The notes beneath the pieces are model-generated. The model searched no databases. It saw only the letters and a program-made list of their open reading frames with translations, and had not been told where the DNA came from. This document shows positions 1-56,982 of a stretch of DNA of 56,982 nt, piece after piece. Within the stretch, counting starts at the first letter, position 1; every line of letters starts with the position of its first letter. Where the stretch lies: the NCBI GenBank assembly GCA_017652105.1, contig JAGCBP010000003.1, positions 1 through 56,982 on the forward strand, given 5' to 3'. The stretch comes from Candidatus Saccharimonadota bacterium. GTDB lineage: Bacteria; Patescibacteriota; Saccharimonadia; Saccharimonadales; Saccharimonadaceae. The position numbers were made by a program, and so were the translations under genes.

Positions 1-94
1 CATTAATGTTTAATTATTGGGAAAGGTCATAATGATTCAAATGAAAAACATAGCAAATACTATCAAGCAAAAGCTCGCATCATATATATATATA
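1..94. repeat. Terminal direct repeat, left copy
   Basis: These 94 bases are identical to 56889-56982. The repeat covers the ribosome binding site, the start codon at 32 and the first codons of the surface-protein gene, and it breaks off inside the AT dinucleotide tract. Either the sequence is circular, or two loci share this 5' module and the assembly stopped at the repeat. Confidence 0.95.
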
Positions 95-2893
95 TATATA
101 TATCGGTCGCGCTTAAACTCTTTAAACTCTTACATCAAGAATTCTCGTAATCTCCGGGTGGTTGGTATTTCGGCTTCTGTAACACTGGCTGCTTTTATGA
201 CCTTGGCAGCTTTTCCTATAACTCTTAAAGGAAATGTTGCAGAAGCTATGACAGGTAATCCAGCTTCTACTATTCTCACTATGACTTCTGCCTCTGCTTC
301 AGCTAATCTAGATTTAGTAGTTAGGAATGCCAATGGTACCTTCTCTACTTCTCCGGATCTTAATTCAGCTAGGTTTAGTATTACCACAGACAACTATACT
401 GGCTATAAACTATTAATAGCTGGTACTAATGATACTAGAGAGCTAGTCAATAGTGCTAGTGGTACAGCTTTGGAGTCTATTACTACCGCTATGGATGCTG
501 GTTTATTTGGTGGTGATACAGCTACCTCACTCAATGGCAAATGGGGCTATAAACCAAGCAAACTAAACTCTACTACTAATACAAATTTCTTACCAGCTCC
601 TACTACTAGTAATCTAGACACTCTAGATATAACTAATTCTGCTAATAGCACTGCTAATAACTATATTATTGCTCTAGGAGCTAGAGCAGACTATTCTACC
701 ATTCCTGGTACTTATACTAATACCTTTGTCCTGACTGCTGTAGCTAATAATATACCATATACGATTAACTTTAATGATAATACAGAGGATTCTACGGTAG
801 CTAACCTGCCTGCTACTATTTCTGGTGATACTATTAGTACTAGTGTAGCATTGCCTACTACCATTCCTACCAGAACTGGTTATACCTTTGCTGGTTGGTG
901 TGATACAGTTACTACTATAAATGCTAATGGTACTACTGCTTGTAGTGGTACAGTCTACCCAGCTTCTACTACCACTACTACTTCCTACTTAGATTTTATA
1001 GACCAAACCGTATCAAGTAATATTGCTAACCTATATACTATGTGGAATGTAAATACTTATGATATTACAGTGAATATAACTGGTGCAGGAATATCTAGTA
1101 TAACTTTTGCGCCAAACGAGACCGAATACCCAACTATAACAATAGTTGCCTCCAATTCCACCGCCAACTTGGTGTATGGTGTTAACTATACTGTTATCGC
1201 AAACCTTACTAATACAGACGATTACGAATTTGACTCTTGGGCATTGAACAACTCAAATTATGGTACACTCAGTTCTACTACTACCAACCCTACCACTTTT
1301 ACTCCAAATCAAAATAGCGGAAACGCAGTAATTACAGCGCTCGGAAAGACAAACGCATACGACAGACTTGTTTCAGGCGAATTAACCGTACAAGATATTG
1401 GCAAACTATCATCGGCTGGACAAAACGCCCTTTTTGCTAGAATGACTACCGGAACAGCTTATGATGCAAAAGATATTCGTGATAATGACACATATAAAAT
1501 CGCCAAGCTCGCAGATGGCAACATTTGGTTTCTTGATAATTTACGACTTGGCGATAGTAACGCGATTACTCTCACATCGTCTGACACTAACATAACTTCT
1601 AGCTTCACCCTCCCTGCCAGTATAGGTTATTCTGATAAATTTAACAGCTATACCTCCCCAATTATTTACAATAAAAGAGAAAACTATACACACTATACGG
1701 AAGCTGCAAATGTTGGGAACGGCTCCCACAAATCCGGCGTCTATTATAATTTTTGCGCAGCATCTGGTGGCACTTATTGCTATGCTCAAGACTCAGGCGA
1801 GCATGGCGACGCAACCTATGATATCTGCCCAAAAGGCTGGAGAATGGCAGGAAAAACAGAATTTATGGGAGCAAATATAGCATACGAACTCGACGGAACA
1901 AAAACCGTTACTGCTCTATCCTTACCACCATCCAAATATACTGTATATGCCAATGCCGATTCTTCTTGGACAGCGGGAAGTTATCTAAATACTTCAGACT
2001 ATGGAAGCTTTTTTTGGACACCTAATTTACTGGTTGGTGATATCGACTCAAGTACATATAGAGGGAATAGTATGCTTATGCTATATACAAATTATAACTA
2101 TCAAGACGAATCTTTTAGGTACATAGCCAATGGAACCGATGGAAATAGCTGGAATATTCGCGCATCCGGAATTCCAATGCGTTGTGTTCTTAATGCTAAA
2201 CCTCAGACGATGACAAGTATAGCCTACACATACATGCAAGACATAACTTCTGACAAAATCAGTAGTTATCAAAATGGCTCTACAGCTATTTTGAAAGACA
2301 AACGTGATAACCAAGAATACAGTGTAGCAAAAATTGGAGGTAGGTTATGGATGACGACAAACCTCAATATTGCTGGCGGTACCACATTAAAACCAGTTAC
2401 TTCTAATGTAACATCTAATTATACACTCCCAGCATCTTCAACTTCTGGTTTTTCGGATGATACCACAGCTTATGTATATAACAGCAATAATTCGAACTGT
2501 AATAATGGAGACCCATGCTATTCGTACTACTCTTTTTATGCAGCTGTTGTGGGTACAATGGGAAATTCGGAAACCGGAGATGCGTCTCAAGATATATGCC
2601 CTAAAGGATGGAAAATCCCGACATCAACGGAATATGGATCTTTAAAAGATATGTATTATACAGCCGAAAAAATAGCCGCGGAGCCTTTTAACGCAACATA
2701 TGCTGGGAGATATACAAGCAGCGGATATTCCAATAATACATCTGGACAATACTTTTCATCCTCCAAATGGTCATCGGGTTCAGGCACTAACTCCGTAGGT
2801 GTATTGTCATTCAATTCATCAGGAAACACAGTCTCAGTAAGTAACGGAGCCGGCAGAAGAACAGGCTTGCCAATACGCTGCGTAACAAAATAA
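32..2893 (+). CDS. Large surface protein with InlB-type repeat and two FISUMP domains
   Basis: Predicted secreted surface protein of 953 residues. The start at 32 follows a GGGAAAGG ribosome site by six bases; an in-frame ATG at 17 lies upstream of that site and is less likely. An N-terminal extension containing a Tyr-Ile repeat from the AT tract precedes a hydrophobic export segment at about residues 40-68. A Thr/Ser/Ala/Asn-rich region follows to about 240, then an InlB/Flg_new-like repeat at about 244-338 (TGYTFAGWCD), a linker, and two Fib_succ_major domains at about 480-715 and 755-953. Each of those two has a W-x-x-x-N-L core and an ICPKGW motif. FISUMP proteins are common on CPR and Bacteroidota surfaces, and their ligands are mostly unknown. 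Codon use changes near base 1075: before it ACT, GCT and AGT dominate, after it ACA, ACC, GCA and GCC are frequent, which suggests a mosaic gene. Confidence 0.85.
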   Translation: MIQMKNIANTIKQKLASYIYIYIYRSRLNSLNSYIKNSRNLRVVGISASVTLAAFMTLAAFPITLKGNVAEAMTGNPASTILTMTSASASANLDLVVRNANGTFSTSPDLNSARFSITTDNYTGYKLLIAGTNDTRELVNSASGTALESITTAMDAGLFGGDTATSLNGKWGYKPSKLNSTTNTNFLPAPTTSNLDTLDITNSANSTANNYIIALGARADYSTIPGTYTNTFVLTAVANNIPYTINFNDNTEDSTVANLPATISGDTISTSVALPTTIPTRTGYTFAGWCDTVTTINANGTTACSGTVYPASTTTTTSYLDFIDQTVSSNIANLYTMWNVNTYDITVNITGAGISSITFAPNETEYPTITIVASNSTANLVYGVNYTVIANLTNTDDYEFDSWALNNSNYGTLSSTTTNPTTFTPNQNSGNAVITALGKTNAYDRLVSGELTVQDIGKLSSAGQNALFARMTTGTAYDAKDIRDNDTYKIAKLADGNIWFLDNLRLGDSNAITLTSSDTNITSSFTLPASIGYSDKFNSYTSPIIYNKRENYTHYTEAANVGNGSHKSGVYYNFCAASGGTYCYAQDSGEHGDATYDICPKGWRMAGKTEFMGANIAYELDGTKTVTALSLPPSKYTVYANADSSWTAGSYLNTSDYGSFFWTPNLLVGDIDSSTYRGNSMLMLYTNYNYQDESFRYIANGTDGNSWNIRASGIPMRCVLNAKPQTMTSIAYTYMQDITSDKISSYQNGSTAILKDKRDNQEYSVAKIGGRLWMTTNLNIAGGTTLKPVTSNVTSNYTLPASSTSGFSDDTTAYVYNSNNSNCNNGDPCYSYYSFYAAVVGTMGNSETGDASQDICPKGWKIPTSTEYGSLKDMYYTAEKIAAEPFNATYAGRYTSSGYSNNTSGQYFSSSKWSSGSGTNSVGVLSFNSSGNTVSVSNGAGRRTGLPIRCVTK
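82..103. repeat. (AT)11 microsatellite inside coding sequence
   Basis: Eleven uninterrupted AT units lie 50 bases after the start codon and are translated as alternating Tyr and Ile. Gain or loss of one or two units shifts the frame ahead of the export segment, so the tract could switch the gene on and off. Confidence 0.9.
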
Positions 2894-2933
2894 TCGTTAT
2901 TCCCTCCTCATCCACCTCACCGCGCACTATTGT

Positions 2934-3245
2934 CTAGTATTCCGTTATTCTTCTCAAATCTCTTCTCGCATAGACAATCCGTAGCACAAATACTCTCTTG
3001 TTTTCCTTGTCTACACGGTACAGTACCGCATATTTACCTACTTTACCTAAACGATACCTAGAATCAGCCCAAAAAGTTGGAAATCTTTCTGGCATATAAT
3101 CTAACGACAAAACAAAATCTAATATTTTATCACTCCATTTTTTCACACTTCTAGGAAAACGTGATATCTCAGCAACAGCATCTAAAATATTTACAAGGTC
3201 CTCTCTGGCTTTTGGCATAATTACAACATTATACTTCAAAACCAT
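2934..3245 (-). CDS. RelE/ParE-family toxin
   Basis: Toxin of a type II toxin-antitoxin pair, about 103 residues. It has the family pattern: an N-terminal helical pair (KAREDLVNILDAVAE), a central basic strand region (FWADSRYRLGKVGKYAVLYRV), and a C-terminal strand with basic residues (VFVLRIVYARRDLRRI). Most relatives are ribosome-dependent mRNA nucleases or gyrase poisons; the sequence alone does not say which. I place the start at the ATG at 3245, which overlaps the last codons of the antitoxin by 17 bases and has a GGAGAG site upstream. An in-frame upstream ATG at 3275 would overlap further and lacks a site. Co-transcribed with the antitoxin. Confidence 0.85.
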   Translation of the reverse strand: MVLKYNVVIMPKAREDLVNILDAVAEISRFPRSVKKWSDKILDFVLSLDYMPERFPTFWADSRYRLGKVGKYAVLYRVDKENKRVFVLRIVYARRDLRRITEY

Positions 3246-3540
3246 ATTTCGTAGCCATCTCTCTCCGCACCTCATTTATAGTATAGTGTTTGCCAGTCTT
3301 CACCTCTTTTTCTGAATCCTTTAACATAGTTTCGATCTCTGTTTTACTCATTCGTGACAGATCCAAAATATTTGCTCTATGCTTTAATCGCATTGGAGTT
3401 TTTTTATGTTTTACAGTCCACGCCAAAAACTGTTCCACTGCTTGTGACATTGTGGTTCCATTTTCTTCAAAATAATCCTCCGCTTGACTTTTTAGAGTTG
3501 GGTTAATTCTAATATGCACATCTGCAGTTTTTGTTGCCAT
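3229..3540 (-). CDS. RelB/DinJ-family antitoxin
   Basis: Antitoxin of 103 residues located directly upstream of the toxin. The N-terminal segment (TADVHIRINPTLKSQAEDYF) is typical of the ribbon-helix-helix DNA-binding domain of RelB/DinJ proteins, in which the short strand pairs in a dimer to read the operator. The charged C-terminal half should wrap and neutralise the toxin. The gene has its own promoter with a palindrome between -35 and -10 (3571-3599), consistent with autorepression by the toxin-antitoxin complex. Confidence 0.88.
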   Translation of the reverse strand: MATKTADVHIRINPTLKSQAEDYFEENGTTMSQAVEQFLAWTVKHKKTPMRLKHRANILDLSRMSKTEIETMLKDSEKEVKTGKHYTINEVRREMATKYGFEV

Positions 3541-3570
3541 AATATTTCCAAATCCTAGTTATTTACTATT

Positions 3571-3599
3571 ATTCTAACAAATTTGTGTACACATTTCAA
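3571..3599 (-). promoter_or_regulatory. Toxin-antitoxin promoter with palindromic operator
   Basis: On the minus strand TTGAAA is followed after 17 bases by TAGAAT, preceded by TGT. The spacer starts with the perfect palindrome TGTGTACACA (3584-3593). A palindrome between the hexamers upstream of a RelB-type gene is the expected autoregulatory site. Confidence 0.75.
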
Positions 3600-3659
3600 G
3601 ATTAACTTTGTGTCTTTTTCTAATTTTCATCAAAAAATCCCCCCGCCCATAGCTTATGG

Positions 3660-5042
3660 TTATTTTTTAGAGAAAAAGAATAATAGACCGGGAAGGAGGA
3701 TAATCTGAAGCGCATTCGGAAACCCAGAAAAGAAAATCAGCGATACCCCGTAAGCCACTAAAAGGGGAAGCAACACCTCCGGTATTTCGCATTTTTGAAT
3801 TATCATTTTTACTGCCAAAATCAGCATCGCAAGAAGAAGGAGCGCTCCAACAAGTCCAGTCTCAAGCAAAATCGAAGCGTATTCATTCTGCACAATTTCT
3901 CTCGGCGCCGGAGAATCACCATTATTATATAGAGCCTGCCCAGCTCCACCAATTCCTACCCCCACCATCACAGTTTTAAAATCTTTTTTCCAAATGTCAA
4001 ATGCAGCTCTAGACAGTCTCACTCTGGTGTCCGTAGATTCCGCCACATATCCATCAAATGCCGCCTCGGTCTTTCCCTCAGTTTTTGTCTCACTTTTCTC
4101 AGAACTTTCCACCGGCTCAGTAGATTTTCCTCTTATATCAATCACCCCGAGGGAAAGATGGTTGATCACTTTGGCTACTCCATCACCATAAGTATCTGCG
4201 GTCGGGGAAGCCGCCGCCAAAACCCCTTGGAGATTCAAAGTGAAGAGAAAAGCCGCCACAAAAATCCCCACGGTCTTCATGATGTTTTTACAGACCGCCT
4301 TTTTCTCAGACTTCTTCGCCCGCGCCCACACGAAGAAATCAAAGAATACTAGCCCCACCACGCACGCATAAATCGCCCCCCGCGAAAATGTTAGAAACAG
4401 TGTAGCAGCAAATATCGCAAACAATATTAAATATTTTTTATTTTTATCACTAATATAGAAATATAAAGAAGCAATGGTCGGAGCCAATAGCAAATTCCCC
4501 ATAAACTGCGGTTCTATCGCAAACCCATTCGGATGCGGGAACCCAAACATTTGATATACGCACCCATCACAGAGAAGCGAAGCCTCTTGCGGCACACCAG
4601 CAACATCTAAAATACATTGCACCACACACCACACACACACAAACAAAGCCGCCCCAAAGAACCACCGCCAAAAGATTTTCCAAAACTTAGTATCCAAATT
4701 CTCTCTAAGCTCAAAGAAAAATACCACCGCAAAGAATAGCGCCCACATCACCCCCACCGTCAAAATTCCTCGAAGCACATTTAGCGACCAAATCACACTA
4801 AACGTCACAAAAATAGGGAAAAGCCACCAAAGAGCACTCCCAAAAACTTTTGAAAACAACTTCGATCGATATTTATCCACCACCATCACCAGTCCAACCG
4901 CGTCAAACACCATAAGCCAAATAAGCGGCAGGGAAAGTTCAAAATACATTGTCTCGTTTTCACCCAACTTAATCAACGGGTAATAAGAAAAACAGAGAAT
5001 TAACGGCAGTATATATATTAAATATCTAAACAGTTTTTTCAT
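3660..5042 (-). CDS. O-antigen ligase/polymerase-like membrane protein
   Basis: Polytopic protein of about 460 residues with some ten or more hydrophobic segments and a large extracytoplasmic loop near residues 270-360. It fits the Wzy_C/O-antigen ligase superfamily (PF04932), whose members join lipid-linked glycans to each other or to an acceptor. The TFSRGAIYA segment just before the loop matches the family's conserved region. The likely start is the second ATG at 5042, overlapping the end of the glycosyltransferase gene by 17 bases. It is the last gene of a three-gene glycan operon with 5026-6123 and 6127-7551. Polymerase versus ligase cannot be decided from sequence. Confidence 0.75.
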   Translation of the reverse strand: MKKLFRYLIYILPLILCFSYYPLIKLGENETMYFELSLPLIWLMVFDAVGLVMVVDKYRSKLFSKVFGSALWWLFPIFVTFSVIWSLNVLRGILTVGVMWALFFAVVFFFELRENLDTKFWKIFWRWFFGAALFVCVWCVVQCILDVAGVPQEASLLCDGCVYQMFGFPHPNGFAIEPQFMGNLLLAPTIASLYFYISDKNKKYLILFAIFAATLFLTFSRGAIYACVVGLVFFDFFVWARAKKSEKKAVCKNIMKTVGIFVAAFLFTLNLQGVLAAASPTADTYGDGVAKVINHLSLGVIDIRGKSTEPVESSEKSETKTEGKTEAAFDGYVAESTDTRVRLSRAAFDIWKKDFKTVMVGVGIGGAGQALYNNGDSPAPREIVQNEYASILLETGLVGALLLLAMLILAVKMIIQKCEIPEVLLPLLVAYGVSLIFFSGFPNALQIILLPGLLFFFSKK

Positions 5043-6123
5043 GTACAAACTCCTTTATTTCACGGTCAAATCTTTCCACGCTAAATTCCCTCGCGGTTTT
5101 GCTGACTTCAGCCCGGTCAAATTTCATTTTTTCAAATTTCAAAATCGCCTCCTCAAGGGAAGTAACGGTTTGCTTTTCAAACAAAATTCCATTTTTACCT
5201 TCAATTACATAATCTAGCGCTCCACCCTCGCCAAAAGCAATCACCGGCGTCCCAGCAGCCAAAGCTTCTACCGGCGCAATTCCAAACGGCTCCAAACTCG
5301 GAAACAAATAGCCCTTTGCTTCGCCCAAATATTTTGCTAATTCCCCCTTCCCCACCAGCGGCACAAATTTGACAAATTCAGAATTTGATGCTATTTTTAC
5401 AAGTCGCGCATGCTCAGGCCCTTCCCCCACCACTATTAATTCCCTCTTCAGTTTCGCACACGCCTTCACCGCCAGATCCAACCGTTTCCAATTCACCTGC
5501 CGTGATGTCACTATATAATAATTCCCTATTTCCTCATTTTTATGTGCAAAATCTTTGATTTCCACCGGCGGATGAATCACGGTCGCTTCTCGCTTGTAAT
5601 ATTTCAAAATCAATTCTTTCGTATAATTAGAAATTGTTACAAATTCATCTACATATTGCGCCGCTTCATAATCTTTCTCTCTAAGTGGCTTCACCAGAAG
5701 TTTAAAGAAAAATCTCACCAGCGGATTTAAAATCCCAAATCCCGGATTTTTCACATAAGTATCATATAATTGCCAGTAATATTGTGTCGGCGCATGGCAA
5801 TAAGAAATATGTTTTGCACCCGGTTTAGTCGCCCGCACCGCCTTCGCCTCCGCACCGGTCACCGAAATAATCAAATCATATTCCGAAAGATCCAGTTTAG
5901 AAAACCACCTTTGCCTCAGCGGCCCTAAAAACCTCCTAAGAGCCACCGGAAAAATCTGCAGCCAACCAGTCTTCACTGTCGCATCGTCAAACCAATTAAT
6001 TCCTCGCCGAGAATATTTAGAAGTATAAATCGGCGCTTTTGGATATAATCTATGTATCTCCAGCAAAACTTTTTCTGCTCCCCCCACATTTGTCAACCAA
6101 TCGCAAACAATCGCGACTTTCAT
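5026..6123 (-). CDS. Family 4 glycosyltransferase
   Basis: GT-B fold retaining glycosyltransferase of 365 residues, expected on the cytoplasmic face of the membrane. The N-terminal half has the GGAEKV acceptor-side motif. The C-terminal half has NWKRLDLAVKAC, a nucleotide-sugar region (LIVVGEGPEHARL) and the E-x7-E motif (EPFGIAPVEALAAGTPVIAF). It starts three bases after the stop of the initiating transferase at 6127 and overlaps the ligase-like gene downstream, so it probably adds the second sugar to the lipid carrier. The sugar donor is not predictable. Confidence 0.88.
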   Translation of the reverse strand: MKVAIVCDWLTNVGGAEKVLLEIHRLYPKAPIYTSKYSRRGINWFDDATVKTGWLQIFPVALRRFLGPLRQRWFSKLDLSEYDLIISVTGAEAKAVRATKPGAKHISYCHAPTQYYWQLYDTYVKNPGFGILNPLVRFFFKLLVKPLREKDYEAAQYVDEFVTISNYTKELILKYYKREATVIHPPVEIKDFAHKNEEIGNYYIVTSRQVNWKRLDLAVKACAKLKRELIVVGEGPEHARLVKIASNSEFVKFVPLVGKGELAKYLGEAKGYLFPSLEPFGIAPVEALAAGTPVIAFGEGGALDYVIEGKNGILFEKQTVTSLEEAILKFEKMKFDRAEVSKTAREFSVERFDREIKEFVHEKTV

Positions 6124-6126
6124 AGG

Positions 6127-7551
6127 CTACTTAGCTCCCTCACCCCTAAACACCGCCGCAATCGTCCTAAAGAAAATCTGAAGATCCAGCAACAACGACC
6201 AATTCATCACATAATAAATATCCAAAGCTCTACGTTCCTCAAACGAAATATCTCGCCGTCCAGACACTTGCGCAAATCCAGTTAGTCCAGATTTCACCGA
6301 CAAAATCAACGACCTATCACCATAATATTTCAATTCACCCGGAATCAATGCTCTTGGTCCAATCAAAGAAATATCGCCTTTCAAAATGTTAAATAATTGC
6401 GGTAGTTCATCAAGAGATGTCCGCCGAATAAATCTACCGAATCCATCAATCCTCGGATCATCTTTTAAAAAGTCTCCATTTTTACGATATTTTTTAATCA
6501 AATTCGGTTTCCCCATTTTGATAAACGCTTCCTCTGGCGTCATCCCACTCCATTCTGGTCTAAGCGAGCGGAATTTATAACATTTAAATTTCCGATTATA
6601 CCTCGTCAATCTCTCTGACTTATAAATCGCCGGCGCTTTGAAATTTCTAATTTTCAGAATCAAAAATACTATCAGCATCGGGATAAATGCCAATATCAGA
6701 CCGACCAAAGCAAACAAAATATCAAATATCCTTTTCACTACCGCCCAACCGCCTGAAAGTGGTGTCAATTTCACCAAAACTGCCGGCGTATTCCCTACTA
6801 ATTCTAACTCGCCAAAATGCGAAGATAGCTCCGTTTCTGAAGGCACAAAATAGTACAAAATGTGCTGCTTCACAGCCTGTTTATATACATATTCTGTCTC
6901 TTTTTCATCGGTTTGAAAAATCACATCTACTTTTGCTTTTTTCAAAGCTTCCTTGAGTGACGAATATTGATGCGTTCTCACGTCCGGCGGAATATATTTA
7001 CGATTTGCCACCACTCCAGCTACCCTATATCCATATTCTGGCGTAGAAGTAATAAAATCTACCAAATATTCTGTATTTTTATTGTTTCCAATAATCAAAA
7101 CTTTTTTCACGCCATAATTATTTTTAAAAATCTGCCGCGCCACAAAAATCACAAATATCCGTTCCAACATCAAAAATATAAACGAAATCCCCACCGCCAG
7201 CACTGCCACCACTCTCACTGGAAAAAGATTTCTGTCCACAAAATAATCATATACGATTAGAGCCGCCACACTCATCACCGCCGCCAGAAATACTTTCCCT
7301 ACTTCCGGAAGCCGCGATTTATTTAGAAATACTGATTTTTTGTATAAGCCTAAGACCGCCAAAATAATCAACATTATCGGCACTAACCATACAATTTCAA
7401 GCGTAAATTCCTCAAGTTGCGATTCAAACATGTACGGGCGTGGATCTACGTGCACCCGAACAAAATACGCCAACGCAAATGACAAAATCAACATCGCCGC
7501 GTCGCCTATAATCAACGCCAACCTTAATATGTGATCGGATTTTTTCCGCAT
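6127..7551 (-). CDS. Polyprenyl-phosphate glycosylphosphotransferase (long form)
   Basis: Initiating enzyme of glycan assembly, 474 residues. It moves a sugar-1-phosphate from a nucleotide sugar to undecaprenyl phosphate. Four N-terminal hydrophobic segments and a CoA-binding-like domain (about 60-240) precede a fifth hydrophobic segment and the catalytic Bac_transf domain (PF02397, about 270-470), with KRIFDILFA, TRYNRKFKCYKFRS, the RRTSLDELPQL motif and GPRALIPGE. The start codon lies exactly six bases after TATAAT, so a leaderless message is predicted. It heads the operon with 5026-6123 and 3660-5042. A second, short-form initiating enzyme is at 34410. Confidence 0.92.
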   Translation of the reverse strand: MRKKSDHILRLALIIGDAAMLILSFALAYFVRVHVDPRPYMFESQLEEFTLEIVWLVPIMLIILAVLGLYKKSVFLNKSRLPEVGKVFLAAVMSVAALIVYDYFVDRNLFPVRVVAVLAVGISFIFLMLERIFVIFVARQIFKNNYGVKKVLIIGNNKNTEYLVDFITSTPEYGYRVAGVVANRKYIPPDVRTHQYSSLKEALKKAKVDVIFQTDEKETEYVYKQAVKQHILYYFVPSETELSSHFGELELVGNTPAVLVKLTPLSGGWAVVKRIFDILFALVGLILAFIPMLIVFLILKIRNFKAPAIYKSERLTRYNRKFKCYKFRSLRPEWSGMTPEEAFIKMGKPNLIKKYRKNGDFLKDDPRIDGFGRFIRRTSLDELPQLFNILKGDISLIGPRALIPGELKYYGDRSLILSVKSGLTGFAQVSGRRDISFEERRALDIYYVMNWSLLLDLQIFFRTIAAVFRGEGAK

Positions 7552-7557
7552 ATATAT

Positions 7558-7566
7558 ATTATACCA
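7558..7566 (-). promoter_or_regulatory. Leaderless promoter of the glycosylphosphotransferase gene
   Basis: The minus strand reads TGGTATAAT, then six bases, then the ATG at 7551. Transcription should start at or next to the start codon. Confidence 0.75.
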
Positions 7567-7575
7567 TAAACCTAT

Positions 7576-7603
7576 AAAAAACTCGGCTACCTAGGTAGCC
7601 GAG
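7576..7603 (-). terminator. Intrinsic terminator
   Basis: A perfect inverted repeat of 11 bases per arm (CTCGGCTACCT and its complement, 7582-7603) is followed on the minus strand by six T residues. It ends the transcript of the lipocalin-like gene at 7622 and lies just upstream of the next minus-strand promoter. Confidence 0.9.
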
Positions 7604-7621
7604 CCCCTTAAGTCAGAGAAA

Positions 7622-8065
7622 TTAAGCTTTCTTAAATTTCATCTTTTGGCCATTAAGTTCCAAAGTCAAAACACCATCTTTGTATTCATAATTAGATACA
7701 GCTTTTTGACCATTATTGTCCACCGTCATTGTCTTATCGTCATAAGTAACATTTAGTGTTGTCTCAGATTTGAGTTGGCTAGGATCTTCTACATAATCAC
7801 TATATGCACTCATGTCTATTTTCATCACCATCGTACCAGTTTTGTCACCTTTGAGTTCAATGGTATATTCCATCATGTTACCAGCAGCGGTAGCATCAAC
7901 TTCATTTCCCTCAGAATCGATTGTAGAAACGAGGTTATACTTCCCTACAATTCCATTGTTATTTAAATTGATTACTACAACCACAACTACTGCCACGATC
8001 ACCGCGACCACCGCAGCGCAAATTGCCGCAATCAAACCTTTGTTATTCTTTTTTTCTTCTGCCAT
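7622..8065 (-). CDS. Membrane-anchored lipocalin-like protein
   Basis: Small protein of 147 residues. A charged N-terminus (MAEEKKNNKG) leads into one very hydrophobic Ala/Val-rich helix at about 9-33, and the rest is a predicted beta-rich extracytoplasmic domain. The domain opens with GKYNLVSTIDSEGNEV and contains several strand-turn repeats (LNVTYDDKTMTV, YEYKDGVLTLELNGQ), as in the small lipocalin-like domains of Firmicutes lipoproteins. The ligand is unknown. A TGTTATAAT promoter and an AAGGAGC site precede the start, and it is transcribed alone, ending at the terminator at 7576-7603. Confidence 0.65.
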   Translation of the reverse strand: MAEEKKNNKGLIAAICAAVVAVIVAVVVVVVINLNNNGIVGKYNLVSTIDSEGNEVDATAAGNMMEYTIELKGDKTGTMVMKIDMSAYSDYVEDPSQLKSETTLNVTYDDKTMTVDNNGQKAVSNYEYKDGVLTLELNGQKMKFKKA

Positions 8066-8122
8066 TATAGCTCCTTAAGATTATATTGCTACCATTATAA
8101 CACAATTTATCAAAAGCTTCTA

Positions 8123-8131
8123 TGCTATAAT
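8123..8131 (+). promoter_or_regulatory. Leaderless promoter of the CmpB-like gene
   Basis: TGCTATAAT ends six bases before the ATG at 8138. No ribosome binding site can fit, so translation should begin at the mRNA 5' end. Confidence 0.75.
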
Positions 8132-8137
8132 AAGCTT

Positions 8138-8755
8138 ATGGTTACCAAGAAGAAATCCGCCAAAACTAGCTTAAAAACCTACCAAAAAGTCGGCATCGGC
8201 CTTTTGATTTTTGTGATTGCGGGTGTAGTCGGTTGGATTTGGGAATTTATATTAGCCATCATCGAAGAAGGCCATGTGTATATGAAAGGTGGCAACCTCC
8301 TTCCTTGGATCAATATTTATGCTATCGGCGCTATATTGATTGTTATCACTACTACCAAATTCAAAAAATATCCTTGGGCTGTGTTTTTAATTTCGTTTCT
8401 CGTTACTGGACTTTTAGAAGGCATCGCTGGATGGTTAGTTTATACGATTGGCAACGGCACCAGATATTGGAATTATGACCACGGCATTTGGAATGTTTGT
8501 AGCATTAATGGTTTTGTCTGCCTCGCTAGCGCCACAGCCTTCGGCCTTTCGGCACTACTTCTCATGTATGTAGTCTTGCCATTTTGCACCCATCTTGCTA
8601 CACATATGAGCAAAAAATCGTTTATTATTCTCGCCACCACTCTTTTTGCATTAATCATGCTGGATGAAGTCGTCAATTTGACTCTAAAAAACTTGGACCA
8701 ACCCACCGCCATGGATTTCTACAAATCCCTCGGGCTAGAATACCAAGGATTTTAA
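8138..8755 (+). CDS. CmpB/DUF1113-type membrane protein
   Basis: Membrane protein of 205 residues with five to six hydrophobic segments after a basic N-terminus. The arrangement resembles the family named 'putative ABC-transporter type IV' (PF06541): GWIWEF in the first helix, G-x-L-x-x-W-I-N-I-Y-A at the second, a Glu in the third (LLEGIAGWLVY) and the aromatic loop RYWNYDHGIWNVCSINGF. The family's function is not established. It is transcribed alone from a leaderless promoter and is divergent from the lipocalin-like gene. Confidence 0.7.
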   Translation: MVTKKKSAKTSLKTYQKVGIGLLIFVIAGVVGWIWEFILAIIEEGHVYMKGGNLLPWINIYAIGAILIVITTTKFKKYPWAVFLISFLVTGLLEGIAGWLVYTIGNGTRYWNYDHGIWNVCSINGFVCLASATAFGLSALLLMYVVLPFCTHLATHMSKKSFIILATTLFALIMLDEVVNLTLKNLDQPTAMDFYKSLGLEYQGF

Positions 8756-8812
8756 ATATACAACAATACCCCCTTCAATTTTTCCTTATATATATTATAT
8801 AATATAGATAAT

Positions 8813-9196
8813 ATGACGAGGATTTATTTTTCCAAATTCAACACTCAAAAGGCGTCTAGCAAAAAAAGACAAAAAGAATGCAGCCTTTTTACTAAAAAAA
8901 TTCTCTGCCACTCGCCCAGAATCAAAGAAACAAAGCAAAAAAATTGAACAAAAATTAATCTTCACCGAAGAAGAAAAGAAGAACTTCGCATAGAAGCCCA
9001 AAAGAACTCGCCCAAAAAAATCATAGAGACCCGTCCAGTACGCATAGCTAGCTCCACTTCTAAGCATTCTTCTCCGCTCAGACAAAGTAGAAAATGGAAC
9101 GATTCTGTAGCAATAAAGTGGCAGAAAGAAAAGGAACGTCTAAGTAAACAAAAGACCAAAGACCCGAATTCTTTTGATCGTTTTGCGATGAAATAA
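8813..9196 (+). pseudogene. Probable decayed gene for a basic protein
   Basis: A start-like ATG at 8813 follows an AT-rich -10 region. The coding signal moves between frames: one frame is open from about 8817 to 9000 and reads as a Lys-rich helical protein (LKRRLAKKDKNAAFLLKKF, then KLIFTEEEKKNFA). Another carries on from about 8950 to the TAA at 9194 (ELRIEAQKNSPKKIIETRP, then WQKEKERLSKQKTKDPNSF). Read together they give a basic protein of about 125 residues broken by two frameshifts, one near the start and one in the GAAGAAGAAAAGAAGAAC run. I do not recognise the family. Minus-strand frames through the same DNA look like shadows. Confidence 0.4.
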
Positions 9197-9228
9197 ATCA
9201 CACTTCCCTTTAATTTTTCCCTGTAAAA

Positions 9229-9237
9229 TGGTATAAT
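9229..9237 (+). promoter_or_regulatory. Promoter of the hsdR operon
   Basis: TGGTATAAT ends seven bases before the hsdR start codon at 9245. The message would be leaderless or nearly so; no ribosome site is present. Confidence 0.72.
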
Positions 9238-9244
9238 TATGTGA

Positions 9245-11662
9245 ATGGATAGTAACTTCAACAAAAAACAGCTTAGCGAGGAAGATATTAAGAATCGCTA
9301 CATCACGCCGGCATTAAATAGCGCCGGATGGAATAATGACGAGTTTCGCATGGAGCTCAAAGTTAAAACACAATTTACTGATGGAAAGATTAGTCTAAGT
9401 GGCAATCGTGCCCATCGTGAAAAACCAAAATTTGCCGATTACGTTCTCTATACAGAGACAAATTATCCAATAGCCGTAGTAGAAGCAAAAGACAACAACC
9501 ACACCGCAATTTATGGCCTACAGCAGGCTATGGATTACGCCGTGAAGCTAGACATCCCATTCGCCTACAGCTCGAATGGTGATTATTTTGTTGAACACGA
9601 TTTCTTAACCGGTCAAGAGCGCGATATTCCACTCGCAGCATTTCCTGGAAAACCAGAATTGTTAGCGCGTCTAGCACGAGCAAAAGGTGAAGCGCCAAGC
9701 GTTAAATACTTCACGCCAGAACAAGATATTATTAAGCAACCATACTACTCAGGCCAAAATACAAATACGCCACGCTACTATCAGCGTATTGCAATCAACC
9801 GTACGATCAATGCCGTAGCAAATGGCCAAAACCGTATCCTACTTGTGATGGCAACTGGTACCGGCAAAACTTACACTGCATTTCAAATCATTTACCGCTT
9901 ACTGAAGAGCGGCATGAAGCGCAAGATTCTCTATCTTGCAGATCGCAACATCCTTGTCGACCAATCTATCGAACAAGACTTCAAGCCACTTGAAAAATCT
10001 ATACATAAGATCAACTTCCGCAAAGATACGCGCGAAACAATTGGCGCCTACGACGTATACTTCTCGCTATACCAACAACTTGCAGATCGTGACAACGATG
10101 GCCTAGGCGACGAAGAAGATTACGACGAAGATGGAGATGGTGTAATCGAAAATGGCGATGTTTCAAGCCGCCTCGAGCAGTTATTCTCTCGTGACTTCTT
10201 CGACCTTGTTATTGTGGATGAGTGTCATCGCGGTAGCGCAAAAGAAGCAAGCAACTGGCATAAGATCCTGGAGTACTTTAACGGCGCAACTCAAATTGGT
10301 ATGACTGCCACGCCAAAAGAAACAAACGACGTTTCGAATATCAGCTACTTTGGCGAACCGGTCTATACATATAGCCTCAAAGAAGGCATTGAGGACGGTT
10401 TCTTGGCACCTTTCCACGTTATTGAAGAAACTACCAACATCACTGACGGTTGGCGCCCTGTGGCCGGCCAATTAGACGAAAACGGCAACGAAATCCCAGA
10501 TCGTATCTATACTAATTCCGATTTCGATACAAATATCGTACTCCGTGATCGTACTCGTGAAGTGGCCGCAAAGATTACTGATTATCTCAAATCTACCGAC
10601 CGTATGCAAAAGACGATCGTATTCTGCCCTACCGAGGACGCCGCTGATAGAATGCGAAAAGAGCTTGTCAATTTTAATACTGACATGATGCAAGAAAACT
10701 CAGATTATATTGTGCGCATTACTGGTGGCGACAAATTTGGCAAGGACAAACTCGATTATTTCATTTCCGTAAGCGAAAAATATCCAGTAATCGCTACCAC
10801 ATCAAAGCTATTATCTACTGGCGTAGACTGCAAAATGGTGAAGTTGATCGTATTAGACGAAGTAATCGGTTCCATGACGGAATTTAAACAGATTATTGGC
10901 CGCGGCACACGTTTGCGTGTTAACGAAGGCAAAACTCATTTTGCAGTTATGGACTTCCGCGGAAATACTAAACAATTCGCTGATCCAAAATGGGATGGCC
11001 CGGTCGAAGTTAGCCCTGGCTATGCGCCTGGTAATGGTGGCACCACAAAACCTGCATCAACTGGTGGCGTAATTACGTTTGTTGACGACGAAACGCCAAT
11101 CGTAGATTCTGATGGCTGCAAGGTCCAAGTCGTAAACGAAGAAGTAAAAATCTATGACTTTGAAAGCGGTAAGCTAATTCGCACCGAAAGTCTTTCTGAC
11201 TATATTAAGCGTACATTTACCGAAATGTTCCCAACCATAGAAGATTTCAATGATATTTGGCTAGGCCATGCGTCAAGAAATGTGGCCGAGCATGATATTG
11301 CCGCAAAAGGCATCGATCTAGAAGCGTTCAAGAACGAGACGAATTCTGAGGATGTGGACGATTATGATCTTATTCGCGAGTTAGTATACAATTTACCGGC
11401 TAAATCGCGCCACGAGCGCGCTAAGGCGGTCAGAGAGGGTAATTTCCTTGATAGATACCCAGACGAATTCCAGAAAACTATCATTAACCTACTTCTAGAC
11501 AAATACGTAGAGTTCGGTCTAGACGAAATCGAAAAGACATCCGTGCTAAAGCTTGAAGAATTCGAACAGTATGGAAGCCCGGTTAGAATCGCAGAACGAT
11601 TTGGCGGAACAGAAGCCTACGACAGAATGACAAAAGACTTAATCAAAGAATTATATAAGTAA
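9245..11662 (+). CDS. hsdR: Type I restriction enzyme, HsdR subunit
   Basis: Motor and nuclease subunit of a type I restriction-modification complex, 805 residues, in the length range of EcoEI/EcoAI-like HsdR. The N-terminal nuclease core has D65, E80 and K82 (VVEAKD). The SF2 translocase has Walker A ATGTGKT at 203-209 and the DECH box at 325-328. Motif VI (QIIGRGTRLR) and a C-terminal EcoEI-type domain follow. Residues 281-305, between YFSLYQQLA and the DECH box, hold two acidic loops (DRDNDGLGDEED and DEDGDGVIENGD) that match calcium-binding EF-hand/thrombospondin-3 loops. That is unusual for this family. First gene of the operon; hsdM starts 18 bases after the stop. Confidence 0.95.
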   Translation: MDSNFNKKQLSEEDIKNRYITPALNSAGWNNDEFRMELKVKTQFTDGKISLSGNRAHREKPKFADYVLYTETNYPIAVVEAKDNNHTAIYGLQQAMDYAVKLDIPFAYSSNGDYFVEHDFLTGQERDIPLAAFPGKPELLARLARAKGEAPSVKYFTPEQDIIKQPYYSGQNTNTPRYYQRIAINRTINAVANGQNRILLVMATGTGKTYTAFQIIYRLLKSGMKRKILYLADRNILVDQSIEQDFKPLEKSIHKINFRKDTRETIGAYDVYFSLYQQLADRDNDGLGDEEDYDEDGDGVIENGDVSSRLEQLFSRDFFDLVIVDECHRGSAKEASNWHKILEYFNGATQIGMTATPKETNDVSNISYFGEPVYTYSLKEGIEDGFLAPFHVIEETTNITDGWRPVAGQLDENGNEIPDRIYTNSDFDTNIVLRDRTREVAAKITDYLKSTDRMQKTIVFCPTEDAADRMRKELVNFNTDMMQENSDYIVRITGGDKFGKDKLDYFISVSEKYPVIATTSKLLSTGVDCKMVKLIVLDEVIGSMTEFKQIIGRGTRLRVNEGKTHFAVMDFRGNTKQFADPKWDGPVEVSPGYAPGNGGTTKPASTGGVITFVDDETPIVDSDGCKVQVVNEEVKIYDFESGKLIRTESLSDYIKRTFTEMFPTIEDFNDIWLGHASRNVAEHDIAAKGIDLEAFKNETNSEDVDDYDLIRELVYNLPAKSRHERAKAVREGNFLDRYPDEFQKTIINLLLDKYVEFGLDEIEKTSVLKLEEFEQYGSPVRIAERFGGTEAYDRMTKDLIKELYK
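10085..10159 (+). other. Tandem calcium-loop-like insertion in HsdR
   Basis: Encodes HsdR residues 281-305. The second loop fits the EF-hand 12-residue pattern exactly: Asp at positions 1, 3, 5 and 12, Gly at 6, Ile at 8. The first loop has Asp at 1, 3, 5, 9 and 12 and Gly at 6. Confidence 0.8.
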
Positions 11663-11680
11663 TTTCAGAAAGGATAACCT

Positions 11681-13171
11681 ATGGCAAGCATATCAACATT
11701 TGTAAAATCACTACGCGACATTATGCGTAACGACTCAGGTGTTAATGGTGACGCGCAGCGTATTGAACAAATTACGTGGATGCTCTTTCTAAAGGTTTAC
11801 TCCGAAAAAGAGAAAGAATGGAAATTCGAAGATCCTAACTGGACTTCAATTATTCCAGAAGAATGCCAGTGGGATAACTGGGCACATGATGATTTCACCG
11901 GCAAAGCCATTACTGGCGATAAGTTACTAGATTTCGTAAATAATACTTTATTCCCAACACTCAGGAAACTAGAAATAAACGACAGCACACCAATCAAAAA
12001 ATCCATCGTCAAAACAACATTTGAAGACGCCAACAACTACATGAAAGACGGCGCTCTTCTTCGCCAGGTTCTTAACGTCATCGACGGAATTGACCTAGGT
12101 GATTATCAGCAATCACATGCATTTGGCGAAATCTATGAATCGATCCTCCGCGAACTTCAAAGCGCAGGCTCTTCCGGCGAATTCTACACGCCGCGCGCCG
12201 TAACAGAATTCATGGCTGAAATGATAGATCCGCAAATTGGAGAGAAAATGGCAGACTTTGCCTGTGGTACTGGTGGTTTCTTGACGAGCTGGATCCACCA
12301 ACTGGAAAAGAAGGTCAAAAGCACTGCAGACCGCGAAGCGCTTGGCAATTCCATCTACGGCATCGAGAAGAAACAATTCCCATACATGCTCTGTATCACT
12401 AACATGCTTCTTCATGGTGTAGATGTGCCGAAGATTTACCACGACAACTCACTTACTAAAAACGTGCTCGATTATACCGAAAAAGAGAAGTTTGATGTGA
12501 TTCTCATGAATCCACCATACGGCGGCAACGAAAAAGCAGATATTAAGAAACACTTCCCAGCCGATATCGCATCTAGTGAAACCGCCGACCTATTCATGGC
12601 CGTAATTATGTATCGCCTGAAAAGGAATGGCCGCGCAGCAGTAGTCCTTCCTGATGGTTTCCTATTCGGCACCGATAACGCAAAACTGGCGCTTAAGAAA
12701 AAACTTATAAGCGAGTTCAATCTCCATACAATCATTCGTCTACCAGGAAGCGTCTTTGCGCCATATACATCAATCGCTACCAACTTACTCTTCTTCGATA
12801 ATTCTGGTCCAACCAAAGAAACCTGGTTCTACCGCATGGAAATGCCAACTGGCCGCAAAGCATTCAATAAAACTAATCCGATCGCCTTGAAGGATTTAGC
12901 GCCAGTCAAAGAATGGTGGAGTGACCGTAAAGTAATTGAAGACGAGAAAAAGAGCGAAGACTCCGCAATAACTTATAAGTCTAAGAACTATACCGCAGAA
13001 GAAATTGCCGATCATGGATATAACTTGGACTTGTGCGGATTCCCACAAGAAGAAAAAGTAATCCTAAGTCCAGAAGAAACAATCACGAATTTTATCGCGA
13101 AACGTGAAGCGTTAGAAAAAGAAATCGACGAAAAACTAGAAGAATTAAAAACTCTTTTGGAGATTAAGTAA
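11681..13171 (+). CDS. hsdM: Type I DNA methyltransferase, HsdM subunit
   Basis: Adenine-N6 methyltransferase subunit of the type I complex, 496 residues. A helical HsdM_N domain (about 1-130) is followed by the S-adenosylmethionine site DFACGTGGF at 192-200 and the catalytic NPPY at 277-280. The flanking FYTPRAVTEFM segment is typical of HsdM. With HsdS it methylates the target site and protects the genome. The start has a good ribosome site (AAAGGATAACC). Its stop overlaps the hsdS start by one base (TAATG), indicating coupled translation. Confidence 0.96.
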   Translation: MASISTFVKSLRDIMRNDSGVNGDAQRIEQITWMLFLKVYSEKEKEWKFEDPNWTSIIPEECQWDNWAHDDFTGKAITGDKLLDFVNNTLFPTLRKLEINDSTPIKKSIVKTTFEDANNYMKDGALLRQVLNVIDGIDLGDYQQSHAFGEIYESILRELQSAGSSGEFYTPRAVTEFMAEMIDPQIGEKMADFACGTGGFLTSWIHQLEKKVKSTADREALGNSIYGIEKKQFPYMLCITNMLLHGVDVPKIYHDNSLTKNVLDYTEKEKFDVILMNPPYGGNEKADIKKHFPADIASSETADLFMAVIMYRLKRNGRAAVVLPDGFLFGTDNAKLALKKKLISEFNLHTIIRLPGSVFAPYTSIATNLLFFDNSGPTKETWFYRMEMPTGRKAFNKTNPIALKDLAPVKEWWSDRKVIEDEKKSEDSAITYKSKNYTAEEIADHGYNLDLCGFPQEEKVILSPEETITNFIAKREALEKEIDEKLEELKTLLEIK

Positions 13172-14613
13172 TGTCTACTATTTGTGATGATTTACGAACT
13201 TCTATCATCGATGCTGCGTTTCAGGGGAAGTTGACAAAGCAGTCACCAGAAGATGGCGATGCCAACACTCTACTAAAACAATTAGAGATGGAAAAAGAAC
13301 AACTAATAAAAGATAGGGTAATAAAGAAGCAAAAAGAACTTCCTCCAATAAGTGATAATGAGATACCATATGCTATACCTGACGACTGGAAATGGATAAG
13401 ATTCAATGATTTCTTTGAAGTATCAGGCGGATCTCAACCCCCAAAATCCAAGTTCATTTTTGAACCCAAAGATGGTTATGTTAGACTATATCAAACGAGA
13501 GACTATGGCAAAAATCCTCAACCGGTCTACATACCAATAAAAACGGCATCGAAAACAACGAAAAAAGGCGACATACTTTTGGCTAGATATGGCGGATCAT
13601 TGGGTAAAGTATTTTTTGCAGAAGATGGTGCGTACAATGTCGCAATGGCAAAGGTCATTCGATTATTTCAAGAATCTAGCATAGATACAAAGTACCTATA
13701 CTATTTCTTTCACACTAATTTGTATAGATCTGTAATATTCCAAAATAATCGTAGCGCACAGGCCGGCTTCAACAAAGACGATCTTAACATTCTCCTTTTT
13801 CCATTACCGCCACTTGCTGAACAAAAACGCATCGTAGAAAAAGTCGACGAGCTCATGGCTCGCGTCGCTGATTTAGAACAATCGGCTGACACTCTCGCGT
13901 TGCTAAAAAAAGCTTTTCCTGATGATATTAAGGCCTCTTTGTTGCAATATGCCATGCAGGGTAAGCTTACTAAACAATTGCCAGAAGATGGCAACGCAGA
14001 AGACTTATTAACACACAGACACGACGATTGTAGTAAAAAACATAAATCGACAGCAATTTCTGAGAATGAAAAACCGTTTTCTATTCCTTCTACCTGGCAA
14101 TGGATTAGAATTGGTGATTTTTTCGAAACTATTACTGGCGGCACGCCAAGTAAAACACATAGCGAATATTATGGCGGAGATTACGCGTTTTTCAAACCGT
14201 CAGACCTAGACGCAGGAAAGTATATCACTGATACATCAGAATACCTAACAGAAGCCGGACGTATGGTCAGTCGTCAGCTCCCAGCAAATACGATTCTTAT
14301 CTGTTGCATTGGCTCTATAGGAAAAGTCGCCATTATGGGCATCGAAGGGACGACCAATCAACAAATTAATGCGATTCTCCCAAATGACAGCGTAGATATA
14401 GAATACTTATATTATGCAATAAAAAGCCCTGTATTCTTTGAGAAGATCTGGTCATTGGCCTCATCTACGACGATATCAATAGTAAACAAGTCAAAAATGG
14501 ATTCGATCATAATTCCACTACCACCGCTCGCCGAGCAAAAACGCATCGTAGAACGTCTAAATAGCCTAATGCAAAATATTAACGCGGTGGGAGAATTAAT
14601 CGCGAGTGAATAA
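13171..14613 (+). CDS. hsdS: Type I specificity subunit, HsdS
   Basis: DNA-recognition subunit of 480 residues made of two similar halves. Each half begins with an FQGKLTKQ/MQGKLTKQ helix start and a PYAIPDDWKWIR or PFSIPSTWQWIR entry into a target-recognition domain, and ends with LPPLAEQKRIVE and a coiled coil. The two domains should read the two halves of a bipartite site. The charged linker helix of the first half (EMEKEQLIKDRVIKKQ) is replaced by a shorter segment in the second. An 18-base exact repeat (13822-13839 and 14536-14553) encodes the start of each coil and could support domain exchange. Its stop overlaps the next gene by one base. Confidence 0.94.
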   Translation: MSTICDDLRTSIIDAAFQGKLTKQSPEDGDANTLLKQLEMEKEQLIKDRVIKKQKELPPISDNEIPYAIPDDWKWIRFNDFFEVSGGSQPPKSKFIFEPKDGYVRLYQTRDYGKNPQPVYIPIKTASKTTKKGDILLARYGGSLGKVFFAEDGAYNVAMAKVIRLFQESSIDTKYLYYFFHTNLYRSVIFQNNRSAQAGFNKDDLNILLFPLPPLAEQKRIVEKVDELMARVADLEQSADTLALLKKAFPDDIKASLLQYAMQGKLTKQLPEDGNAEDLLTHRHDDCSKKHKSTAISENEKPFSIPSTWQWIRIGDFFETITGGTPSKTHSEYYGGDYAFFKPSDLDAGKYITDTSEYLTEAGRMVSRQLPANTILICCIGSIGKVAIMGIEGTTNQQINAILPNDSVDIEYLYYAIKSPVFFEKIWSLASSTTISIVNKSKMDSIIIPLPPLAEQKRIVERLNSLMQNINAVGELIASE

Positions 14614-15884
14614 TGACCGCAAAATTTCAAATTAAGCTACCACTAGACATTATAGAAGATTTTAGAAAAGAAATAAACCAAGATGATTTTTTGCTTCTTG
14701 AAAATGAATCCCCTATATTTCATGATGGCGCAACTTATAAAAAGCATTACAATACTATATGCGCTTGTATGGATAGAATCCAAGACACTGCCAAATATCT
14801 CAACGAGAAACCACTCGGAGAACAGCATGATTATGGTTGTGCATTTGATTTTATTGAATTTATATCACATTCAGCAACAATGCTCGATTGTATAAATTCA
14901 CTGGCAGACATTTTTAGCTGCAAAGAAAAATTCAATTTAGATACGGAATTCTTTAAAAGTAAAAATGTTTTCCGCCCAGAAGAATTAAAATATAAACTAA
15001 AATCTGGGAAAAATAATGATGATCGATATTTTGAATACATAAGAACCATTAGCTCAATTCACCCGAATGACACAAAACGGCATAAAGCTTTTCAGCACAC
15101 CGACAAAGAAGTAAGCCCCTTTGTCATTTGGAATAAATTCGCTGGACTAGATAAAGAAAATAGTGGCGATATCTTGCTACGTATATACGACAAAGGCGAA
15201 AAAGTAGAAATATATAATCTAAATTTATATCTTAGTGAAATTATAAATTATATAAAAGATAGATACAGTCATTTGATAATAATTCAAGATACTATAAGAA
15301 GAATCAAAGAAGAAAGAATTAATTCGTTAAAAATTTCACCTATCAAAAATCCAAAAGAATTTAAAAACTATAGCATCTATCTTAATAACTTATCAAAAGA
15401 AGCAGCTAAGAGAGATGGTTATGCCTCTGAAGATATTAAGCAACTTGCAAAAATGGTCAATATTGAAACAATACCCGCTAAAAACAACCAAAAGTTTAAA
15501 AAATACAAGAATGCCATAAAATTTGCTATCAAAAAATTACACTCCGCTCTAGAAGAAATGGATAGCGAGAAAATACGCAAATCCGTTCAATTATTAAGGA
15601 GCTTAGATCTTCCAAATCTTGAAGAGGAAGATGCAGGTCTTTCTTGTAGCTACAACTATGAAAAAATACGCAAATTATATTATGAAGATGATACTTGGTC
15701 CAGACAACTTGCTAGTCATATGTCCGATATTTTTAATAAGTACGTTTCGGTAAACGATGAAGAATTCTTTTCACTAGCCCCACTACAGTTATTAGCAACC
15801 ATAAATACTGCATTATATTTTTATTCATTAAAACATGATACTGTCACAAACAGACAGATTCCAAAAACAAAACAATATCGATAA
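14613..15884 (+). CDS. Uncharacterised fourth gene of the type I RM operon
   Basis: Protein of 423 residues, translationally coupled to hsdS (TAATG, one-base overlap). I do not recognise a named family. It is predicted mostly alpha-helical, with no membrane segment or signal peptide. Residues 144-162 carry two consecutive R-x5-H motifs (RTISSIH and RHKAFQH), the spacing seen in HEPN ribonucleases, followed by an SPFVIW segment. HEPN membership is only a possibility, since the fold was not tested. The gene is clearly more AT-rich than hsdR and hsdM, which points to separate acquisition. The context suggests an accessory defence role, such as an effector or guard acting with the restriction complex. 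Alternatives are a host-takeover sensor or an unrelated cargo gene. Confidence 0.7.
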   Translation: MTAKFQIKLPLDIIEDFRKEINQDDFLLLENESPIFHDGATYKKHYNTICACMDRIQDTAKYLNEKPLGEQHDYGCAFDFIEFISHSATMLDCINSLADIFSCKEKFNLDTEFFKSKNVFRPEELKYKLKSGKNNDDRYFEYIRTISSIHPNDTKRHKAFQHTDKEVSPFVIWNKFAGLDKENSGDILLRIYDKGEKVEIYNLNLYLSEIINYIKDRYSHLIIIQDTIRRIKEERINSLKISPIKNPKEFKNYSIYLNNLSKEAAKRDGYASEDIKQLAKMVNIETIPAKNNQKFKKYKNAIKFAIKKLHSALEEMDSEKIRKSVQLLRSLDLPNLEEEDAGLSCSYNYEKIRKLYYEDDTWSRQLASHMSDIFNKYVSVNDEEFFSLAPLQLLATINTALYFYSLKHDTVTNRQIPKTKQYR

Positions 15885-15912
15885 CAGACACCTAAACCCA
15901 TATATCATTCCA

Positions 15913-15921
15913 TGTTATAAT
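15913..15921 (+). promoter_or_regulatory. Promoter of the first zinc-ribbon/flavodoxin cassette
   Basis: TGTTATAAT lies 25 bases ahead of the start codon at 15947, with an AAAAGGAGC ribosome site between them. Confidence 0.7.
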
Positions 15922-15946
15922 AAAACTAACTAAAAGGAGCTCAAAA

Positions 15947-16225
15947 ATGGAAACCCAAACCATAGACGAAACCACCAAAATCTGCCAATCTTGTGCGATG
16001 CCACTCACTTCGCCAGATCTCTACGGCACCAACAAAGATGGCAGCGTAAACAAAGATTATTGTAAATGGTGTTACGACAAAGGTGAGTTCTTAGACAACT
16101 GCACCATGGAAGAATATATTGAAAAATGCTCCCAGTTTGGTGAACAAGCCGGCATGACTAACGAGCAAATGAAGGAATATTGCAGCCAAATCTTCCCCAC
16201 TCTTAAACGTTGGAAAGTCGAATAA
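15947..16225 (+). CDS. Zinc-ribbon protein (PF12674-like), copy 1
   Basis: Small protein of 92 residues. The sequence CQSCAMPL opens a zinc ribbon closed by CKWC about 24 residues later, giving two C-x2-C knuckles, with the DGSVNKDYC loop between them and a helical tail (MEEYIEKCSQFGEQAG). This matches the 'putative zinc ribbon domain' family, which has no established activity. It is about 62/80 identical to the protein at 20839-21096. It begins a cassette with a shortened TfoX-like gene (one-base gap), a flavodoxin-like gene and a deaminase. Confidence 0.82.
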   Translation: METQTIDETTKICQSCAMPLTSPDLYGTNKDGSVNKDYCKWCYDKGEFLDNCTMEEYIEKCSQFGEQAGMTNEQMKEYCSQIFPTLKRWKVE

Positions 16226-16226
16226 C

Positions 16227-16415
16227 ATGTCCACCACCAAAGATTACAAAGATTTCATCCTAGAACAACTTTCCGAAATCGAAAACATCGAATGCAAACC
16301 CATGATGGGCGAATATCTTCTCTACCAAAATGCCAAACCAATGTACTTAGTAGAAGACCTAGATGACAAAGAAAAACTCAAAGAAATTGTCACAAACACC
16401 GTTAAGGGTTTATAA
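16227..16415 (+). CDS. Shortened TfoX N-terminal-like protein
   Basis: Only 62 residues. The opening (KDYKDFILEQLSEIENIECKPMMGEYLLY) matches the first part of TfoX/Sxy N-terminal domain proteins, and the end (PMYLVEDLDDKEKLKEIVTN) matches their last part. The roughly 40 residues normally between them are missing, so the deletion looks internal and in frame. It may be a remnant or a reduced form. The gene lies one base after the zinc-ribbon stop, and its stop codon overlaps the TATAAT box of the next gene. Confidence 0.6.
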   Translation: MSTTKDYKDFILEQLSEIENIECKPMMGEYLLYQNAKPMYLVEDLDDKEKLKEIVTNTVKGL

Positions 16416-16416
16416 T
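16411..16416 (+). promoter_or_regulatory. Internal leaderless promoter
   Basis: TATAAT overlaps the stop codon of the TfoX-like gene and ends six bases before the ATG at 16423, the same spacing as the other leaderless genes. Confidence 0.6.
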
Positions 16417-16422
16417 TAAACC

Positions 16423-16866
16423 ATGAAAAAGCTATTCATTTATTATAGTCTTACGGGCAATGGTGACGAAGTCGCCAAAACTCTCAAAGAAAAAGGCTAC
16501 GAAATCCGAAAAGTCAAAAGCAAAGTCAAATATCCCAAAAATCTTTTCCCTCTCATGATGAAAGGCGGCCACCGCGCTCTCACCGAGAAAAAAGACGAAC
16601 TCGAAGATTTCGATACCGACATCAGCAAATACAATAAAATCGTGATTGGTTCCCCAGTTTGGGATGACCGCCTCGCTCCCGCCACCAACACCATGCTAGA
16701 TGTTCTAGACTTAAAAGACAAAGACCCGGAATTCATTTTATACAGTGGCAGCGGCCAAGCCAACAAAGCCACCGAAAAAATCCAAGAACTTTTTAACAAA
16801 GAACCAATCATTCTAAAAGCCCCCAAAAAGCATAAAAAAGAATTAGAAAAACTTAAAGATTTTTAA
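16423..16866 (+). CDS. Flavodoxin-like protein
   Basis: Protein of 147 residues with a flavodoxin-type Rossmann layout: an initial strand and phosphate-binding turn (LFIYYSLTGNGDEVA), a central strand and FMN-edge loop (KIVIGSPVWDDRLAP), and a later strand (PEFILYSGSGQ). FMN binding is therefore likely, with an electron-transfer or quinone-reductase role. It follows the zinc-ribbon and TfoX-like genes and probably has an additional internal leaderless promoter. A second flavodoxin lies in the paralogous cassette at 21520-21972. Confidence 0.72.
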   Translation: MKKLFIYYSLTGNGDEVAKTLKEKGYEIRKVKSKVKYPKNLFPLMMKGGHRALTEKKDELEDFDTDISKYNKIVIGSPVWDDRLAPATNTMLDVLDLKDKDPEFILYSGSGQANKATEKIQELFNKEPIILKAPKKHKKELEKLKDF

Positions 16867-16875
16867 AGGACCAAT

Positions 16876-17343
16876 ATGTACCAACCAGAATTCATGAAAA
16901 AAGCCATCGAAGAAGCCAAAACCGGCATCGAAAACAAAGATGGTGGCCCCTTCGGCGCCGCAATAGTAAAAAACGGAGAGATTATCGCCACCGGCCACAA
17001 TTGCGTTCTAAAAAATCACGATTCCACTTGTCACGGCGAAATCGACGCCATCAGAAAAGCCGAGCAAAAATTGCAAACTCACGACTTATCCGGTTGCGAA
17101 CTTTATACCACCGGCGAACCTTGCCCTATGTGCCTCGCCGCCATCCTCTGGGCCAATATCAAAAAAGTCTATTACGGCTGTACTTTAGAAGACAACGAAA
17201 AAATCGGTTTCCGTGATCTCAAGTTCGAAAAACTCATGGGCGACCGAAACAACTTACCAAAAGATTTTCTAGAACAGCATGATCGTGATTTATGTCTCGA
17301 ACTTTTCGACACATACAACCACATGGACAAAACTATTTACTAG
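16876..17343 (+). CDS. Guanine-deaminase-like nucleobase deaminase
   Basis: Cytidine-deaminase superfamily enzyme of 155 residues. The catalytic zinc motif is present as CHGEIDAIR (His and Glu kept, with Gly where Ala is usual) and EPCPMC. GGPFGAAIV at the N-terminus and a C-terminal aromatic tail fit the bacterial guanine deaminase (GuaD) subgroup better than TadA, so the probable reaction is guanine to xanthine in purine salvage. It starts nine bases after the flavodoxin stop, in the same transcription unit. The 3' end overlaps a decayed gene on the opposite strand. Confidence 0.78.
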   Translation: MYQPEFMKKAIEEAKTGIENKDGGPFGAAIVKNGEIIATGHNCVLKNHDSTCHGEIDAIRKAEQKLQTHDLSGCELYTTGEPCPMCLAAILWANIKKVYYGCTLEDNEKIGFRDLKFEKLMGDRNNLPKDFLEQHDRDLCLELFDTYNHMDKTIY

Positions 17344-17610
17344 CATTCTTTTCAAAATGCAAAAACGACAATATCCCAATCGGCAAGAAATATAAGCACC
17401 AAAATTCCAAAGCCATCACTCCACCAATTGAACCAGAACCACTACCGCCATGAACAAACATTCCAGTCATTGGCATGATCAGACACCCAAAGAAAAACAC
17501 ACCATGAATCAAAAGTAGCCAAGCTTAAAATCCAAAAGCAGAAAAATCGCAAACAACGCCACGGTAATTGCATTTATAATTGATCCTATAATTCCAATTT
17601 TTCTATTCAT
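17333..17610 (-). pseudogene. Frameshifted small membrane protein
   Basis: The minus strand has an ATG at 17610, five bases after the stop of the preceding gene, and codes for a hydrophobic start (IGSIINAITVALFAIFLLLD) that hits a TGA. One base out of phase the reading continues as LLIHGVFFFGCLIMPMTGMF, a Gly/Ser loop and a third hydrophobic segment, ending at the TAG at 17333. Restoring one indel gives a protein of about 90 residues with three membrane segments. I do not recognise the family. A sequencing error is possible. Confidence 0.55.
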
Positions 17611-17614
17611 TAAA

Positions 17615-18070
17615 CTAGTCTTTCTTTTTCTTGAATCTTCCAAAGAAATCCGCATATTGTTTTACTTCCAAAGCTTCCCCCACACCCGGAATACTCCGCG
17701 CTGCGTCCATCACTTTTTGATTGGCCGCCGCTCTACTTGTTGGTACTACGCCTCCAGTCGCACTCATTATCGCACCCCGCGCTGCATTGGTCGCCGCACC
17801 CACCGCCGCCTGTTTAGCGAAACTCTCCGCCACATTGGCAGTGGCAGCACCTTGCGCCAATTCCGTAAAAATATCCATATATTTCTGATTTAGTGGACTC
17901 GCCGCAAACTTCGTTTCAAACTCCGAAACATCCCCACACTCCGCACCCAATTTTTCAATCTCTGAGAACAAATCATCGATTTTCTTCACCATCCCTTTAT
18001 CTGTCACTTCATACGCATTAAAAATCGCATCTTTTCTGGTCTTGATACTTGATTCAATATATTTATCCAT
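17615..18070 (-). CDS. Uncharacterised small soluble protein
   Basis: Protein of 151 residues of unknown family. The N-terminal half is predicted helical and acidic (KTRKDAIFNAYEVTDKG, then IDDLFSEIEKLGAE). The middle is Ala/Gly-rich (AKQAAVGAATNAARGAIMSA), possibly a membrane-interacting helix, and the tail is basic (FFGRFKKKKD). The start codon is exactly six bases after TATAAT, predicting a leaderless message. The decayed membrane gene follows in the same direction. Its promoter is back-to-back with that of the DNA alkylation repair gene. Confidence 0.6.
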   Translation of the reverse strand: MDKYIESSIKTRKDAIFNAYEVTDKGMVKKIDDLFSEIEKLGAECGDVSEFETKFAASPLNQKYMDIFTELAQGAATANVAESFAKQAAVGAATNAARGAIMSATGGVVPTSRAAANQKVMDAARSIPGVGEALEVKQYADFFGRFKKKKD

Positions 18071-18076
18071 ATATAC

Positions 18077-18085
18077 ATTATATCA
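18077..18085 (-). promoter_or_regulatory. Leaderless promoter for the gene ending at 17615
   Basis: The minus strand reads TGATATAAT, then six bases, then ATG at 18070. Confidence 0.72.
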
Positions 18086-18118
18086 AATACCTAAATATGT
18101 TAAAATAAAACCAAAGAT

Positions 18119-18814
18119 ATGTACCAAAATTTCCGCACTAAACTTCTTTCCCTCTCTGATGAAAAATATCGCGAATTTTGTATGCGTGGTATTCCCTCCG
18201 ATCGCCCATTCCTCGGCGTTCGCATCCCCGAAATCAGAAAATTAGTCCAACAAATCCCACCCCAAGATTTTCAAGAATTTTTAAACCAAGAACCACTTGC
18301 CATCGAGGAAGTCATCGCCCGCGGTTTTTTAATCGCCCGCCTTCCCTACCCAGAAATGTTAAAATATTACGACTCGCAAATCAAGCTCTTAGACAACTGG
18401 TGCACCGTTGATACTTTTTGCGCCGCCTTAAGAAAAACCATCAAACACCACGAAGCTGATTTTCTCGACCAAAAAGTCGAAAAACTTTTAAAATCCAAAA
18501 ATGAATTCGCTGTCAGAACCGGCCTTGTTTCCCTACTTGATTTTTATGTCAACCCAGACTATCTCGCTCTAATTTTTGATCGCACAGAATCGCTCAAAAA
18601 CCGCGATGAATATTATATCAAAATGGCCATCGCTTGGCTGCTTGCCGAATGTTTTATCAAATTCCCGGACGAAACTTACGCCTATTTAAAAATTTCCAAA
18701 TTATCCAAATGGGTTAAAGGCAAAACTATTTCCAAAATTTGCGATTCTTACCGTGTCGATTCTAGTTCAAAAGAACAGGTTAAGAAGCTCAGAAAGGAAC
18801 ATTATGCTACTTAG
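18119..18814 (+). CDS. DNA alkylation repair protein (AlkD family)
   Basis: HEAT-like repeat DNA glycosylase family protein (PF08713), 231 residues. The features are the FLGVRIPEIRK entry helix, the DNW-x-x-V-D segment (LLDNWCTVDTFC) that includes the catalytic-site Trp and Asp region of AlkD, and the YYIKMAIAWLLAECFIKFP helix pair. AlkD removes N3- and N7-alkylated purines without base flipping. It is transcribed alone from a TGTTAAAAT promoter ending 12 bases before the start, divergent from 17615-18070. Confidence 0.88.
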   Translation: MYQNFRTKLLSLSDEKYREFCMRGIPSDRPFLGVRIPEIRKLVQQIPPQDFQEFLNQEPLAIEEVIARGFLIARLPYPEMLKYYDSQIKLLDNWCTVDTFCAALRKTIKHHEADFLDQKVEKLLKSKNEFAVRTGLVSLLDFYVNPDYLALIFDRTESLKNRDEYYIKMAIAWLLAECFIKFPDETYAYLKISKLSKWVKGKTISKICDSYRVDSSSKEQVKKLRKEHYAT

Positions 18815-18928
18815 CGTAGCCATAAAATCTCAAACAACTCGCCATTTTGTCTGATACTACTTTAGATGATTTAATTATGGAAGACAAAACCGCAAAATCA
18901 ATAAAATGATATAAAAAAGACCAAATTG

Positions 18929-20269
18929 TTACTTTAGCAGAGTGCCATTTACATAAAGGTTATAACCATTTGTATGGATATTACTATTGGTCGTATCGGC
19001 ATTAGTAAGCGATTTAACATAAGTATCGCCCATTAAGGTTATTGAGCTAGAACTATCTAAAGTAAGCTCTACTTCGCCATCATTATCGCTATTAATCGCG
19101 CCACTAAACGATGAACCGCTAGCAAGATTCATCGTTAGTTTTGAAATAGAATCTACGACAATATTGCCAGTAGCCTTTTGATTAGTCATATTAAGCGTAA
19201 CTGTACCACCATTACTACCAGAATTTCCCCACGAATCTTTTTGAATTCGGAGAAAGTTTCCACTCGCATCATTATTTACAATCGTATTATTCTCCAAGTT
19301 GATCACAGCCGTAGTGTTAGTCACATAAAAACTATCCCCTTTATTTGTGGTAATCGTAGAATTTTTAGCCGTAAATACTGCCTCGCCATCAGCCGCATCA
19401 CCACTCATTGATTGATAAAGGAAAATATTTTTATACGTAGTAGACTGGCCATTTAATTCGCTATTGGTATCAGTCAAAGAAACATTTTCCAGCGTAATAC
19501 TGTTCTTCCCTTCAATAATCGCTCCCTCAGAAGCTGTGGCAATCAATGTGGCGTTTTTCACTGCGATGTCAGCCGTAGAATAAATCGCCGGTGAACCTTT
19601 ACCAGTAGTTTTGTAAGTGCCCTTATTTACTGTCACCGTGCCACCGCCACGATCCGAACGGATCGCCGCGCTAGAAGTTCCAGCCGTCGTAATCGTCAGA
19701 TTTTCCGCATTCATAATTCCCCCGCCAGTCGTCATAATTCCGCCAGAATTATCTTTGCTCGTAGTAATACTAGAATCGGAAATATTTACCGTCGTACCGT
19801 CTGACGAAGAATTGTTCGTAGTCGCCGAACCACCATAAGAAAACACCCCATTTGCACCCGTCGCATCAGTCGTAATGTTCGCATTTTTAATCGTCAAAGT
19901 AGCACCGCCCTTCGCAATAATCGCCGAGTTAGTCCCATAAAAACTTGTGCTATCGCCACCGTCCGAATCACCAGTCTTAGAAACCGTAATATTAGACAAA
20001 CCCACCGCAATATCACCAGAAACCGAAATCGCATTTTCATCCGCATTAGTTGACGCAAATTCCCCATCATTAATTTCTTCATCTGCTGTGATTTCTTTTA
20101 CGGCAGAGTATGATGCAGATGACGAAGTCCCAGCATTCATTGAGCCACCACCATTGTTTGCAACATAATTATTATTTACTGTGTCTACGATCAAAAACCA
20201 CAACACACCAAGTGTCACCACAAGCACAACGATTATGCTTGCATAAGCTAAATATTTTTTATTATTCAT
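18929..20269 (-). CDS. Membrane-anchored beta-helix surface protein
   Basis: Protein of 446 residues. One N-terminal membrane helix (about 5-28) is followed by a Ser/Thr/Asn-rich region and then repeated short strands of the kind ITLENVSLTDTNSE and TVNISDSSITTSKDN. These are typical of right-handed parallel beta-helices of the pectate-lyase/adhesin type. No catalytic residues are identifiable. It is probably an exported structural or glycan-binding protein. The start overlaps the stop of the upstream gene by one base (TAATG), so the two are translated together and may form one surface complex. Confidence 0.7.
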   Translation of the reverse strand: MNNKKYLAYASIIVVLVVTLGVLWFLIVDTVNNNYVANNGGGSMNAGTSSSASYSAVKEITADEEINDGEFASTNADENAISVSGDIAVGLSNITVSKTGDSDGGDSTSFYGTNSAIIAKGGATLTIKNANITTDATGANGVFSYGGSATTNNSSSDGTTVNISDSSITTSKDNSGGIMTTGGGIMNAENLTITTAGTSSAAIRSDRGGGTVTVNKGTYKTTGKGSPAIYSTADIAVKNATLIATASEGAIIEGKNSITLENVSLTDTNSELNGQSTTYKNIFLYQSMSGDAADGEAVFTAKNSTITTNKGDSFYVTNTTAVINLENNTIVNNDASGNFLRIQKDSWGNSGSNGGTVTLNMTNQKATGNIVVDSISKLTMNLASGSSFSGAINSDNDGEVELTLDSSSSITLMGDTYVKSLTNADTTNSNIHTNGYNLYVNGTLLK

Positions 20270-20538
20270 TAGTTATTTTCCTCACTTGGTTTTTCTGGCG
20301 GAGTGCCACCCTGGCCGTTCCCAGAATTATCGCCGCTCGGCATTTCTGGTGGCGTACCACCACCTTGCATCTGCCCAGATGTCGAGCTAGAATTGCTAGT
20401 TCCCAAAGTTTTGGTATAAACAAAGAACGCCGCCGTCGAAATCACCGCACCCAGAAGCACCCCAATCACAAACAAAATTATCTTTTCCTTCGTCACATCT
20501 TTATTTTTTGGTTCGTTATTGATATTCTCATTTTCCAT
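20269..20538 (-). CDS. Small single-pass protein with Gly/Pro-rich exterior
   Basis: Protein of 89 residues. A charged cytoplasmic start (about 1-18) leads to a membrane helix (IILFVIGVLLGAVISTAAFF) and an outside tail holding two copies of a GGTPPE-M/K-PS motif. I place the start at 20538, which follows a GGAGAAAG ribosome site; an upstream in-frame ATG at 20634 lies ahead of the -10 box. It is coupled to the beta-helix protein by a one-base overlap. The tail may be a flexible spacer or the partner interface of the beta-helix protein. Confidence 0.65.
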   Translation of the reverse strand: MENENINNEPKNKDVTKEKIILFVIGVLLGAVISTAAFFVYTKTLGTSNSSSTSGQMQGGGTPPEMPSGDNSGNGQGGTPPEKPSEENN

Positions 20539-20656
20539 TTTCTTTCTCCATTTTAAAATACTTATATTGTATATTATATATCTTTTCCTGAAATAAAACT
20601 TAAAAACTAAAAGGCCGTGTATATTCTGAGGCACATATATACAGGCAAAGAGATAA

Positions 20657-20717
20657 GGATGTCGCTTCGCTCCATGGGGATGTCGCTTCGCTCCATGGGG
20701 ATGTCGCTTCGCTCCAT
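20657..20717. repeat. Three tandem 21-base repeats
   Basis: Nearly three identical units start at 20657, 20678 and 20699 (the last has 19 bases). Each unit contains, on the minus strand, GCGAAGC, the classic very stable DNA mini-hairpin sequence. They lie in the gap between the divergent surface-protein and zinc-ribbon units and encode nothing obvious. The remainder of 20539-20838 holds only promoter-like AT-rich sequence. Confidence 0.9.
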
Positions 20718-20803
20718 TCGAACTTTTAAGGGTTTATAGCTTTACTGGGACCGTAGAAGCTTAAAACAATGACAATGGAGAAAATAAAGAAATACAATGT
20801 CAA

Positions 20804-20812
20804 TGGTATAAT
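20804..20812 (+). promoter_or_regulatory. Promoter of the second zinc-ribbon/flavodoxin cassette
   Basis: TGGTATAAT lies 26 bases before the start at 20839, with an AAAGGATC ribosome site between them. Confidence 0.7.
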
Positions 20813-20838
20813 TATAGTAAGTAAACAAAGGATCTTTT

Positions 20839-21096
20839 ATGGAACAAACTATTTGCCAAAGCTGTGCAATGCCACTAACTTCAGAAGATATGTATTCTAC
20901 CGAAAAAGACGGTAGTATCAATAAAGACTACTGTAAGTGGTGTTATAAAGATGGCGAATTTGTAGATAAGGTTTCCATGGAAGAATATATCGAAATGTGC
21001 TCGAAGTTTGGCGAACAGGCCGGTATGACGAACGAGCAAATGAAAGAATATTGCACGAAAGTATTTCCAACACTCAAGAGATGGAAGAAAGCGTAA
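20839..21096 (+). CDS. Zinc-ribbon protein (PF12674-like), copy 2
   Basis: Protein of 85 residues with the same CQSCAMPL and CKWC knuckles, DGSINKDYC loop and helical tail as the protein at 15947, about 77 percent identical over the shared 80 positions. It lacks the short N-terminal extension of copy 1. It opens a second cassette in which the next genes are a pyridoxamine-oxidase-like flavoprotein (one-base gap) and a flavodoxin. The repeated pairing with flavin proteins suggests the ribbon assists a redox partner, but no activity is known. Confidence 0.82.
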   Translation: MEQTICQSCAMPLTSEDMYSTEKDGSINKDYCKWCYKDGEFVDKVSMEEYIEMCSKFGEQAGMTNEQMKEYCTKVFPTLKRWKKA

Positions 21097-21097
21097 T

Positions 21098-21514
21098 ATG
21101 GATCTAAAAAAGATTGAAAGATTTATCGACAAGCAAAAAGTTAGCATTATTTGCTCTATTGACGATCAAGAATGCCCAAACGTTAAGGCAATGCTAAAAC
21201 CTAGAAAACGAAATGGGCTGAAAGAGTTTTACTTTTCTACTAACACTTCATCTATGAGGGTAAGTCAATACAGAAAGAATCCAAAAGCCAGTATCTATTT
21301 TTATCACAAAGGCCTAATCAAGTACGTCGGTGTTATGTTAAAAGGCAAAATGGAAGTTTTAACGGACCAGAAGACAAAGGACATGATTTGGAAGCGTGGC
21401 GACATGATGTTCTATAAGAAAGGCGTGACAGATCCGGACTACTGTGTGCTAAAATTCACCGCAACAAGCGGTCGGTATTATTGCGACCTCAAAACAGAGG
21501 ATTTTGGAGTATAA
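21098..21514 (+). CDS. Pyridoxamine 5'-phosphate oxidase-like flavoprotein
   Basis: Protein of 138 residues with the split-barrel PNPOx-like order: IICSIDDQECPNVKAML as the first strands, FYFSTNTSSMRVSQYRKNP with the flavin-contact Ser/Arg pattern, ASIYFYHKG, and VGVMLKGKMEVLTD. Such proteins bind FMN or F420 and serve many reductase roles; true PNP oxidase is unlikely at this short length. It starts one base after the zinc-ribbon stop, and its own stop region supplies the GGAG site for the following flavodoxin. Confidence 0.78.
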   Translation: MDLKKIERFIDKQKVSIICSIDDQECPNVKAMLKPRKRNGLKEFYFSTNTSSMRVSQYRKNPKASIYFYHKGLIKYVGVMLKGKMEVLTDQKTKDMIWKRGDMMFYKKGVTDPDYCVLKFTATSGRYYCDLKTEDFGV

Positions 21515-21519
21515 ATATT

Positions 21520-21972
21520 ATGAAAATTTTAGTTACTTATAAAAGCAAAACTGGATTTACGAAAAAGTATGGAAAATGGATTGCCGAAGAACTAAACTGT
21601 GAGACGAAAGATATAAAAAATGTTTCCTCTAAAGATGTCGCAAAATACGATCTCGTAATTCATGGCGGGTGGATATTTGGTGGGGTAATTAGTGGATACA
21701 AAAAAATTATTAGTTTTGGTCCAAAAAAGTTGATTGTGTTTGGCGTTGGTTATACGCCAAAAGCCAAAGTAGACTTAAAGAAAATGGCGGAAGAAAATAA
21801 ACTGGGTGATACCCCGTTATATTATTTTGAAGGTGGTACCAACCCGTTAAAAATGGGTTTTGTTGGCCGTAAAGTAGTCGAAATGGTCACCAAAGAGAAA
21901 GTAACATATCAAGACAACACAGACAGAAAAGCTACTGCAGAGTTACTGAAAGCGGTCAAAGCGCTTAAATAA
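21520..21972 (+). CDS. Flavodoxin-family protein
   Basis: Protein of 150 residues. The start at 21520 has a GGAG site nine to ten bases upstream that overlaps the preceding stop; an upstream in-frame start at 21481 lacks one. The FMN phosphate loop TYKSKTGFTKKY follows the first strand, and LVIHGGWIFGG and KLIVFGVGYTPKAK are the later flavin-contact loops, as in the HemG/flavodoxin-like group. It is not closely similar to the flavodoxin at 16423. Last gene of the second cassette; two hairpins follow. Confidence 0.8.
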   Translation: MKILVTYKSKTGFTKKYGKWIAEELNCETKDIKNVSSKDVAKYDLVIHGGWIFGGVISGYKKIISFGPKKLIVFGVGYTPKAKVDLKKMAEENKLGDTPLYYFEGGTNPLKMGFVGRKVVEMVTKEKVTYQDNTDRKATAELLKAVKALK

Positions 21973-21993
21973 ACACTGCCTTGCGGCAGGTTT
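21971..21993 (+). terminator. Hairpin after the flavodoxin operon
   Basis: CTGCC-TTGC-GGCAG is extended by AAAC/GTTT with a single bulged A. It stands directly at the operon end, but the T-run is weak. Confidence 0.55.
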
Positions 21994-22008
21994 AATAGTT
22001 TCTTCATT

Positions 22009-22029
22009 TGGTGATCCGGGAGGGACTCG
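22009..22029 (-). repeat. Duplicate of the tRNA-Lys 3' end
   Basis: These 21 bases match 22078-22098 exactly: the CCA, discriminator, acceptor 3' strand and the start of the T arm of tRNA-Lys. The match begins exactly at the CCA. It is 69 bases from the real end, which resembles an attachment-site scar or a degraded tRNA copy. Confidence 0.85.
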
Positions 22030-22055
22030 CACCGAAGGTCCGAGTCCCGCTTTTT
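22022..22055 (+). terminator. Hairpin terminator built on the tRNA-end duplicate
   Basis: GGGACTCG and CGAGTCCC pair, with an inner ACC/GGT, and are followed by GCTTTTTGAGTTTTT. It would stop plus-strand transcription from the flavodoxin cassette before the tRNA gene. Confidence 0.6.
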
Positions 22056-22077
22056 GAGTTTTTGTGCCAACAAAAAA

Positions 22078-22154
22078 TGGTGATCCGGGAGGGACTCGAA
22101 CCCTCGACACCAAGCTTAAGAGGCTCGTGCTCTAACCAGCTGAGCTACCGGACC
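22078..22154 (-). tRNA. tRNA-Lys (anticodon CTT)
   Basis: A 77-base cloverleaf including encoded CCA. The acceptor stem GGTCCGG/CCGGATC has one G-U pair. The D stem is GCTC/GAGC, the anticodon stem CGAGC/GCTTG encloses the loop CTCTTAA with anticodon CTT, and the T stem GAGGG/CCCTC encloses TTCGAGT. On the minus strand the CCA is followed by a T-rich trailer (TTTTTTGTTGGCACAAAAA) very similar to that of tRNA-Ser at 52513. Confidence 0.97.
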
Positions 22155-22244
22155 AATCCATTCATCAAAATGAACTCATATATAATTATAGCACAAAATC
22201 TCGCATTTGAAAAGCCCAAAGCCTAGAAGCAAACCCCAAATCCA

Positions 22245-22751
22245 CTAATTCAACACCGCAATCGAAGCGTTGAGATACCCCGCAAACGTCGTCCAAAGAA
22301 TATACGGCAAAAGACACCAAAACGCCGCCCGATTCACCTTGAATGCCAAAGTCAAAAGCGCAATTTCAAGACCCCACATCACAACGAGTATACCAAACGC
22401 CACCCAATATATCCCCGCATTAAAGAACAGTGGTGTCCACACAAAATTAAACAAAAGTTGCACGCCATAAATCACCAACGCCGCTGCCCCAATTTTATAT
22501 TCCGCCTTCTTCCCTTTTACCATAGACAAATAAATCAAATACGATGCCACACCCATCAGAACATACAAAATCGTCCACGCCACTGGAAATAGCCAAGCCG
22601 GCGGAGCCAGAGGCGGCTGTTCCAAAGCCCCAAACTGATCCATCGCATTCCGCGTTAAAAGTGATATCAAAAATCCCCCACCAAGTGGCACGGCGATACA
22701 AACCACCAAGCGCCAAACTTTGCCAAATGTAGTTAATTTCTTTTTACTCAT
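22245..22751 (-). CDS. tspO: TspO/MBR-family membrane protein
   Basis: Protein of 168 residues with five hydrophobic segments and the family's signature stretches: PPLAPPAWLFPVAWTILYVLMG near the second helix, QLLFNFVWTPLFF, and Trp-rich later helices. TspO proteins bind tetrapyrroles and are tied to stress responses. The start codon is exactly six bases after TATAAT, so a leaderless message is expected. It follows the polysaccharide genes in the same direction but has its own promoter. Confidence 0.92.
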   Translation of the reverse strand: MSKKKLTTFGKVWRLVVCIAVPLGGGFLISLLTRNAMDQFGALEQPPLAPPAWLFPVAWTILYVLMGVASYLIYLSMVKGKKAEYKIGAAALVIYGVQLLFNFVWTPLFFNAGIYWVAFGILVVMWGLEIALLTLAFKVNRAAFWCLLPYILWTTFAGYLNASIAVLN

Positions 22752-22757
22752 GCTTTA

Positions 22758-22766
22758 ATTATAGCA
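22758..22766 (-). promoter_or_regulatory. Leaderless promoter of tspO
   Basis: The minus strand reads TGCTATAAT, then six bases, then the ATG at 22751. Confidence 0.75.
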
Positions 22767-22784
22767 TAAGCTTTACGCTAAAGT

Positions 22785-23489
22785 CTAACGAAGGATCTTC
22801 CCCGGGTTCCCCACCAAAATCTCTGCAAGTTCCGCATCGCTATAGTATTTCCCCATCTTTTGAATAGCCGATGCCACAAATCCATCCCCCCGCGGATGAT
22901 GAATATCCGTCCCTACACCCCAAATCATTTTAGCTTTCGCCATTTTCCGTGCCGTTTTCATAGCAGCTCTTCCATATTGTCCAGCAAAACTCCCAATATT
23001 GCACTGGAGTAGAACCCCCATTTCATACATTTCATCAATCAAAGAAAAATCTTTCTGAAAACTCGTATATCTCTCCGGATGCGCCAGCACCACATTATAC
23101 CCAGAACGAATAAGCTCCAAAAGTATATCCCGGTATCCCGGAAAATCTCCACCCATCGGCAGTTCCACCAACAAATACTTAGAACCGCTAAGGCTAGAAA
23201 TCTCACCAGATTTCAAAAAATCCAAAATCTTTGGCATAATATAAATTTCATTCCCAAGATGAATCCGAATATCAATACCCTCTTTTTTCACCAAGGTTTT
23301 TAGTTTAGAAACCAATTTTTTATTAGTTTTAGCAGGCGAAGTATAAATCGTTTCGTCAATATAATGTGGCGTTGCAAAAACATCCGTCACTCCGCCAGCC
23401 GCCAATTCGCGTATCAACACCATAGATGCATCAACGTCAGCGGCCCCATCATCTATCCCCGGCAAGACGTGCGAATGCAGATCAATCAT
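22785..23489 (-). CDS. CpsB/Wzb-type PHP-family tyrosine phosphatase
   Basis: Metal-dependent phosphatase of 234 residues in the PHP family of Gram-positive capsule systems. It is expected to dephosphorylate the tyrosine-rich tail of the BY-kinase encoded just upstream. Metal-binding motifs are visible in order: DLHSHVLPGIDDGA at the start, ATPHYIDET, HLGNEIYI, LAHPERY and GTDIHH. The start at 23489 has a GGGGGC site that overlaps the end of the preceding coding region; a TTG 12 bases upstream is less likely. Part of the Wzz/kinase-phosphatase pair. Confidence 0.9.
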   Translation of the reverse strand: MIDLHSHVLPGIDDGAADVDASMVLIRELAAGGVTDVFATPHYIDETIYTSPAKTNKKLVSKLKTLVKKEGIDIRIHLGNEIYIMPKILDFLKSGEISSLSGSKYLLVELPMGGDFPGYRDILLELIRSGYNVVLAHPERYTSFQKDFSLIDEMYEMGVLLQCNIGSFAGQYGRAAMKTARKMAKAKMIWGVGTDIHHPRGDGFVASAIQKMGKYYSDAELAEILVGNPGKILR

Positions 23490-23503
23490 AGAAGCCCCCA
23501 AAA

Positions 23504-24898
23504 CTATTTCTTAGGCGTTTTTTCCTCGCCATAACCATAGCCGTGACCATAATAATAGCTATAGTATTTCGAGGATTTACGATTCACCATATTAAACACG
23601 ATACCAGCCACCTTCGCGCCTACTTTTTCAAGCTCACCCTTCGCCGCCATCAAATCGCTCTTAGAAGTATTACCGTCTTTTACCACAATGATAGTTTCAT
23701 CCATAAGTGAAGACAAAATCACCGAGTCAGCCAAACCGCCAATTGGCGCCCCATCAAAGATAATAATATCATAGCGATGGCGAAGCGAAGTCAAAAGCTT
23801 CTTCATTTTACGAGATGCTAGAAGCTCAGATGGGTTTGGTGGATAAGTACCACAAGTAATAATATCAAGATTATCAACACCCGTATTGTGAATATAATGT
23901 TGAATGTTATCAAGATCATCAGTCAGAAGGTTAGAAAGACCATCAGTATTTGGCACATCAAATAGTCTATGCACACGACCTTTTCTAAGATCGCAGTCTA
24001 CTAGAAGCACCTTCTTTTCAGCCTGCGCAAACGAAATCGCGAGGTTTGCCGACACAAAGCTTTTACCTTCAGAAGCATTCGTAGAAGTCACCAAAATAGT
24101 TTTGAGATTCTTATCAATCGCGGTAAACTGCAAATTCGTCCGCAAAGATTTGATATTCTCACTCACGATCGACTTTGGATATTTCTCTACCACGAGCTCC
24201 GAAATATTCTCACCTTTTTTGCCAGTCTTCATATCGCTCTTACAAATCCGCCCAGTTTTTGGAAGACCATAAATCTTCTCTACTTCATCACCATGTTTCA
24301 CGCTATCATCAAGATAAAATCTAAGGAATGCAAAACCACCAACTAGAGCAATTGCTACTACTACGGCCAAAATCACATCCCGAGTCAAAGTATTATTAGC
24401 TGGATTTTCTGGCACCTTTGCTATTGAAAGTTGGCTCACGTTATCAAGTTTATAAATCTTTGCCACTTCTTCCGAAAACACATCAGCAATTTCGTTAGCA
24501 ATTCTTGCTGCTTGCCAAGCATCCGGATCTTTCACCGAAACACTCAGAATAGAAGTATTTTCTAGCGGTTTTACGGTTAAATTACCACCCAAACTTTTTG
24601 CATTTGTATTCAAATTAAGGTTGTCCACCACTTGATTCAAAACCAACTCACTTTTGACAATTTCACCATAAGTCGTGGTAAGTTTCTGGCTCACATTTAC
24701 ATCGTTGAGCGTAGAAGCAGCATTAGCGCTGTCATCGCTCTTGGCAATCACAATTGTAGTTTGTGCTTGATAAATCGGCTTTTTGATCGCTAAATCATAG
24801 GTCACGATTCCACCTACACATAGTGCAATCATCAAAACAAAAGCCAAAATATAGTGCTTCAGATAGATAAAAAAGTCTTTAACATTAATTTCTTCCAT
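23504..24898 (-). CDS. Wzz/BY-kinase fusion (chain-length regulator and tyrosine autokinase)
   Basis: Protein of 464 residues. A Wzz domain with membrane helices at about 15-36 and 175-195 flanks an extracytoplasmic coil. The cytoplasmic BY-kinase domain has a Walker A-like TNASEGKSFVSANLA (Ala-Ser in place of the usual Pro-Gly), Walker A' VLLVDCDLRKGRVH and Walker B DIIIFDGAPIGG. The C-terminus is a tyrosine cluster (KYYSYYYGHGYGYGEE), the usual autophosphorylation site. It controls polymer length with the polymerase and phosphatase of this locus. It has its own TGCTATAAT promoter and an AAAGG site. Confidence 0.93.
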   Translation of the reverse strand: MEEINVKDFFIYLKHYILAFVLMIALCVGGIVTYDLAIKKPIYQAQTTIVIAKSDDSANAASTLNDVNVSQKLTTTYGEIVKSELVLNQVVDNLNLNTNAKSLGGNLTVKPLENTSILSVSVKDPDAWQAARIANEIADVFSEEVAKIYKLDNVSQLSIAKVPENPANNTLTRDVILAVVVAIALVGGFAFLRFYLDDSVKHGDEVEKIYGLPKTGRICKSDMKTGKKGENISELVVEKYPKSIVSENIKSLRTNLQFTAIDKNLKTILVTSTNASEGKSFVSANLAISFAQAEKKVLLVDCDLRKGRVHRLFDVPNTDGLSNLLTDDLDNIQHYIHNTGVDNLDIITCGTYPPNPSELLASRKMKKLLTSLRHRYDIIIFDGAPIGGLADSVILSSLMDETIIVVKDGNTSKSDLMAAKGELEKVGAKVAGIVFNMVNRKSSKYYSYYYGHGYGYGEEKTPKK

Positions 24899-24920
24899 AA
24901 AAAACCTTTACTTACTACTA

Positions 24921-24929
24921 ATTATAGCA
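24921..24929 (-). promoter_or_regulatory. Promoter of the Wzz/BY-kinase gene
   Basis: The minus strand reads TGCTATAAT 22 bases before the start at 24898, with AAAGG in between. It allows the kinase-phosphatase pair to be expressed separately from the LCP gene. Confidence 0.68.
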
Positions 24930-24965
24930 CAAAAACCATAAAATGTAAATACTTTAAACATAATT

Positions 24966-26456
24966 TTATTCATTTACCAAATATTCTTTAATCTTGGTCT
25001 GAGCATTGGTAATTGACTCTGGATAAGCCAACATCACATATAGCGGCCTATTTGCCCCCATACTGTAAGTTCCTTGCATCGAACCAGCCCCATCAATAGA
25101 GATAGATTCCACTTGCCAATTTGTACCATCATTTAACTGCATCCGAATAAACGAAGTGATATTATCCTTGGAAAGTGAGGTCTCAAACGAATCTGCTGCG
25201 ATGTCTAGGATGGAAGGTAGCTTCAAAAGATAATTTTTAGATCCAGACAATTTGTTAATAATTGCTGTAATCACTTCCATTTGATTCTCACCACGATGCC
25301 TGTCGCCCCTCTCATAAGATTTGCGTTCGCGAGCAAATCTAAGAGCACATTGGCCATCCACCAATTGTTTACCCTCCTTATACTCGCAAGTTCTATTATA
25401 AATTTCTCCTTCTTTAAGAGTCATAGCTTTGTCTGAATAAATCTCAATCCCATCAAGCTCATCTACCATTTTAACCACCGTTCCAAAACTCACTTTAGCC
25501 GTGTAATCAATGTTAATTCCAAGGAAATCTTCAATCGTAGTTTTACTCATATTAATTCCATATACCCCCGCATGGGTAAGCTTGTCCCGGATTCCAGTTG
25601 TCCCATGAAGTTGTACATAGGTATCCCGTGGGATTGAAACAAGCAGGATTTTGCCTTTCTTTGGATTCACCACGGCAAGGATATTTACATCAGATCTAGA
25701 AGTAGCCTTCAAACCCGCCCGAGAATCCGTCCCAGATATATATAATATAAATGGTTCTTCAGTCACTTCTTTAGTCACGATTTCTGCATTTTCAGTAGAT
25801 AGTTCAATTTCAAAAGTATAAATCACTTTAGTATTTTTTATAGAATCCGCCGCATCCTCTTTTAGCATTTCCAAACGATCCGTTTCAAGCACAATACTAT
25901 CTACGATTTTGCTAGTAAGCACACCAGTGAGAGTTTCTATATCATCATAAAACTGTGGGGTAAATTTCACCAAAGTCTGCAAATATTGCTCTGCGTTTCC
26001 AGCCTTTTCATCGGCCTTAAGGAGCCCTACATTTTTATCAGCCAAACCTTTGATTTCACCAATTCCGCTATCATCCATCACCATTACGCTGTATTCTTTA
26101 GCTTCTTTGCGATTAGTGATTTTATTTACGAACCCATTAAATGCGCTAGTATAACGAAACGCCACAATCGTACCCGCAATACAAGCTACAGAAATTATCC
26201 CACAAATAACTTTTGTTATAGTAGAAACTTTATTCTGCAAAAGTAGTTTAATTGCACTAAATCCAAGTAATACTACTAAAACTGCAATTACTACTGCAAT
26301 CCAAAGCCCACTGATGATATTCATGGTGATAAGCGAAATCAAAAACATCACCGAAGTCACTGCTTGCGCAGCTACTAGTAGAGCGCTAAGCCCCTTCCAA
26401 CTTTTTTTGCTCACAGAACTTTGTTCTGCAAATCTTTCGTTTGTAAAATTAGACAT
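24966..26456 (-). CDS. LytR-CpsA-Psr (LCP) family glycopolymer ligase
   Basis: Protein of 496 residues with three N-terminal membrane helices (about 20-110), an accessory extracytoplasmic region, and the LCP domain at about 230-400. The LCP hallmarks are GTDSR, SDVNILAVV, the SIPRDTYV motif, RDKLTHAGVYG and the later Arg pair in ALRFARERKSYERGDRHRGENQ, which bind the pyrophosphate of the polyprenyl donor. LCP enzymes move the finished polymer from the lipid carrier to the cell wall. The start has an AAAGGATTT site and a strong upstream promoter. Confidence 0.93.
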   Translation of the reverse strand: MSNFTNERFAEQSSVSKKSWKGLSALLVAAQAVTSVMFLISLITMNIISGLWIAVVIAVLVVLLGFSAIKLLLQNKVSTITKVICGIISVACIAGTIVAFRYTSAFNGFVNKITNRKEAKEYSVMVMDDSGIGEIKGLADKNVGLLKADEKAGNAEQYLQTLVKFTPQFYDDIETLTGVLTSKIVDSIVLETDRLEMLKEDAADSIKNTKVIYTFEIELSTENAEIVTKEVTEEPFILYISGTDSRAGLKATSRSDVNILAVVNPKKGKILLVSIPRDTYVQLHGTTGIRDKLTHAGVYGINMSKTTIEDFLGINIDYTAKVSFGTVVKMVDELDGIEIYSDKAMTLKEGEIYNRTCEYKEGKQLVDGQCALRFARERKSYERGDRHRGENQMEVITAIINKLSGSKNYLLKLPSILDIAADSFETSLSKDNITSFIRMQLNDGTNWQVESISIDGAGSMQGTYSMGANRPLYVMLAYPESITNAQTKIKEYLVNE

Positions 26457-26509
26457 CTAAATCCTTTGGTTAATTTTAAATGCCCACCAACCCCACTACT
26501 ATTACCATA

Positions 26510-26538
26510 ATTCTACCCTATTCTTGACTTTTTGTCAA
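26510..26538 (-). promoter_or_regulatory. Promoter of the LCP gene
   Basis: On the minus strand TTGACA is followed after exactly 17 bases by TAGAAT, about 54 bases before the LCP start. It marks the boundary between the variable core and the conserved export/attachment genes. Confidence 0.75.
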
Positions 26539-26570
26539 TTATGGTTTTATTGTTTGATCAGACGGTAAGA

Positions 26571-27548
26571 CTACCTCTCTTCATACAAATCATCGAGTGA
26601 TTTACGGGTGCTGCACGGTATCACAGAACTCTCCGGATAGTGCCCAAGAGCTATCACTACTACTATTTTCTCACTATATTTGATATCTAATATTTTTTTC
26701 ATAGCTTTTTCTTCTCTATAATTATTATTGTATTCCAAAAAACAGCTTCCTATGCCAATAGAGTGTAAAGCGTTAATAAAGTTCATCGCAAACAAACCTG
26801 CATTAAAATAGCCTTGCATAAATTCACCGGCATCAAACAAAGATGATTCATCATATGTAATAATAGCGAAATTCGCATTATCAACATTAAAACCAGTCAA
26901 ACCATGCGGATATTTTAAGATTTTCTTCTTCATATCTATATCTTTAACATAATAAACCTTTACCATTTGCCGATTGCATGCTGTAGGAGTATGAGATGCC
27001 ATATCAACAGCTTTTTTAATATCGCTAGTCAAAACAGGATCTTTAGAAAAGTCTCTAAATGAATGCCTACTCGACAAAAATTTGCCAAAGTCTATCGATG
27101 CGTCCTTTATAAAATTCTTTTTACGAATTTCGCACACGCCAGTCTTGAGATCAACTGTTTTATCAGCATTTCTCTTTTTTACAATTTTATACTCTTCTCG
27201 ATCAGTCCATCCCATAGATTCATAAAATTTCATATATGCATTTAAAATACTTACACCTAGTTCGTAGGAAAAATCCTTTTTCCAGCCATTCTGATCATAC
27301 AAATCTAAACAGTTAATTATTTCTTTGACTTTTCCAACGCCAAAATATCTTGGTGATTTATTAGACATGCCTTTTTCAAGCGCATGGACATTCATTAATA
27401 TTCTATAACCAACTTTTATAGAATCCTGAGTGCTGTTAGCCCAGTTCTTTATAAAAAATCTTTTTTCATCGGCGACCCTATTATTAATAGCTATGCGACG
27501 TCTAATGTCTGCTATAATTGGTAGATTTTTCTTAATAAAATCTTTCAT
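26571..27548 (-). CDS. Nitroreductase-family flavoprotein in the glycan locus
   Basis: Protein of 325 residues. The C-terminal 190 residues carry the nitroreductase fold: FLSSRHSFRDFSKDPV with the FMN-phosphate Arg/Ser, a mid segment SHTPTACNRQ, and SIGIGSCFLEYN near the end. The N-terminal 130 residues are a helical extension seen in relatives from polysaccharide loci. It sits at the 3' end of the variable core, directly after the flippase, and may modify a sugar or pyruvyl precursor; the substrate is unknown. It is AT-rich like the rest of the core. Confidence 0.78.
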   Translation of the reverse strand: MKDFIKKNLPIIADIRRRIAINNRVADEKRFFIKNWANSTQDSIKVGYRILMNVHALEKGMSNKSPRYFGVGKVKEIINCLDLYDQNGWKKDFSYELGVSILNAYMKFYESMGWTDREEYKIVKKRNADKTVDLKTGVCEIRKKNFIKDASIDFGKFLSSRHSFRDFSKDPVLTSDIKKAVDMASHTPTACNRQMVKVYYVKDIDMKKKILKYPHGLTGFNVDNANFAIITYDESSLFDAGEFMQGYFNAGLFAMNFINALHSIGIGSCFLEYNNNYREEKAMKKILDIKYSEKIVVVIALGHYPESSVIPCSTRKSLDDLYEER

Positions 27549-27551
27549 TGT

Positions 27552-28958
27552 TTACACCTTTCTTTTCTTTAAAATATTTAGTACAAAATCCATATTTCTT
27601 AAATTAAATAACAACATACCCATAACGGCAACTAGAATATTTACTATATTTGCATATATATTATCTATATAATATATACTCAATACAATACCAAACGAAA
27701 TAAGCAAATTCAATATTAATCTAGCACTTATTTTTATACCTATATAACGTTTTTTAACATTCAGAAAACGATAAAAAGCTAGCATGAAGAAAGATAGCAA
27801 AGTAGAAACGACCGCTGCAAAAGACCCCATAAAACCTATCAAAGCGATATCAGCTATAATATTTATTACAGCTGCCATGATCGAAGAAACTGCAATAGAT
27901 AAAGTGTTTCCTTTAGCAATATATATTACGCCTAATATACCAGCACAAATTTGAAATGTAGTGGCAGCAATAGCTATAGGAATTAATGGATAAGCCTCAT
28001 TAAACTCATGACCCACCATAAGTTTAAACAAAAACGGCATACAGGCAATCAAAACACCACCTATCGACACAAATATATTCAATACTATATCAAAAATCTT
28101 GTTGTAGTACAAAGACAAATCCTTATCTTCAACACTCAACGAAATAGATTCTGTCAAACTCATGTTGAAAACATTGAAAATTAACAAACTAATTGTTGAA
28201 AATTTATAAGCAACTGACAATATACCGGTCGCAGCAACGCTAATAAAGTTTGCCACCACTATTCTATCGGATGAAGTAAAAATCCACCAAGACAACGAGT
28301 TCGGTACCATAGGCAACGAATATTTCAATAATTTCTTTATCAGACCAAAGTCAACAAACTTTATTGATATTAATCTTTGAAGACCCATTTTAAAGAAAAG
28401 GAAAATGATGCCCGCGATATACCCCACAACGGCACCATATAATAATCCTTCAGCACGCAATCCGATACCAAGCAAAAGAAAGATATTTGCAACAGCCGTC
28501 ACGATAGCATTTATTATATTAGAAACCGAATAGCCACCATTATCACCAAGACCGCGCGAAATTTGCATCAATAAAGATGAAATACCGCCAAAAAACATAT
28601 TTAATATTAATAAGCCCATATAGTCATAATTTATAAATATATTTAGGACACCCATTCCTATAGCGAAAATAGCACTCGAACCTAACACAAAAAACACTGA
28701 TGCGGATACGAGTTTTTTTGTCTTCTCCTTATTACCCCTATTGTCAATCAGAAATCTAAAAACGCCCTGGTCCAGTTGAAGACCAACTATCGGTACCAAT
28801 AAATTCACAAAAGTATTTACAAGCTCAACCTCACCGTATTCACTAGCAGTTAGGATAGTAGTATATAATGGCAACAATAAATACTGAACACCTTTAAGGA
28901 AAAAAGTCCCTATAAATAACACTATAGTATTTTTAACTAGTGCAGTTTCACGCTTCAT
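27552..28958 (-). CDS. Wzx-type polysaccharide flippase
   Basis: Integral membrane protein of 468 residues with about 12 to 14 hydrophobic helices, in the MATE/Wzx (PST) superfamily. It opens with a hydrophobic helix ending in LPLYTTILTASEYGEVELVNT, the usual first-loop signature. It should flip lipid-linked repeat units to the outer face for the polymerase encoded three genes upstream. Its start overlaps the pyruvyl transferase stop by four bases. Very AT-rich. Confidence 0.9.
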   Translation of the reverse strand: MKRETALVKNTIVLFIGTFFLKGVQYLLLPLYTTILTASEYGEVELVNTFVNLLVPIVGLQLDQGVFRFLIDNRGNKEKTKKLVSASVFFVLGSSAIFAIGMGVLNIFINYDYMGLLILNMFFGGISSLLMQISRGLGDNGGYSVSNIINAIVTAVANIFLLLGIGLRAEGLLYGAVVGYIAGIIFLFFKMGLQRLISIKFVDFGLIKKLLKYSLPMVPNSLSWWIFTSSDRIVVANFISVAATGILSVAYKFSTISLLIFNVFNMSLTESISLSVEDKDLSLYYNKIFDIVLNIFVSIGGVLIACMPFLFKLMVGHEFNEAYPLIPIAIAATTFQICAGILGVIYIAKGNTLSIAVSSIMAAVINIIADIALIGFMGSFAAVVSTLLSFFMLAFYRFLNVKKRYIGIKISARLILNLLISFGIVLSIYYIDNIYANIVNILVAVMGMLLFNLRNMDFVLNILKKRKV

Positions 28959-30094
28959 CTCGCCCTCTTTTCTACTTTTTTGAGCACATCCCGAACGAAA
29001 CTATGTGACTTATTGTATTCATCCTCCAAAATAGTAGTCAAATTAGAGTAATCAGAAGTATCAAGTAACTCCGCCAATCTCAAATTATCAGCACGATATA
29101 GTATCCGTTTACTTAACCCCAATCTATTATACAAATCCACCATTCTACTACCAGTTTCTAAATGCGGTATTACGCAGCAAGGTTTTCTATAAATAGCCGA
29201 GAAAGCAGCTCCATGGAACGAATTGGTCACCACAAAAGTCGAATTTTTAATCAAATACAAGAAATCCTCTGGTCCAGCATCCGATATCACAGTTTCATTT
29301 TTGTATCTTTTCTTTTTAGCTATACTTACAACCCTCATACCCATATTCTCAGAAATTGCATTTACTACCTTTACTAATTCTTTATTTTCTTGTAAAACAT
29401 AAGTAAAAATATAAGGCTCTTGGCTTAGGTTTAAGCTACTCTCTTGCAGAATATTATCCCAATCTTTTTTATCTATTAGAAATGTAGGATCAATGTTGAC
29501 AGAAATCTTTTTTGATAATATTTTTTTCAATATTTTTCTTCCCGATTCCTCTCTTACGGATATTGCATCAAACGCATTCACAGCCTGCTTGTAATCATTC
29601 AAATATCTCTTTTCAATTTCAGATCTAGCTATACTTGCAGCATAAGATGCTTTAACGGTGTTGCTAGATACAAAATTTAGATAATAGGCCCCATCAAATC
29701 CCTCAGTAATACCAGTGTTCCATACTTGATCGCTTCCCACAAAAACCACATCATACTTCAATCCAAGCTCTTTTAGCTCTTCGCATTTGCTATATCTTTT
29801 ACTAGTCATGATATAGTTGTTTCGAATAAAATCATCAAATTTATGTTTTTTCCTCAATCTTGCTTGTAAGTTAAGTATTCTCCATCCCAAATGCAACATT
29901 TTATTGAAAAATCCATGGAAATCTTTATATATCTTAAAACTAAATATTTTATACATTTTTTCAAAATACTCAGGTCGATAATCAATAATCTCCACATCGC
30001 CCAACTCTTTCTTTAAAAATTCTTGTAGGGCATAGGCCTGCAAAACCGAACCATAGTTATGCGCACTATGTATACTAATTAAACCTACTTTCAT
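28955..30094 (-). CDS. Polysaccharide pyruvyl transferase family protein
   Basis: Protein of 379 residues of the PF04230 family, which adds pyruvate ketals from phosphoenolpyruvate to sugars of surface polymers. Characteristic segments are the N-terminal SIHSAHNYGSVLQAYALQ, the FVGSDQVWNTG motif, the FDAISVREESGRKILK helix, and the FVVTNSFHGAAFSAIYRKP segment of the second half. It overlaps its neighbours by four bases on both sides, so it is firmly part of the core operon. A pyruvylated, negatively charged polymer is therefore likely. Confidence 0.9.
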   Translation of the reverse strand: MKVGLISIHSAHNYGSVLQAYALQEFLKKELGDVEIIDYRPEYFEKMYKIFSFKIYKDFHGFFNKMLHLGWRILNLQARLRKKHKFDDFIRNNYIMTSKRYSKCEELKELGLKYDVVFVGSDQVWNTGITEGFDGAYYLNFVSSNTVKASYAASIARSEIEKRYLNDYKQAVNAFDAISVREESGRKILKKILSKKISVNIDPTFLIDKKDWDNILQESSLNLSQEPYIFTYVLQENKELVKVVNAISENMGMRVVSIAKKKRYKNETVISDAGPEDFLYLIKNSTFVVTNSFHGAAFSAIYRKPCCVIPHLETGSRMVDLYNRLGLSKRILYRADNLRLAELLDTSDYSNLTTILEDEYNKSHSFVRDVLKKVEKRAR

Positions 30095-31176
30095 ATTTTT
30101 TCCTCCGCAAACTTCAAATACTCATTCATACAATACTTATCATCACACAATTTCAAGATAGGATTTTTATTTACCGGATATGATTTTAATGCTAAATTCA
30201 TTTTATCGATATATGACTTTATGTCATCTTTTTTAACAAGATACCTTGCAAAATCTCCAATCAATATTTCACTAGGACCATATTCACAATCAGCAGAAAC
30301 GATAGGTGTGCCACATGCAGCCGCTTCAATCATATTCATCGGGAATCCTTCAAAATCAGAAGTACATAACAATAACGCAGCATTTTTCATCCATTTATAA
30401 ACATTGTCTTGCCAACCCAAGAAAAAAATACTTTTATCAATATTCATATCCAATGCCTTTCTCTTCAAGTCTTTCTCCAACTCACCAGTACCGCAAAAAA
30501 CCAAATCATATCTTTTATAAAATCGCCCGCTTTTATAGATCTCCAGCGCCCTATCAAATCTCTTCTGTTGTTTTAACCTGCCGACTAACAAGATGTATGG
30601 TCTATTAATATTATTATCTTCAGTAGCCATGCTGCGAATCTTTTTTACCTCTATTGGATTATAAATCACCTTTAGATATTTCTTTTTCAAACCATATATT
30701 TCTTCTAATTCATTTTTAATGCCATAAGACACACAAACAATCTTTCGTTTTCTATACAAAAGTCTTAACAAACAACGCAGTCTAAAAGTACCGTGACTTT
30801 TTAACAGACCGAAGGTACAGTGCACAACATAAATAGCACGATCACCAACATGAGAAAACCTAGTAATTATATTAGCTAATGGTAAATGACTAGTGATTAG
30901 TACATATTCTTTTTTACTTTTACTAATTATTCTATTTAATTTCAGCGCGCCAAATAATACACTTCGAATCTTGCCAGTCTTCTTACTCAAATCATAACCG
31001 AGAGAATAATAGCGTATTCCTTTTTCATATACTATGGTTTTGTTATTTTTTGCCACCGATACAAAATCAACCTCATAACCCATTCCCACACAAGCCTTAG
31101 CCATATTCTCACACACACGCTCTGCCCCACCATTCCTAACAGAATTTACTACAAATAGCACTTTATTTTTTCCCAT
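30091..31176 (-). CDS. Family 4 glycosyltransferase
   Basis: GT-B enzyme of 361 residues. It opens with VLFVVNSVRNGGAERVCENM, has the donor-side segment YILLVGRLKQQKRFDRALEI, and the E-x7-E element in EGFPMNMIEAAACGTPIVSA followed by a GPSEIL loop. This is a retaining transferase pattern, of galactosyl-, glucosyl- or N-acetylhexosaminyl-type. It overlaps the polymerase gene by 14 bases and the pyruvyl transferase by four. Confidence 0.9.
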   Translation of the reverse strand: MGKNKVLFVVNSVRNGGAERVCENMAKACVGMGYEVDFVSVAKNNKTIVYEKGIRYYSLGYDLSKKTGKIRSVLFGALKLNRIISKSKKEYVLITSHLPLANIITRFSHVGDRAIYVVHCTFGLLKSHGTFRLRCLLRLLYRKRKIVCVSYGIKNELEEIYGLKKKYLKVIYNPIEVKKIRSMATEDNNINRPYILLVGRLKQQKRFDRALEIYKSGRFYKRYDLVFCGTGELEKDLKRKALDMNIDKSIFFLGWQDNVYKWMKNAALLLCTSDFEGFPMNMIEAAACGTPIVSADCEYGPSEILIGDFARYLVKKDDIKSYIDKMNLALKSYPVNKNPILKLCDDKYCMNEYLKFAEEKI

Positions 31177-32386
31177 GCTGAATTTTCCTATTACTATATG
31201 CTATCGGCAAAATATACAAAATATAAACGACTATCTGTAAATATATAACTTCAAAATTAAGAGCAAAAACCAGTAAAATAATTACTAAAACCTTATCTAA
31301 AATCGAATCATCATCCAACATTAATCTTTCGAAAAATACAATGCAAAACAACACTAAACCAACCAAACCAGTTTCTGCTAACAGCTGCCAAATCGTACTA
31401 TGAGTCTGCACATACCACCCACCAGTATAGCTATAATTCATACTAATCACGCTCCTTGCCGAGCTAATCCCATTTCCCAAAACTGGACTTTTTCCAAACG
31501 CTTCTCCCGCCATACTCCATAATTTAAATCTAGTCGACAGGGTATTCATACCAGCAAAAACATGGATTTTTGGCATCAAAACAGACAGCATCGTTATCCC
31601 TAGCGTAAATATTGTATTTAAAAACTGCTCAACTTTCTTATTGGCTTTTATTATTTTAACAAACAAATAATATATTATACCTACAGGTAAAGCCAGCAAA
31701 ACAGTTTTTGAGCAAGCAAAGGCAAAAGCAATACCAAAGATAATCGAGAGAGTTACACGATACATTTTTCGCATCTTCAGCTGCCATAACGACAAAACTC
31801 CTGCGATCAAGAATAAACTTGCGTAATTTGCATCTTCTGCGTAACCAGCAATCCTATAATCACCACCGAAAAGATTTTTGTGTTCTATAATCGCATTCGA
31901 AACAGACATCGAACGGGCATCCGAACCGGATATCTGGGAGAGAGACAGCCCCATACCGGTCAAGATGAAACTTAATACTAATACACAACACGAAAAGACC
32001 AATATTTTTCTAACAACCTGGTCGTCTACAAAATCTTTAAATCGCCTATAAACCAAAATTGCTAACAAATTATTTGCTATAAGAATATTTAATCTAATCA
32101 TCTGGTCTAATTGTATATCTATATTATTCCATAACCACGATATATTAGAGAGTAAACACCAACCAAACAATAGTATCAAACTTATAGATAGTCTATTTAT
32201 TTTTTTATTATCATTTTTTTGTGCATCTTTAACATTTTTAGTAAATAATAAGATAAAGACTCCCAATATCAGTACAATATACCTCAAGTCTAAGCCAAAA
32301 AACAAAAATTCACGGTTGATAGACGAAAAAATAAACAAAAATGAAAATAGATAAAACAATCTTAATTGGATGCTCTTATTTTTCAT
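31163..32386 (-). CDS. Wzy-type polysaccharide polymerase
   Basis: Polytopic protein of 407 residues with about ten hydrophobic segments and a main external loop at about 265-330. The loop holds MNTLSTRFKLWSMAGEAFGKSPVLGNGI, the RF-x-L-W/G-x-G pattern common to Wzy and WaaL proteins. Its position between glycosyltransferases and the flippase supports the polymerase role. Overlaps by 11 bases with the upstream and 14 bases with the downstream gene. Confidence 0.85.
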   Translation of the reverse strand: MKNKSIQLRLFYLFSFLFIFSSINREFLFFGLDLRYIVLILGVFILLFTKNVKDAQKNDNKKINRLSISLILLFGWCLLSNISWLWNNIDIQLDQMIRLNILIANNLLAILVYRRFKDFVDDQVVRKILVFSCCVLVLSFILTGMGLSLSQISGSDARSMSVSNAIIEHKNLFGGDYRIAGYAEDANYASLFLIAGVLSLWQLKMRKMYRVTLSIIFGIAFAFACSKTVLLALPVGIIYYLFVKIIKANKKVEQFLNTIFTLGITMLSVLMPKIHVFAGMNTLSTRFKLWSMAGEAFGKSPVLGNGISSARSVISMNYSYTGGWYVQTHSTIWQLLAETGLVGLVLFCIVFFERLMLDDDSILDKVLVIILLVFALNFEVIYLQIVVYILYILPIAYSNRKIQHGKK

Positions 32387-33575
32387 TCACCAACTCCATT
32401 AAGAAATTTTCAATCTCACTTACAGAACGCTCGTAGTTGAACATAGATTTTCTTTCTGCAACTTTACAACAATAATCATCATAGATAACACCGTCCATCA
32501 TAGATCTCAATCCCATATATAGCGATTCTTCGTCATTCTTACATATTAAACCATACTCAGAGTTATTGCCCAAAATTTCGCGCATACCAGAACAATCTGT
32601 TGTCACAACTGGCTTGCCTAAAACTACAGCCTCCGAAACTGAAGTACTAAAGCCTTCAGCATGCGATGAACAAACAAAAGCGTCTGCATTCTTTATATAT
32701 GGATATGGGTTATTTTTATATCCAAGGAAATACACATTCGACAACCCTAGTTTTTCTTTTTGTTTCTTTAACTCACCCTCAAGAACACCAACACCTATAA
32801 TCCAAATATCACAAGCTAAATTATCGTCATTAAGTCTCTTTACTGCCCTTAATAGTCTATCATAACCTTTTTGCTTAGCCAATCGCCCAACAGTGCAAAA
32901 AGTAAAATTAGTTTTTGTTAAATCAGTAATCTCCTCAACGCTCTTTTTTTGAATCGTTTTTTCATTAATTGGATTGTAAATTACTTTTACTCTATTCCCA
33001 TCAAAATCATATTTTTTACAGAAAGATTCCTTCACTACACCCGAAACGCACACGATTTCATCAAAAGCACTGTAGACTTGTTTCTGTTCATCAACACTAG
33101 TAAAAAAGCATTCTGATTTATTTTCATTTATAAGATCTACGTGCAGCCACACAACTTTCTTAGATTTAGGATTGGAAGAATGACTAATTATTTTCGCAGG
33201 AATTCCCTCCAAAAAAGCAACTTCAATATCGTATTCTTCTTTTATATGTTTTCTATAAAATTTATCAAGATTTGCAATACGCCAAAAAGATTTATAGCAG
33301 TTAATCAAAAACTCCTTTAATAGATTCTTCTTAGTTGAAGTATTTATCGTTTGCCCATATTTTTTATTACCGGTTATCTTCTTCAAAAACTTAAACTTAA
33401 ATATACTTCTATATTTTATATTTTTATTTAATTGATATTTCAAATCACCAAAATCACAAACTGTCATTACTGTTATATCAAATTTATTCTTGTCTAAGGC
33501 ATTAACTAAATCCACTAACACTTTTTCCGCCCCGCCAGCTTGTAGGGTATGGATTAAGAACAACACTTTTTTCAT
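32376..33575 (-). CDS. Family 4 glycosyltransferase
   Basis: GT-B enzyme of about 399 residues. The true start is the ATG at 33575, which shares ATGA with the stop of the preceding gene and has a GAGGAGGGGGG site; the frame is open further upstream but only through a TTG. Motifs include LIHTLQAGGAEKVLVDLV, FCTVGRLAKQKGYDRLLRAV, and EGFSTSVSEAVVLGKPVVTT with the two catalytic-region glutamates. Core-operon member. Confidence 0.9.
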   Translation of the reverse strand: MKKVLFLIHTLQAGGAEKVLVDLVNALDKNKFDITVMTVCDFGDLKYQLNKNIKYRSIFKFKFLKKITGNKKYGQTINTSTKKNLLKEFLINCYKSFWRIANLDKFYRKHIKEEYDIEVAFLEGIPAKIISHSSNPKSKKVVWLHVDLINENKSECFFTSVDEQKQVYSAFDEIVCVSGVVKESFCKKYDFDGNRVKVIYNPINEKTIQKKSVEEITDLTKTNFTFCTVGRLAKQKGYDRLLRAVKRLNDDNLACDIWIIGVGVLEGELKKQKEKLGLSNVYFLGYKNNPYPYIKNADAFVCSSHAEGFSTSVSEAVVLGKPVVTTDCSGMREILGNNSEYGLICKNDEESLYMGLRSMMDGVIYDDYCCKVAERKSMFNYERSVSEIENFLMELVNEK

Positions 33576-34291
33576 CTCACCCCCCTCCTCATTTTCTGCC
33601 AAAAAGAGATCCCGGCTTCATATCCTTTAATCGCCATCACACTATGCATTCCATAAGCAGACTCTACCCTATCAAAAACCTTTTTCCACACACTACCATC
33701 TTTCACATCAGCTATTTCCATGTCTTTTTTAGAAAAACGTGACATATCAAACATTACCGTAGAGGCCAAAACTACTCCACTCCGGAGTACCTGCCTATAC
33801 GTAATCGTCTCCGGCACTCTCACCACCTTCCCGTTCGGCCGGCCTTTAGAGTCCGCAAACACATAGCTCGCAAACGAAAACGCGCAATCTTTTTTAGCCA
33901 TAAATGCAAGTTGTCTCTCCAACTTATCCGGTTGCCACAAATCATCCGCATCAAGAAAACACAGAAACTTACCTTTACTAGCCCCCACCCCCCGGTTCCT
34001 CGCCTTTGCTGCCCCACCATTCCTCAAACATTTAATTACCCGAATCCTCTCATCACCAAACTGCTTCACCACCTCAAGCGTCTTGTCAGAAGACGCATCG
34101 TCCACTACAATCAACTCCCAATTTCCATAACTCTGCCCCAAAACCGAATGGATTGCATCATCAATAAAATCCGCCGCATTATGAGCCGGCATCACAATAC
34201 TAACAAGTGGTCCATCAAAAACCGGCTTTTTTGCCCTAGTTTTCCGGATCTTTTTAGCCGAAGCCTTCTCTGTGGATGATACTTTTTTCAT
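33572..34291 (-). CDS. Family 2 glycosyltransferase
   Basis: GT-A inverting transferase of about 239 residues. After a basic N-terminal tail it has VSIVMPAHNAADFIDDAI, ELIVVDDASSDKTLEVV, GGAAKARNRGV and FLDADDLWQPDKLE (the DxD metal site). I chose the ATG at 34291 because GGAAG lies six bases upstream; a GTG at 34309 is the alternative. GC content is higher than in the core genes that follow, like the conserved flanks. It probably adds the second sugar after the transferase at 34410. Confidence 0.88.
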   Translation of the reverse strand: MKKVSSTEKASAKKIRKTRAKKPVFDGPLVSIVMPAHNAADFIDDAIHSVLGQSYGNWELIVVDDASSDKTLEVVKQFGDERIRVIKCLRNGGAAKARNRGVGASKGKFLCFLDADDLWQPDKLERQLAFMAKKDCAFSFASYVFADSKGRPNGKVVRVPETITYRQVLRSGVVLASTVMFDMSRFSKKDMEIADVKDGSVWKKVFDRVESAYGMHSVMAIKGYEAGISFWQKMRRGVR

Positions 34292-34409
34292 CAAAATCTT
34301 CCAATTCACCCACCCGATATATGTATCTCTATAATTATATCACACTTACGCCTAATAGTCAACTATTATCCCACAAATTACCTCTATAGTAATACAGATA
34401 TATAGTGTA

Positions 34410-35126
34410 CTATCTCGCCTTCAATTCTTGAATATCATCCCGCACCCCCTCTTTTCCGGCATCCACCCCATCGCCAGCAAACACAGTCAAAACGGTCATG
34501 AACAAAATCTTTATATCTTGCCACAACGAATAATTTCTCACATATTTGAGATCATACTCAATCTTTTCAAAAATCGAAATCCCGTTACGCCCCTTCACCT
34601 GCGCTAACCCAGTAATCCCCGGCAAAACTTTTCCCCGCTCTCTCTCCTCCAAATTCATATTTGTCCAATACTCCACCACCCATGGCCTCGGCCCCACAAA
34701 AGACATCTGCCCGGCTAACACATTTATAAGCTGCGGCAGCTCATCGATCGAAGTCCGCCTAATTGCCTTTCCTATTCGCGTATATTTGTCGCTGCAAGAA
34801 GAATCTAAAATATCATTATCAACAGTCATACTTCTAAACTTCAAAATTTTAAAAATCTTTCCATCCTTCCCCACTCGCTCTTGTTTGAACAATACCGGCC
34901 CCGGACTATCAATTTTTATCAAAATTGCCACGATCAAAAACACTGGCGACAGGATCACCAGTGCTATAAAAGCGAACAATACATCAAGCACGCGCTTGAC
35001 TACTTTATAAACCGCAAACCTTACCGCATGTGGGTGTCTATAAACCCCCACATTCAAAAACCCGTACCCAGGTTGTACAGCAAGTGTTTCTTGCTCAATC
35101 GATTTTGCCTTAACGGTTCCCGGCAT
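34410..35126 (-). CDS. Undecaprenyl-phosphate sugar transferase (short form)
   Basis: Initiating glycosylphosphotransferase of 238 residues containing only the catalytic Bac_transf domain behind one membrane re-entrant helix (DVLFAFIALVILSPVFLIVA). Conserved segments are FKQERVGKDGKIFKILKFRSM, RIGKAIRRTSIDELPQL and FVGPRPWVVEYW. It is the first gene of the capsule operon and is driven by a fully consensus promoter. It differs from the long, five-helix enzyme at 6127, so the cell may start two different polymers. Confidence 0.93.
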   Translation of the reverse strand: MPGTVKAKSIEQETLAVQPGYGFLNVGVYRHPHAVRFAVYKVVKRVLDVLFAFIALVILSPVFLIVAILIKIDSPGPVLFKQERVGKDGKIFKILKFRSMTVDNDILDSSCSDKYTRIGKAIRRTSIDELPQLINVLAGQMSFVGPRPWVVEYWTNMNLEERERGKVLPGITGLAQVKGRNGISIFEKIEYDLKYVRNYSLWQDIKILFMTVLTVFAGDGVDAGKEGVRDDIQELKAR

Positions 35127-35189
35127 CAGTTTCTAACTCCCAATGAATTCTGATGCCCACCCTTTTATTACAAAATGTTAATTAGTTAC

Positions 35190-35218
35190 ATTATAACACT
35201 AACTATAAAATATGTCAA
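35190..35218 (-). promoter_or_regulatory. Consensus sigma-70-type promoter of the capsule operon
   Basis: On the minus strand TTGACA is followed by exactly 17 bases and TATAAT, with TGT before the -10 box. It is the only promoter noted here with both hexamers fully consensus, and it abuts the stop codon of rny. The 5' untranslated region is about 60 bases. Confidence 0.85.
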
Positions 35219-36736
35219 TTATTTCGCATACTCAATCGCGCGAGTTTCTCTAATCACATTTACTTTGATCACACCCGGATAACTCATCGTCGCTTCGATC
35301 TTGTTTGCAATATCCCGTGCCAATTTAAGAGCCGAAAGATCATCAATTTGTTTCGGCTCTACAATCACGCGAATCTCACGTCCAGCCGAAATCGCATAGG
35401 CCTTATCAATGCCAGGAAATGAAGTTGCAATATTTTCAAGATCACGCATTCTCTCAGCAAAGTTTTCTGCCGAAATGTTTCGCGCCCCCGGCCGAGCCGC
35501 GCTCATCGCATCACAGATCTTAATAATCACTGCTTCTGGTGTAGTCGGCTCAATATCATCATGATGCGCCGCAATCGCATGTACTACTTCATCCGGCATA
35601 CCATATTTCTTTGCCAATTCCGCACCAATCTCTGCATGTTTACCTTCAATCTTATGAGTCACAGCCTTACCCATGTCATGCATGAGAGCCGCAGTCTTAG
35701 CTACTCTTTTGTCTGCACCAATTTCCTCAGCAATCATTCCAGCCACGTGCGCCATCTCAATCGAATGAAGAAGCACATTCTGTCCATAAGAAGTTCTAAA
35801 CTTAAGCTCACCAATGAGATGCACCAACTCACGCGGAATGCCCACTAAACCAACCTCACGCACCGCATCTTCGCCAGCCCGCACTACTTCCTTTTCAATT
35901 TCTTTCTCGCCTTTAGATACTGCCTCTTCAATCGAAGCCGGATTCACCCGACCATCTTTCATCAAACGCTCAAGCGCATATCTCGCTACTTGCCGCCTAA
36001 TCGGATCAAACGAAGACAAAACCACCATTCCCGGCGTATCGTCCACAAGAATATCCACACCAGTAGCGCGTTGCAATGCTTGAATATTTCGCCCTTCTTT
36101 ACCGATAATCCGGCCTTTCATATCATCATCCGGAAGATGTAACGCGGTCACAGTCCTATCCGCAGTAACTTCAGAAGACATTCTTTCCATTGCTGTGAGA
36201 AGAATCGCCTGCGCAGTTTCATCCATATCATGTTTAATTTCTTTTTGCTCTTTTGCCACCAAATTCACGAGATCTTGCTTGATATCGTTCTCGGTCATTT
36301 TCATGAGCTTATCCCGAGCTTCCGTTTTAGAAAGCCCCGCAATTTTTTCTAGCTTCTCGTGCTGCTTGTTGCGAATTTCTCGCACTTCATTTTTGAGTTC
36401 TTCCAACTCTTTTTCTTGAACTGCCAATTTTTCAGTTTTCTTTTCCAGTTGATCTAGTTTTGAATCCAACACACCTTCCCGTTCAGAAAGCCGATTCTCA
36501 GTTTTTTTCCATTCTTTACGCCGTTCATTTTCCTCGGCTTGATTTTTCTCAGTAATCGAGGAAGCTTCCTTCCGCGCCGAAAGCACGATTTCCGAAGCCT
36601 CTCTTTTGGCCTTTCTCACCAAATCATCTGCTTTATCTTTCCCCCCATTTTCATTGTGTTTATTGTAGGCAAAAATCCCTCCCGCCCCTGCCGCGAGGCC
36701 TACCACTGCGGCAATAATTGGGATTACAATTTCCAT
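35219..36736 (-). CDS. rny: Ribonuclease Y
   Basis: Membrane-anchored endoribonuclease of 505 residues that begins mRNA decay. In order: an N-terminal membrane helix (IPIIAAVVGLAAGAGGIFAY), a long coiled coil (about 30-180), a KH domain (GRIIGKEGRNIQALQRATG), and an HD domain with the AALMHDMGKAVTHK metal site. The length and order are standard for the family. The start has an AAAGGGAATTT site and a leader of about 80 bases from a TGGTATAAT promoter. It stands alone, between the capsule operon and the gap at 37 kb. Confidence 0.97.
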   Translation of the reverse strand: MEIVIPIIAAVVGLAAGAGGIFAYNKHNENGGKDKADDLVRKAKREASEIVLSARKEASSITEKNQAEENERRKEWKKTENRLSEREGVLDSKLDQLEKKTEKLAVQEKELEELKNEVREIRNKQHEKLEKIAGLSKTEARDKLMKMTENDIKQDLVNLVAKEQKEIKHDMDETAQAILLTAMERMSSEVTADRTVTALHLPDDDMKGRIIGKEGRNIQALQRATGVDILVDDTPGMVVLSSFDPIRRQVARYALERLMKDGRVNPASIEEAVSKGEKEIEKEVVRAGEDAVREVGLVGIPRELVHLIGELKFRTSYGQNVLLHSIEMAHVAGMIAEEIGADKRVAKTAALMHDMGKAVTHKIEGKHAEIGAELAKKYGMPDEVVHAIAAHHDDIEPTTPEAVIIKICDAMSAARPGARNISAENFAERMRDLENIATSFPGIDKAYAISAGREIRVIVEPKQIDDLSALKLARDIANKIEATMSYPGVIKVNVIRETRAIEYAK

Positions 36737-36824
36737 AAATTCCCTTTCTAATTGTTTTTGTCGATATTTTTCTCTATATCAACGGGTTAACAAATAACAT
36801 CAAATTAATTAGTTTCCGTTATCT

Positions 36825-36833
36825 ATTATACCA
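36825..36833 (-). promoter_or_regulatory. Promoter of rny
   Basis: The minus strand reads TGGTATAAT about 90 bases before the rny start, leaving a leader of roughly 80 bases. Confidence 0.62.
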
Positions 36834-36856
36834 CAAATCAAGAAAAATGAAATTGC

Positions 36857-37072
36857 TTACGCTGGAATCCGGTATTCTACGCAACCAGTAGAAACATTTC
36901 TCACAATCAAACTCACCCCATCCCAAGATTTTTCAATTTTGTGTGTCACCCATCCCGCCGAATTTCGGACTACCAAAGAATTAGATAGCAAGCTCCCCTC
37001 AATATATGCCGATCCTTCCGGCCCACGATAAATTACTCCGTTTCTGAGCAACATTTCTTCTAGTTTCCCCAT
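36857..37072 (-). CDS. Small beta-rich protein of unknown function
   Basis: Protein of 71 residues. It has no membrane segment or signal peptide and is predicted to be mainly short strands (GVIYRGPEGSAYIEGSLL, SLVVRNSAGWVTHKIEK, VSLIVRNVSTGCVEYRI). SLVVRNS and SLIVRNV look like two copies of one strand. The start has a strong GGAGGTTTT site; a near-identical GGAGGTTT-AAAATG sits about 30 bases upstream in another frame, so this short region carries a duplicated translation signal. I do not recognise the family. Confidence 0.55.
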   Translation of the reverse strand: MGKLEEMLLRNGVIYRGPEGSAYIEGSLLSNSLVVRNSAGWVTHKIEKSWDGVSLIVRNVSTGCVEYRIPA

Positions 37073-37153
37073 TTAAAACCTCCACTTTATTTTCTCTCAT
37101 TTTAAACCTCCAAAAACCAAAAAGCAAGCATAGCCAAAATCTAGTTTCAATCC

Positions 37154-37182
37154 TTGCATTTATTTAACATTTTGTTTATACT
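37154..37182 (+). promoter_or_regulatory. Possible promoter for a small RNA
   Basis: TTGCAT and TATACT are separated by exactly 17 bases on the plus strand, in a gap with no plus-strand gene. Confidence 0.35.
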
Positions 37183-37188
37183 TAAAAC

Positions 37189-37251
37189 ATAGCAGGCACT
37201 AGAAACCTGCAGGTTGGTTTGTTACTGTTCTGTTTGAACAGTAACTTTTTT
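37189..37251 (+). ncRNA. Candidate small RNA ending in an intrinsic terminator
   Basis: From the predicted start near 37189 the transcript would form GCAGG/CCTGC, then a ten-base-pair hairpin (GTTACTGTTC with its complement, 37221-37245) followed by six T residues. It would be about 62 bases long and would be antisense to the last third of the micro-ORF at 37222-37296. The terminator is clear; the promoter is weak. Confidence 0.4.
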
Positions 37252-37296
37252 AATCTTAGGTTTTAATACGAATCTAAAGTGAAACTCTATTTCCAT
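37222..37296 (-). CDS. Micro-ORF of 24 codons
   Basis: An ATG at 37296 preceded by AAAAAGGAG at ideal spacing opens a 24-residue reading frame: MEIEFHFRFVLKPKIKK then VTVQTEQ. It is amphipathic and basic, with no membrane helix. Its stop codon and last codons lie inside a hairpin that is also the terminator of a candidate RNA on the other strand. It could be a leader peptide, a small toxin-like peptide or chance. The strong ribosome site and structured leader argue that it is translated. Confidence 0.42.
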   Translation of the reverse strand: MEIEFHFRFVLKPKIKKVTVQTEQ

Positions 37297-37308
37297 ATTA
37301 GTCTCCTT

Positions 37309-37389
37309 TTTAGTATTTATTTACTAAATAGCTAACGGGGAAACTTCAACCCAGTTTATCTAGTATCACTACATTAATAGCTCCCCGTT
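37309..37389 (-). promoter_or_regulatory. Structured leader upstream of the micro-ORF
   Basis: On the minus strand an eight-base GC-rich stem (AACGGGGA with TCCCCGTT, 40 bases apart) is followed by a seven-base-pair hairpin (TTTAGTA/TACTAAA) that ends next to the AAGGAG site. It could act as a regulatory leader. The rest of 37390-37535 holds nothing I can name. Confidence 0.4.
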
Positions 37390-37535
37390 GAGAGACTTAT
37401 GGACAACCATAGCAAACAGCGCCACCTATCCAGGACCTACAAACGAAAATTAAAACTAACACCAACCCGGCCTACTTATAGCACACCCCAAAAAATACTT
37501 CAACCCCCACCCCCTGCTTATGCTAAATTCCGCAG

Positions 37536-38450
37536 CTATCTTCCAAAAATCCCACGCTTTTTAGAATTCTTAAATTCTTCCAAAATCTCTTTTTGTTTCT
37601 TCGACAAATTCTTTGGTGTTTCTACAATAACCGTTACAATATGCGGTCCCCTATCACCATCCGCCCTAAACGGCACGCCGTGTCCAGACAATTTAAACGG
37701 CGTTCCACTTTGTGTCCCCGCCGGCACTTTCATTGTAATCGGTCCATCCACGGTCGTTACTTCTATTTCACATCCGAGCGCCGCATCCACCATGTCAATC
37801 TTTTGCTCAGACAAAATAATCATGCCTTCTCTGGTCAAAGACTTGTGCGGTTTCACTCGCACTCTTACATAAAGATCGCCCGGTTCCGTGCCACCTTCTG
37901 GCGCCGGACCGCCTTTACCATGCAAACGGATACTCATTCCATCATCAATTCCTGCCGGAATCTTCACTTTGAGATCAGTGCCATTATTGTCTACCATCTT
38001 AGTACAACCAAAAATCGCTTCCTCAAAAGTCACCGTTACTGCCACTTGATAGTCCGCGCCTCTACGTGGTCTGCGTGCTCCACCAAACCCAAACAAATTT
38101 CCTAATATATCATCAAACACCCCGCCGTTACCAAATTCAAAATTAAAGGTCTGCCCATTGTAATTAAATCCACCGCCAAACGGATTTCCCGCGCCACCAG
38201 CACCACCACCAAAACCAGCACCGCCTACTCCCGCATGGCCAAATTGATCATACCGTGCTCGTTTTTGTTTGTCGGACAAAACCTCATGCGCTTCATTAAT
38301 TTCTTTAAACTTCGCCTCGGCCTCTTTGTCACCCGGATTTCTATCCGGATGATACTTCACCGCCAATTTACGATAAGCCTTTTTAATCTCATCATCAGAA
38401 GCGTTCTTAGAAACACCCAAAACTTCATAATAATCGCGTTTTTCCGCCAT
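37536..38450 (-). CDS. DnaJ-family co-chaperone without zinc finger
   Basis: Hsp40 co-chaperone of about 304 residues. A J domain (residues 1-70, YHPDRNPGD with the HPD triplet) is followed by a Gly/Phe-rich segment and two C-terminal substrate-binding domains. The four CxxCxGxG zinc repeats of canonical DnaJ are absent, so it is a type II (CbpA/DnaJ2-like) protein. The start at 38450 is used because a TATAAT box overlaps the upstream in-frame codons. A CIRCE element lies just beyond that box, so HrcA control is expected. Confidence 0.9.
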
Positions 38451-38470
38451 AATATATATATTATATATCA

Positions 38471-38497
38471 CTAGCACTCAAAATGCAAGAGTGCCAG
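38471..38497 (-). promoter_or_regulatory. CIRCE element upstream of dnaJ
   Basis: The sequence is CTAGCACTC, nine bases, GAGTGCCAG, against the HrcA operator consensus TTAGCACTC-N9-GAGTGCTAA. The spacing is exact and 15 of 18 bases match. It lies a few bases upstream of the TATAAT box (38460-38465) of dnaJ. Confidence 0.9.
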
Positions 38498-38506
38498 CCA
38501 TCTACC

Positions 38507-39772
38507 CTAATGTATCCTTCTATACACTTCGTAGTGTCTAGTGCCATTTCCTGTTCCCCCGTCAGACAAATACACCCCCTCAAAATGTTCCCCAGTCCGA
38601 TCATTAAACGAGGCCGAGGCTTGCATTCCGTCACCAAGATATATATAAATATGTCGCCCATTTTCAGTTGTTACCAAAATATCGCCCGGCTCAAGATCGC
38701 TCACATCCGAAGCGTCCACCTTACTATACATATCTGGATGCGACTCCATATGCTCTTTCTGTACTGCCGGCCCAGTCAATGGAAAATCCGGATCCGAACC
38801 TGAATATCTCATCACCGCACTCACAAACACATCACAGCTCGCTCCCGGTGGCGCACACCCACTATCATTACAATATGATTTATAACTACCAATCTCTTTC
38901 ATTGCATCTATGTATTCCGGCTTTGGATCATCCTTCGCATGGTCATGCCCAGGCCAAGAAAGAAGCAAAGCTGTGTCTACAATTTCCCCGCCATTATTAG
39001 AACAAAATGAACTCCCGGCCAAAGCTTCATATTTTACGAACGCTCCAAACACCATTGAAGTAGAGGTCGGATCATAAACGCCATCTTTTACATATCTACC
39101 CGGCCAATTCGGATCCATTTCACCACTTGCCGGATCCCGTCTTGCATCATATCGGTTCATTACATATGGCGATCCCTCACCATTCGCCGCTTCTTCAGAA
39201 GAAAAGCCCATAGCTAACGCTTTTTCTATATATCTAGAAGACATCCCATTAAATTTAAAGAACAGTTTCTTCACATTATCAGGTTCATTCAAATCCCCCA
39301 CTTCAGTACTCACAATTTCCGCCGCGATCAAAGTTTGCCTTCTGAATTCCGCTTCATCTATCGGCCCAGCCGGCAAAAATGCCTTATCATTAGATCCACC
39401 ACCAGTATAAGTATATAGCTGATAAACGCCTTGCCCATTCGCCGGGTTATATCGTTTTAAAGCTGTTTCCATGCTATGAAGGACTGCCAGAACTTGCCAC
39501 GGAAAATCATATTCATTCGCCGCTTCTTCATATATAGCTCTATTGTCATCAATTGCCGCAAGCTCCGCTTCGCTCCATACTGGCACGCCTGCATAATTCT
39601 GATTGCCGCCATCAGAAGTCGTACATTTATCCGAGTCACCTCGATAATAATAAATTCCATTTAATCCGTAATAATATAACTTAGATTCATCAATTACTTT
39701 TGCAGCTGAAACACTAGAAACTGGCAACAAAAACAACAAAGCCAGAAATATCAGAAAACACTTCCGTTTCAT
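38507..39772 (-). CDS. Secreted peptidoglycan hydrolase (lysozyme-like plus CHAP/NlpC domain)
   Basis: Exported cell-wall enzyme of 421 residues, probably the VirB1-like hydrolase of the T4SS locus. A signal peptide occupies residues 1-23 (cleavage near VSAA). A lysozyme-like domain at about 70-250 has a candidate catalytic Glu102 (SMETAL). A C-terminal cysteine-peptidase-like domain has C313 (ASCDVFVSAVMR) and H374 (NGRHIYIYLG). The start lies exactly six bases after TATAAT, so a leaderless message is expected. It follows the VirB4 gene. Confidence 0.85.
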   Translation of the reverse strand: MKRKCFLIFLALLFLLPVSSVSAAKVIDESKLYYYGLNGIYYYRGDSDKCTTSDGGNQNYAGVPVWSEAELAAIDDNRAIYEEAANEYDFPWQVLAVLHSMETALKRYNPANGQGVYQLYTYTGGGSNDKAFLPAGPIDEAEFRRQTLIAAEIVSTEVGDLNEPDNVKKLFFKFNGMSSRYIEKALAMGFSSEEAANGEGSPYVMNRYDARRDPASGEMDPNWPGRYVKDGVYDPTSTSMVFGAFVKYEALAGSSFCSNNGGEIVDTALLLSWPGHDHAKDDPKPEYIDAMKEIGSYKSYCNDSGCAPPGASCDVFVSAVMRYSGSDPDFPLTGPAVQKEHMESHPDMYSKVDASDVSDLEPGDILVTTENGRHIYIYLGDGMQASASFNDRTGEHFEGVYLSDGGTGNGTRHYEVYRRIH

Positions 39773-39778
39773 ACTTAT

Positions 39779-39787
39779 ATTATAACA
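39779..39787 (-). promoter_or_regulatory. Leaderless promoter of the hydrolase gene
   Basis: The minus strand reads TGTTATAAT, then six bases, then the ATG at 39772. Confidence 0.75.
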
Positions 39788-39789
39788 TA

Positions 39790-41592
39790 TTATTTCTGAT
39801 TAGGGTTGGTAGTGATCAGGCTTTCCTCTGTTTCTGAGGCAATCACTTGAATATGTACGTGGTTTTGCCCCGCAAAGAATAGCCCTTGCCCCACCGGGAA
39901 GTTCGCCAACCTTCTTTTCTCTTCCTCTGTCAATTTAAACACATCCGCTAGCACATCTACCGCCGATGCCGACTGCTTCAAAAGTAGTTGCATAGAGGAG
40001 TTTGCCACAATCGCCCGGCCCATTTTCATTCCCATAAAGTCCTCTACATCCTGCGTAATCGTTGTGAGCCCAAGATAATATTTACGGGCTCGTTTCGCAA
40101 GAGAAAACAAGAAATTCGCCGAATCTTCAAACTGCATCAATTGCCACGCCTCATCCACAATTAGAAGGCGTTTCTTTTGATTTGCCCGCACAATATTCCA
40201 AATGTGCGACAAAACAATATACATTGCCACCGGCCGAAGCTCATCCTCAAGATCGCGAATATTAAATACTACCATTTGATTATTAATATCTACGTTGGAT
40301 TGCTGTGAGAAAATTCCCGCAAAAGTCCCCGTGGTATATTTGCGAAGCCTTTGCGCTAATTGCGGTCCCGAGCCTTCCATATGTAGCAATGTGTCATAAA
40401 GATTCAAAATTGTCGGCGGTGTAGATTGATGTGTTAATGGATCCGACGTAATTCCCGCCCGAGCATAGGTATCAATCAAAGCCTGATCAAGATCAGCTTC
40501 TTCATTTGGGCTAAGCGCTGCTTGCCCACTTGCTGCCCCACCGAGCATCAATCTAAAGAGCCCGTGCAGCGTCACTAGGTTAGCTCGAAGGGCATCATTG
40601 GCATCCTCAGAATCTATCACCTTTGGAAGGTCAAATGGATTAATTCTTACATCCGAATTTAGAGACAACCGAACATAAGAACCGCCCACCGCATCGCAAA
40701 GTTTCTGATACTCATTTTCAGGATCGATAATAATGATTTCCGCCCCCACCATCATCGATCTAAGAGCTTCGAGTTTCACTGTAAAAGATTTACCTGCACC
40801 AGACTTCGCAAACACCACCATGTTGGCATTCTCAAGCGAAAATCTATCAAAAATCACCAAACCATTATTATGCATATTGATGCCATATAATATACCTTTG
40901 TCCTGTGTCAGATCCGCCGAAGTGAATGGGAATGAAGTCGAGATTGCACCAGTGTTCATATTTCGCCGAATCTGCAATTGATCAGTACATTGCGGCATGA
41001 TTGAATTAAGTCCTTGCTCTTGCTGCGAGTTCGCCACCTTCGAGAAAATCATTTGCTGGCCAAAAATTGTTTCAATCTTTTGTTGCACAAATTTAAGTTC
41101 ATCCAAAGAATCCGCCCAAATTGTCACATAAAGTCCAAACCGGAAAAATCTTTCTGCTCCCACCTGCAATTGATCACGCAATTCCTCAGCATCGTTAATC
41201 GCCGCTTCAAGCTCTGGATCACGCACTTTACCTTTTTCTACATTAAGATTCATCGAGGCTTCTAGCTGAGTCACCTTAGTCCGCAAATTTTTCATCACTA
41301 CTGCCGATTCTACTGGATAGATATACATCGACACATCAATTACTTCATCAATATTAATAATCGGCGAAATCCAACCCGTATAAAGACTTCGCGGGTATCC
41401 ATATACATAAATAGTCCGTCCGTATTTAGTGCCAAGTCTAAAATAATCCGAATGAATTTCAATTGCCGATGGCGAAATCAAATCTCTAAGAGTATTTGTA
41501 CCCTGCTCAAAAGCCTTTTGGATTTCTGCCATTTCCATCGCTTCAGCTTGCGCCGCGATTTCTACTGCAGTCAATTTCTTTTTCTTAGCCAT
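39790..41592 (-). CDS. VirB4/TraC-like secretion ATPase
   Basis: Energy-supplying ATPase of the T4SS-like machine, 600 residues. Walker A is KSGAGKS at 263-269 and Walker B is LLIVDEAW at about 467-474, followed by the conserved LGLTTITQDVEDF segment. The N-terminal part (about 30-220) is the VirB4 N-terminal-like domain. It overlaps the upstream gene by eight bases, so the two may form one functional unit. No coupling protein (VirD4) or relaxase is present in the window. Confidence 0.93.
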   Translation of the reverse strand: MAKKKKLTAVEIAAQAEAMEMAEIQKAFEQGTNTLRDLISPSAIEIHSDYFRLGTKYGRTIYVYGYPRSLYTGWISPIINIDEVIDVSMYIYPVESAVVMKNLRTKVTQLEASMNLNVEKGKVRDPELEAAINDAEELRDQLQVGAERFFRFGLYVTIWADSLDELKFVQQKIETIFGQQMIFSKVANSQQEQGLNSIMPQCTDQLQIRRNMNTGAISTSFPFTSADLTQDKGILYGINMHNNGLVIFDRFSLENANMVVFAKSGAGKSFTVKLEALRSMMVGAEIIIIDPENEYQKLCDAVGGSYVRLSLNSDVRINPFDLPKVIDSEDANDALRANLVTLHGLFRLMLGGAASGQAALSPNEEADLDQALIDTYARAGITSDPLTHQSTPPTILNLYDTLLHMEGSGPQLAQRLRKYTTGTFAGIFSQQSNVDINNQMVVFNIRDLEDELRPVAMYIVLSHIWNIVRANQKKRLLIVDEAWQLMQFEDSANFLFSLAKRARKYYLGLTTITQDVEDFMGMKMGRAIVANSSMQLLLKQSASAVDVLADVFKLTEEEKRRLANFPVGQGLFFAGQNHVHIQVIASETEESLITTNPNQK

Positions 41593-42442
41593 TTTCTTTC
41601 TCCCCTTTCTTTACATAAAGTGTCGCAAGTTTAGAAAAATCTACCAACGGTTCTCTCACCGCCGTATCTGGATTATTAAAGTTATAATACAGCTGCGCTA
41701 GCTCTTTAGTGTTAAGTCTCACTGAATGTATCCCAATCTGGAATAATCCCGAAATCACCGTATCTACTCTATTGTTAAGTTCCGTCATTGCCTTATCGTA
41801 AGTCACTCTATCAATTTTCGTTACCTCTGGCCCTTTAGACTTACCAAAAGTTTTAAAGAAATTCTTAGTTTCTTGCAAACCTTTTTCTGCATCCGGCGAA
41901 GTATAATATGGTATCACGATAAAGAATGATTTGTCCATAATATTAGCTTCTTGCGAAAGAATCTGGATGAAATTAATATAATCATCCATCAAAACGCCCA
42001 GAAGCATGTTGTCGTTATTGCGGCGAATTTCTGTCAGGCGTGAAAGATATGGCCCAATATCCACTCTCTGGCTTCTCACCAAAATTTGCGTAGTAAACTG
42101 CAATGAGTTTAGGAAATTTTGATATGAATATTCTACGCCTTCCCGTTCCATATCACTCATGAGGTCAAAGTTAATCGATTTACAAGCTACCACCGCCCGA
42201 AAAGATCCATCTTTCATAATCACCACATTATCGCGAAGCTCAGAAATCATCAAAGTCGCCTGGGTAGACATTGGGTTGTCTTTATTCGGCGAAACTGGTG
42301 CCGCTTGATTAGCCGCCATCGCCACCGAACCCATACCCTGCATATTCATATTTGGCTGTTGCATCATATTTTGCTGCATCATTGGCTGCTGCGCCGGCAT
42401 TGGCTGCTGCGGCATAATTTGTTGTGGTTGTTGCGGATTCAT
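41585..42442 (-). CDS. T4SS-associated protein with Gln/Pro/Met-rich N-terminus
   Basis: Protein of 285 residues encoded between the PrgI and VirB4 genes. The first 60 residues are a low-complexity Gln/Pro/Met stretch. The remainder is a soluble domain (IMKDGSFRAVVACKSINFDL, then LVRSQRVDIGPYLSRLTEIR) like the N-terminal domain of CagE/TrbE/VirB4 proteins, as in the TraC-type proteins of CPR secretion loci. It may be the split-off N-terminal partner of the ATPase encoded directly downstream. Confidence 0.78.
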   Translation of the reverse strand: MNPQQPQQIMPQQPMPAQQPMMQQNMMQQPNMNMQGMGSVAMAANQAAPVSPNKDNPMSTQATLMISELRDNVVIMKDGSFRAVVACKSINFDLMSDMEREGVEYSYQNFLNSLQFTTQILVRSQRVDIGPYLSRLTEIRRNNDNMLLGVLMDDYINFIQILSQEANIMDKSFFIVIPYYTSPDAEKGLQETKNFFKTFGKSKGPEVTKIDRVTYDKAMTELNNRVDTVISGLFQIGIHSVRLNTKELAQLYYNFNNPDTAVREPLVDFSKLATLYVKKGEKENG

Positions 42443-42445
42443 AAT

Positions 42446-43306
42446 CTAGTGTAGCGAAACAAATACTTCGCCATTTTCCTTTCTATTTATTCTATTAGCT
42501 TCTTTCGCGATGGTCGCAACCGAAAAATCATCGTTGTGTGCTAATTCCATTATACTATTGTTTATCGGTTTTGGGGAAGGTTTTTCTTCCGGCTTCACTT
42601 CGGCTTCTTCCGGCTTTATCAAAACATCATTATTTTCAAGCTTCTCATCCGCCCTTAAAATCACTTTCTCCCCGCCATGGTAAGTAGGTTCATCCAACGC
42701 CATTGCATTTGCCGCATCATTTTTTTCGATCGCCGCTCTCATTTCATCCACCGCCGTGTTGTGCCGACTCATTTTGTCTTGGTCAATCACTCGGTTAAGC
42801 ACTTGCGATTGATAAGTTTCAAACATATCCGGCGTAGCGTTTGCTTCAGCCACCAAATCCTCTCGCATCGGACTAGCCCCAGCTCCTTTAATCGCATAGC
42901 CTTCCGTATCCACAATATCGGCAAGAAACGACAATCTATGCGTGGCTTCCTCACTAGAAATATCTCGGGTTCTCACATCCTCCGCAATTTTTGGTGCCGT
43001 AATCAAAATTGTCGATTCCTTTTGACCCGGCATCCACACCCTTTTGCGCGGCTTCAAATAATACGATACTAATGCCGCTAGATATGTTTCCATCGGCTGG
43101 TCTTTTTTGAGCGGCAAAGCTAGTGCCAAAAAGAAAAACACAAATGGTACCGGAATTATCGCCAGTACTGGAAATAATTGAAAAAGTCCCACCGCAAGCG
43201 CAATTAATCCTCCCGCAATCAAAAGATAAACAAACTGCCGAAAGCTAAACGGTCCGATTAATTTATCATCCGCCTCAACATCCTGAGGCACTTTATATTG
43301 CGCCAT
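42446..43306 (-). CDS. PrgI-family T4SS membrane protein
   Basis: Protein of about 286 residues. The N-terminal 110 residues match the PrgI family (PF12666): MAQYKVPQDVEADDKLIGPF, two membrane helices, then LALPLKKDQPMETYLAAL. The rest is a long acidic cytoplasmic tail. PrgI-like proteins stand in for VirB3 beside VirB4. The start at 43306 is chosen because the upstream in-frame codons contain the TGTTATAAT promoter. The gene is followed by 41585-42442 with a three-base gap. Confidence 0.88.
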   Translation of the reverse strand: MAQYKVPQDVEADDKLIGPFSFRQFVYLLIAGGLIALAVGLFQLFPVLAIIPVPFVFFFLALALPLKKDQPMETYLAALVSYYLKPRKRVWMPGQKESTILITAPKIAEDVRTRDISSEEATHRLSFLADIVDTEGYAIKGAGASPMREDLVAEANATPDMFETYQSQVLNRVIDQDKMSRHNTAVDEMRAAIEKNDAANAMALDEPTYHGGEKVILRADEKLENNDVLIKPEEAEVKPEEKPSPKPINNSIMELAHNDDFSVATIAKEANRINRKENGEVFVSLH

Positions 43307-43315
43307 ATAATATAT

Positions 43316-43324
43316 ATTATAACA
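43316..43324 (-). promoter_or_regulatory. Promoter of the prgI-virB4 operon
   Basis: The minus strand reads TGTTATAAT nine bases before the start codon at 43306, so the leader would be at most a few bases. Confidence 0.65.
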
Positions 43325-43342
43325 TAAAATTTTAACCATAAG

Positions 43343-43374
43343 AAAAAACCGCCGGATTTCAAATCCAGCGGTTT
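43343..43374 (-). terminator. Intrinsic terminator
   Basis: An interrupted stem (AAACCGC and GGATT pairing with AATCC and GCGGTTT) is followed on the minus strand by six T residues. It ends the single-gene transcript of 43379-44002. Confidence 0.85.
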
Positions 43375-43378
43375 CAGG

Positions 43379-44002
43379 TTAGGCGACGGATAATAAATCG
43401 GATACTACATTGTACAAGATGTCTTCCCATTCACCGGGAACGTATCTACCTTTACCATTCTTTTCACCTAATGCCCAAGTGTAATTAAACATGCTAGCAT
43501 TATCATACCAAATGAACAAACGGTACTTCGAGCCGCAGTTTAACGAAACTTTGACAGTATGTCCTTCTATGCTAGTAAAGTAGGTATACCTTGTAGTGCC
43601 ATAATCAGTGCTACAAGATATCCCTTGGTCTTTGGCCAGTGCACCGCAGCTAAGAAAGTAGTTTGAAAGTATGTTATTATTTTTCTCAACTTCCTTCTTG
43701 CAGGACCGAAGGAGCAACACTTTGCTGTAAACAGAAACCCTCTTTTCGTGCTGTTCATGGTCCAACAGATAGCTTACCAATTTTTCCCAATTTCCTTTAG
43801 AAAAATAGGTTTCACCAGTGTATTCATCGTGAAAATAGACCTCCCGGTTGCCCGCATAAACTTGGATACTTTTTCTACAAATTCCCATTACGCAAATCTT
43901 CTTATATATTATTTGAAGACCACATTCAAAAGAATCCTCATAGATTCCATCCTGCCCGTACTCTTTAGCCAATTTCTTGCATTTTTCAAATACATCCTCC
44001 AT
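43379..44002 (-). CDS. Two-repeat protein of unknown function inside the T4SS locus
   Basis: Protein of about 207 residues built of two related halves. Each half has LAK-E/D-x-G near its start and a strand-rich middle, and ends with S/P-G-x-W-E-x-x-x-Y (SKGNWEKLVSYLLD and VPGEWEDILYNVVSD). No membrane segment or signal peptide is seen. The start at 44002 has the site GGAGGTGG; an ATG four codons upstream is inside that site. It has its own strong promoter and terminator and interrupts the conserved secretion genes, so it looks like an inserted independent unit. I do not recognise the family. Confidence 0.65.
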   Translation of the reverse strand: MEDVFEKCKKLAKEYGQDGIYEDSFECGLQIIYKKICVMGICRKSIQVYAGNREVYFHDEYTGETYFSKGNWEKLVSYLLDHEQHEKRVSVYSKVLLLRSCKKEVEKNNNILSNYFLSCGALAKDQGISCSTDYGTTRYTYFTSIEGHTVKVSLNCGSKYRLFIWYDNASMFNYTWALGEKNGKGRYVPGEWEDILYNVVSDLLSVA

Positions 44003-44056
44003 ATCCACCTCCATTTTAAGCTACAAAAACCAACAAAACATTAGCTTTACCCTACC

Positions 44057-44085
44057 ATTATATCACAAAATGCCAAAAAAGTCAA
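44057..44085 (-). promoter_or_regulatory. Promoter of the inserted two-repeat gene
   Basis: On the minus strand TTGACT is followed by 17 bases and TATAAT, giving a leader of about 50 bases before the start at 44002. Confidence 0.8.
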
Positions 44086-44101
44086 TACTTATACCCTATC
44101 T

Positions 44102-47100
44102 TTATGCATCTGGGTATTTGCTTTCATCCTGAAGCAAATCTTCTAGATTCTGCTTCAGATTGTAAGGCTCGATGTGAGTTCTGTTTTTTACTTGCTGCTC
44201 ATAATATTCTTTAAATTCTTTTTCTACCAAGCTCGTATTCTCTCCAAACCATTCCTCTAAAAGATCTAGACAAAGCCCATAAAATTCACCCGTATCCATA
44301 TCTTGATGATCGTGATATTCCTTATCTAATATATCTCTAAAGCTCTGTCTCGTACCCGCATCATAAATTCTTACAGTAGGCTCTTCGCTATCATTAGAAT
44401 CGCCTTTTTTCTCTTCATCACGCTGAAGTTTCCTTAGGTTTTCATAATATTTAACTTCTTTCGCCATCGTTTCTTCATCATCAAGATTAACCCATTTGCG
44501 CAACCAGTCTTTCGCATTATTAGCGGCACCAGAACGTCTAGTTCTATAAATTTGTTCAAGTTTACCAGTTTCACCAAGAATCTTTCTCACTTGTCTACCA
44601 GCAAATTCCATCTTGAGAGCCTTGAGATCCTTCTTTCTCAACTCGTTAGCTTTATCTTTATCCATATCACCATATCTAGTTTGAATTTCAGCTTCTCTCT
44701 TTGCGTATTCAGCTTTTCTCTCATCATACATTTCACGCTCTTCAGGATCCTCATTTTTAGATTCTAGACCATCAAGATAGGTAGCCAACAAATGTTCCAT
44801 TGTTGCATCACGATAATCAGTTCGCATACCAAGTATCTGACCAGTGGTTTGGTCCTTAAAGTAATCGTTCGTTTTTCTACGATAATACTTTTCCACGTCA
44901 TCACTAAAGTCTTTATCATTTCCATCCTTATCTCGGCCTTTAAAACCTTTACCCCATACTGGAGTCAAAGCATAGGTTGGTTCGTTATCCTCTAATATTG
45001 GGTTTCCATCACTATCTTTCTTTTGCTTCAATTCATACCCAGTCCAGAATTTGACCGCACTATTTATCTGTTCGCTACCAGATAGCCATTTCAAGCTAGC
45101 CGAGAGGAATGCTGGTTCAAGCGCAGTCTGGATCTCTTCACGTTTCTTCAACCATCCAGCCACATCCCACTGAGCATCATCGCCATTATATCCATACGCT
45201 CTCTTCAAACTCTCATCTAGGTTAGAGAAGGCCGTTCTCTCAATGTTATCAAGCGAAGTACCTTCAGCCAACTTAATTATATCCTTCTTGGCATACATTC
45301 TGCCAGTTGGATTCTTATCAGTTATCAAATCTGGCTCACCGTCATGATAGCCCTTAATATACTCATCATATGTAAAATCTAGCACTTTACGTTCGCCCTT
45401 ATTATACACACTTGCTGTCTCAAGATTAATATATTTACCAAATCTTCTCAGCAACGGGTCATTATCTTTTACTTCAAACATCAAGAAAGATGCCAGCGCT
45501 TGAGAAGCGTGTGTGCCAAGCTGTAACCCTCCACCAATGTTCTTATTCAAAATGTTATCCATCTGTTCTTTTACGAGATCGGTATCGCCACGCATATTAA
45601 GCACTCTGAGGCCCGAAATAATTGCATCAATATTATCAGCTGCTTTTGCCGCCCCCATATCATCGGCTATTTTAGTTAATTCATCCAGCCTATACATCAC
45701 ATCTTTAGTCGGCGGAGTAAGTTCAAAGTACTTTTGCATCTTCGTAGCCATCACTTTAGCTTGCGTATCATAAGCCTGCGCCGCCGCAGCCACCGCATAG
45801 TGCGTATCCACCACATCGCCTTCCATAATCTTAGAGAGATCAGTATATCTATCCGCTGCTTGCACCGCCGCCAAGCTACCAGGCTCAAAGTGCCGCTTGT
45901 ATTTACTACTTGCGATTCTCCGGCCATCAGCATCCGTCGTAGTCCCATGCGTTGCATCCATATGCGCATTCATTGCCGCTTCCATCCGTTCACGGAAACC
46001 AACCGCATTCTTGTAGTCAATTCTCTCGCCTCTAGCCTGTTCCATTTTGAGCTTATCAAACGCCTTCACATTAGCACTATCAAGAGCACTAAGTCTTGCT
46101 TTTTGCGCCCTTGTACCATTCTTTTTCAATGCCTCAAGCTGGCCCATACCCTTGTTCATATTATTCTTGTGCCTCAAAATCTTGTTTTGATACTCAGCGT
46201 TTCTAGCCTGTGCCTCATAAGATTCCTCACCCTCCTTTGAAGGCAAACCTTTCCTCGTGTAATTTCGCATCGCTGAATAAGCAAGACCTCTGTTTTTTAC
46301 AGTCTCCATGTGTTCTTTGGTTTCCTCATCACGAGCAATCTTTCTGTCAGACAAGAATTGTCTTAGCTTGAGAGACGGCGTATAAGCGTTTGGCGAAGCC
46401 AAATGCTTTTGTTTCGAAAGCTCTTGGTGCGAAGTAGCCCAGCCCCGTACACCACCAACCGCACCGCTTGCCAAGCCATTGAGTTTGGCATTGACGGTCG
46501 ATAGGAAAGTACCAGACATCTTCATCAAGCTCCAAGCGAAAAATAGTGGGAAAATTTGTACCGCCACCCCAATTAGCACTCCAAAACCATTCTGAGATGA
46601 AACAATAATTGCCCAACCCGCTATAGAGGAAGCCCCAAACAAAAGCGAAAATGCCGGATAAAATATCAGCATTTGGAACAAAAGCTGTCGCCATTTTTTG
46701 AACCATTGTTCTGTGTTTGGCAAAATATACGCCACCATTGCAAGAGGTGCAATCATAATTAGAAGTGTCACCACCGCTTGGCGCATTGCGATTGTCACAA
46801 GTCCAATCACCACCGATACCAGAGCACCAAACGCCAAAGGTATCAACATCCATATCGCCCCTGTTTCAAAGGCGATCAGCGCGCCACCAATTGCAAGCGA
46901 TGTACCACCGGAAATTGCACTATACATTTCTGACATCTTTACCCCCGTCATTTGAACTTCGCCTTCTACGCCTGGCGTTATAGACGATTCAATTGACTCA
47001 AACAAACCTCTAAGGCCATCGCCAAAGATATTGGAGACATCCACCGCCAAAGAACAAATATAAAATGACAAGTTTACCAATATTGCTGCAATGATTAACT

Positions 47101-47530
47101 TCGGCAAAGCCTTTTTAACACCATAATTTGTAATTCCCACCCCTGTAATTTGCGAAAATACCACCACTAACAGGAATACAATAAACAGTACATTCGTCAC
47201 CCCCTGAAAATACTTCCATATTTCAAAAATCGGCGAGCCATCTTTAGGTTCTACCGGATTAACTTCTAGTACATCCTGGGTTTTATCATACAAAAAGTCT
47301 ACAGCTTCAGAAATCTTACCTGTTGATGGACACACCAGCCACCCTAACGATCCGAGACTATCCTCACAAGTAGCCCCAACCGCCGGTTTTTCCTCTGGTT
47401 CAGCATATACATTTTTAGAAGTTCCAGGTATCATCCCAAACAAACTGGAAAGCATTACGACAAGAGCAAAAAGACACCCAAAAACCTTATTTCTGATACC
47501 ATTTTTCAGGTTCCTTATTCTTATCATCAT
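44102..47530 (-). CDS. VirB6/TrbL-like polytopic T4SS protein with long C-terminal domain
   Basis: Protein of about 1142 residues. A signal-like N-terminus (LFALVVMLSSLFGMIPGTS) precedes an extracytoplasmic patch, then about six to seven membrane helices between residues 110 and 370 in the TrbL/VirB6 manner. A charged cytoplasmic region of some 750 residues, rich in coiled coil, follows. It probably forms the inner-membrane channel with PrgI and VirB4. The start at 47530 follows GGAAGG; an upstream in-frame ATG is ruled out because its codons contain the -10 box. Divergent from the pilin array. Confidence 0.82.
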   Translation of the reverse strand: MMIRIRNLKNGIRNKVFGCLFALVVMLSSLFGMIPGTSKNVYAEPEEKPAVGATCEDSLGSLGWLVCPSTGKISEAVDFLYDKTQDVLEVNPVEPKDGSPIFEIWKYFQGVTNVLFIVFLLVVVFSQITGVGITNYGVKKALPKLIIAAILVNLSFYICSLAVDVSNIFGDGLRGLFESIESSITPGVEGEVQMTGVKMSEMYSAISGGTSLAIGGALIAFETGAIWMLIPLAFGALVSVVIGLVTIAMRQAVVTLLIMIAPLAMVAYILPNTEQWFKKWRQLLFQMLIFYPAFSLLFGASSIAGWAIIVSSQNGFGVLIGVAVQIFPLFFAWSLMKMSGTFLSTVNAKLNGLASGAVGGVRGWATSHQELSKQKHLASPNAYTPSLKLRQFLSDRKIARDEETKEHMETVKNRGLAYSAMRNYTRKGLPSKEGEESYEAQARNAEYQNKILRHKNNMNKGMGQLEALKKNGTRAQKARLSALDSANVKAFDKLKMEQARGERIDYKNAVGFRERMEAAMNAHMDATHGTTTDADGRRIASSKYKRHFEPGSLAAVQAADRYTDLSKIMEGDVVDTHYAVAAAAQAYDTQAKVMATKMQKYFELTPPTKDVMYRLDELTKIADDMGAAKAADNIDAIISGLRVLNMRGDTDLVKEQMDNILNKNIGGGLQLGTHASQALASFLMFEVKDNDPLLRRFGKYINLETASVYNKGERKVLDFTYDEYIKGYHDGEPDLITDKNPTGRMYAKKDIIKLAEGTSLDNIERTAFSNLDESLKRAYGYNGDDAQWDVAGWLKKREEIQTALEPAFLSASLKWLSGSEQINSAVKFWTGYELKQKKDSDGNPILEDNEPTYALTPVWGKGFKGRDKDGNDKDFSDDVEKYYRRKTNDYFKDQTTGQILGMRTDYRDATMEHLLATYLDGLESKNEDPEEREMYDERKAEYAKREAEIQTRYGDMDKDKANELRKKDLKALKMEFAGRQVRKILGETGKLEQIYRTRRSGAANNAKDWLRKWVNLDDEETMAKEVKYYENLRKLQRDEEKKGDSNDSEEPTVRIYDAGTRQSFRDILDKEYHDHQDMDTGEFYGLCLDLLEEWFGENTSLVEKEFKEYYEQQVKNRTHIEPYNLKQNLEDLLQDESKYPDA

Positions 47531-47561
47531 AAAAATCGCCTTCCAATTAGGCTTGTCAATA

Positions 47562-47570
47562 ATTATAGCA
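47562..47570 (-). promoter_or_regulatory. Promoter of the VirB6-like gene
   Basis: The minus strand reads TGCTATAAT, 31 bases before the start at 47530, with GGAAGG between. Confidence 0.72.
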
Positions 47571-47609
47571 CACATAAGCGTTTTTGTCAATGCAAATACC
47601 CCTATTTTA

Positions 47610-47638
47610 TTGACTTTTCTCCAAAATCTCGCTATTAT
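47610..47638 (+). promoter_or_regulatory. Promoter of the pilin array
   Basis: TTGACT and TATTAT are separated by 17 bases; the ATG at 47647 follows nine bases after the -10 box, so the leader is very short. It stands back-to-back with the VirB6 promoter. Confidence 0.72.
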
Positions 47639-47646
47639 TTAAATAT

Positions 47647-48414
47647 ATGAGTAATTTTCTCAAAAAAATTATCGTTTTTCTGGGTATTATCGCTTTACTT
47701 TCTGCCACTTTTTCTATAATCTCACCAGCTTCCACATTTGCCGAAAATGACCTAAAAAGAATAGATGGCAGTAGTTGTGAACCATTACTCGGCCTAACCA
47801 ACTGGGACTGTGGAGTTTCAGAAATGAATAACGAGACTCAGCTCGTCAATAATATTGCTGTCATCGCTACCAATATTCTCACCGATCTCACCGTTATTGC
47901 CGCTTACCTAGTACTAGGCTATGTCATCTATGGCGGCTATCTCTATATGTTCTCCTCTGGCGATCCAGGCAAAGCCGCCGCTGGCAAAAAGACTCTCCAA
48001 CATGCTTTCATTGGCCTTGCCATCACTATGTCGGCCTATGCCATTTTTGGCGCTATTCGTATTGCTCTTGTTGGCAATAGCGTCGAACTCAGTCAATGTG
48101 CCGAAGAAGGAGGATGCGTCACTGGCGATGTTATGATCACTAACCTTATTCAATGGGTACTCGGCATGGCCGGTGCGGTCGCCGCCATTTTTGTAGTGGT
48201 TGGAGGCTGGGGCTATATTACCGCTTCTGGCGATCCAAACAAACTTCAAAAAGCCAAAACCACTATTCTATATGCTCTTATCGGTTTAGCCATCGTAGCC
48301 CTTGCCGAAATTCTCACCGCCTTCATTTCCAACCTAATCAAAGATGCCAACGGAGAAACTTCGTTTGTTCAAACCACAGAAGTAATCAATCTAAACAAGG
48401 AGAATATTAAATGA
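47647..48414 (+). CDS. Double-domain T4SS pilin-like protein
   Basis: Protein of 255 residues with a signal peptide (about 1-32) and two pilin-type units in tandem. Each unit has two helices around a G-x-x-Y-x-x-S-G-D-P-x-K turn: GGYLYMFSSGDPGKAAAGKK at about 97-116 and GGWGYITASGDPNKLQKAKT at about 187-206. The units resemble the VirB2-like T4SS pilins of CPR bacteria (PF18895), which normally have one. It overlaps the next pilin gene by four bases. It may be an adaptor or cap rather than a bulk subunit. Confidence 0.82.
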   Translation: MSNFLKKIIVFLGIIALLSATFSIISPASTFAENDLKRIDGSSCEPLLGLTNWDCGVSEMNNETQLVNNIAVIATNILTDLTVIAAYLVLGYVIYGGYLYMFSSGDPGKAAAGKKTLQHAFIGLAITMSAYAIFGAIRIALVGNSVELSQCAEEGGCVTGDVMITNLIQWVLGMAGAVAAIFVVVGGWGYITASGDPNKLQKAKTTILYALIGLAIVALAEILTAFISNLIKDANGETSFVQTTEVINLNKENIK

Positions 48415-48860
48415 AAAAATTTACCACCATCATTACTAGCCTCATTCTAATGGTTTTTGGGCTTGCTTTAGTCCCTGCTAATACACATGCTGCCATAAAC
48501 TGTAGCGACAATACCATCCCGCCAAGCGTCTTAAGAGCTAACGGCTGCTCTTCCGACGACGATGAGCCAGAACTTAGCGATATTATAGTTAATATTATCA
48601 ACGGAGCAATCGGTGTCCTTAGCGTCGTTATTGTTATTTTCATTATAGTCGGTGGCGTTAATTACATGACTTCTGCTGGCGACCCAGGCAAAATTGAAAA
48701 AGCCAAAAAGACTATTCTCTATGCTGTAGTCGGTGCTATTATCTGTGTCTTAGCTTTTGCTATTACCAATTTCGTAATTGGAGCATTAAAAAATGCCGAT
48801 AGTGGCAGTGAAATTGATGGCGGTGGACCAATTAGCTCAGTATTTTACCCAGAAGATTAA
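48411..48860 (+). CDS. T4SS pilin-like protein
   Basis: Protein of 149 residues. A signal peptide (about 1-27, ending near THAA) is followed by an acidic Cys-containing stretch, then the two-helix pilin unit with GGVNYMTSAGDPGKIEKAKK as the polar turn and an acidic tail. Two cysteines (CSDN and GCSSD) before the first helix could form a disulfide outside the cell. It is translationally coupled to the double-domain pilin (ATGA overlap). Confidence 0.85.
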   Translation: MKKFTTIITSLILMVFGLALVPANTHAAINCSDNTIPPSVLRANGCSSDDDEPELSDIIVNIINGAIGVLSVVIVIFIIVGGVNYMTSAGDPGKIEKAKKTILYAVVGAIICVLAFAITNFVIGALKNADSGSEIDGGGPISSVFYPED

Positions 48861-48930
48861 GTCGAAAAACTATTGCAATTATAGAAACATTGTTATAAAA
48901 TAATGATAAGTAAAACAAAGGATTTTTTAA

Positions 48931-49248
48931 ATGAACAATATTCTTACACATTTCGCCGCCAACACTGGCATGAACGGAGTAAGCCAACTCAAAAATGTCG
49001 GTAATAGTGATGCTGATTTACAAAGTGCCGTAGTTAATATTATTAACGCCGTTATTGGTATTTTAGCCGTTGTCTGCGTTATTATTATCATTATCGGTGG
49101 TGTCAACTATATGACTTCCTCTGGCGACGCTGGTAAAGTCAAAAAAGCCAAAGATATTATTCTTTATGGCGTCATCGGTATGATAGTTTGTGTTCTAGCC
49201 TTTGCTATCACCAACTTCATCATTGCTAACGTCCTAAAGGCAGCCTAA
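48931..49248 (+). CDS. T4SS pilin-like protein without obvious signal peptide
   Basis: Protein of 105 residues. The pilin unit (two helices around GGVNYMTSSGDAGKVKKAKD) is very close to that of the preceding gene, but the N-terminal 30 residues are polar (MNNILTHFAANTGMNGVSQL), so export must use the first helix itself or another route. It has its own promoter (TTGCAA-17-TAAAAT), an AAAGGA site and a terminator, so it could be expressed in large amounts as the main pilin. Confidence 0.83.
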   Translation: MNNILTHFAANTGMNGVSQLKNVGNSDADLQSAVVNIINAVIGILAVVCVIIIIIGGVNYMTSSGDAGKVKKAKDIILYGVIGMIVCVLAFAITNFIIANVLKAA

Positions 49249-49260
49249 ATCTTTAGTCAC

Positions 49261-49287
49261 AAAAGCCTAGCAATGCTAGGCTTTTTT
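49261..49287 (+). terminator. Intrinsic terminator
   Basis: AAGCCTAGC pairs with GCTAGGCTT around AAT and is followed by TTTT. It ends the transcript of the third pilin gene. Confidence 0.9.
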
Positions 49288-49308
49288 GGTTGTACTTAAT
49301 AAAAAATG

Positions 49309-49317
49309 TGGTATAAT
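49309..49317 (+). promoter_or_regulatory. Leaderless promoter of the fourth pilin gene
   Basis: TGGTATAAT ends six bases before the ATG at 49324. Confidence 0.76.
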
Positions 49318-49323
49318 TAAACT

Positions 49324-49710
49324 ATGAAAAAGATTTTGAGAATTATCTTACCACTGGTTATCTGTGGAGTTTTTATTGGTATTAATATAGCTAGCACATT
49401 TGACGCTTCTGCCATGACCCTCCGTGAAGGCGCTGAAGCCGCCAAATGTACCGAATGTCCAGAGAATCTTTTTGGCGATGCCGGTGTATTCAAGCAGATC
49501 ACCAATGTTGTCTTGTATATTGTAGGTGTAATTGCTGTTATTATGCTCATTATCGGCGGTATCAAATACGTCATTTCCGGCGGTGACGCCAAAAAAGTTA
49601 CCGATGCCAAAAACACCGTTCTCTACGCTATCATCGGTCTTATCATTGCATTCTTAGCCTACGCTATTGTTAACTTTGTTATTACTTCACTTCCTAGCTC
49701 CGCTAGCTAG
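49324..49710 (+). CDS. T4SS pilin-like protein
   Basis: Protein of 128 residues. A signal peptide (about 1-30, ASTFDASA) is followed by a short CTECPENLFG segment with a CxxC pair and then the two-helix unit with the turn GGIKYVISGGDAKKVTDAKN. It has its own leaderless promoter after the preceding terminator, and ends convergent with comF, overlapping it by eight bases. Fourth member of the array; the CxxC distinguishes it from the others. Confidence 0.85.
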   Translation: MKKILRIILPLVICGVFIGINIASTFDASAMTLREGAEAAKCTECPENLFGDAGVFKQITNVVLYIVGVIAVIMLIIGGIKYVISGGDAKKVTDAKNTVLYAIIGLIIAFLAYAIVNFVITSLPSSAS

Positions 49711-50362
49711 AATAAGCGATCACGGCTATTATAATGCGCTTCGCGCCTCCCGCGCGAAGTTTTTTTACGGCCGCCTCTATGCTAGCACCCGTAGTCCATA
49801 CATCATCTAATAATATATATGTTTTGTCTTTATCGATTCTGGCTCTTGGATTCAAATCATAGGCCAAATTAGCCTGAGAAAGCCTCTCTTTTCGATTTGC
49901 TCCCACCTGCACAGTATTTTTATTACGAACAAGCATTCGTCCCACTGGTATTTTGCGTATCTTTGACAGATTTTTTGCAATCAAATACATATGATCAAAC
50001 CCCCTAGCTCTAACATGATGAGTCGCAGTAGGCAGTGGCACCAAAATTGAATTTTGAGGTAGTCTCACCGGTAAACTCTCGCTCATCATCTCGGCCAAAG
50101 GTTTTGCTAAAGCTTTTATAGAATAGTACTTATAGTCATGGATCAACTCACCCAAAACCCCCTCGCGTGAAGACACTGTATATATCGGCGGTAAGTTCTT
50201 ATGGTCTCTAAATTTTTCACAAACGCCATTGCGGTTATGCATGATGTTATTTTTACAACACTCGCAAAATGCTTCACCAAGTCGCCCACAACCCCTACAA
50301 GAGTAGGGAGAAAGCAGGTCCAGAAGGCTCGGAAATGTTGTATTTTTTACAATAAAAGCCAT
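49703..50362 (-). CDS. comF: ComF-family phosphoribosyltransferase-like protein
   Basis: Protein of about 219 residues tied to DNA uptake. An N-terminal zinc-binding segment (CRGCGRLGEAFCECC) is followed by a double-domain PRTase fold with the PRPP-binding motif ILLDDVWTTGAS and the conserved RGFDHMYLIAK and RLSQANLAY stretches. I place the start at 50362; the in-frame ATG at 50410 lies beyond the oppositely directed Hsp20 promoter. Its position next to the pilin array raises the possibility that the secretion-like locus also takes up DNA. Confidence 0.88.
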   Translation of the reverse strand: MAFIVKNTTFPSLLDLLSPYSCRGCGRLGEAFCECCKNNIMHNRNGVCEKFRDHKNLPPIYTVSSREGVLGELIHDYKYYSIKALAKPLAEMMSESLPVRLPQNSILVPLPTATHHVRARGFDHMYLIAKNLSKIRKIPVGRMLVRNKNTVQVGANRKERLSQANLAYDLNPRARIDKDKTYILLDDVWTTGASIEAAVKKLRAGGAKRIIIAVIAYSS

Positions 50363-50369
50363 AATTCTC

Positions 50370-50398
50370 TTGATTTTACTACAAAAGTGCTTTATAAT
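50370..50398 (+). promoter_or_regulatory. Promoter of the Hsp20 gene
   Basis: TTGATT and TATAAT are separated by 17 bases. No CIRCE copy is seen near it. Confidence 0.75.
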
Positions 50399-50428
50399 AA
50401 AGCATAACAATATATAAGTGGAGGAAAT

Positions 50429-50938
50429 ATGGCTCGTACAAATAGTGATGATTTGTTAGACGATGAGCTAGCTGCAGCATTCCTAAGCGAGGGTGATGAC
50501 ACTACATCTACTCCAAACGCAAAAGAAATTGCCGATGAGCTAGTAGCAACTGAAGAGTCTAGCGAACCAGCAACTGAAGATGAGTGGGCGAACGAAACCG
50601 ACGATTTCCCTGGACAGCTTGCAGTGGATGTCTACGAAACCGCCGACAAATTAGTAGTAAAAGCAAGGACTGCTGGCATCTCAAAGTCAGACCTTGATGT
50701 AAGTATTGCCGACAATATCTTGACTATCTCCGGCGTACTTTCCGGCGGAGAGGATGAGCAAACCACTAGATGGCACATTCAAGAGTGCTACTGGGGAGAG
50801 TTTTCCAGGATGATTGCATTGCCTGTACAAGTACGCGAAGATGAAAATAGCGTCAAGGCAGAGCTCAAAGATGGCGTTCTTACCATTACCTTTGAAAAAG
50901 AAAAGGTTGAAGCGCCAAAGAGAATTGCAATTCAATAG
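50429..50938 (+). CDS. Hsp20/alpha-crystallin small heat-shock protein
   Basis: Holdase chaperone of 169 residues. A long acidic N-terminal arm (about 1-60) precedes the alpha-crystallin domain: QLAVDVYETADKLVVKA, DLDVSIADNILTISGV, the conserved GEFSRMIALP, and AELKDGVLTITFEK. The C-terminal tail ends in RIAIQ, with an I-x-I-type anchor. The GGAGGAAAT site is strong. Unlike dnaJ and groESL it has no CIRCE site, so control differs. Confidence 0.93.
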   Translation: MARTNSDDLLDDELAAAFLSEGDDTTSTPNAKEIADELVATEESSEPATEDEWANETDDFPGQLAVDVYETADKLVVKARTAGISKSDLDVSIADNILTISGVLSGGEDEQTTRWHIQECYWGEFSRMIALPVQVREDENSVKAELKDGVLTITFEKEKVEAPKRIAIQ

Positions 50939-50964
50939 AGAGTGGGCGAATGGGTTGTACTACA

Positions 50965-50993
50965 ATCGGACTACTTTAGTAGTCCGATTTTTG
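50965..50993 (+). terminator. Intrinsic terminator overlapping a convergent gene
   Basis: CGGACTAC pairs with GTAGTCCG around TTTA and is followed by ATTTTT. The last codons and the TAA stop of the convergent minus-strand gene (50976) are inside the hairpin. Confidence 0.9.
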
Positions 50994-52454
50994 TCTCTTA
51001 TATATTCTTACAATTTCTTCCCAATCATCATTTCTATCTTCATAAATCTCTTCGTATCTTACGTCATCAAGATCAAATAATCTATCGTCATCGTAAAGCA
51101 ACAAGTAATCAAAATTATACTTATCCAAAAAATCTGTTTTTTCGATTTTGTTATGTTGTAAATCATACCATTCCACAAAAATATCTTCCTTACCATTGTT
51201 AGCCTTCAAGAAAACCTCCATCCGAGAGTCCATATAGGTTTTATATCCTCTATATATTGCATACCCACCCCCGTCAAATCCTGCATATATTTTTAAAGTC
51301 TTTTTATCAATATCTCCTACATCTTTATCTAAGGCATCCAAAGCCGCCACAGCGTATTCAGGTGGTTTACCAAAACCAGCCGAATCAAACATTTTTGCCA
51401 CCGTCACCGTTATAATCATCACTAATGACAGAATCCCCATCCAAGACAACACCATCCATCTAATTTTTCTAGTTTTCCATTTTTCTATCCAAACATCTTT
51501 ATATACAGCAGCCAATGGGAATAATAACACTAAAATCAATTGACTTAGACCCTTTATTGTATTAAGTGCCAATGCCAAAAAGCCAAAAATCATTAAAAGC
51601 CAACGCATTCGCATATTCTTCTTTCCTTCAAAAATATATAATATCAATACAAATGAAAACGTTGCACAATACATCATTGTAGTACTGTCCATAAACGGAG
51701 CAAACGGCTTCAATTCTTGAATAGTATCATGCGCCTCTGGCACTCCATAACTTGTCAGGATAAACGTCATCATCTTGAATCCATACGGATTCAAAAAACC
51801 TACCACAAAAGAAATTGCCAACACTAATAATAATGGTTTAGTTCTGTATCCCTGAAGATGTAGTTTTTTAGATTTAAACGAATCTATTATATATACACCG
51901 ATTATCAATATTATTATTGGCCACAATGATGCGTGTAGATTAATTTGCAAAAGCGACAGCACTGGAATCCACCACAAATATTTACTTTTATTAGTTCTGA
52001 TATAGAGCTCCAAAAGATATATTAAGAGCATCATGATACAATAGCTCACCATCTGTGCTCTCGTCACCACAAACCACCGCCCAAGTAGCAGATCCGTCAA
52101 AATCATAATCAAAAGCGACAGATTTTCATTTTTGTTACTCACTACCATACAAACTTTATAAATTAGATAACAAAGTAACACATTTAAAAGTAACATCCCG
52201 ATATATATCCCCACCGGCCCAAATACCGAATAAATCAAATAAAAAATCGCCGCAAATCCATAGTTCTGCACGGTTACTTCCAAACCTTCATGCATCGACA
52301 GCTGGTCCTCATAATATATACCGTTCGTCACAATCTCTCTTCCCTCAGCCAGCACGTACCAAGTGTCACTATCGAGCGAATTATTACATACCATCACCCC
52401 CGCCACCGGCACCAAAAACGCAATCAAGAACTTCAGCCATTTCATCTGTTTCAT
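50976..52454 (-). CDS. GT-C-like polytopic membrane protein
   Basis: Protein of 492 residues with about 11 hydrophobic helices and a C-terminal soluble domain (about 385-492). The first external loop DSDTWYVLAEGREIVTNG has the acidic pair and the W-x-L-x-x-G pattern found in GT-C glycosyltransferases of the PMT/ArnT type. It may therefore transfer a sugar from a polyprenyl-phosphate donor to a surface acceptor. The start lies eight bases after TATAAT. It is isolated from the capsule genes. Confidence 0.65.
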   Translation of the reverse strand: MKQMKWLKFLIAFLVPVAGVMVCNNSLDSDTWYVLAEGREIVTNGIYYEDQLSMHEGLEVTVQNYGFAAIFYLIYSVFGPVGIYIGMLLLNVLLCYLIYKVCMVVSNKNENLSLLIMILTDLLLGRWFVVTRAQMVSYCIMMLLIYLLELYIRTNKSKYLWWIPVLSLLQINLHASLWPIIILIIGVYIIDSFKSKKLHLQGYRTKPLLLVLAISFVVGFLNPYGFKMMTFILTSYGVPEAHDTIQELKPFAPFMDSTTMMYCATFSFVLILYIFEGKKNMRMRWLLMIFGFLALALNTIKGLSQLILVLLFPLAAVYKDVWIEKWKTRKIRWMVLSWMGILSLVMIITVTVAKMFDSAGFGKPPEYAVAALDALDKDVGDIDKKTLKIYAGFDGGGYAIYRGYKTYMDSRMEVFLKANNGKEDIFVEWYDLQHNKIEKTDFLDKYNFDYLLLYDDDRLFDLDDVRYEEIYEDRNDDWEEIVRIYKRQKSDY

Positions 52455-52512
52455 ATATCTATATTATACTACAGCGAATCTCGTTTTTTGATGTTTTTGC
52501 GTCAACAAAAAA

Positions 52513-52605
52513 TGGCGGAGGGTGGGAGATTCGAACTCCCGCTCCAGATCACTCCAGACTAACGATTTAGCAAACCGTCCCCTTCAGCCACTTGGGTAAC
52601 CCTCC
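52513..52605 (-). tRNA. tRNA-Ser (anticodon GCT)
   Basis: A 93-base class II tRNA with encoded CCA. The acceptor GGAGGGT/ACCCTCC is followed by discriminator G. The anticodon stem ACGGT/ATCGT encloses TTGCTAA with anticodon GCT; a long variable arm follows, then the T arm GGGAG-TTCGAAT-CTCCC. The 3' trailer (TTTTTTGTTGACGCAAAAAC) is close to that of tRNA-Lys. Confidence 0.97.
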
Positions 52606-52647
52606 GTCAATATTATTCTATCATATTTCAACTCAAAAACAAAGATG

Positions 52648-52656
52648 TGCTATAAT
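52648..52656 (+). promoter_or_regulatory. Leaderless promoter
   Basis: TGCTATAAT ends six bases before the ATG at 52663. This box lies inside the codons that would follow the upstream ATG at 52645, which excludes that start. Confidence 0.76.
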
Positions 52657-52662
52657 AAGATT

Positions 52663-53127
52663 ATGGTAAACAAATCACAAATCACCTGGGAAGCCGAAGA
52701 ATATATCATTAAATCGCACAACGGCTGGTGGTATTTTGGTCTTGCTATCGCTACTATTGGTCTTGGCGCTCTTGCTATCTGGCTCCAAGGTTGGACTTTT
52801 CTTGCTCTTATCATAGTCAGTGCTATCACTGTTCTTATCTTTAATCTTCGCCCTCCACGCAAAATCCGTTACACGTTAAATTCTGACGGTCTAGAAGAAG
52901 GCAAGGTCAAACATCCATTCATGAATTTTCGCGCTTTCGGCATCGTTAAAGAAGGAGATCATTACAGTGCAGTTTTGATTCCTAAAAAACGCTTTGGCAT
53001 CAATGTCAAAGTTTATTTCCCTGAAGGTAGTGGCGAAGCCATTGTCGATGCTCTAGGTGCTAGACTCCCAATGGAAGAAGTCAAATCAGACTTTCTCGAT
53101 AAAATTGTTAATTTTCTTAGAATTTAG
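52663..53127 (+). CDS. Conserved-type small membrane protein
   Basis: Protein of 154 residues. A short amphipathic start (TWEAEEYIIKSHNGWWYFGL) leads into two membrane helices (about 20-62) and a cytoplasmic beta-rich domain (about 68-154) with an LRPPRKIRYTL entry and IPKKRFGINVKVYFPEG. The organisation resembles small PH-like membrane proteins of CPR bacteria. Function unknown. Leaderless start; the next gene has its own promoter. Confidence 0.6.
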   Translation: MVNKSQITWEAEEYIIKSHNGWWYFGLAIATIGLGALAIWLQGWTFLALIIVSAITVLIFNLRPPRKIRYTLNSDGLEEGKVKHPFMNFRAFGIVKEGDHYSAVLIPKKRFGINVKVYFPEGSGEAIVDALGARLPMEEVKSDFLDKIVNFLRI

Positions 53128-53150
53128 TATTGCAAAAAACTAAATGCTTA

Positions 53151-53159
53151 TGCTATAAT
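53151..53159 (+). promoter_or_regulatory. Promoter of the Pro-rich protein gene
   Basis: TGCTATAAT lies 31 bases before the start at 53191, with an AAAGGTGGG ribosome site. Confidence 0.72.
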
Positions 53160-53190
53160 AGAAATAAGTAATTTTATTAAAGGTGGGTAA

Positions 53191-53733
53191 ATGAACCAAA
53201 ATACATCTGTAGATAGTGATCTACAAAAAGCAATCGACGATATTACTAAATCTACCAACGGTGATCCGCTTTTTGCTGACCCAGTAGCGGCTCCAGCTCC
53301 AGTCGGACCATTCCCGGTAGCTACTCCAAACGGAGCACCAGGCCCAATGCCTCCAGCACCAATGCCTATGCCAGAGCCAGTTACTCCGGCTGAACCGGTA
53401 TCCGCTCCAGTAGAGGATATCAAACCAGCTCCAATTGAACACGAAGAAGAGGAAGAAGTTGTAGAGGAAAAAGTTGAAAAAGCTCCATTTGTGGAAGGTA
53501 GCAAAATGGGCATCAACCAAGTCAAAGAGGCAGCTCTTCGCGATCTTGCACCGCTTCTTTCCAAACTCGATGTTCCAGCCGAACAAAAATTCGACATTTA
53601 CAAAGATGTTATCGATAACTACCACGATTCTAGTGTCATTGCTCCAGCTTATCAAGCTGCATCCGAAATCAAGGATGATCGTGATCGTGGTGAAGCTCTT
53701 CTTTACATCATCGATTCAATTGACAAAATGTAA
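53191..53733 (+). CDS. Protein with Pro-rich linker and helical C-terminal domain
   Basis: Protein of 180 residues. A short helical start (about 1-25) is followed by a linker of some 50 residues very rich in Pro, Ala and Met, then an acidic run (EHEEEEEVVEEKVEK). The predicted helical domain is at about 108-180 (VKEAALRDLAPLLSKLDVPA, DRDRGEALLYIIDSIDK). No signal peptide or membrane helix. I do not recognise the family; the layout suggests a scaffold or adaptor. A strong ribosome site and a bidirectional terminator imply good expression. Confidence 0.6.
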   Translation: MNQNTSVDSDLQKAIDDITKSTNGDPLFADPVAAPAPVGPFPVATPNGAPGPMPPAPMPMPEPVTPAEPVSAPVEDIKPAPIEHEEEEEVVEEKVEKAPFVEGSKMGINQVKEAALRDLAPLLSKLDVPAEQKFDIYKDVIDNYHDSSVIAPAYQAASEIKDDRDRGEALLYIIDSIDKM

Positions 53734-53751
53734 ATCCTCCAAAGTTATTGT

Positions 53752-53782
53752 AAAAACTGCGCGCCCACCTCGCGCAGTTTTT
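53752..53782. terminator. Bidirectional intrinsic terminator
   Basis: AAAAACTGCGCG and CGCGCAGTTTTT pair around a seven-base loop. It can terminate both the plus-strand gene ending at 53733 and the minus-strand gene ending at 53787. Confidence 0.92.
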
Positions 53783-53786
53783 GGTT

Positions 53787-54314
53787 CTAAAGATTTATTG
53801 GCGCCAACCTTTCCCTTGCTGTTTTGGTTAAATACATGATATCGCCGAGCACTCGCTCGATCTCATTTTCAAGAAAACCTCTCTCGCCCCACTCAAAAAC
53901 TATCTCCGTAATCTCTCCTGCGCAAATTCGCAAAATTTTCTCCGGTTCCCTAATTTTTGGTTTTAGTTTCAAAATCATTTTTATCACCACCTCTCTATTA
54001 CCGAATTTCAAAAACAATTCAAACGTTTGCCGATTTCTTACAATAAACACCAACATGTAGAAAAACAGCTTCCTAAGTTCTATATTTTCAATTTCTATTT
54101 TTTTCCCTAGCATAAAGTCGTATTCCGCCAAGATATTATTCTCACAATCAGGCATAATCCGTTCAATCGAACGGTGATGAGTGTAAATTGTAGAACGTGC
54201 AATACCGGTCTTTTTCGCTAGTTGCCACATCGTACAATTTGGATTATCAAAAAAGACCGTAAGAATTGCTTCCTCGGTCTTTTCATAACGCCTACTTTTC
54301 GTTCCCCCACCCAT
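53787..54314 (-). CDS. TetR-like transcriptional regulator
   Basis: Protein of 175 residues. The N-terminal helix-turn-helix is clear (MWQLAKKTGIARSTIYTHH), preceded by EEAILTVFFDN as in TetR proteins. The rest is a helical sensor-type domain with no recognisable ligand pocket. The ATG at 54314 lies exactly six bases after TATAAT; the frame upstream runs into groEL and is not used. It follows groEL by 22 bases but has its own promoter. Targets are unknown. Confidence 0.75.
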   Translation of the reverse strand: MGGGTKSRRYEKTEEAILTVFFDNPNCTMWQLAKKTGIARSTIYTHHRSIERIMPDCENNILAEYDFMLGKKIEIENIELRKLFFYMLVFIVRNRQTFELFLKFGNREVVIKMILKLKPKIREPEKILRICAGEITEIVFEWGERGFLENEIERVLGDIMYLTKTARERLAPINL

Positions 54315-54320
54315 ATCATT

Positions 54321-54329
54321 ATTATAGCA
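54321..54329 (-). promoter_or_regulatory. Leaderless promoter of the regulator gene
   Basis: The minus strand reads TGCTATAAT, then six bases, then the ATG at 54314; the box lies between the groEL stop and this start. Confidence 0.75.
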
Positions 54330-54336
54330 CAAGAGA

Positions 54337-55947
54337 TTAATACATCTCAGGTGCAGCCGCTGCTGGTTTCTCCTCTGGAATTTCACAAATCAACGCACCC
54401 ATTGTCAGCGCCGTAGCGGCAATCGAAGTAGCGTTCTTTACCGCTTCTTTTGTTACTTTAGCCGGATCAATTACACCTGCTTTTTTGAGATCAATCAAAC
54501 CTTTTTCTGGCTCCATCACATTTACACCAAAACCTGGCTTCGCCGACTCTACCTGAGCTAGAAGCGCTTGAGCATTAAGGCCCGCATTTTCCATAATATG
54601 AATAAACGGAGCTTTGAGAGCTTCTTTTACAATTCGTGCACCGTCATCAAAAGCATCCAAACTATTAGCCAACTCTACCAACGTTACTCCACCACCAGTC
54701 ACAATACCTTCAGCCAAAGCCGCTTTGGTCGCTGCTACCGCATCATCTACGCGGAATTTCTTTTCATCAATTTCGGTCTCAGTCGCACCACCTACTTTAA
54801 TTACAGCCACTTTACCCTGAAGCGCCGCTGCACGTTTCTCAAATTCTTCTCTTTCGTAATCAGATTTGGCAGCATCGGCAAGAGTCCGAATCAAAGCAAT
54901 TCTTTTATCAACTTCGCTTTTAGCTCCTGCACCCTTGATAATTGTAGTCTCATCTTTAGTCGCAATCACCTTGCCGCAAGAACCCAAAACCTCGAGTCCA
55001 GCCTCTTCAAGTTTCAAACCTTTGTCGGCAGACACCACCGTAGCATCGGTCAAAACCGCGATGTCTTCCATAATTTCTTTTCTACGCTCACCAAAAGCCG
55101 GCGCCTTGAGGACCAACGAATTAAATACACCTTTGAGCTTGTTTAGTACCAAAAGTGACAAAGCTTCGCCCTCTACTTCTTCTGCAATAATCACCAAATC
55201 TTTCTTACCCGCCTGTGCACATTTTTCAAGTAGCGGCAAAATATCATTCGCCGCCGAAATCTTTTTATCGGTCACTAGAATCAAAGGCTTATCAAACACT
55301 GCCTCTTGGCGATTTACATCTGTGATAAAGAAAGCCGAGGAATACCCTTTGTCATAAGAAAATCCTTCTACAATTTCTTGTTCCATTTCTAGCCCTTGCC
55401 CAGCTTCCACCGTTACCACACCGTCTTTACCGATTTTAGAAATTACTTCTGCGATTAATTCACCAATCTCCGCATCACCTGCCGAAATTGTCGCCACTTC
55501 TGCCACCTTCTTGGACTTTCCTTCAATTTTTTCCGCAGACTTTTCAATTTCTTTCACAATCTCTGCTCCAGCTTTTTCAATCCCTTTTCTTAGCTCCATC
55601 GGATTCACCCCAGCGGCAATCAATTTATTCGCTTCAGACAATATATTATATGTCAGAACCGTCACAGTAGTAGTACCATCACCTGCCACCTTGTTTAACT
55701 TTTGCGCTGCTGCCTTAATCAATTTAGCACCTACGGCTTCACCCATGGTCTCTTCATTGGATGGCAGGTCCACTGCCTCAGCCACCGTCACGCCATCATG
55801 TGTAATCACTGGCGCACCATAATCTTTTTCGATAATTACATTTTTACCCTTCGGCCCAAAAGTCACTTTCACTGCATCATAAAGTTGCTTTGCACCAGAA
55901 AGCACTTTTTCTCTAGCTTCCGCTTCGTAATAAATTTTCTTTGCCAT
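54337..55947 (-). CDS. groEL: Chaperonin GroEL
   Basis: Sixty-kilodalton chaperonin subunit of 536 residues. The ATP site is complete: KNVIIEKDYGAPVITHDGVT, GDGTTTVTVL with the catalytic Asp, and later ATKAALAEGIVTGGGVTL. The C-terminus lacks the usual Gly-Gly-Met repeats and instead ends in EEKPAAAAPEMY. It is the second gene of the groES-groEL operon, with an AAAGGAG ribosome site and an 18-base gap after groES. Confidence 0.99.
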   Translation of the reverse strand: MAKKIYYEAEAREKVLSGAKQLYDAVKVTFGPKGKNVIIEKDYGAPVITHDGVTVAEAVDLPSNEETMGEAVGAKLIKAAAQKLNKVAGDGTTTVTVLTYNILSEANKLIAAGVNPMELRKGIEKAGAEIVKEIEKSAEKIEGKSKKVAEVATISAGDAEIGELIAEVISKIGKDGVVTVEAGQGLEMEQEIVEGFSYDKGYSSAFFITDVNRQEAVFDKPLILVTDKKISAANDILPLLEKCAQAGKKDLVIIAEEVEGEALSLLVLNKLKGVFNSLVLKAPAFGERRKEIMEDIAVLTDATVVSADKGLKLEEAGLEVLGSCGKVIATKDETTIIKGAGAKSEVDKRIALIRTLADAAKSDYEREEFEKRAAALQGKVAVIKVGGATETEIDEKKFRVDDAVAATKAALAEGIVTGGGVTLVELANSLDAFDDGARIVKEALKAPFIHIMENAGLNAQALLAQVESAKPGFGVNVMEPEKGLIDLKKAGVIDPAKVTKEAVKNATSIAATALTMGALICEIPEEKPAAAAPEMY

Positions 55948-55965
55948 TTTTACTCCTTTCTAAAT

Positions 55966-56220
55966 CTAAAGTGTCGCCAGGACATCTTCCTCTTTTAGAA
56001 TAATATAATCTTTGTCATCTAATTTAATTTCTGTGGTGGAATATTCTTTGTAAACAATTCTGTCACCCTTTTTTACATCTTTCACGTCTTTGCCTACTGA
56101 TTCTACCACCGCATAAGCTGGTTTTTCTTTGGCTTCACCTAAGAGAATTCCCGATTTAGTCTTTTCTAGCGGTTTTTCTACTACCGCCACAATTCTATCT
56201 TTCAACGGTTTTAGTGCCAT
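55966..56220 (-). CDS. groES: Co-chaperonin GroES
   Basis: Lid of the chaperonin, 84 residues, somewhat shorter than the roughly 95 of typical GroES. The conserved start LKPLKDRIVAVVEKPLEKT and mobile loop (KTKSGILLGEAKEKP) are present, as are the GDRIVYKEYSTTEIKLDDKD and YIILKEEDVLA strands. The AAGGAG site is strong. It is transcribed from the TGCTATAAT promoter at 56244 under a CIRCE element. Confidence 0.98.
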   Translation of the reverse strand: MALKPLKDRIVAVVEKPLEKTKSGILLGEAKEKPAYAVVESVGKDVKDVKKGDRIVYKEYSTTEIKLDDKDYIILKEEDVLATL

Positions 56221-56230
56221 ATTTTACTCC

Positions 56231-56809
56231 TTATTTGCATCTGATTATAGCACAGGTTTCTAGCACTTGCAACCCCCGAGTGCCAACCCACTCATCCACC
56301 GCCTTTTTTACTCCTGGAAGCGCCGGATTATTGTAATCGTGCACAATTAAGACCGCGCCTTTATTCATTTTATTTTCAACCAATTTTAGCCCATCTCTAA
56401 TTGATCTATAAAAATCACCATCCAAAAAGCAAAAGGCAGCTTTTTCCGGCAAGTCAGAATCAGAAAAATCCGCAAACCAACCTTTTTTAATTATTGGCAC
56501 CCTCAATCCCGAACGCAAAAATCTTTCCTTCACATCTCTTTTTGTTACCAAAAGTTCCCCCTCTTTAAAATCCTCACCCAGAGGCGAATTATCCTCCACG
56601 GCTTTTTCTGGCAAACCTTCAAAAGAATCATAAAGCCACAATTTTTTATCTGAATTCGAATTTTTTAATAATTCCGCCAAAGCTAGCGAGGTGTCGCCTT
56701 TATAGCAACCCAGCTCCACAAAATCTCCCTGCACATCCAAACATTCCCGCGCAATTTTTGCAATAAATTCCGTTTCATTTTTAGAAACTTGATCATTTTT
56801 CCAAGCCAT
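56231..56809 (-). CDS. TylF/MycF-like methyltransferase
   Basis: Class I S-adenosylmethionine methyltransferase of 192 residues in the macrocin O-methyltransferase family (PF05711). It has the cofactor loop FVELGCYKGDTSLALAELL, LWLYDSFEGLPE, AAFCFLDGDFYRSIRDGL and the metal-site-like VLIVHDYNNPALPGVKKA. Family members methylate sugars, so it may decorate a glycan. The 3' end of the coding sequence contains the promoter and CIRCE of groES. The start lies eight bases after TAAAAT on the minus strand. Confidence 0.87.
   Translation of the reverse strand: MAWKNDQVSKNETEFIAKIARECLDVQGDFVELGCYKGDTSLALAELLKNSNSDKKLWLYDSFEGLPEKAVEDNSPLGEDFKEGELLVTKRDVKERFLRSGLRVPIIKKGWFADFSDSDLPEKAAFCFLDGDFYRSIRDGLKLVENKMNKGAVLIVHDYNNPALPGVKKAVDEWVGTRGLQVLETCAIIRCK
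56244..56252 (-). promoter_or_regulatory. groESL promoter
   Basis: The minus strand reads TGCTATAAT, 23 bases before the groES start, with AAGGAG between. It lies inside the last codons of the methyltransferase gene. Confidence 0.82.
56260..56286 (-). promoter_or_regulatory. CIRCE element upstream of groES
   Basis: CTAGCACTT, nine bases, GAGTGCCAA: 15 of 18 positions match the HrcA operator consensus TTAGCACTC-N9-GAGTGCTAA with exact spacing. It sits where the -35 box would be and within the methyltransferase coding sequence. Confidence 0.9.
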
Positions 56810-56842
56810 ATTCTATTATTTTATCATATCTCGCAAAAACTG

Positions 56843-56871
56843 TTGACATCCCAAAAATCTTATGCTAATAT
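56843..56871 (+). promoter_or_regulatory. Strong promoter ahead of the terminal repeat
   Basis: TTGACA and TAATAT are separated by exactly 17 bases, with TGC before the -10 box. It should drive the surface-protein gene starting at 56920, and also the gene at 32 if the sequence is circular. Confidence 0.82.
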
Positions 56872-56888
56872 GAAGTAAATAAGTCATA

Positions 56889-56982
56889 CATTAATGTTTA
56901 ATTATTGGGAAAGGTCATAATGATTCAAATGAAAAACATAGCAAATACTATCAAGCAAAAGCTCGCATCATATATATATATA
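56889..56982. repeat. Terminal direct repeat, right copy
   Basis: Exact copy of bases 1-94. The offset is 56888, so base 56982 corresponds to base 94 in the middle of the AT tract. Confidence 0.95.
56920..56982 (+). CDS. Start of a surface-protein gene, cut by the window end
   Basis: The first 21 codons (MIQMKNIANTIKQKLASYIY, continuing into the AT tract) are identical to those of the gene at 32. The window ends inside the dinucleotide repeat. It is either the same gene in a circular sequence or a paralogue sharing the same 5' module. Confidence 0.85.
   Translation, partial: MIQMKNIANTIKQKLASYIYI

Follow-up and report, generated by a model that had tools for sequence, protein, structure and literature searches.

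A lineage-limited acidic insertion with an EF-hand-type loop in the HsdR subunit of a Saccharibacterial Type I restriction system

A loop with the ligand spacing of an EF-hand, placed inside a cytoplasmic DNA motor, raises the question of whether it is a metal site and, if so, what purpose the metal might serve. The case arises in the hsdR gene of a Candidatus Saccharimonadota bacterium, on a stretch of 56,982 nucleotides (assembly GCA_017652105.1, contig JAGCBP010000003.1) that is referred to here as the window. The original prediction described two consecutive EF-hand-like loops in this protein and proposed that they might couple restriction to calcium or manganese levels. The Saccharibacteria that carry the insert are tiny gut bacteria.

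The restriction locus and its two acidic loops

The hsdR gene (9245-11662, forward strand; assigned from its ORF, NF046051 and Pfam) encodes an 805-residue restriction/translocase subunit of the EcoAI/FtnUII (Type IB) family. The protein scores 970.3 bits against NF046051 (cut-off 550), with positions 1-768 of the 768-position profile matched, which identifies a full-length Type IB HsdR. The Pfam domains ResIII, Helicase_C, HSDR_N and EcoEI_R_C are present, as are the nuclease E-x-K, Walker A, DECH, motif III TATP and motif VI GRGTR. Residues E80, K82, GTGKT 205-209, D325 and E326, T354-P357 and G552-R556 are invariant or near-invariant in alignments A1 and A2. The hsdM (11681-13171, forward strand; N6_Mtase and HsdM_N) and hsdS (13171-14613, forward strand; two target-recognition domains, with Methylase_S in two stretches) ORFs adjoin hsdR directly downstream. 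Directly after hsdS lies an ORF of 423 residues (14613-15884) that may belong to the locus as an accessory gene; it gave no match in an NCBIfam search and only a sub-threshold coiled-coil match in Pfam. The nearest solved relative of this HsdR, by sequence and by fold, is 3h1t, an HsdR fragment from Vibrio vulnificus YJ016 (phmmer E 3.4e-140; Foldseek E 4.1e-45). The whole protein, comprising nuclease, RecA1/RecA2 and EcoEI_R_C, is common to EcoAI/FtnUII HsdRs, but the linker between motifs Ib and II is ~22 residues longer in the window HsdR and contains Dx[DN]xDG loops.

HsdR residues 281-305 (10085-10159) read DRDNDGLGDEED, a single Tyr and then DEDGDGVIENGD. They are situated between YFSLYQQLA (residues 272-280; 10058-10084, forward strand), the motif Ib region that provides a strand and short helix ahead of the insert, and DECH (residues 325-328; 10217-10228, forward strand), which is motif II (Walker B) of the translocase and is invariant or near-invariant in alignment A2. 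Translation confirmed the two acidic 12-residue loops that had been described at 281-292 and 294-305, and the wider region 280-317 contains 15 acidic and three basic residues.

Loop 2 (residues 294-305; 10124-10159, forward strand), followed by V306, matches PS00018, the EF-hand pattern. The ligand spacing is D1, D3, D5, G6, I8, E9 and D12, with Asp at position 12, and the earlier claim of a full EF-hand pattern in this loop was correct. This is the sole PS00018 match in HsdR and in the window's six-frame ORFs of at least 100 residues, and the pattern was absent from the other 98 unique HsdR homologues in the scanned set. Loop 1 (residues 281-292; 10085-10120, forward strand) matches Dx[DN]xDGxx[DE]xx[DE] but fails PS00018, because its position 8 is non-hydrophobic (Gly/Asn/Asp). 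It is better named a thrombospondin type 3 (TSP3)-like Dx[DN]xDG loop than an EF-hand loop. A bare Dx[DN]xDG is uninformative alone, since 43 of 99 HsdRs have one somewhere, mostly as a conserved FADPDxDG after motif VI. This FADPDxDG, found in L056, L057, L065, L078, L098 and others, is a trap for calcium-motif scans of HsdRs; the window HsdR has FADPKWDG at that place.

When the insert's own residues were shuffled, PS00018 appeared in 0.8% of shuffles and PS00018 together with two Dx[DN]xDG in 0.02%, and shuffling of the whole HsdR gave PS00018 in 0.8%, all of these being post hoc figures. In profile searches, loop 2 scored 17.0 bits against EF-hand_1, under the Pfam cut-off of 25.4, and loops 1 and 2 together scored 15.2 bits against TSP_3, under the cut-off of 25; TSP3_bac reached 13.6 bits in the L024 ortholog. 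Across the 668-kb genome, the insert is the top match to both TSP_3 (E 0.031) and EF-hand_1 (E 0.33), with both matches below cut-off.

Distribution, conservation and origin of the insertion

Linkers were measured between motif Ib (YQ) and the FF that precedes DLVIVDECH, over 111 rows with duplicates included. The linker comprises 19-21 residues in 95 of these rows and 42-43 residues in the window HsdR and its orthologs. The insertion is real and lies where it had been placed, with ~22 residues beyond the linkers of relatives, mostly opposite a gap when aligned with 3h1t by phmmer, and likewise in alignment A1. The orthologs (L023, L024 and L025, which are the same loci as L072-L074) are 96-99% identical in protein sequence and all belong to Saccharibacteria. 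In a survey of the genus, this HsdR was found in 4 of 174 genomes, and all four copies carry the insert. Among more than 100 HsdRs, in which Firmicutes and Bacteroidota were represented via plasmid, phage and viral records only, the insert is limited to four species of one Saccharibacteria genus. It is absent from the other EcoAI-family HsdRs of Patescibacteria and from those of Saccharibacteria in the family or order of the genus, which have ordinary linkers. The insert is therefore not a CPR trait, and the suggestion that it might be restricted to CPR bacteria as a group gives way to a much narrower distribution.

Comparison of the four species gave dS values of 0.45-0.79 and dN/dS of ~0.02-0.04 for the rest of hsdR. 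Within the insert, 7-13 of ~14 synonymous sites differ per pair, which is near saturation, and dN is 0-0.07. In gap-aligned codons, ligand positions 1, 3, 5, 9 and 12 and the position-6 glycines are identical in 4/4 orthologs, and many of the codons at these positions have changed synonymously. This pattern shows that the insert is under constraint as a protein. Chance or sequencing error is ruled out, as the stretch occurs in four separate assemblies with differing codons. The conservation of the insert is no higher than that of the remainder of HsdR; with four changes and one indel it falls among the faster 12% of 25-residue windows, and just three of its positions vary, too few to reveal special protection of ligand positions. 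Conservation alone is no proof of a metal site, because residues 584-614, a linker predicted with low confidence, show equal or greater conservation. One extra residue between the two loops of L025 (DEETDYDEDGDG) displaces position 12 of loop 1, so that strict EF spacing is kept in loop 2 only. Of the double EF-hand loop that had been proposed, loop 2 qualifies, whereas loop 1 fails the pattern and has its spacing broken in this ortholog.

In a tree built without the linker, the four Saccharibacterial HsdRs group together (support 100), and their sister group consists of HsdRs found in phage records, on viral contigs and on a Bacteroidota plasmid. Within the sister clade, L078, L080 and L082 have acidic linkers of 30-31 residues without the motif and occupy a separate branch. 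These three viral-contig genes (L078 3001-5313, L080 3001-5346 and L082 3001-5343) have their own acidic expansion of 10-11 residues, with no Dx[DN]xDG. A distant Saccharibacterial HsdR, L164 (G703:C2:160924-163272), has a long acidic linker with SEETETEE, apparently the product of a third, independent expansion of the motif Ib-II linker. Insertions of 10-15 residues at the same linker site in other clades also lack the motif. The other acidic expansions indicate that insertion is tolerated at this site, with an acidic tendency, and that the EF-type loop arose once in the sample. A variable acidic linker with no conserved loop spacing, the alternative named in the original prediction, describes this picture in part: the acidity is there, and independent expansions in other HsdRs lack the motif, but the spacing of loop 2 is conserved in this lineage. 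Rigden et al. argue that Dx[DN]xDG loops arise convergently more readily where sequence is Asp-rich, and the history of the HsdR linker, as it can be read from these comparisons, matches that view (PMC3123361).

Other sources of the insert were also considered. Recombination from a secreted protein is unsupported, because the 25-residue insert has no plasmid match, no protein in the genome scores above cut-off for EF-hand_1 or TSP_3, and the genome-wide DxDxDG DNA pattern stands at chance level (12 matches vs 11 in the control). Tandem duplication is unconvincing, with a best DNA self-match of the insert of 55% at offset 33. In the viral contigs, the motif patterns were found only in a phage portal-like protein in L077 and in an irrelevant ORF in L159, and one further pattern returned nothing. 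The L077 match is an EF-hand-like loop, DEDGDGVIESEE, at 2194-2220 on the reverse strand. As for the locus itself, the DNA of hsdR and hsdM is 83-91% identical between the four species (window vs L023, L024 and L025). In the same comparisons, the hsdS match (window 13171-14613) is restricted to conserved segments and the upstream flanks have no match. This is as expected for a mobile system exchanging target-recognition domains.

Structural context and likeness to known metal loops

The structure prediction that had been recommended for the loops was run, with the outcome that helices flank an insert of low confidence. The full-length AlphaFold model of HsdR has a mean pLDDT of 77, and most insert residues have a pLDDT <50, both in this model and in a RecA1-only model. 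In the full model, a strand (271-275) and a helix (276-280) precede the insert, and a further helix follows loop 2 at VSSRLEQL (residues 306-313; 10160-10183, forward strand), which aligns with the end of the short linker of relatives. Loop 2 itself is preceded by loop 1, with no entering helix directly before it. The helix-loop-helix of the EF-hand, usually paired, is therefore not reproduced: helix 306-313 follows and loop 1 precedes loop 2, without a confident fold. AlphaFold cannot separate an apo metal loop from a disordered spacer in this instance, because there are only four insert-bearing sequences and no ion in the prediction. In EcoR124I, the motif Ib residues T382, Q384, K385 and N388 have been modelled as DNA-binding (PMC2878639), and the insert directly follows their equivalents.

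Loop 2 resembles the EF-hand (PF00036; PS00018; calbindin, calcineurin B) in its ligand spacing and following helix, and phmmer matches to EF-hand proteins are weak (E 0.04 and above). It differs in being single, in having Asp at position 12, in lacking a helix directly ahead and in its sub-cut-off score. Thrombospondin type 3 repeats (PF02412, bacterial PF18884) are typically extracellular. The HsdR insert shares with them tandem acidic loops of the Dx[DN]xDGxxDxxD type, but comprises one unit plus an EF loop, has no Cys and scores below cut-off. The DxDxDG loop of Lactobacillus PepX (PMC10536834) and the 25-residue calcium insertion of Tk-subtilisin (PMC3123361) are, like that of HsdR, lineage-limited loops in an ordinary enzyme fold. 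In both of these proteins calcium is bound in crystal structures, whereas the HsdR site is a prediction from sequence and its host is a DNA translocase.

Possible roles of the insert

The motif Ib-II linker is probably a length-variable acidic surface linker that was expanded by ~22 residues in this lineage, in an HsdR that would otherwise be a standard Type IB subunit. In the common ancestor of the four species, the expanded linker may have gained a TSP3-like Dx[DN]xDG loop and then an EF-hand-type loop, of which loop 2 most likely, and loop 1 perhaps, binds a divalent cation. Rigden et al. reported that grafting a DxDxDG loop into rat CD2 is enough to create a Ca2+ site (PMC3123361), and Asp at position 12 of an EF-hand is reported to weaken the binding of Ca2+ and shift the preference to Mg2+ (PMC2873350). 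Given the Asp at position 12, the cytoplasmic ion is more probably Mg2+, or else weakly bound Ca2+. A bound ion would fold and shield a floppy, highly charged loop beside the DNA-contacting motif Ib, and the insert would be a passive structural element rather than a calcium switch. The lineage-specific linker expansion with its Dx[DN]xDG loops can thus be regarded, with moderate confidence, as a passive surface loop stabilised by a divalent ion. What the sequences show directly is the insertion with its motif and distribution, along with the fixed ligand residues; the binding of a metal, the ion involved and the structural role are inferences. Against a metal loop stand an insert without confident AlphaFold structure, EF-hand_1 and TSP_3 scores below cut-off and a conservation that is not exceptional.

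The passive metal loop is favoured, with an unstructured acidic spacer ranked close behind. Such a disordered spacer would have no specific metal site, and its EF-hand pattern would be a by-product of GAY/GAR/GGN codon expansion at a site tolerant of Asp and Glu. This explanation is possible, if tentative, and is consistent with the motif-less 30-31-residue linkers of L078, L080 and L082 on their separate branch, with the further long linker of L164, with the pLDDT of <50, with the L025 indel that breaks the register of loop 1 and with the position of the insert among the faster-evolving windows. It is less easily reconciled with a same-residue shuffle frequency of just 0.02% for the EF-hand pattern combined with two Dx[DN]xDG, with ligand residues that are fixed despite near-saturated synonymous sites, or with the absence of the motif from other expanded linkers. 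The charge of residues 280-317 (15 acidic vs three basic), directly after the DNA contacts modelled in EcoR124I (PMC2878639), and the recurrence of acidic expansion at the motif Ib-II linker site could instead suggest an electrostatic guard. A negative loop by motif Ib would then repel or mimic DNA and tune the motor's grip or release of the duplex, with metal secondary or absent. This is considered unlikely, as close relatives manage with ordinary short linkers, some of them nearly neutral, and the exact EF-hand spacing is left unexplained.

A calcium (or manganese) switch, tying restriction to ion level, is less probable again. With free Ca2+ usually very low in the bacterial cytoplasm and an Asp as residue 12 of loop 2, calcium is unlikely to act as a switch. 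The preference of such an Asp for Mg2+ (PMC2873350), the single and unpaired EF-type loop with no entering helix directly before it, and the low confidence of the insert in both AlphaFold models do not sustain the calcium coupling originally put forward. In addition, matches to EF-hand_1 and TSP_3 stay below cut-off throughout the genome, and this HsdR occurs in only 4 of the 174 genomes of the genus. Some DxDxDG loops may nevertheless affect bacterial enzyme activity, the precedent being a PepX double mutant that is inactive (PMC10536834), and the consensus loop 2 of HsdR does adjoin motifs Ib and II. Taken further, the same placement could describe a Type I motor in which a divalent ion in the EF-hand-type loop beside motif Ib allosterically controls the ATPase or the grip on DNA, that is, an ion-gated restriction enzyme in Saccharibacteria, although this is the most improbable of the readings. 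The earlier description as two EF-hand loops with calcium coupling goes too far, and the observation that underlies it is right.

The HsdR insert is a lineage-limited EF-hand-type loop inside a cytoplasmic DNA motor, for which the plain acidic linkers of its relatives provide a side-by-side comparison. If no metal is bound, the insert serves as a caution that even a perfect EF-hand match within an acidic linker can be non-functional. If the passive metal loop favoured here does bind an ion, it would illustrate the de novo rise of Dx[DN]xDG sites in Asp-rich linkers.

Follow-up and report, generated by a model that had tools for sequence, protein, structure and literature searches.

Arrays of type IV secretion system (T4SS) pilin genes have already been published for Saccharibacteria (PMC12102498, PMC10633639, PMC12857230), and in Southlakia the T4SS pilins were reported to be essential for epibiotic growth (PMC10633639). 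One published suggestion for the presence of several pilins is host-range variation (PMC12102498), and the fusions mentioned in the portions of that paper available to us concern VirB3-VirB4. The accessible text on TrhA describes a pilin in which the N-terminus is linked to the C-terminus, both lying on the pilus surface (PMC13031515), while that on the archaeal pilins reports CedA1 to be unprocessed and TedC to be processed, CedA1 being an instance of unprocessed pilins able to form filaments (PMC9905601). Within the freely available main texts that our search covered, and as far as the accessible portions of these sources go, we found no description of fused T4SS pilins or of ordered pilin classes.

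Here we analyse a pilin locus in a Saccharibacterium, a very small bacterium that depends on a host; its genus includes Candidatus Nanosyncoccus alces. The locus lies in a stretch of 56,982 nucleotides, the whole of which we call the window, and its four pilin genes are named A to D (Table 1).

Results

The pilin genes and their setting

Four successive plus-strand open reading frames, which the initial annotation had recognised as pilin genes, are present in the window, and all four exceed the cut-off (26.6 bits) of the Pfam family PF18895 (T4SS_pilin), with scores of 66.1, 49.4, 46.6 and 48.5 bits for A, B, C and D respectively. Together they hold five T4SS_pilin units, every one above the Pfam gathering score, and two of the five stretches lie in A, which bears out the proposal that the first gene has two units in tandem. 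The G-x-x-Y-x-x-S-x-G-D turn, said to be common to all units, is exact in four; by reading, unit A2 has Ala for Ser. The related model NF045849 (Mbov_0395 pilin-like conjugal transfer protein, cut-off 40) is exceeded by A (43.5), B (47.3) and C (51.3), D scoring 30.3. Matches to PF04956 (VirB2/TrbC, gathering cut-off 27.9) stay below threshold in D (23.0 bits, E 9.3e-5) and C (18.6 bits, E 0.0022), and 9 of 24 A-type proteins match this family at E<=0.01. PF18895 matches occur in 145 of 151 genomes of the family, mostly several per genome; a sixth unit is carried by another contig (C4) of the window's own genome (668 kb in 21 contigs), and its nearest relatives in the unit tree are two displaced pilins from the window's genus, followed by units of the P1 class described below. 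No relatives of A were found in viral contigs.

AlphaFold2 models of A (pLDDT 78.3, pTM 0.62) and D (78.7, 0.52) are helical hairpins. When these models were compared with the PDB using Foldseek and VIA-align 2, generic helical bundles (ferritins, ABC transporters, chemoreceptors) were returned, none at E<=0.001, and no VirB2 or conjugative pilin stood among the matches listed; these comparisons are uninformative on the VirB2-type fold, the second point on which the initial annotation had offered its reading for refutation, and do not count against it. PDB sequence searches gave no match. Hydropathy places an N-terminal hydrophobic segment in A, B and D and none in C, in agreement with the earlier observation that the third gene lacks a signal peptide, and the terminator ascribed to that gene corresponds to a terminator-like hairpin downstream of C. 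Extracellular cysteines had been offered as a mark of the second gene; B does have two ahead of its unit, but they are not special to it, for A has a pair ahead of unit 1 and another pair in the linker. The outside segments of the pilins are acidic and the loops mostly basic, a pattern that fits N-out/C-out hairpins in which the loops face inwards and the termini, like the linker, face outwards. The start of B overlaps the stop of A.

The Patescibacteria T4SS cluster is represented by VirB4 and PrgI, both over cut-off, and by VirB6-like and TrsD-like genes, both under it, all beside the pilins. Of the 81 loci compared, 66 have a VirB6 homologue close to the array and 70 have ComF there. A divergent promoter-like pair occupies 47562-47638, with 12/12 consensus matches on the VirB6-like side and 10/12 on the A side, where the site lies only 8 nt before the ATG of A; the two-hexamer scan gave 8 sites against 7.9 in shuffles, so that such sites are no commoner than in shuffled sequence. 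Rfam, applied at gathering threshold over 47000-51500, gave no match.

Table 1. Position of the pilin genes, their parts and neighbouring features in the window.
Feature	Coordinates	Strand	Basis
VirB4-like ATPase	39790..41592	-	NF045971 391.5 bits, above cut-off; PF19044
TrsD-like protein	41585..42442	-	NF041427 E 2.7e-7, below cut-off
PrgI (VirB3-like)	42446..43339	-	PF12666 46.9 bits, above cut-off
VirB6/TrbL-like membrane protein, divergent from A	44102..47590	-	PF04610 24.1 bits, below cut-off 25.9; likely start ATG 47530 by reading
Promoter-like site before VirB6-like gene, TTGACA-17-TATAAT	47562..47590	-	Consensus match only
Promoter-like site upstream of A, TTGACT-17-TATTAT	47610..47638	+	Consensus match only
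Gene A, double-unit pilin (P2+P3 fusion), 255 aa	47647..48414	+	ORF list; PF18895 66.1 bits, two stretches; classes from unit HMMs and unit tree
Predicted signal peptide of A, residues 1-32, ..TFA/END	47647..47742	+	Hydropathy; cleavage site by reading only
Pilin unit A1, P2 class	47845..48057	+	41.4 bits; A1 model 97 vs 47/50 bits (A1 itself a training member)
Linker A1-A2, predicted extracytoplasmic, residues 145-161, with two Cys and a net charge of -4	48079..48129	+	Hydropathy/charge; fused-vs-split comparison
Pilin unit A2, P3 class	48136..48327	+	41.6 bits; A2 model 92 vs 62/67 bits (A2 itself a training member)
Gene B, single-unit pilin (P4), 149 aa, signal peptide, two Cys ahead of unit	48411..48860	+	ORF, PF18895, unit tree, hydropathy
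Pilin unit of B	48573-48776	+	Pilin-unit profile search
Gene C, leaderless single-unit pilin, P5 position, 105 aa	48931..49248	+	ORF, PF18895, unit tree, hydropathy
Pilin unit of C	49036-49221	+	Pilin-unit profile search
Terminator-like hairpin 3' of C	49261..49285	+	Hairpin scan
Extended -10 TGGTATAAT, 6 nt before D ATG	49309..49317	+	By reading; absent from two-hexamer scan list
Gene D, solitary ComF-linked pilin (class S), CxxC, 128 aa	49324..49710	+	ORF, PF18895, unit tree, synteny
Pilin unit of D	49492-49680	+	Pilin-unit profile search
Inverted block: D (+), comF (49703-50410, -), hsp20 (50429-50938, +)	49324..50938	.	Comparison with 12 loci

Ordered subunit classes

The loci compared were the window and 80 fetched regions (one of them contig C4 of the same genome), in which units were found by iterated HMM; 75 of the 81 were labelled, L082, L121, L122, L130, L132 and L140 being left out. 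When HMMs built from the two units of 42 fused genes were scored on the 32 unfused arrays, the order P1 - P2 - P3 - P4 - P5 and onwards was obtained: the P2 model picks the expected gene in 31 of the 32 and the P3 model the next gene in every one, with margins as narrow as 1-2 bits in some arrays. A tree was made of 499 units, and the closest unit belonging to a different locus bears the same label for 58/59 P1 units, 73/75 P2 units (a value partly built in, since the P2 labels came from HMMs of fused genes), 67/75 P3 units and 47/52 units of the solitary class S; consistency is weaker for P4 (42/75) and P5 (54/73).

The class order is also kept in other families of the order. This, together with the clustering of units by position across loci, argues that the array is, on phylogenetic grounds, an old, fixed and ordered series of specialised orthologous classes kept across many genera, and not a set of recent copies; the earlier proposal of several subunit types is upheld in this form. 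P1 is missing from the head of the array in the window's own genus. P2 has an outside segment of its own that is conserved and includes a pair of Cys and an invariant Trp. One region (L076:7371-8510) holds an ORF of 379 aa that combines a pilin unit scoring below cut-off with alpha/beta hydrolase matches; it could be either a fusion or an ORF that runs on.

Fusion of P2 and P3

The double-domain gene, on whose conservation elsewhere the initial annotation had staked its reading, is conserved: of the 80 named loci that an A-type profile retrieved, 79 have a multi-unit gene at the A position, P4 being joined in as well in three of these (L184, L200, L205). Among the 75 labelled arrays, P2 and P3 are fused in 43, a figure that is not a prevalence because the regions were mostly chosen from hits to A and fused loci are over-represented; the other 32 have separate P2 and P3 genes, mostly abutting. 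P2 alone is an exported protein of about 145 aa, with a hydrophobic N-terminal segment in 32/32 unfused arrays, and P3 alone is a leaderless protein of about 95 aa (89-106 aa in 30/32), with such a segment in 5/32. The spacing from P2 stop to P3 start is -4 to +9 nt in 31/32 unfused arrays, and P3 lies in a different frame in 21/32, hence the split arrays do not reflect stop readthrough. That the split genes are sequencing errors or readthrough products was ruled out, given 32 genomes with 21 out of frame. Alignment A2 comprised 61 of the 66 references listed, together with the window. Judged by unit class and gene order, A is a P2 subunit joined to the leaderless P3 that comes next in other genomes.

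The minimum number of changes between fused and split states is 13 on the VirB6 tree, nine of them forced by strong (starred) branches, 12 on the ComF tree (seven forced) and 13 on the P2+P3 tree (four forced), the first two trees covering 63 and 59 of the 75 labelled loci. Five genera (g1, g7, g11, g17, g36) hold both states, and, of 17 genomes of the window's own genus, 15 were scored, 12 of them as fused and 3 as split. In one sister pair on the VirB6 tree, the P3 head of the split member (G127), ...NIPNLTGEQVLHNGLNIAY, corresponds to the end of the linker in the fused member (G090), ...GITLPAQSADTVLKNGLNIVY, from which the P3 start region has gone. As reconstructed from these trees, the P2-P3 join has been switched on and off many times among related species.

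Fusion differs by gene border, with 43/75 at P2-P3, 0/59 at P1-P2 and 1/75 at P3-P4, all borders being equally tight. When the order was sampled evenly, 10 of the 28 genomes from the window's family had an uninterrupted two-unit match or were known to be fused; among 20 order-level loci, which were picked from hits, P2 and P3 were fused in three, P1 and P2 in one (G542), P3 and P4 in one (G484), and 15 were unfused. Two loci have other arrangements: a 364-aa protein with four T4SS_pilin stretches (L250:1012-2103), from a genome related only at the level of phylum, and four tandem C-like leaderless pilins that remain separate genes (L153:7218-8607).

Gene D and a three-gene inversion

In all 12 same-genus loci examined, C is followed by hsp20 (-), comF (+) and a D-type pilin (-), where the window has D (+), comF (-) and hsp20 (+). 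An HSP20 profile supports hsp20; the ComF-like protein has phosphoribosyltransferase matches and was named by reading. The nearest units to D in the unit tree are solitary pilins of relatives, at a path length of 0.03 to the closest. One inversion of 49324-50938 accounts for the strand of D, its own start signal and the terminator ahead of it. On this synteny, D is a solitary pilin beside comF, placed on the plus strand by a three-gene inversion, and not a member of the array by descent; the description of four genes of one array fails for D, whose candidacy as a fourth array gene we reject. The CxxC ascribed to D is present and is conserved in class S, both Cys occurring in at least 90% of 47 sequences, but the leaderless promoter claimed with it is only plausible, resting on the extended -10. 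Each inversion breakpoint adjoins a terminator-like hairpin (49258-49288, 50959-50994), and no inverted repeat pair linking the two breakpoints was found.

Discussion

We propose that the locus encodes VirB2-like subunits of a chromosomal T4SS in a Nanosyncoccus-like Saccharibacterium. P2 would insert via its signal peptide and leave both of its ends outside; the linker of A would lie outside the membrane, followed by the P3 hairpin in the same N-out, C-out topology, and once fused, P3 would no longer have to translocate an N-terminus by itself. P2 and P3 would take neighbouring positions at 1:1 in the finished pilus or channel, in which case a covalent join on the outside would carry no cost; such an external linker from one subunit to its neighbour would be feasible, given that the ends of TrhA are joined and on the pilus surface. 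It is probable, we believe, that P2 and P3 are partners in a heteromeric VirB2-like assembly, placed next to each other in a 1:1 ratio. The machine would then be heteromeric, and not one major pilin plus spare antigenic copies; presumably it contacts a bacterial host, by comparison with the Southlakia report. More tentatively, this monoderm may assemble five or six pilin classes in defined proportions, with P2-P3 an obligate 1:1 heterodimer block that has repeatedly been made covalent. Such a heteromeric machine would differ from the known conjugative pili with a single major pilin.

An alternative, which we judge unlikely, is that the fusion is neutral: P3 is leaderless and abuts P2, such that loss of the stop and start would be topologically harmless and the two forms equivalent, saying nothing about neighbours in the machine. 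The frequent change of state suits this explanation, and the P2-P3 fusion could indeed stem from permissive topology instead of contact, joining being easiest where the downstream gene has no signal peptide. However, fusing still imposes 1:1 stoichiometry and closeness, yet it is tolerated in a system reported to be essential in Southlakia. The only argument against permissive topology is the rarity of other fusions, which extends to the tandem leaderless C-like genes of L153.

That the array consists of amplified, interchangeable pilins serving antigenic or host-range variation, on the analogy with Bartonella and Anaplasma drawn in the accessible text of PMC12102498, is in our opinion very improbable. 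Arrays of 2-11 divergent pilins are common according to that text, and C-like genes are multiplied in some loci, L153 among them, but P1, P2, P3 and S hold their identity and order across genera, and only 61 of the 499 units have their closest relative within their own locus.

Also very improbable is the idea of the initial annotation that the protein with two domains serves as a dedicated base, adaptor or cap while the single-domain proteins would form the shaft. In its favour, A is conserved and P2 has the conserved outside segment described above. In relatives, however, the two units are encoded by neighbouring genes of their own, which suggests that A is a fused pair of ordinary neighbouring subunits and that two domains per chain are not required, and the large extra parts seen in some relatives, a better sign of a tip, are on P1 and P4 and not on P2 or P3. 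Two loci of another genus (L083:7155-8771, L087:5041-6708) encode, after P3, a pilin with two C-terminal Big_2 Ig-like domains, an adhesin candidate, and P1 reaches 353 aa in some relatives; these additions suggest that display or tip roles belong to P1 or the pilin after P3 rather than to A.

With ordered classes and a recurrent P2-P3 fusion, the reason for several pilins in Saccharibacteria becomes testable. The claim is that distinct subunits have fixed roles, with P2-P3 a named pair expected to touch at 1:1, and fused and split relatives provide natural, ready-made controls.

Compared with known families, A, B and C score above the cut-off of the Mbov_0395 family model (NF045849), which we take, from its name, to originate in mycoplasma integrative elements, and D scores below it. 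The two-helix unit resembles that of VirB2/TrbC conjugative pilins (PF04956), although the matches in the window do not reach the curated cut-off. The archaeal proteins CedA1 and TedC are domesticated VirB2-type pilins existing in both unprocessed and signal-bearing forms; there, the accessible text describes one pilin per filament and no heteromeric array or fusion (PMC9905601). The Patescibacteria VirB2-like arrays (Quinonero-Coronel 2025, PMC12102498; Southlakia ML1, Wang 2023, PMC10633639) share with this locus the Pfam family, the chromosomal setting with VirB4, PrgI and VirB6, and divergent tandem pilins; to these the present locus and its relatives add, relative to the accessible descriptions, a two-unit pilin, ordered orthologous classes and the P2-P3 fusion.
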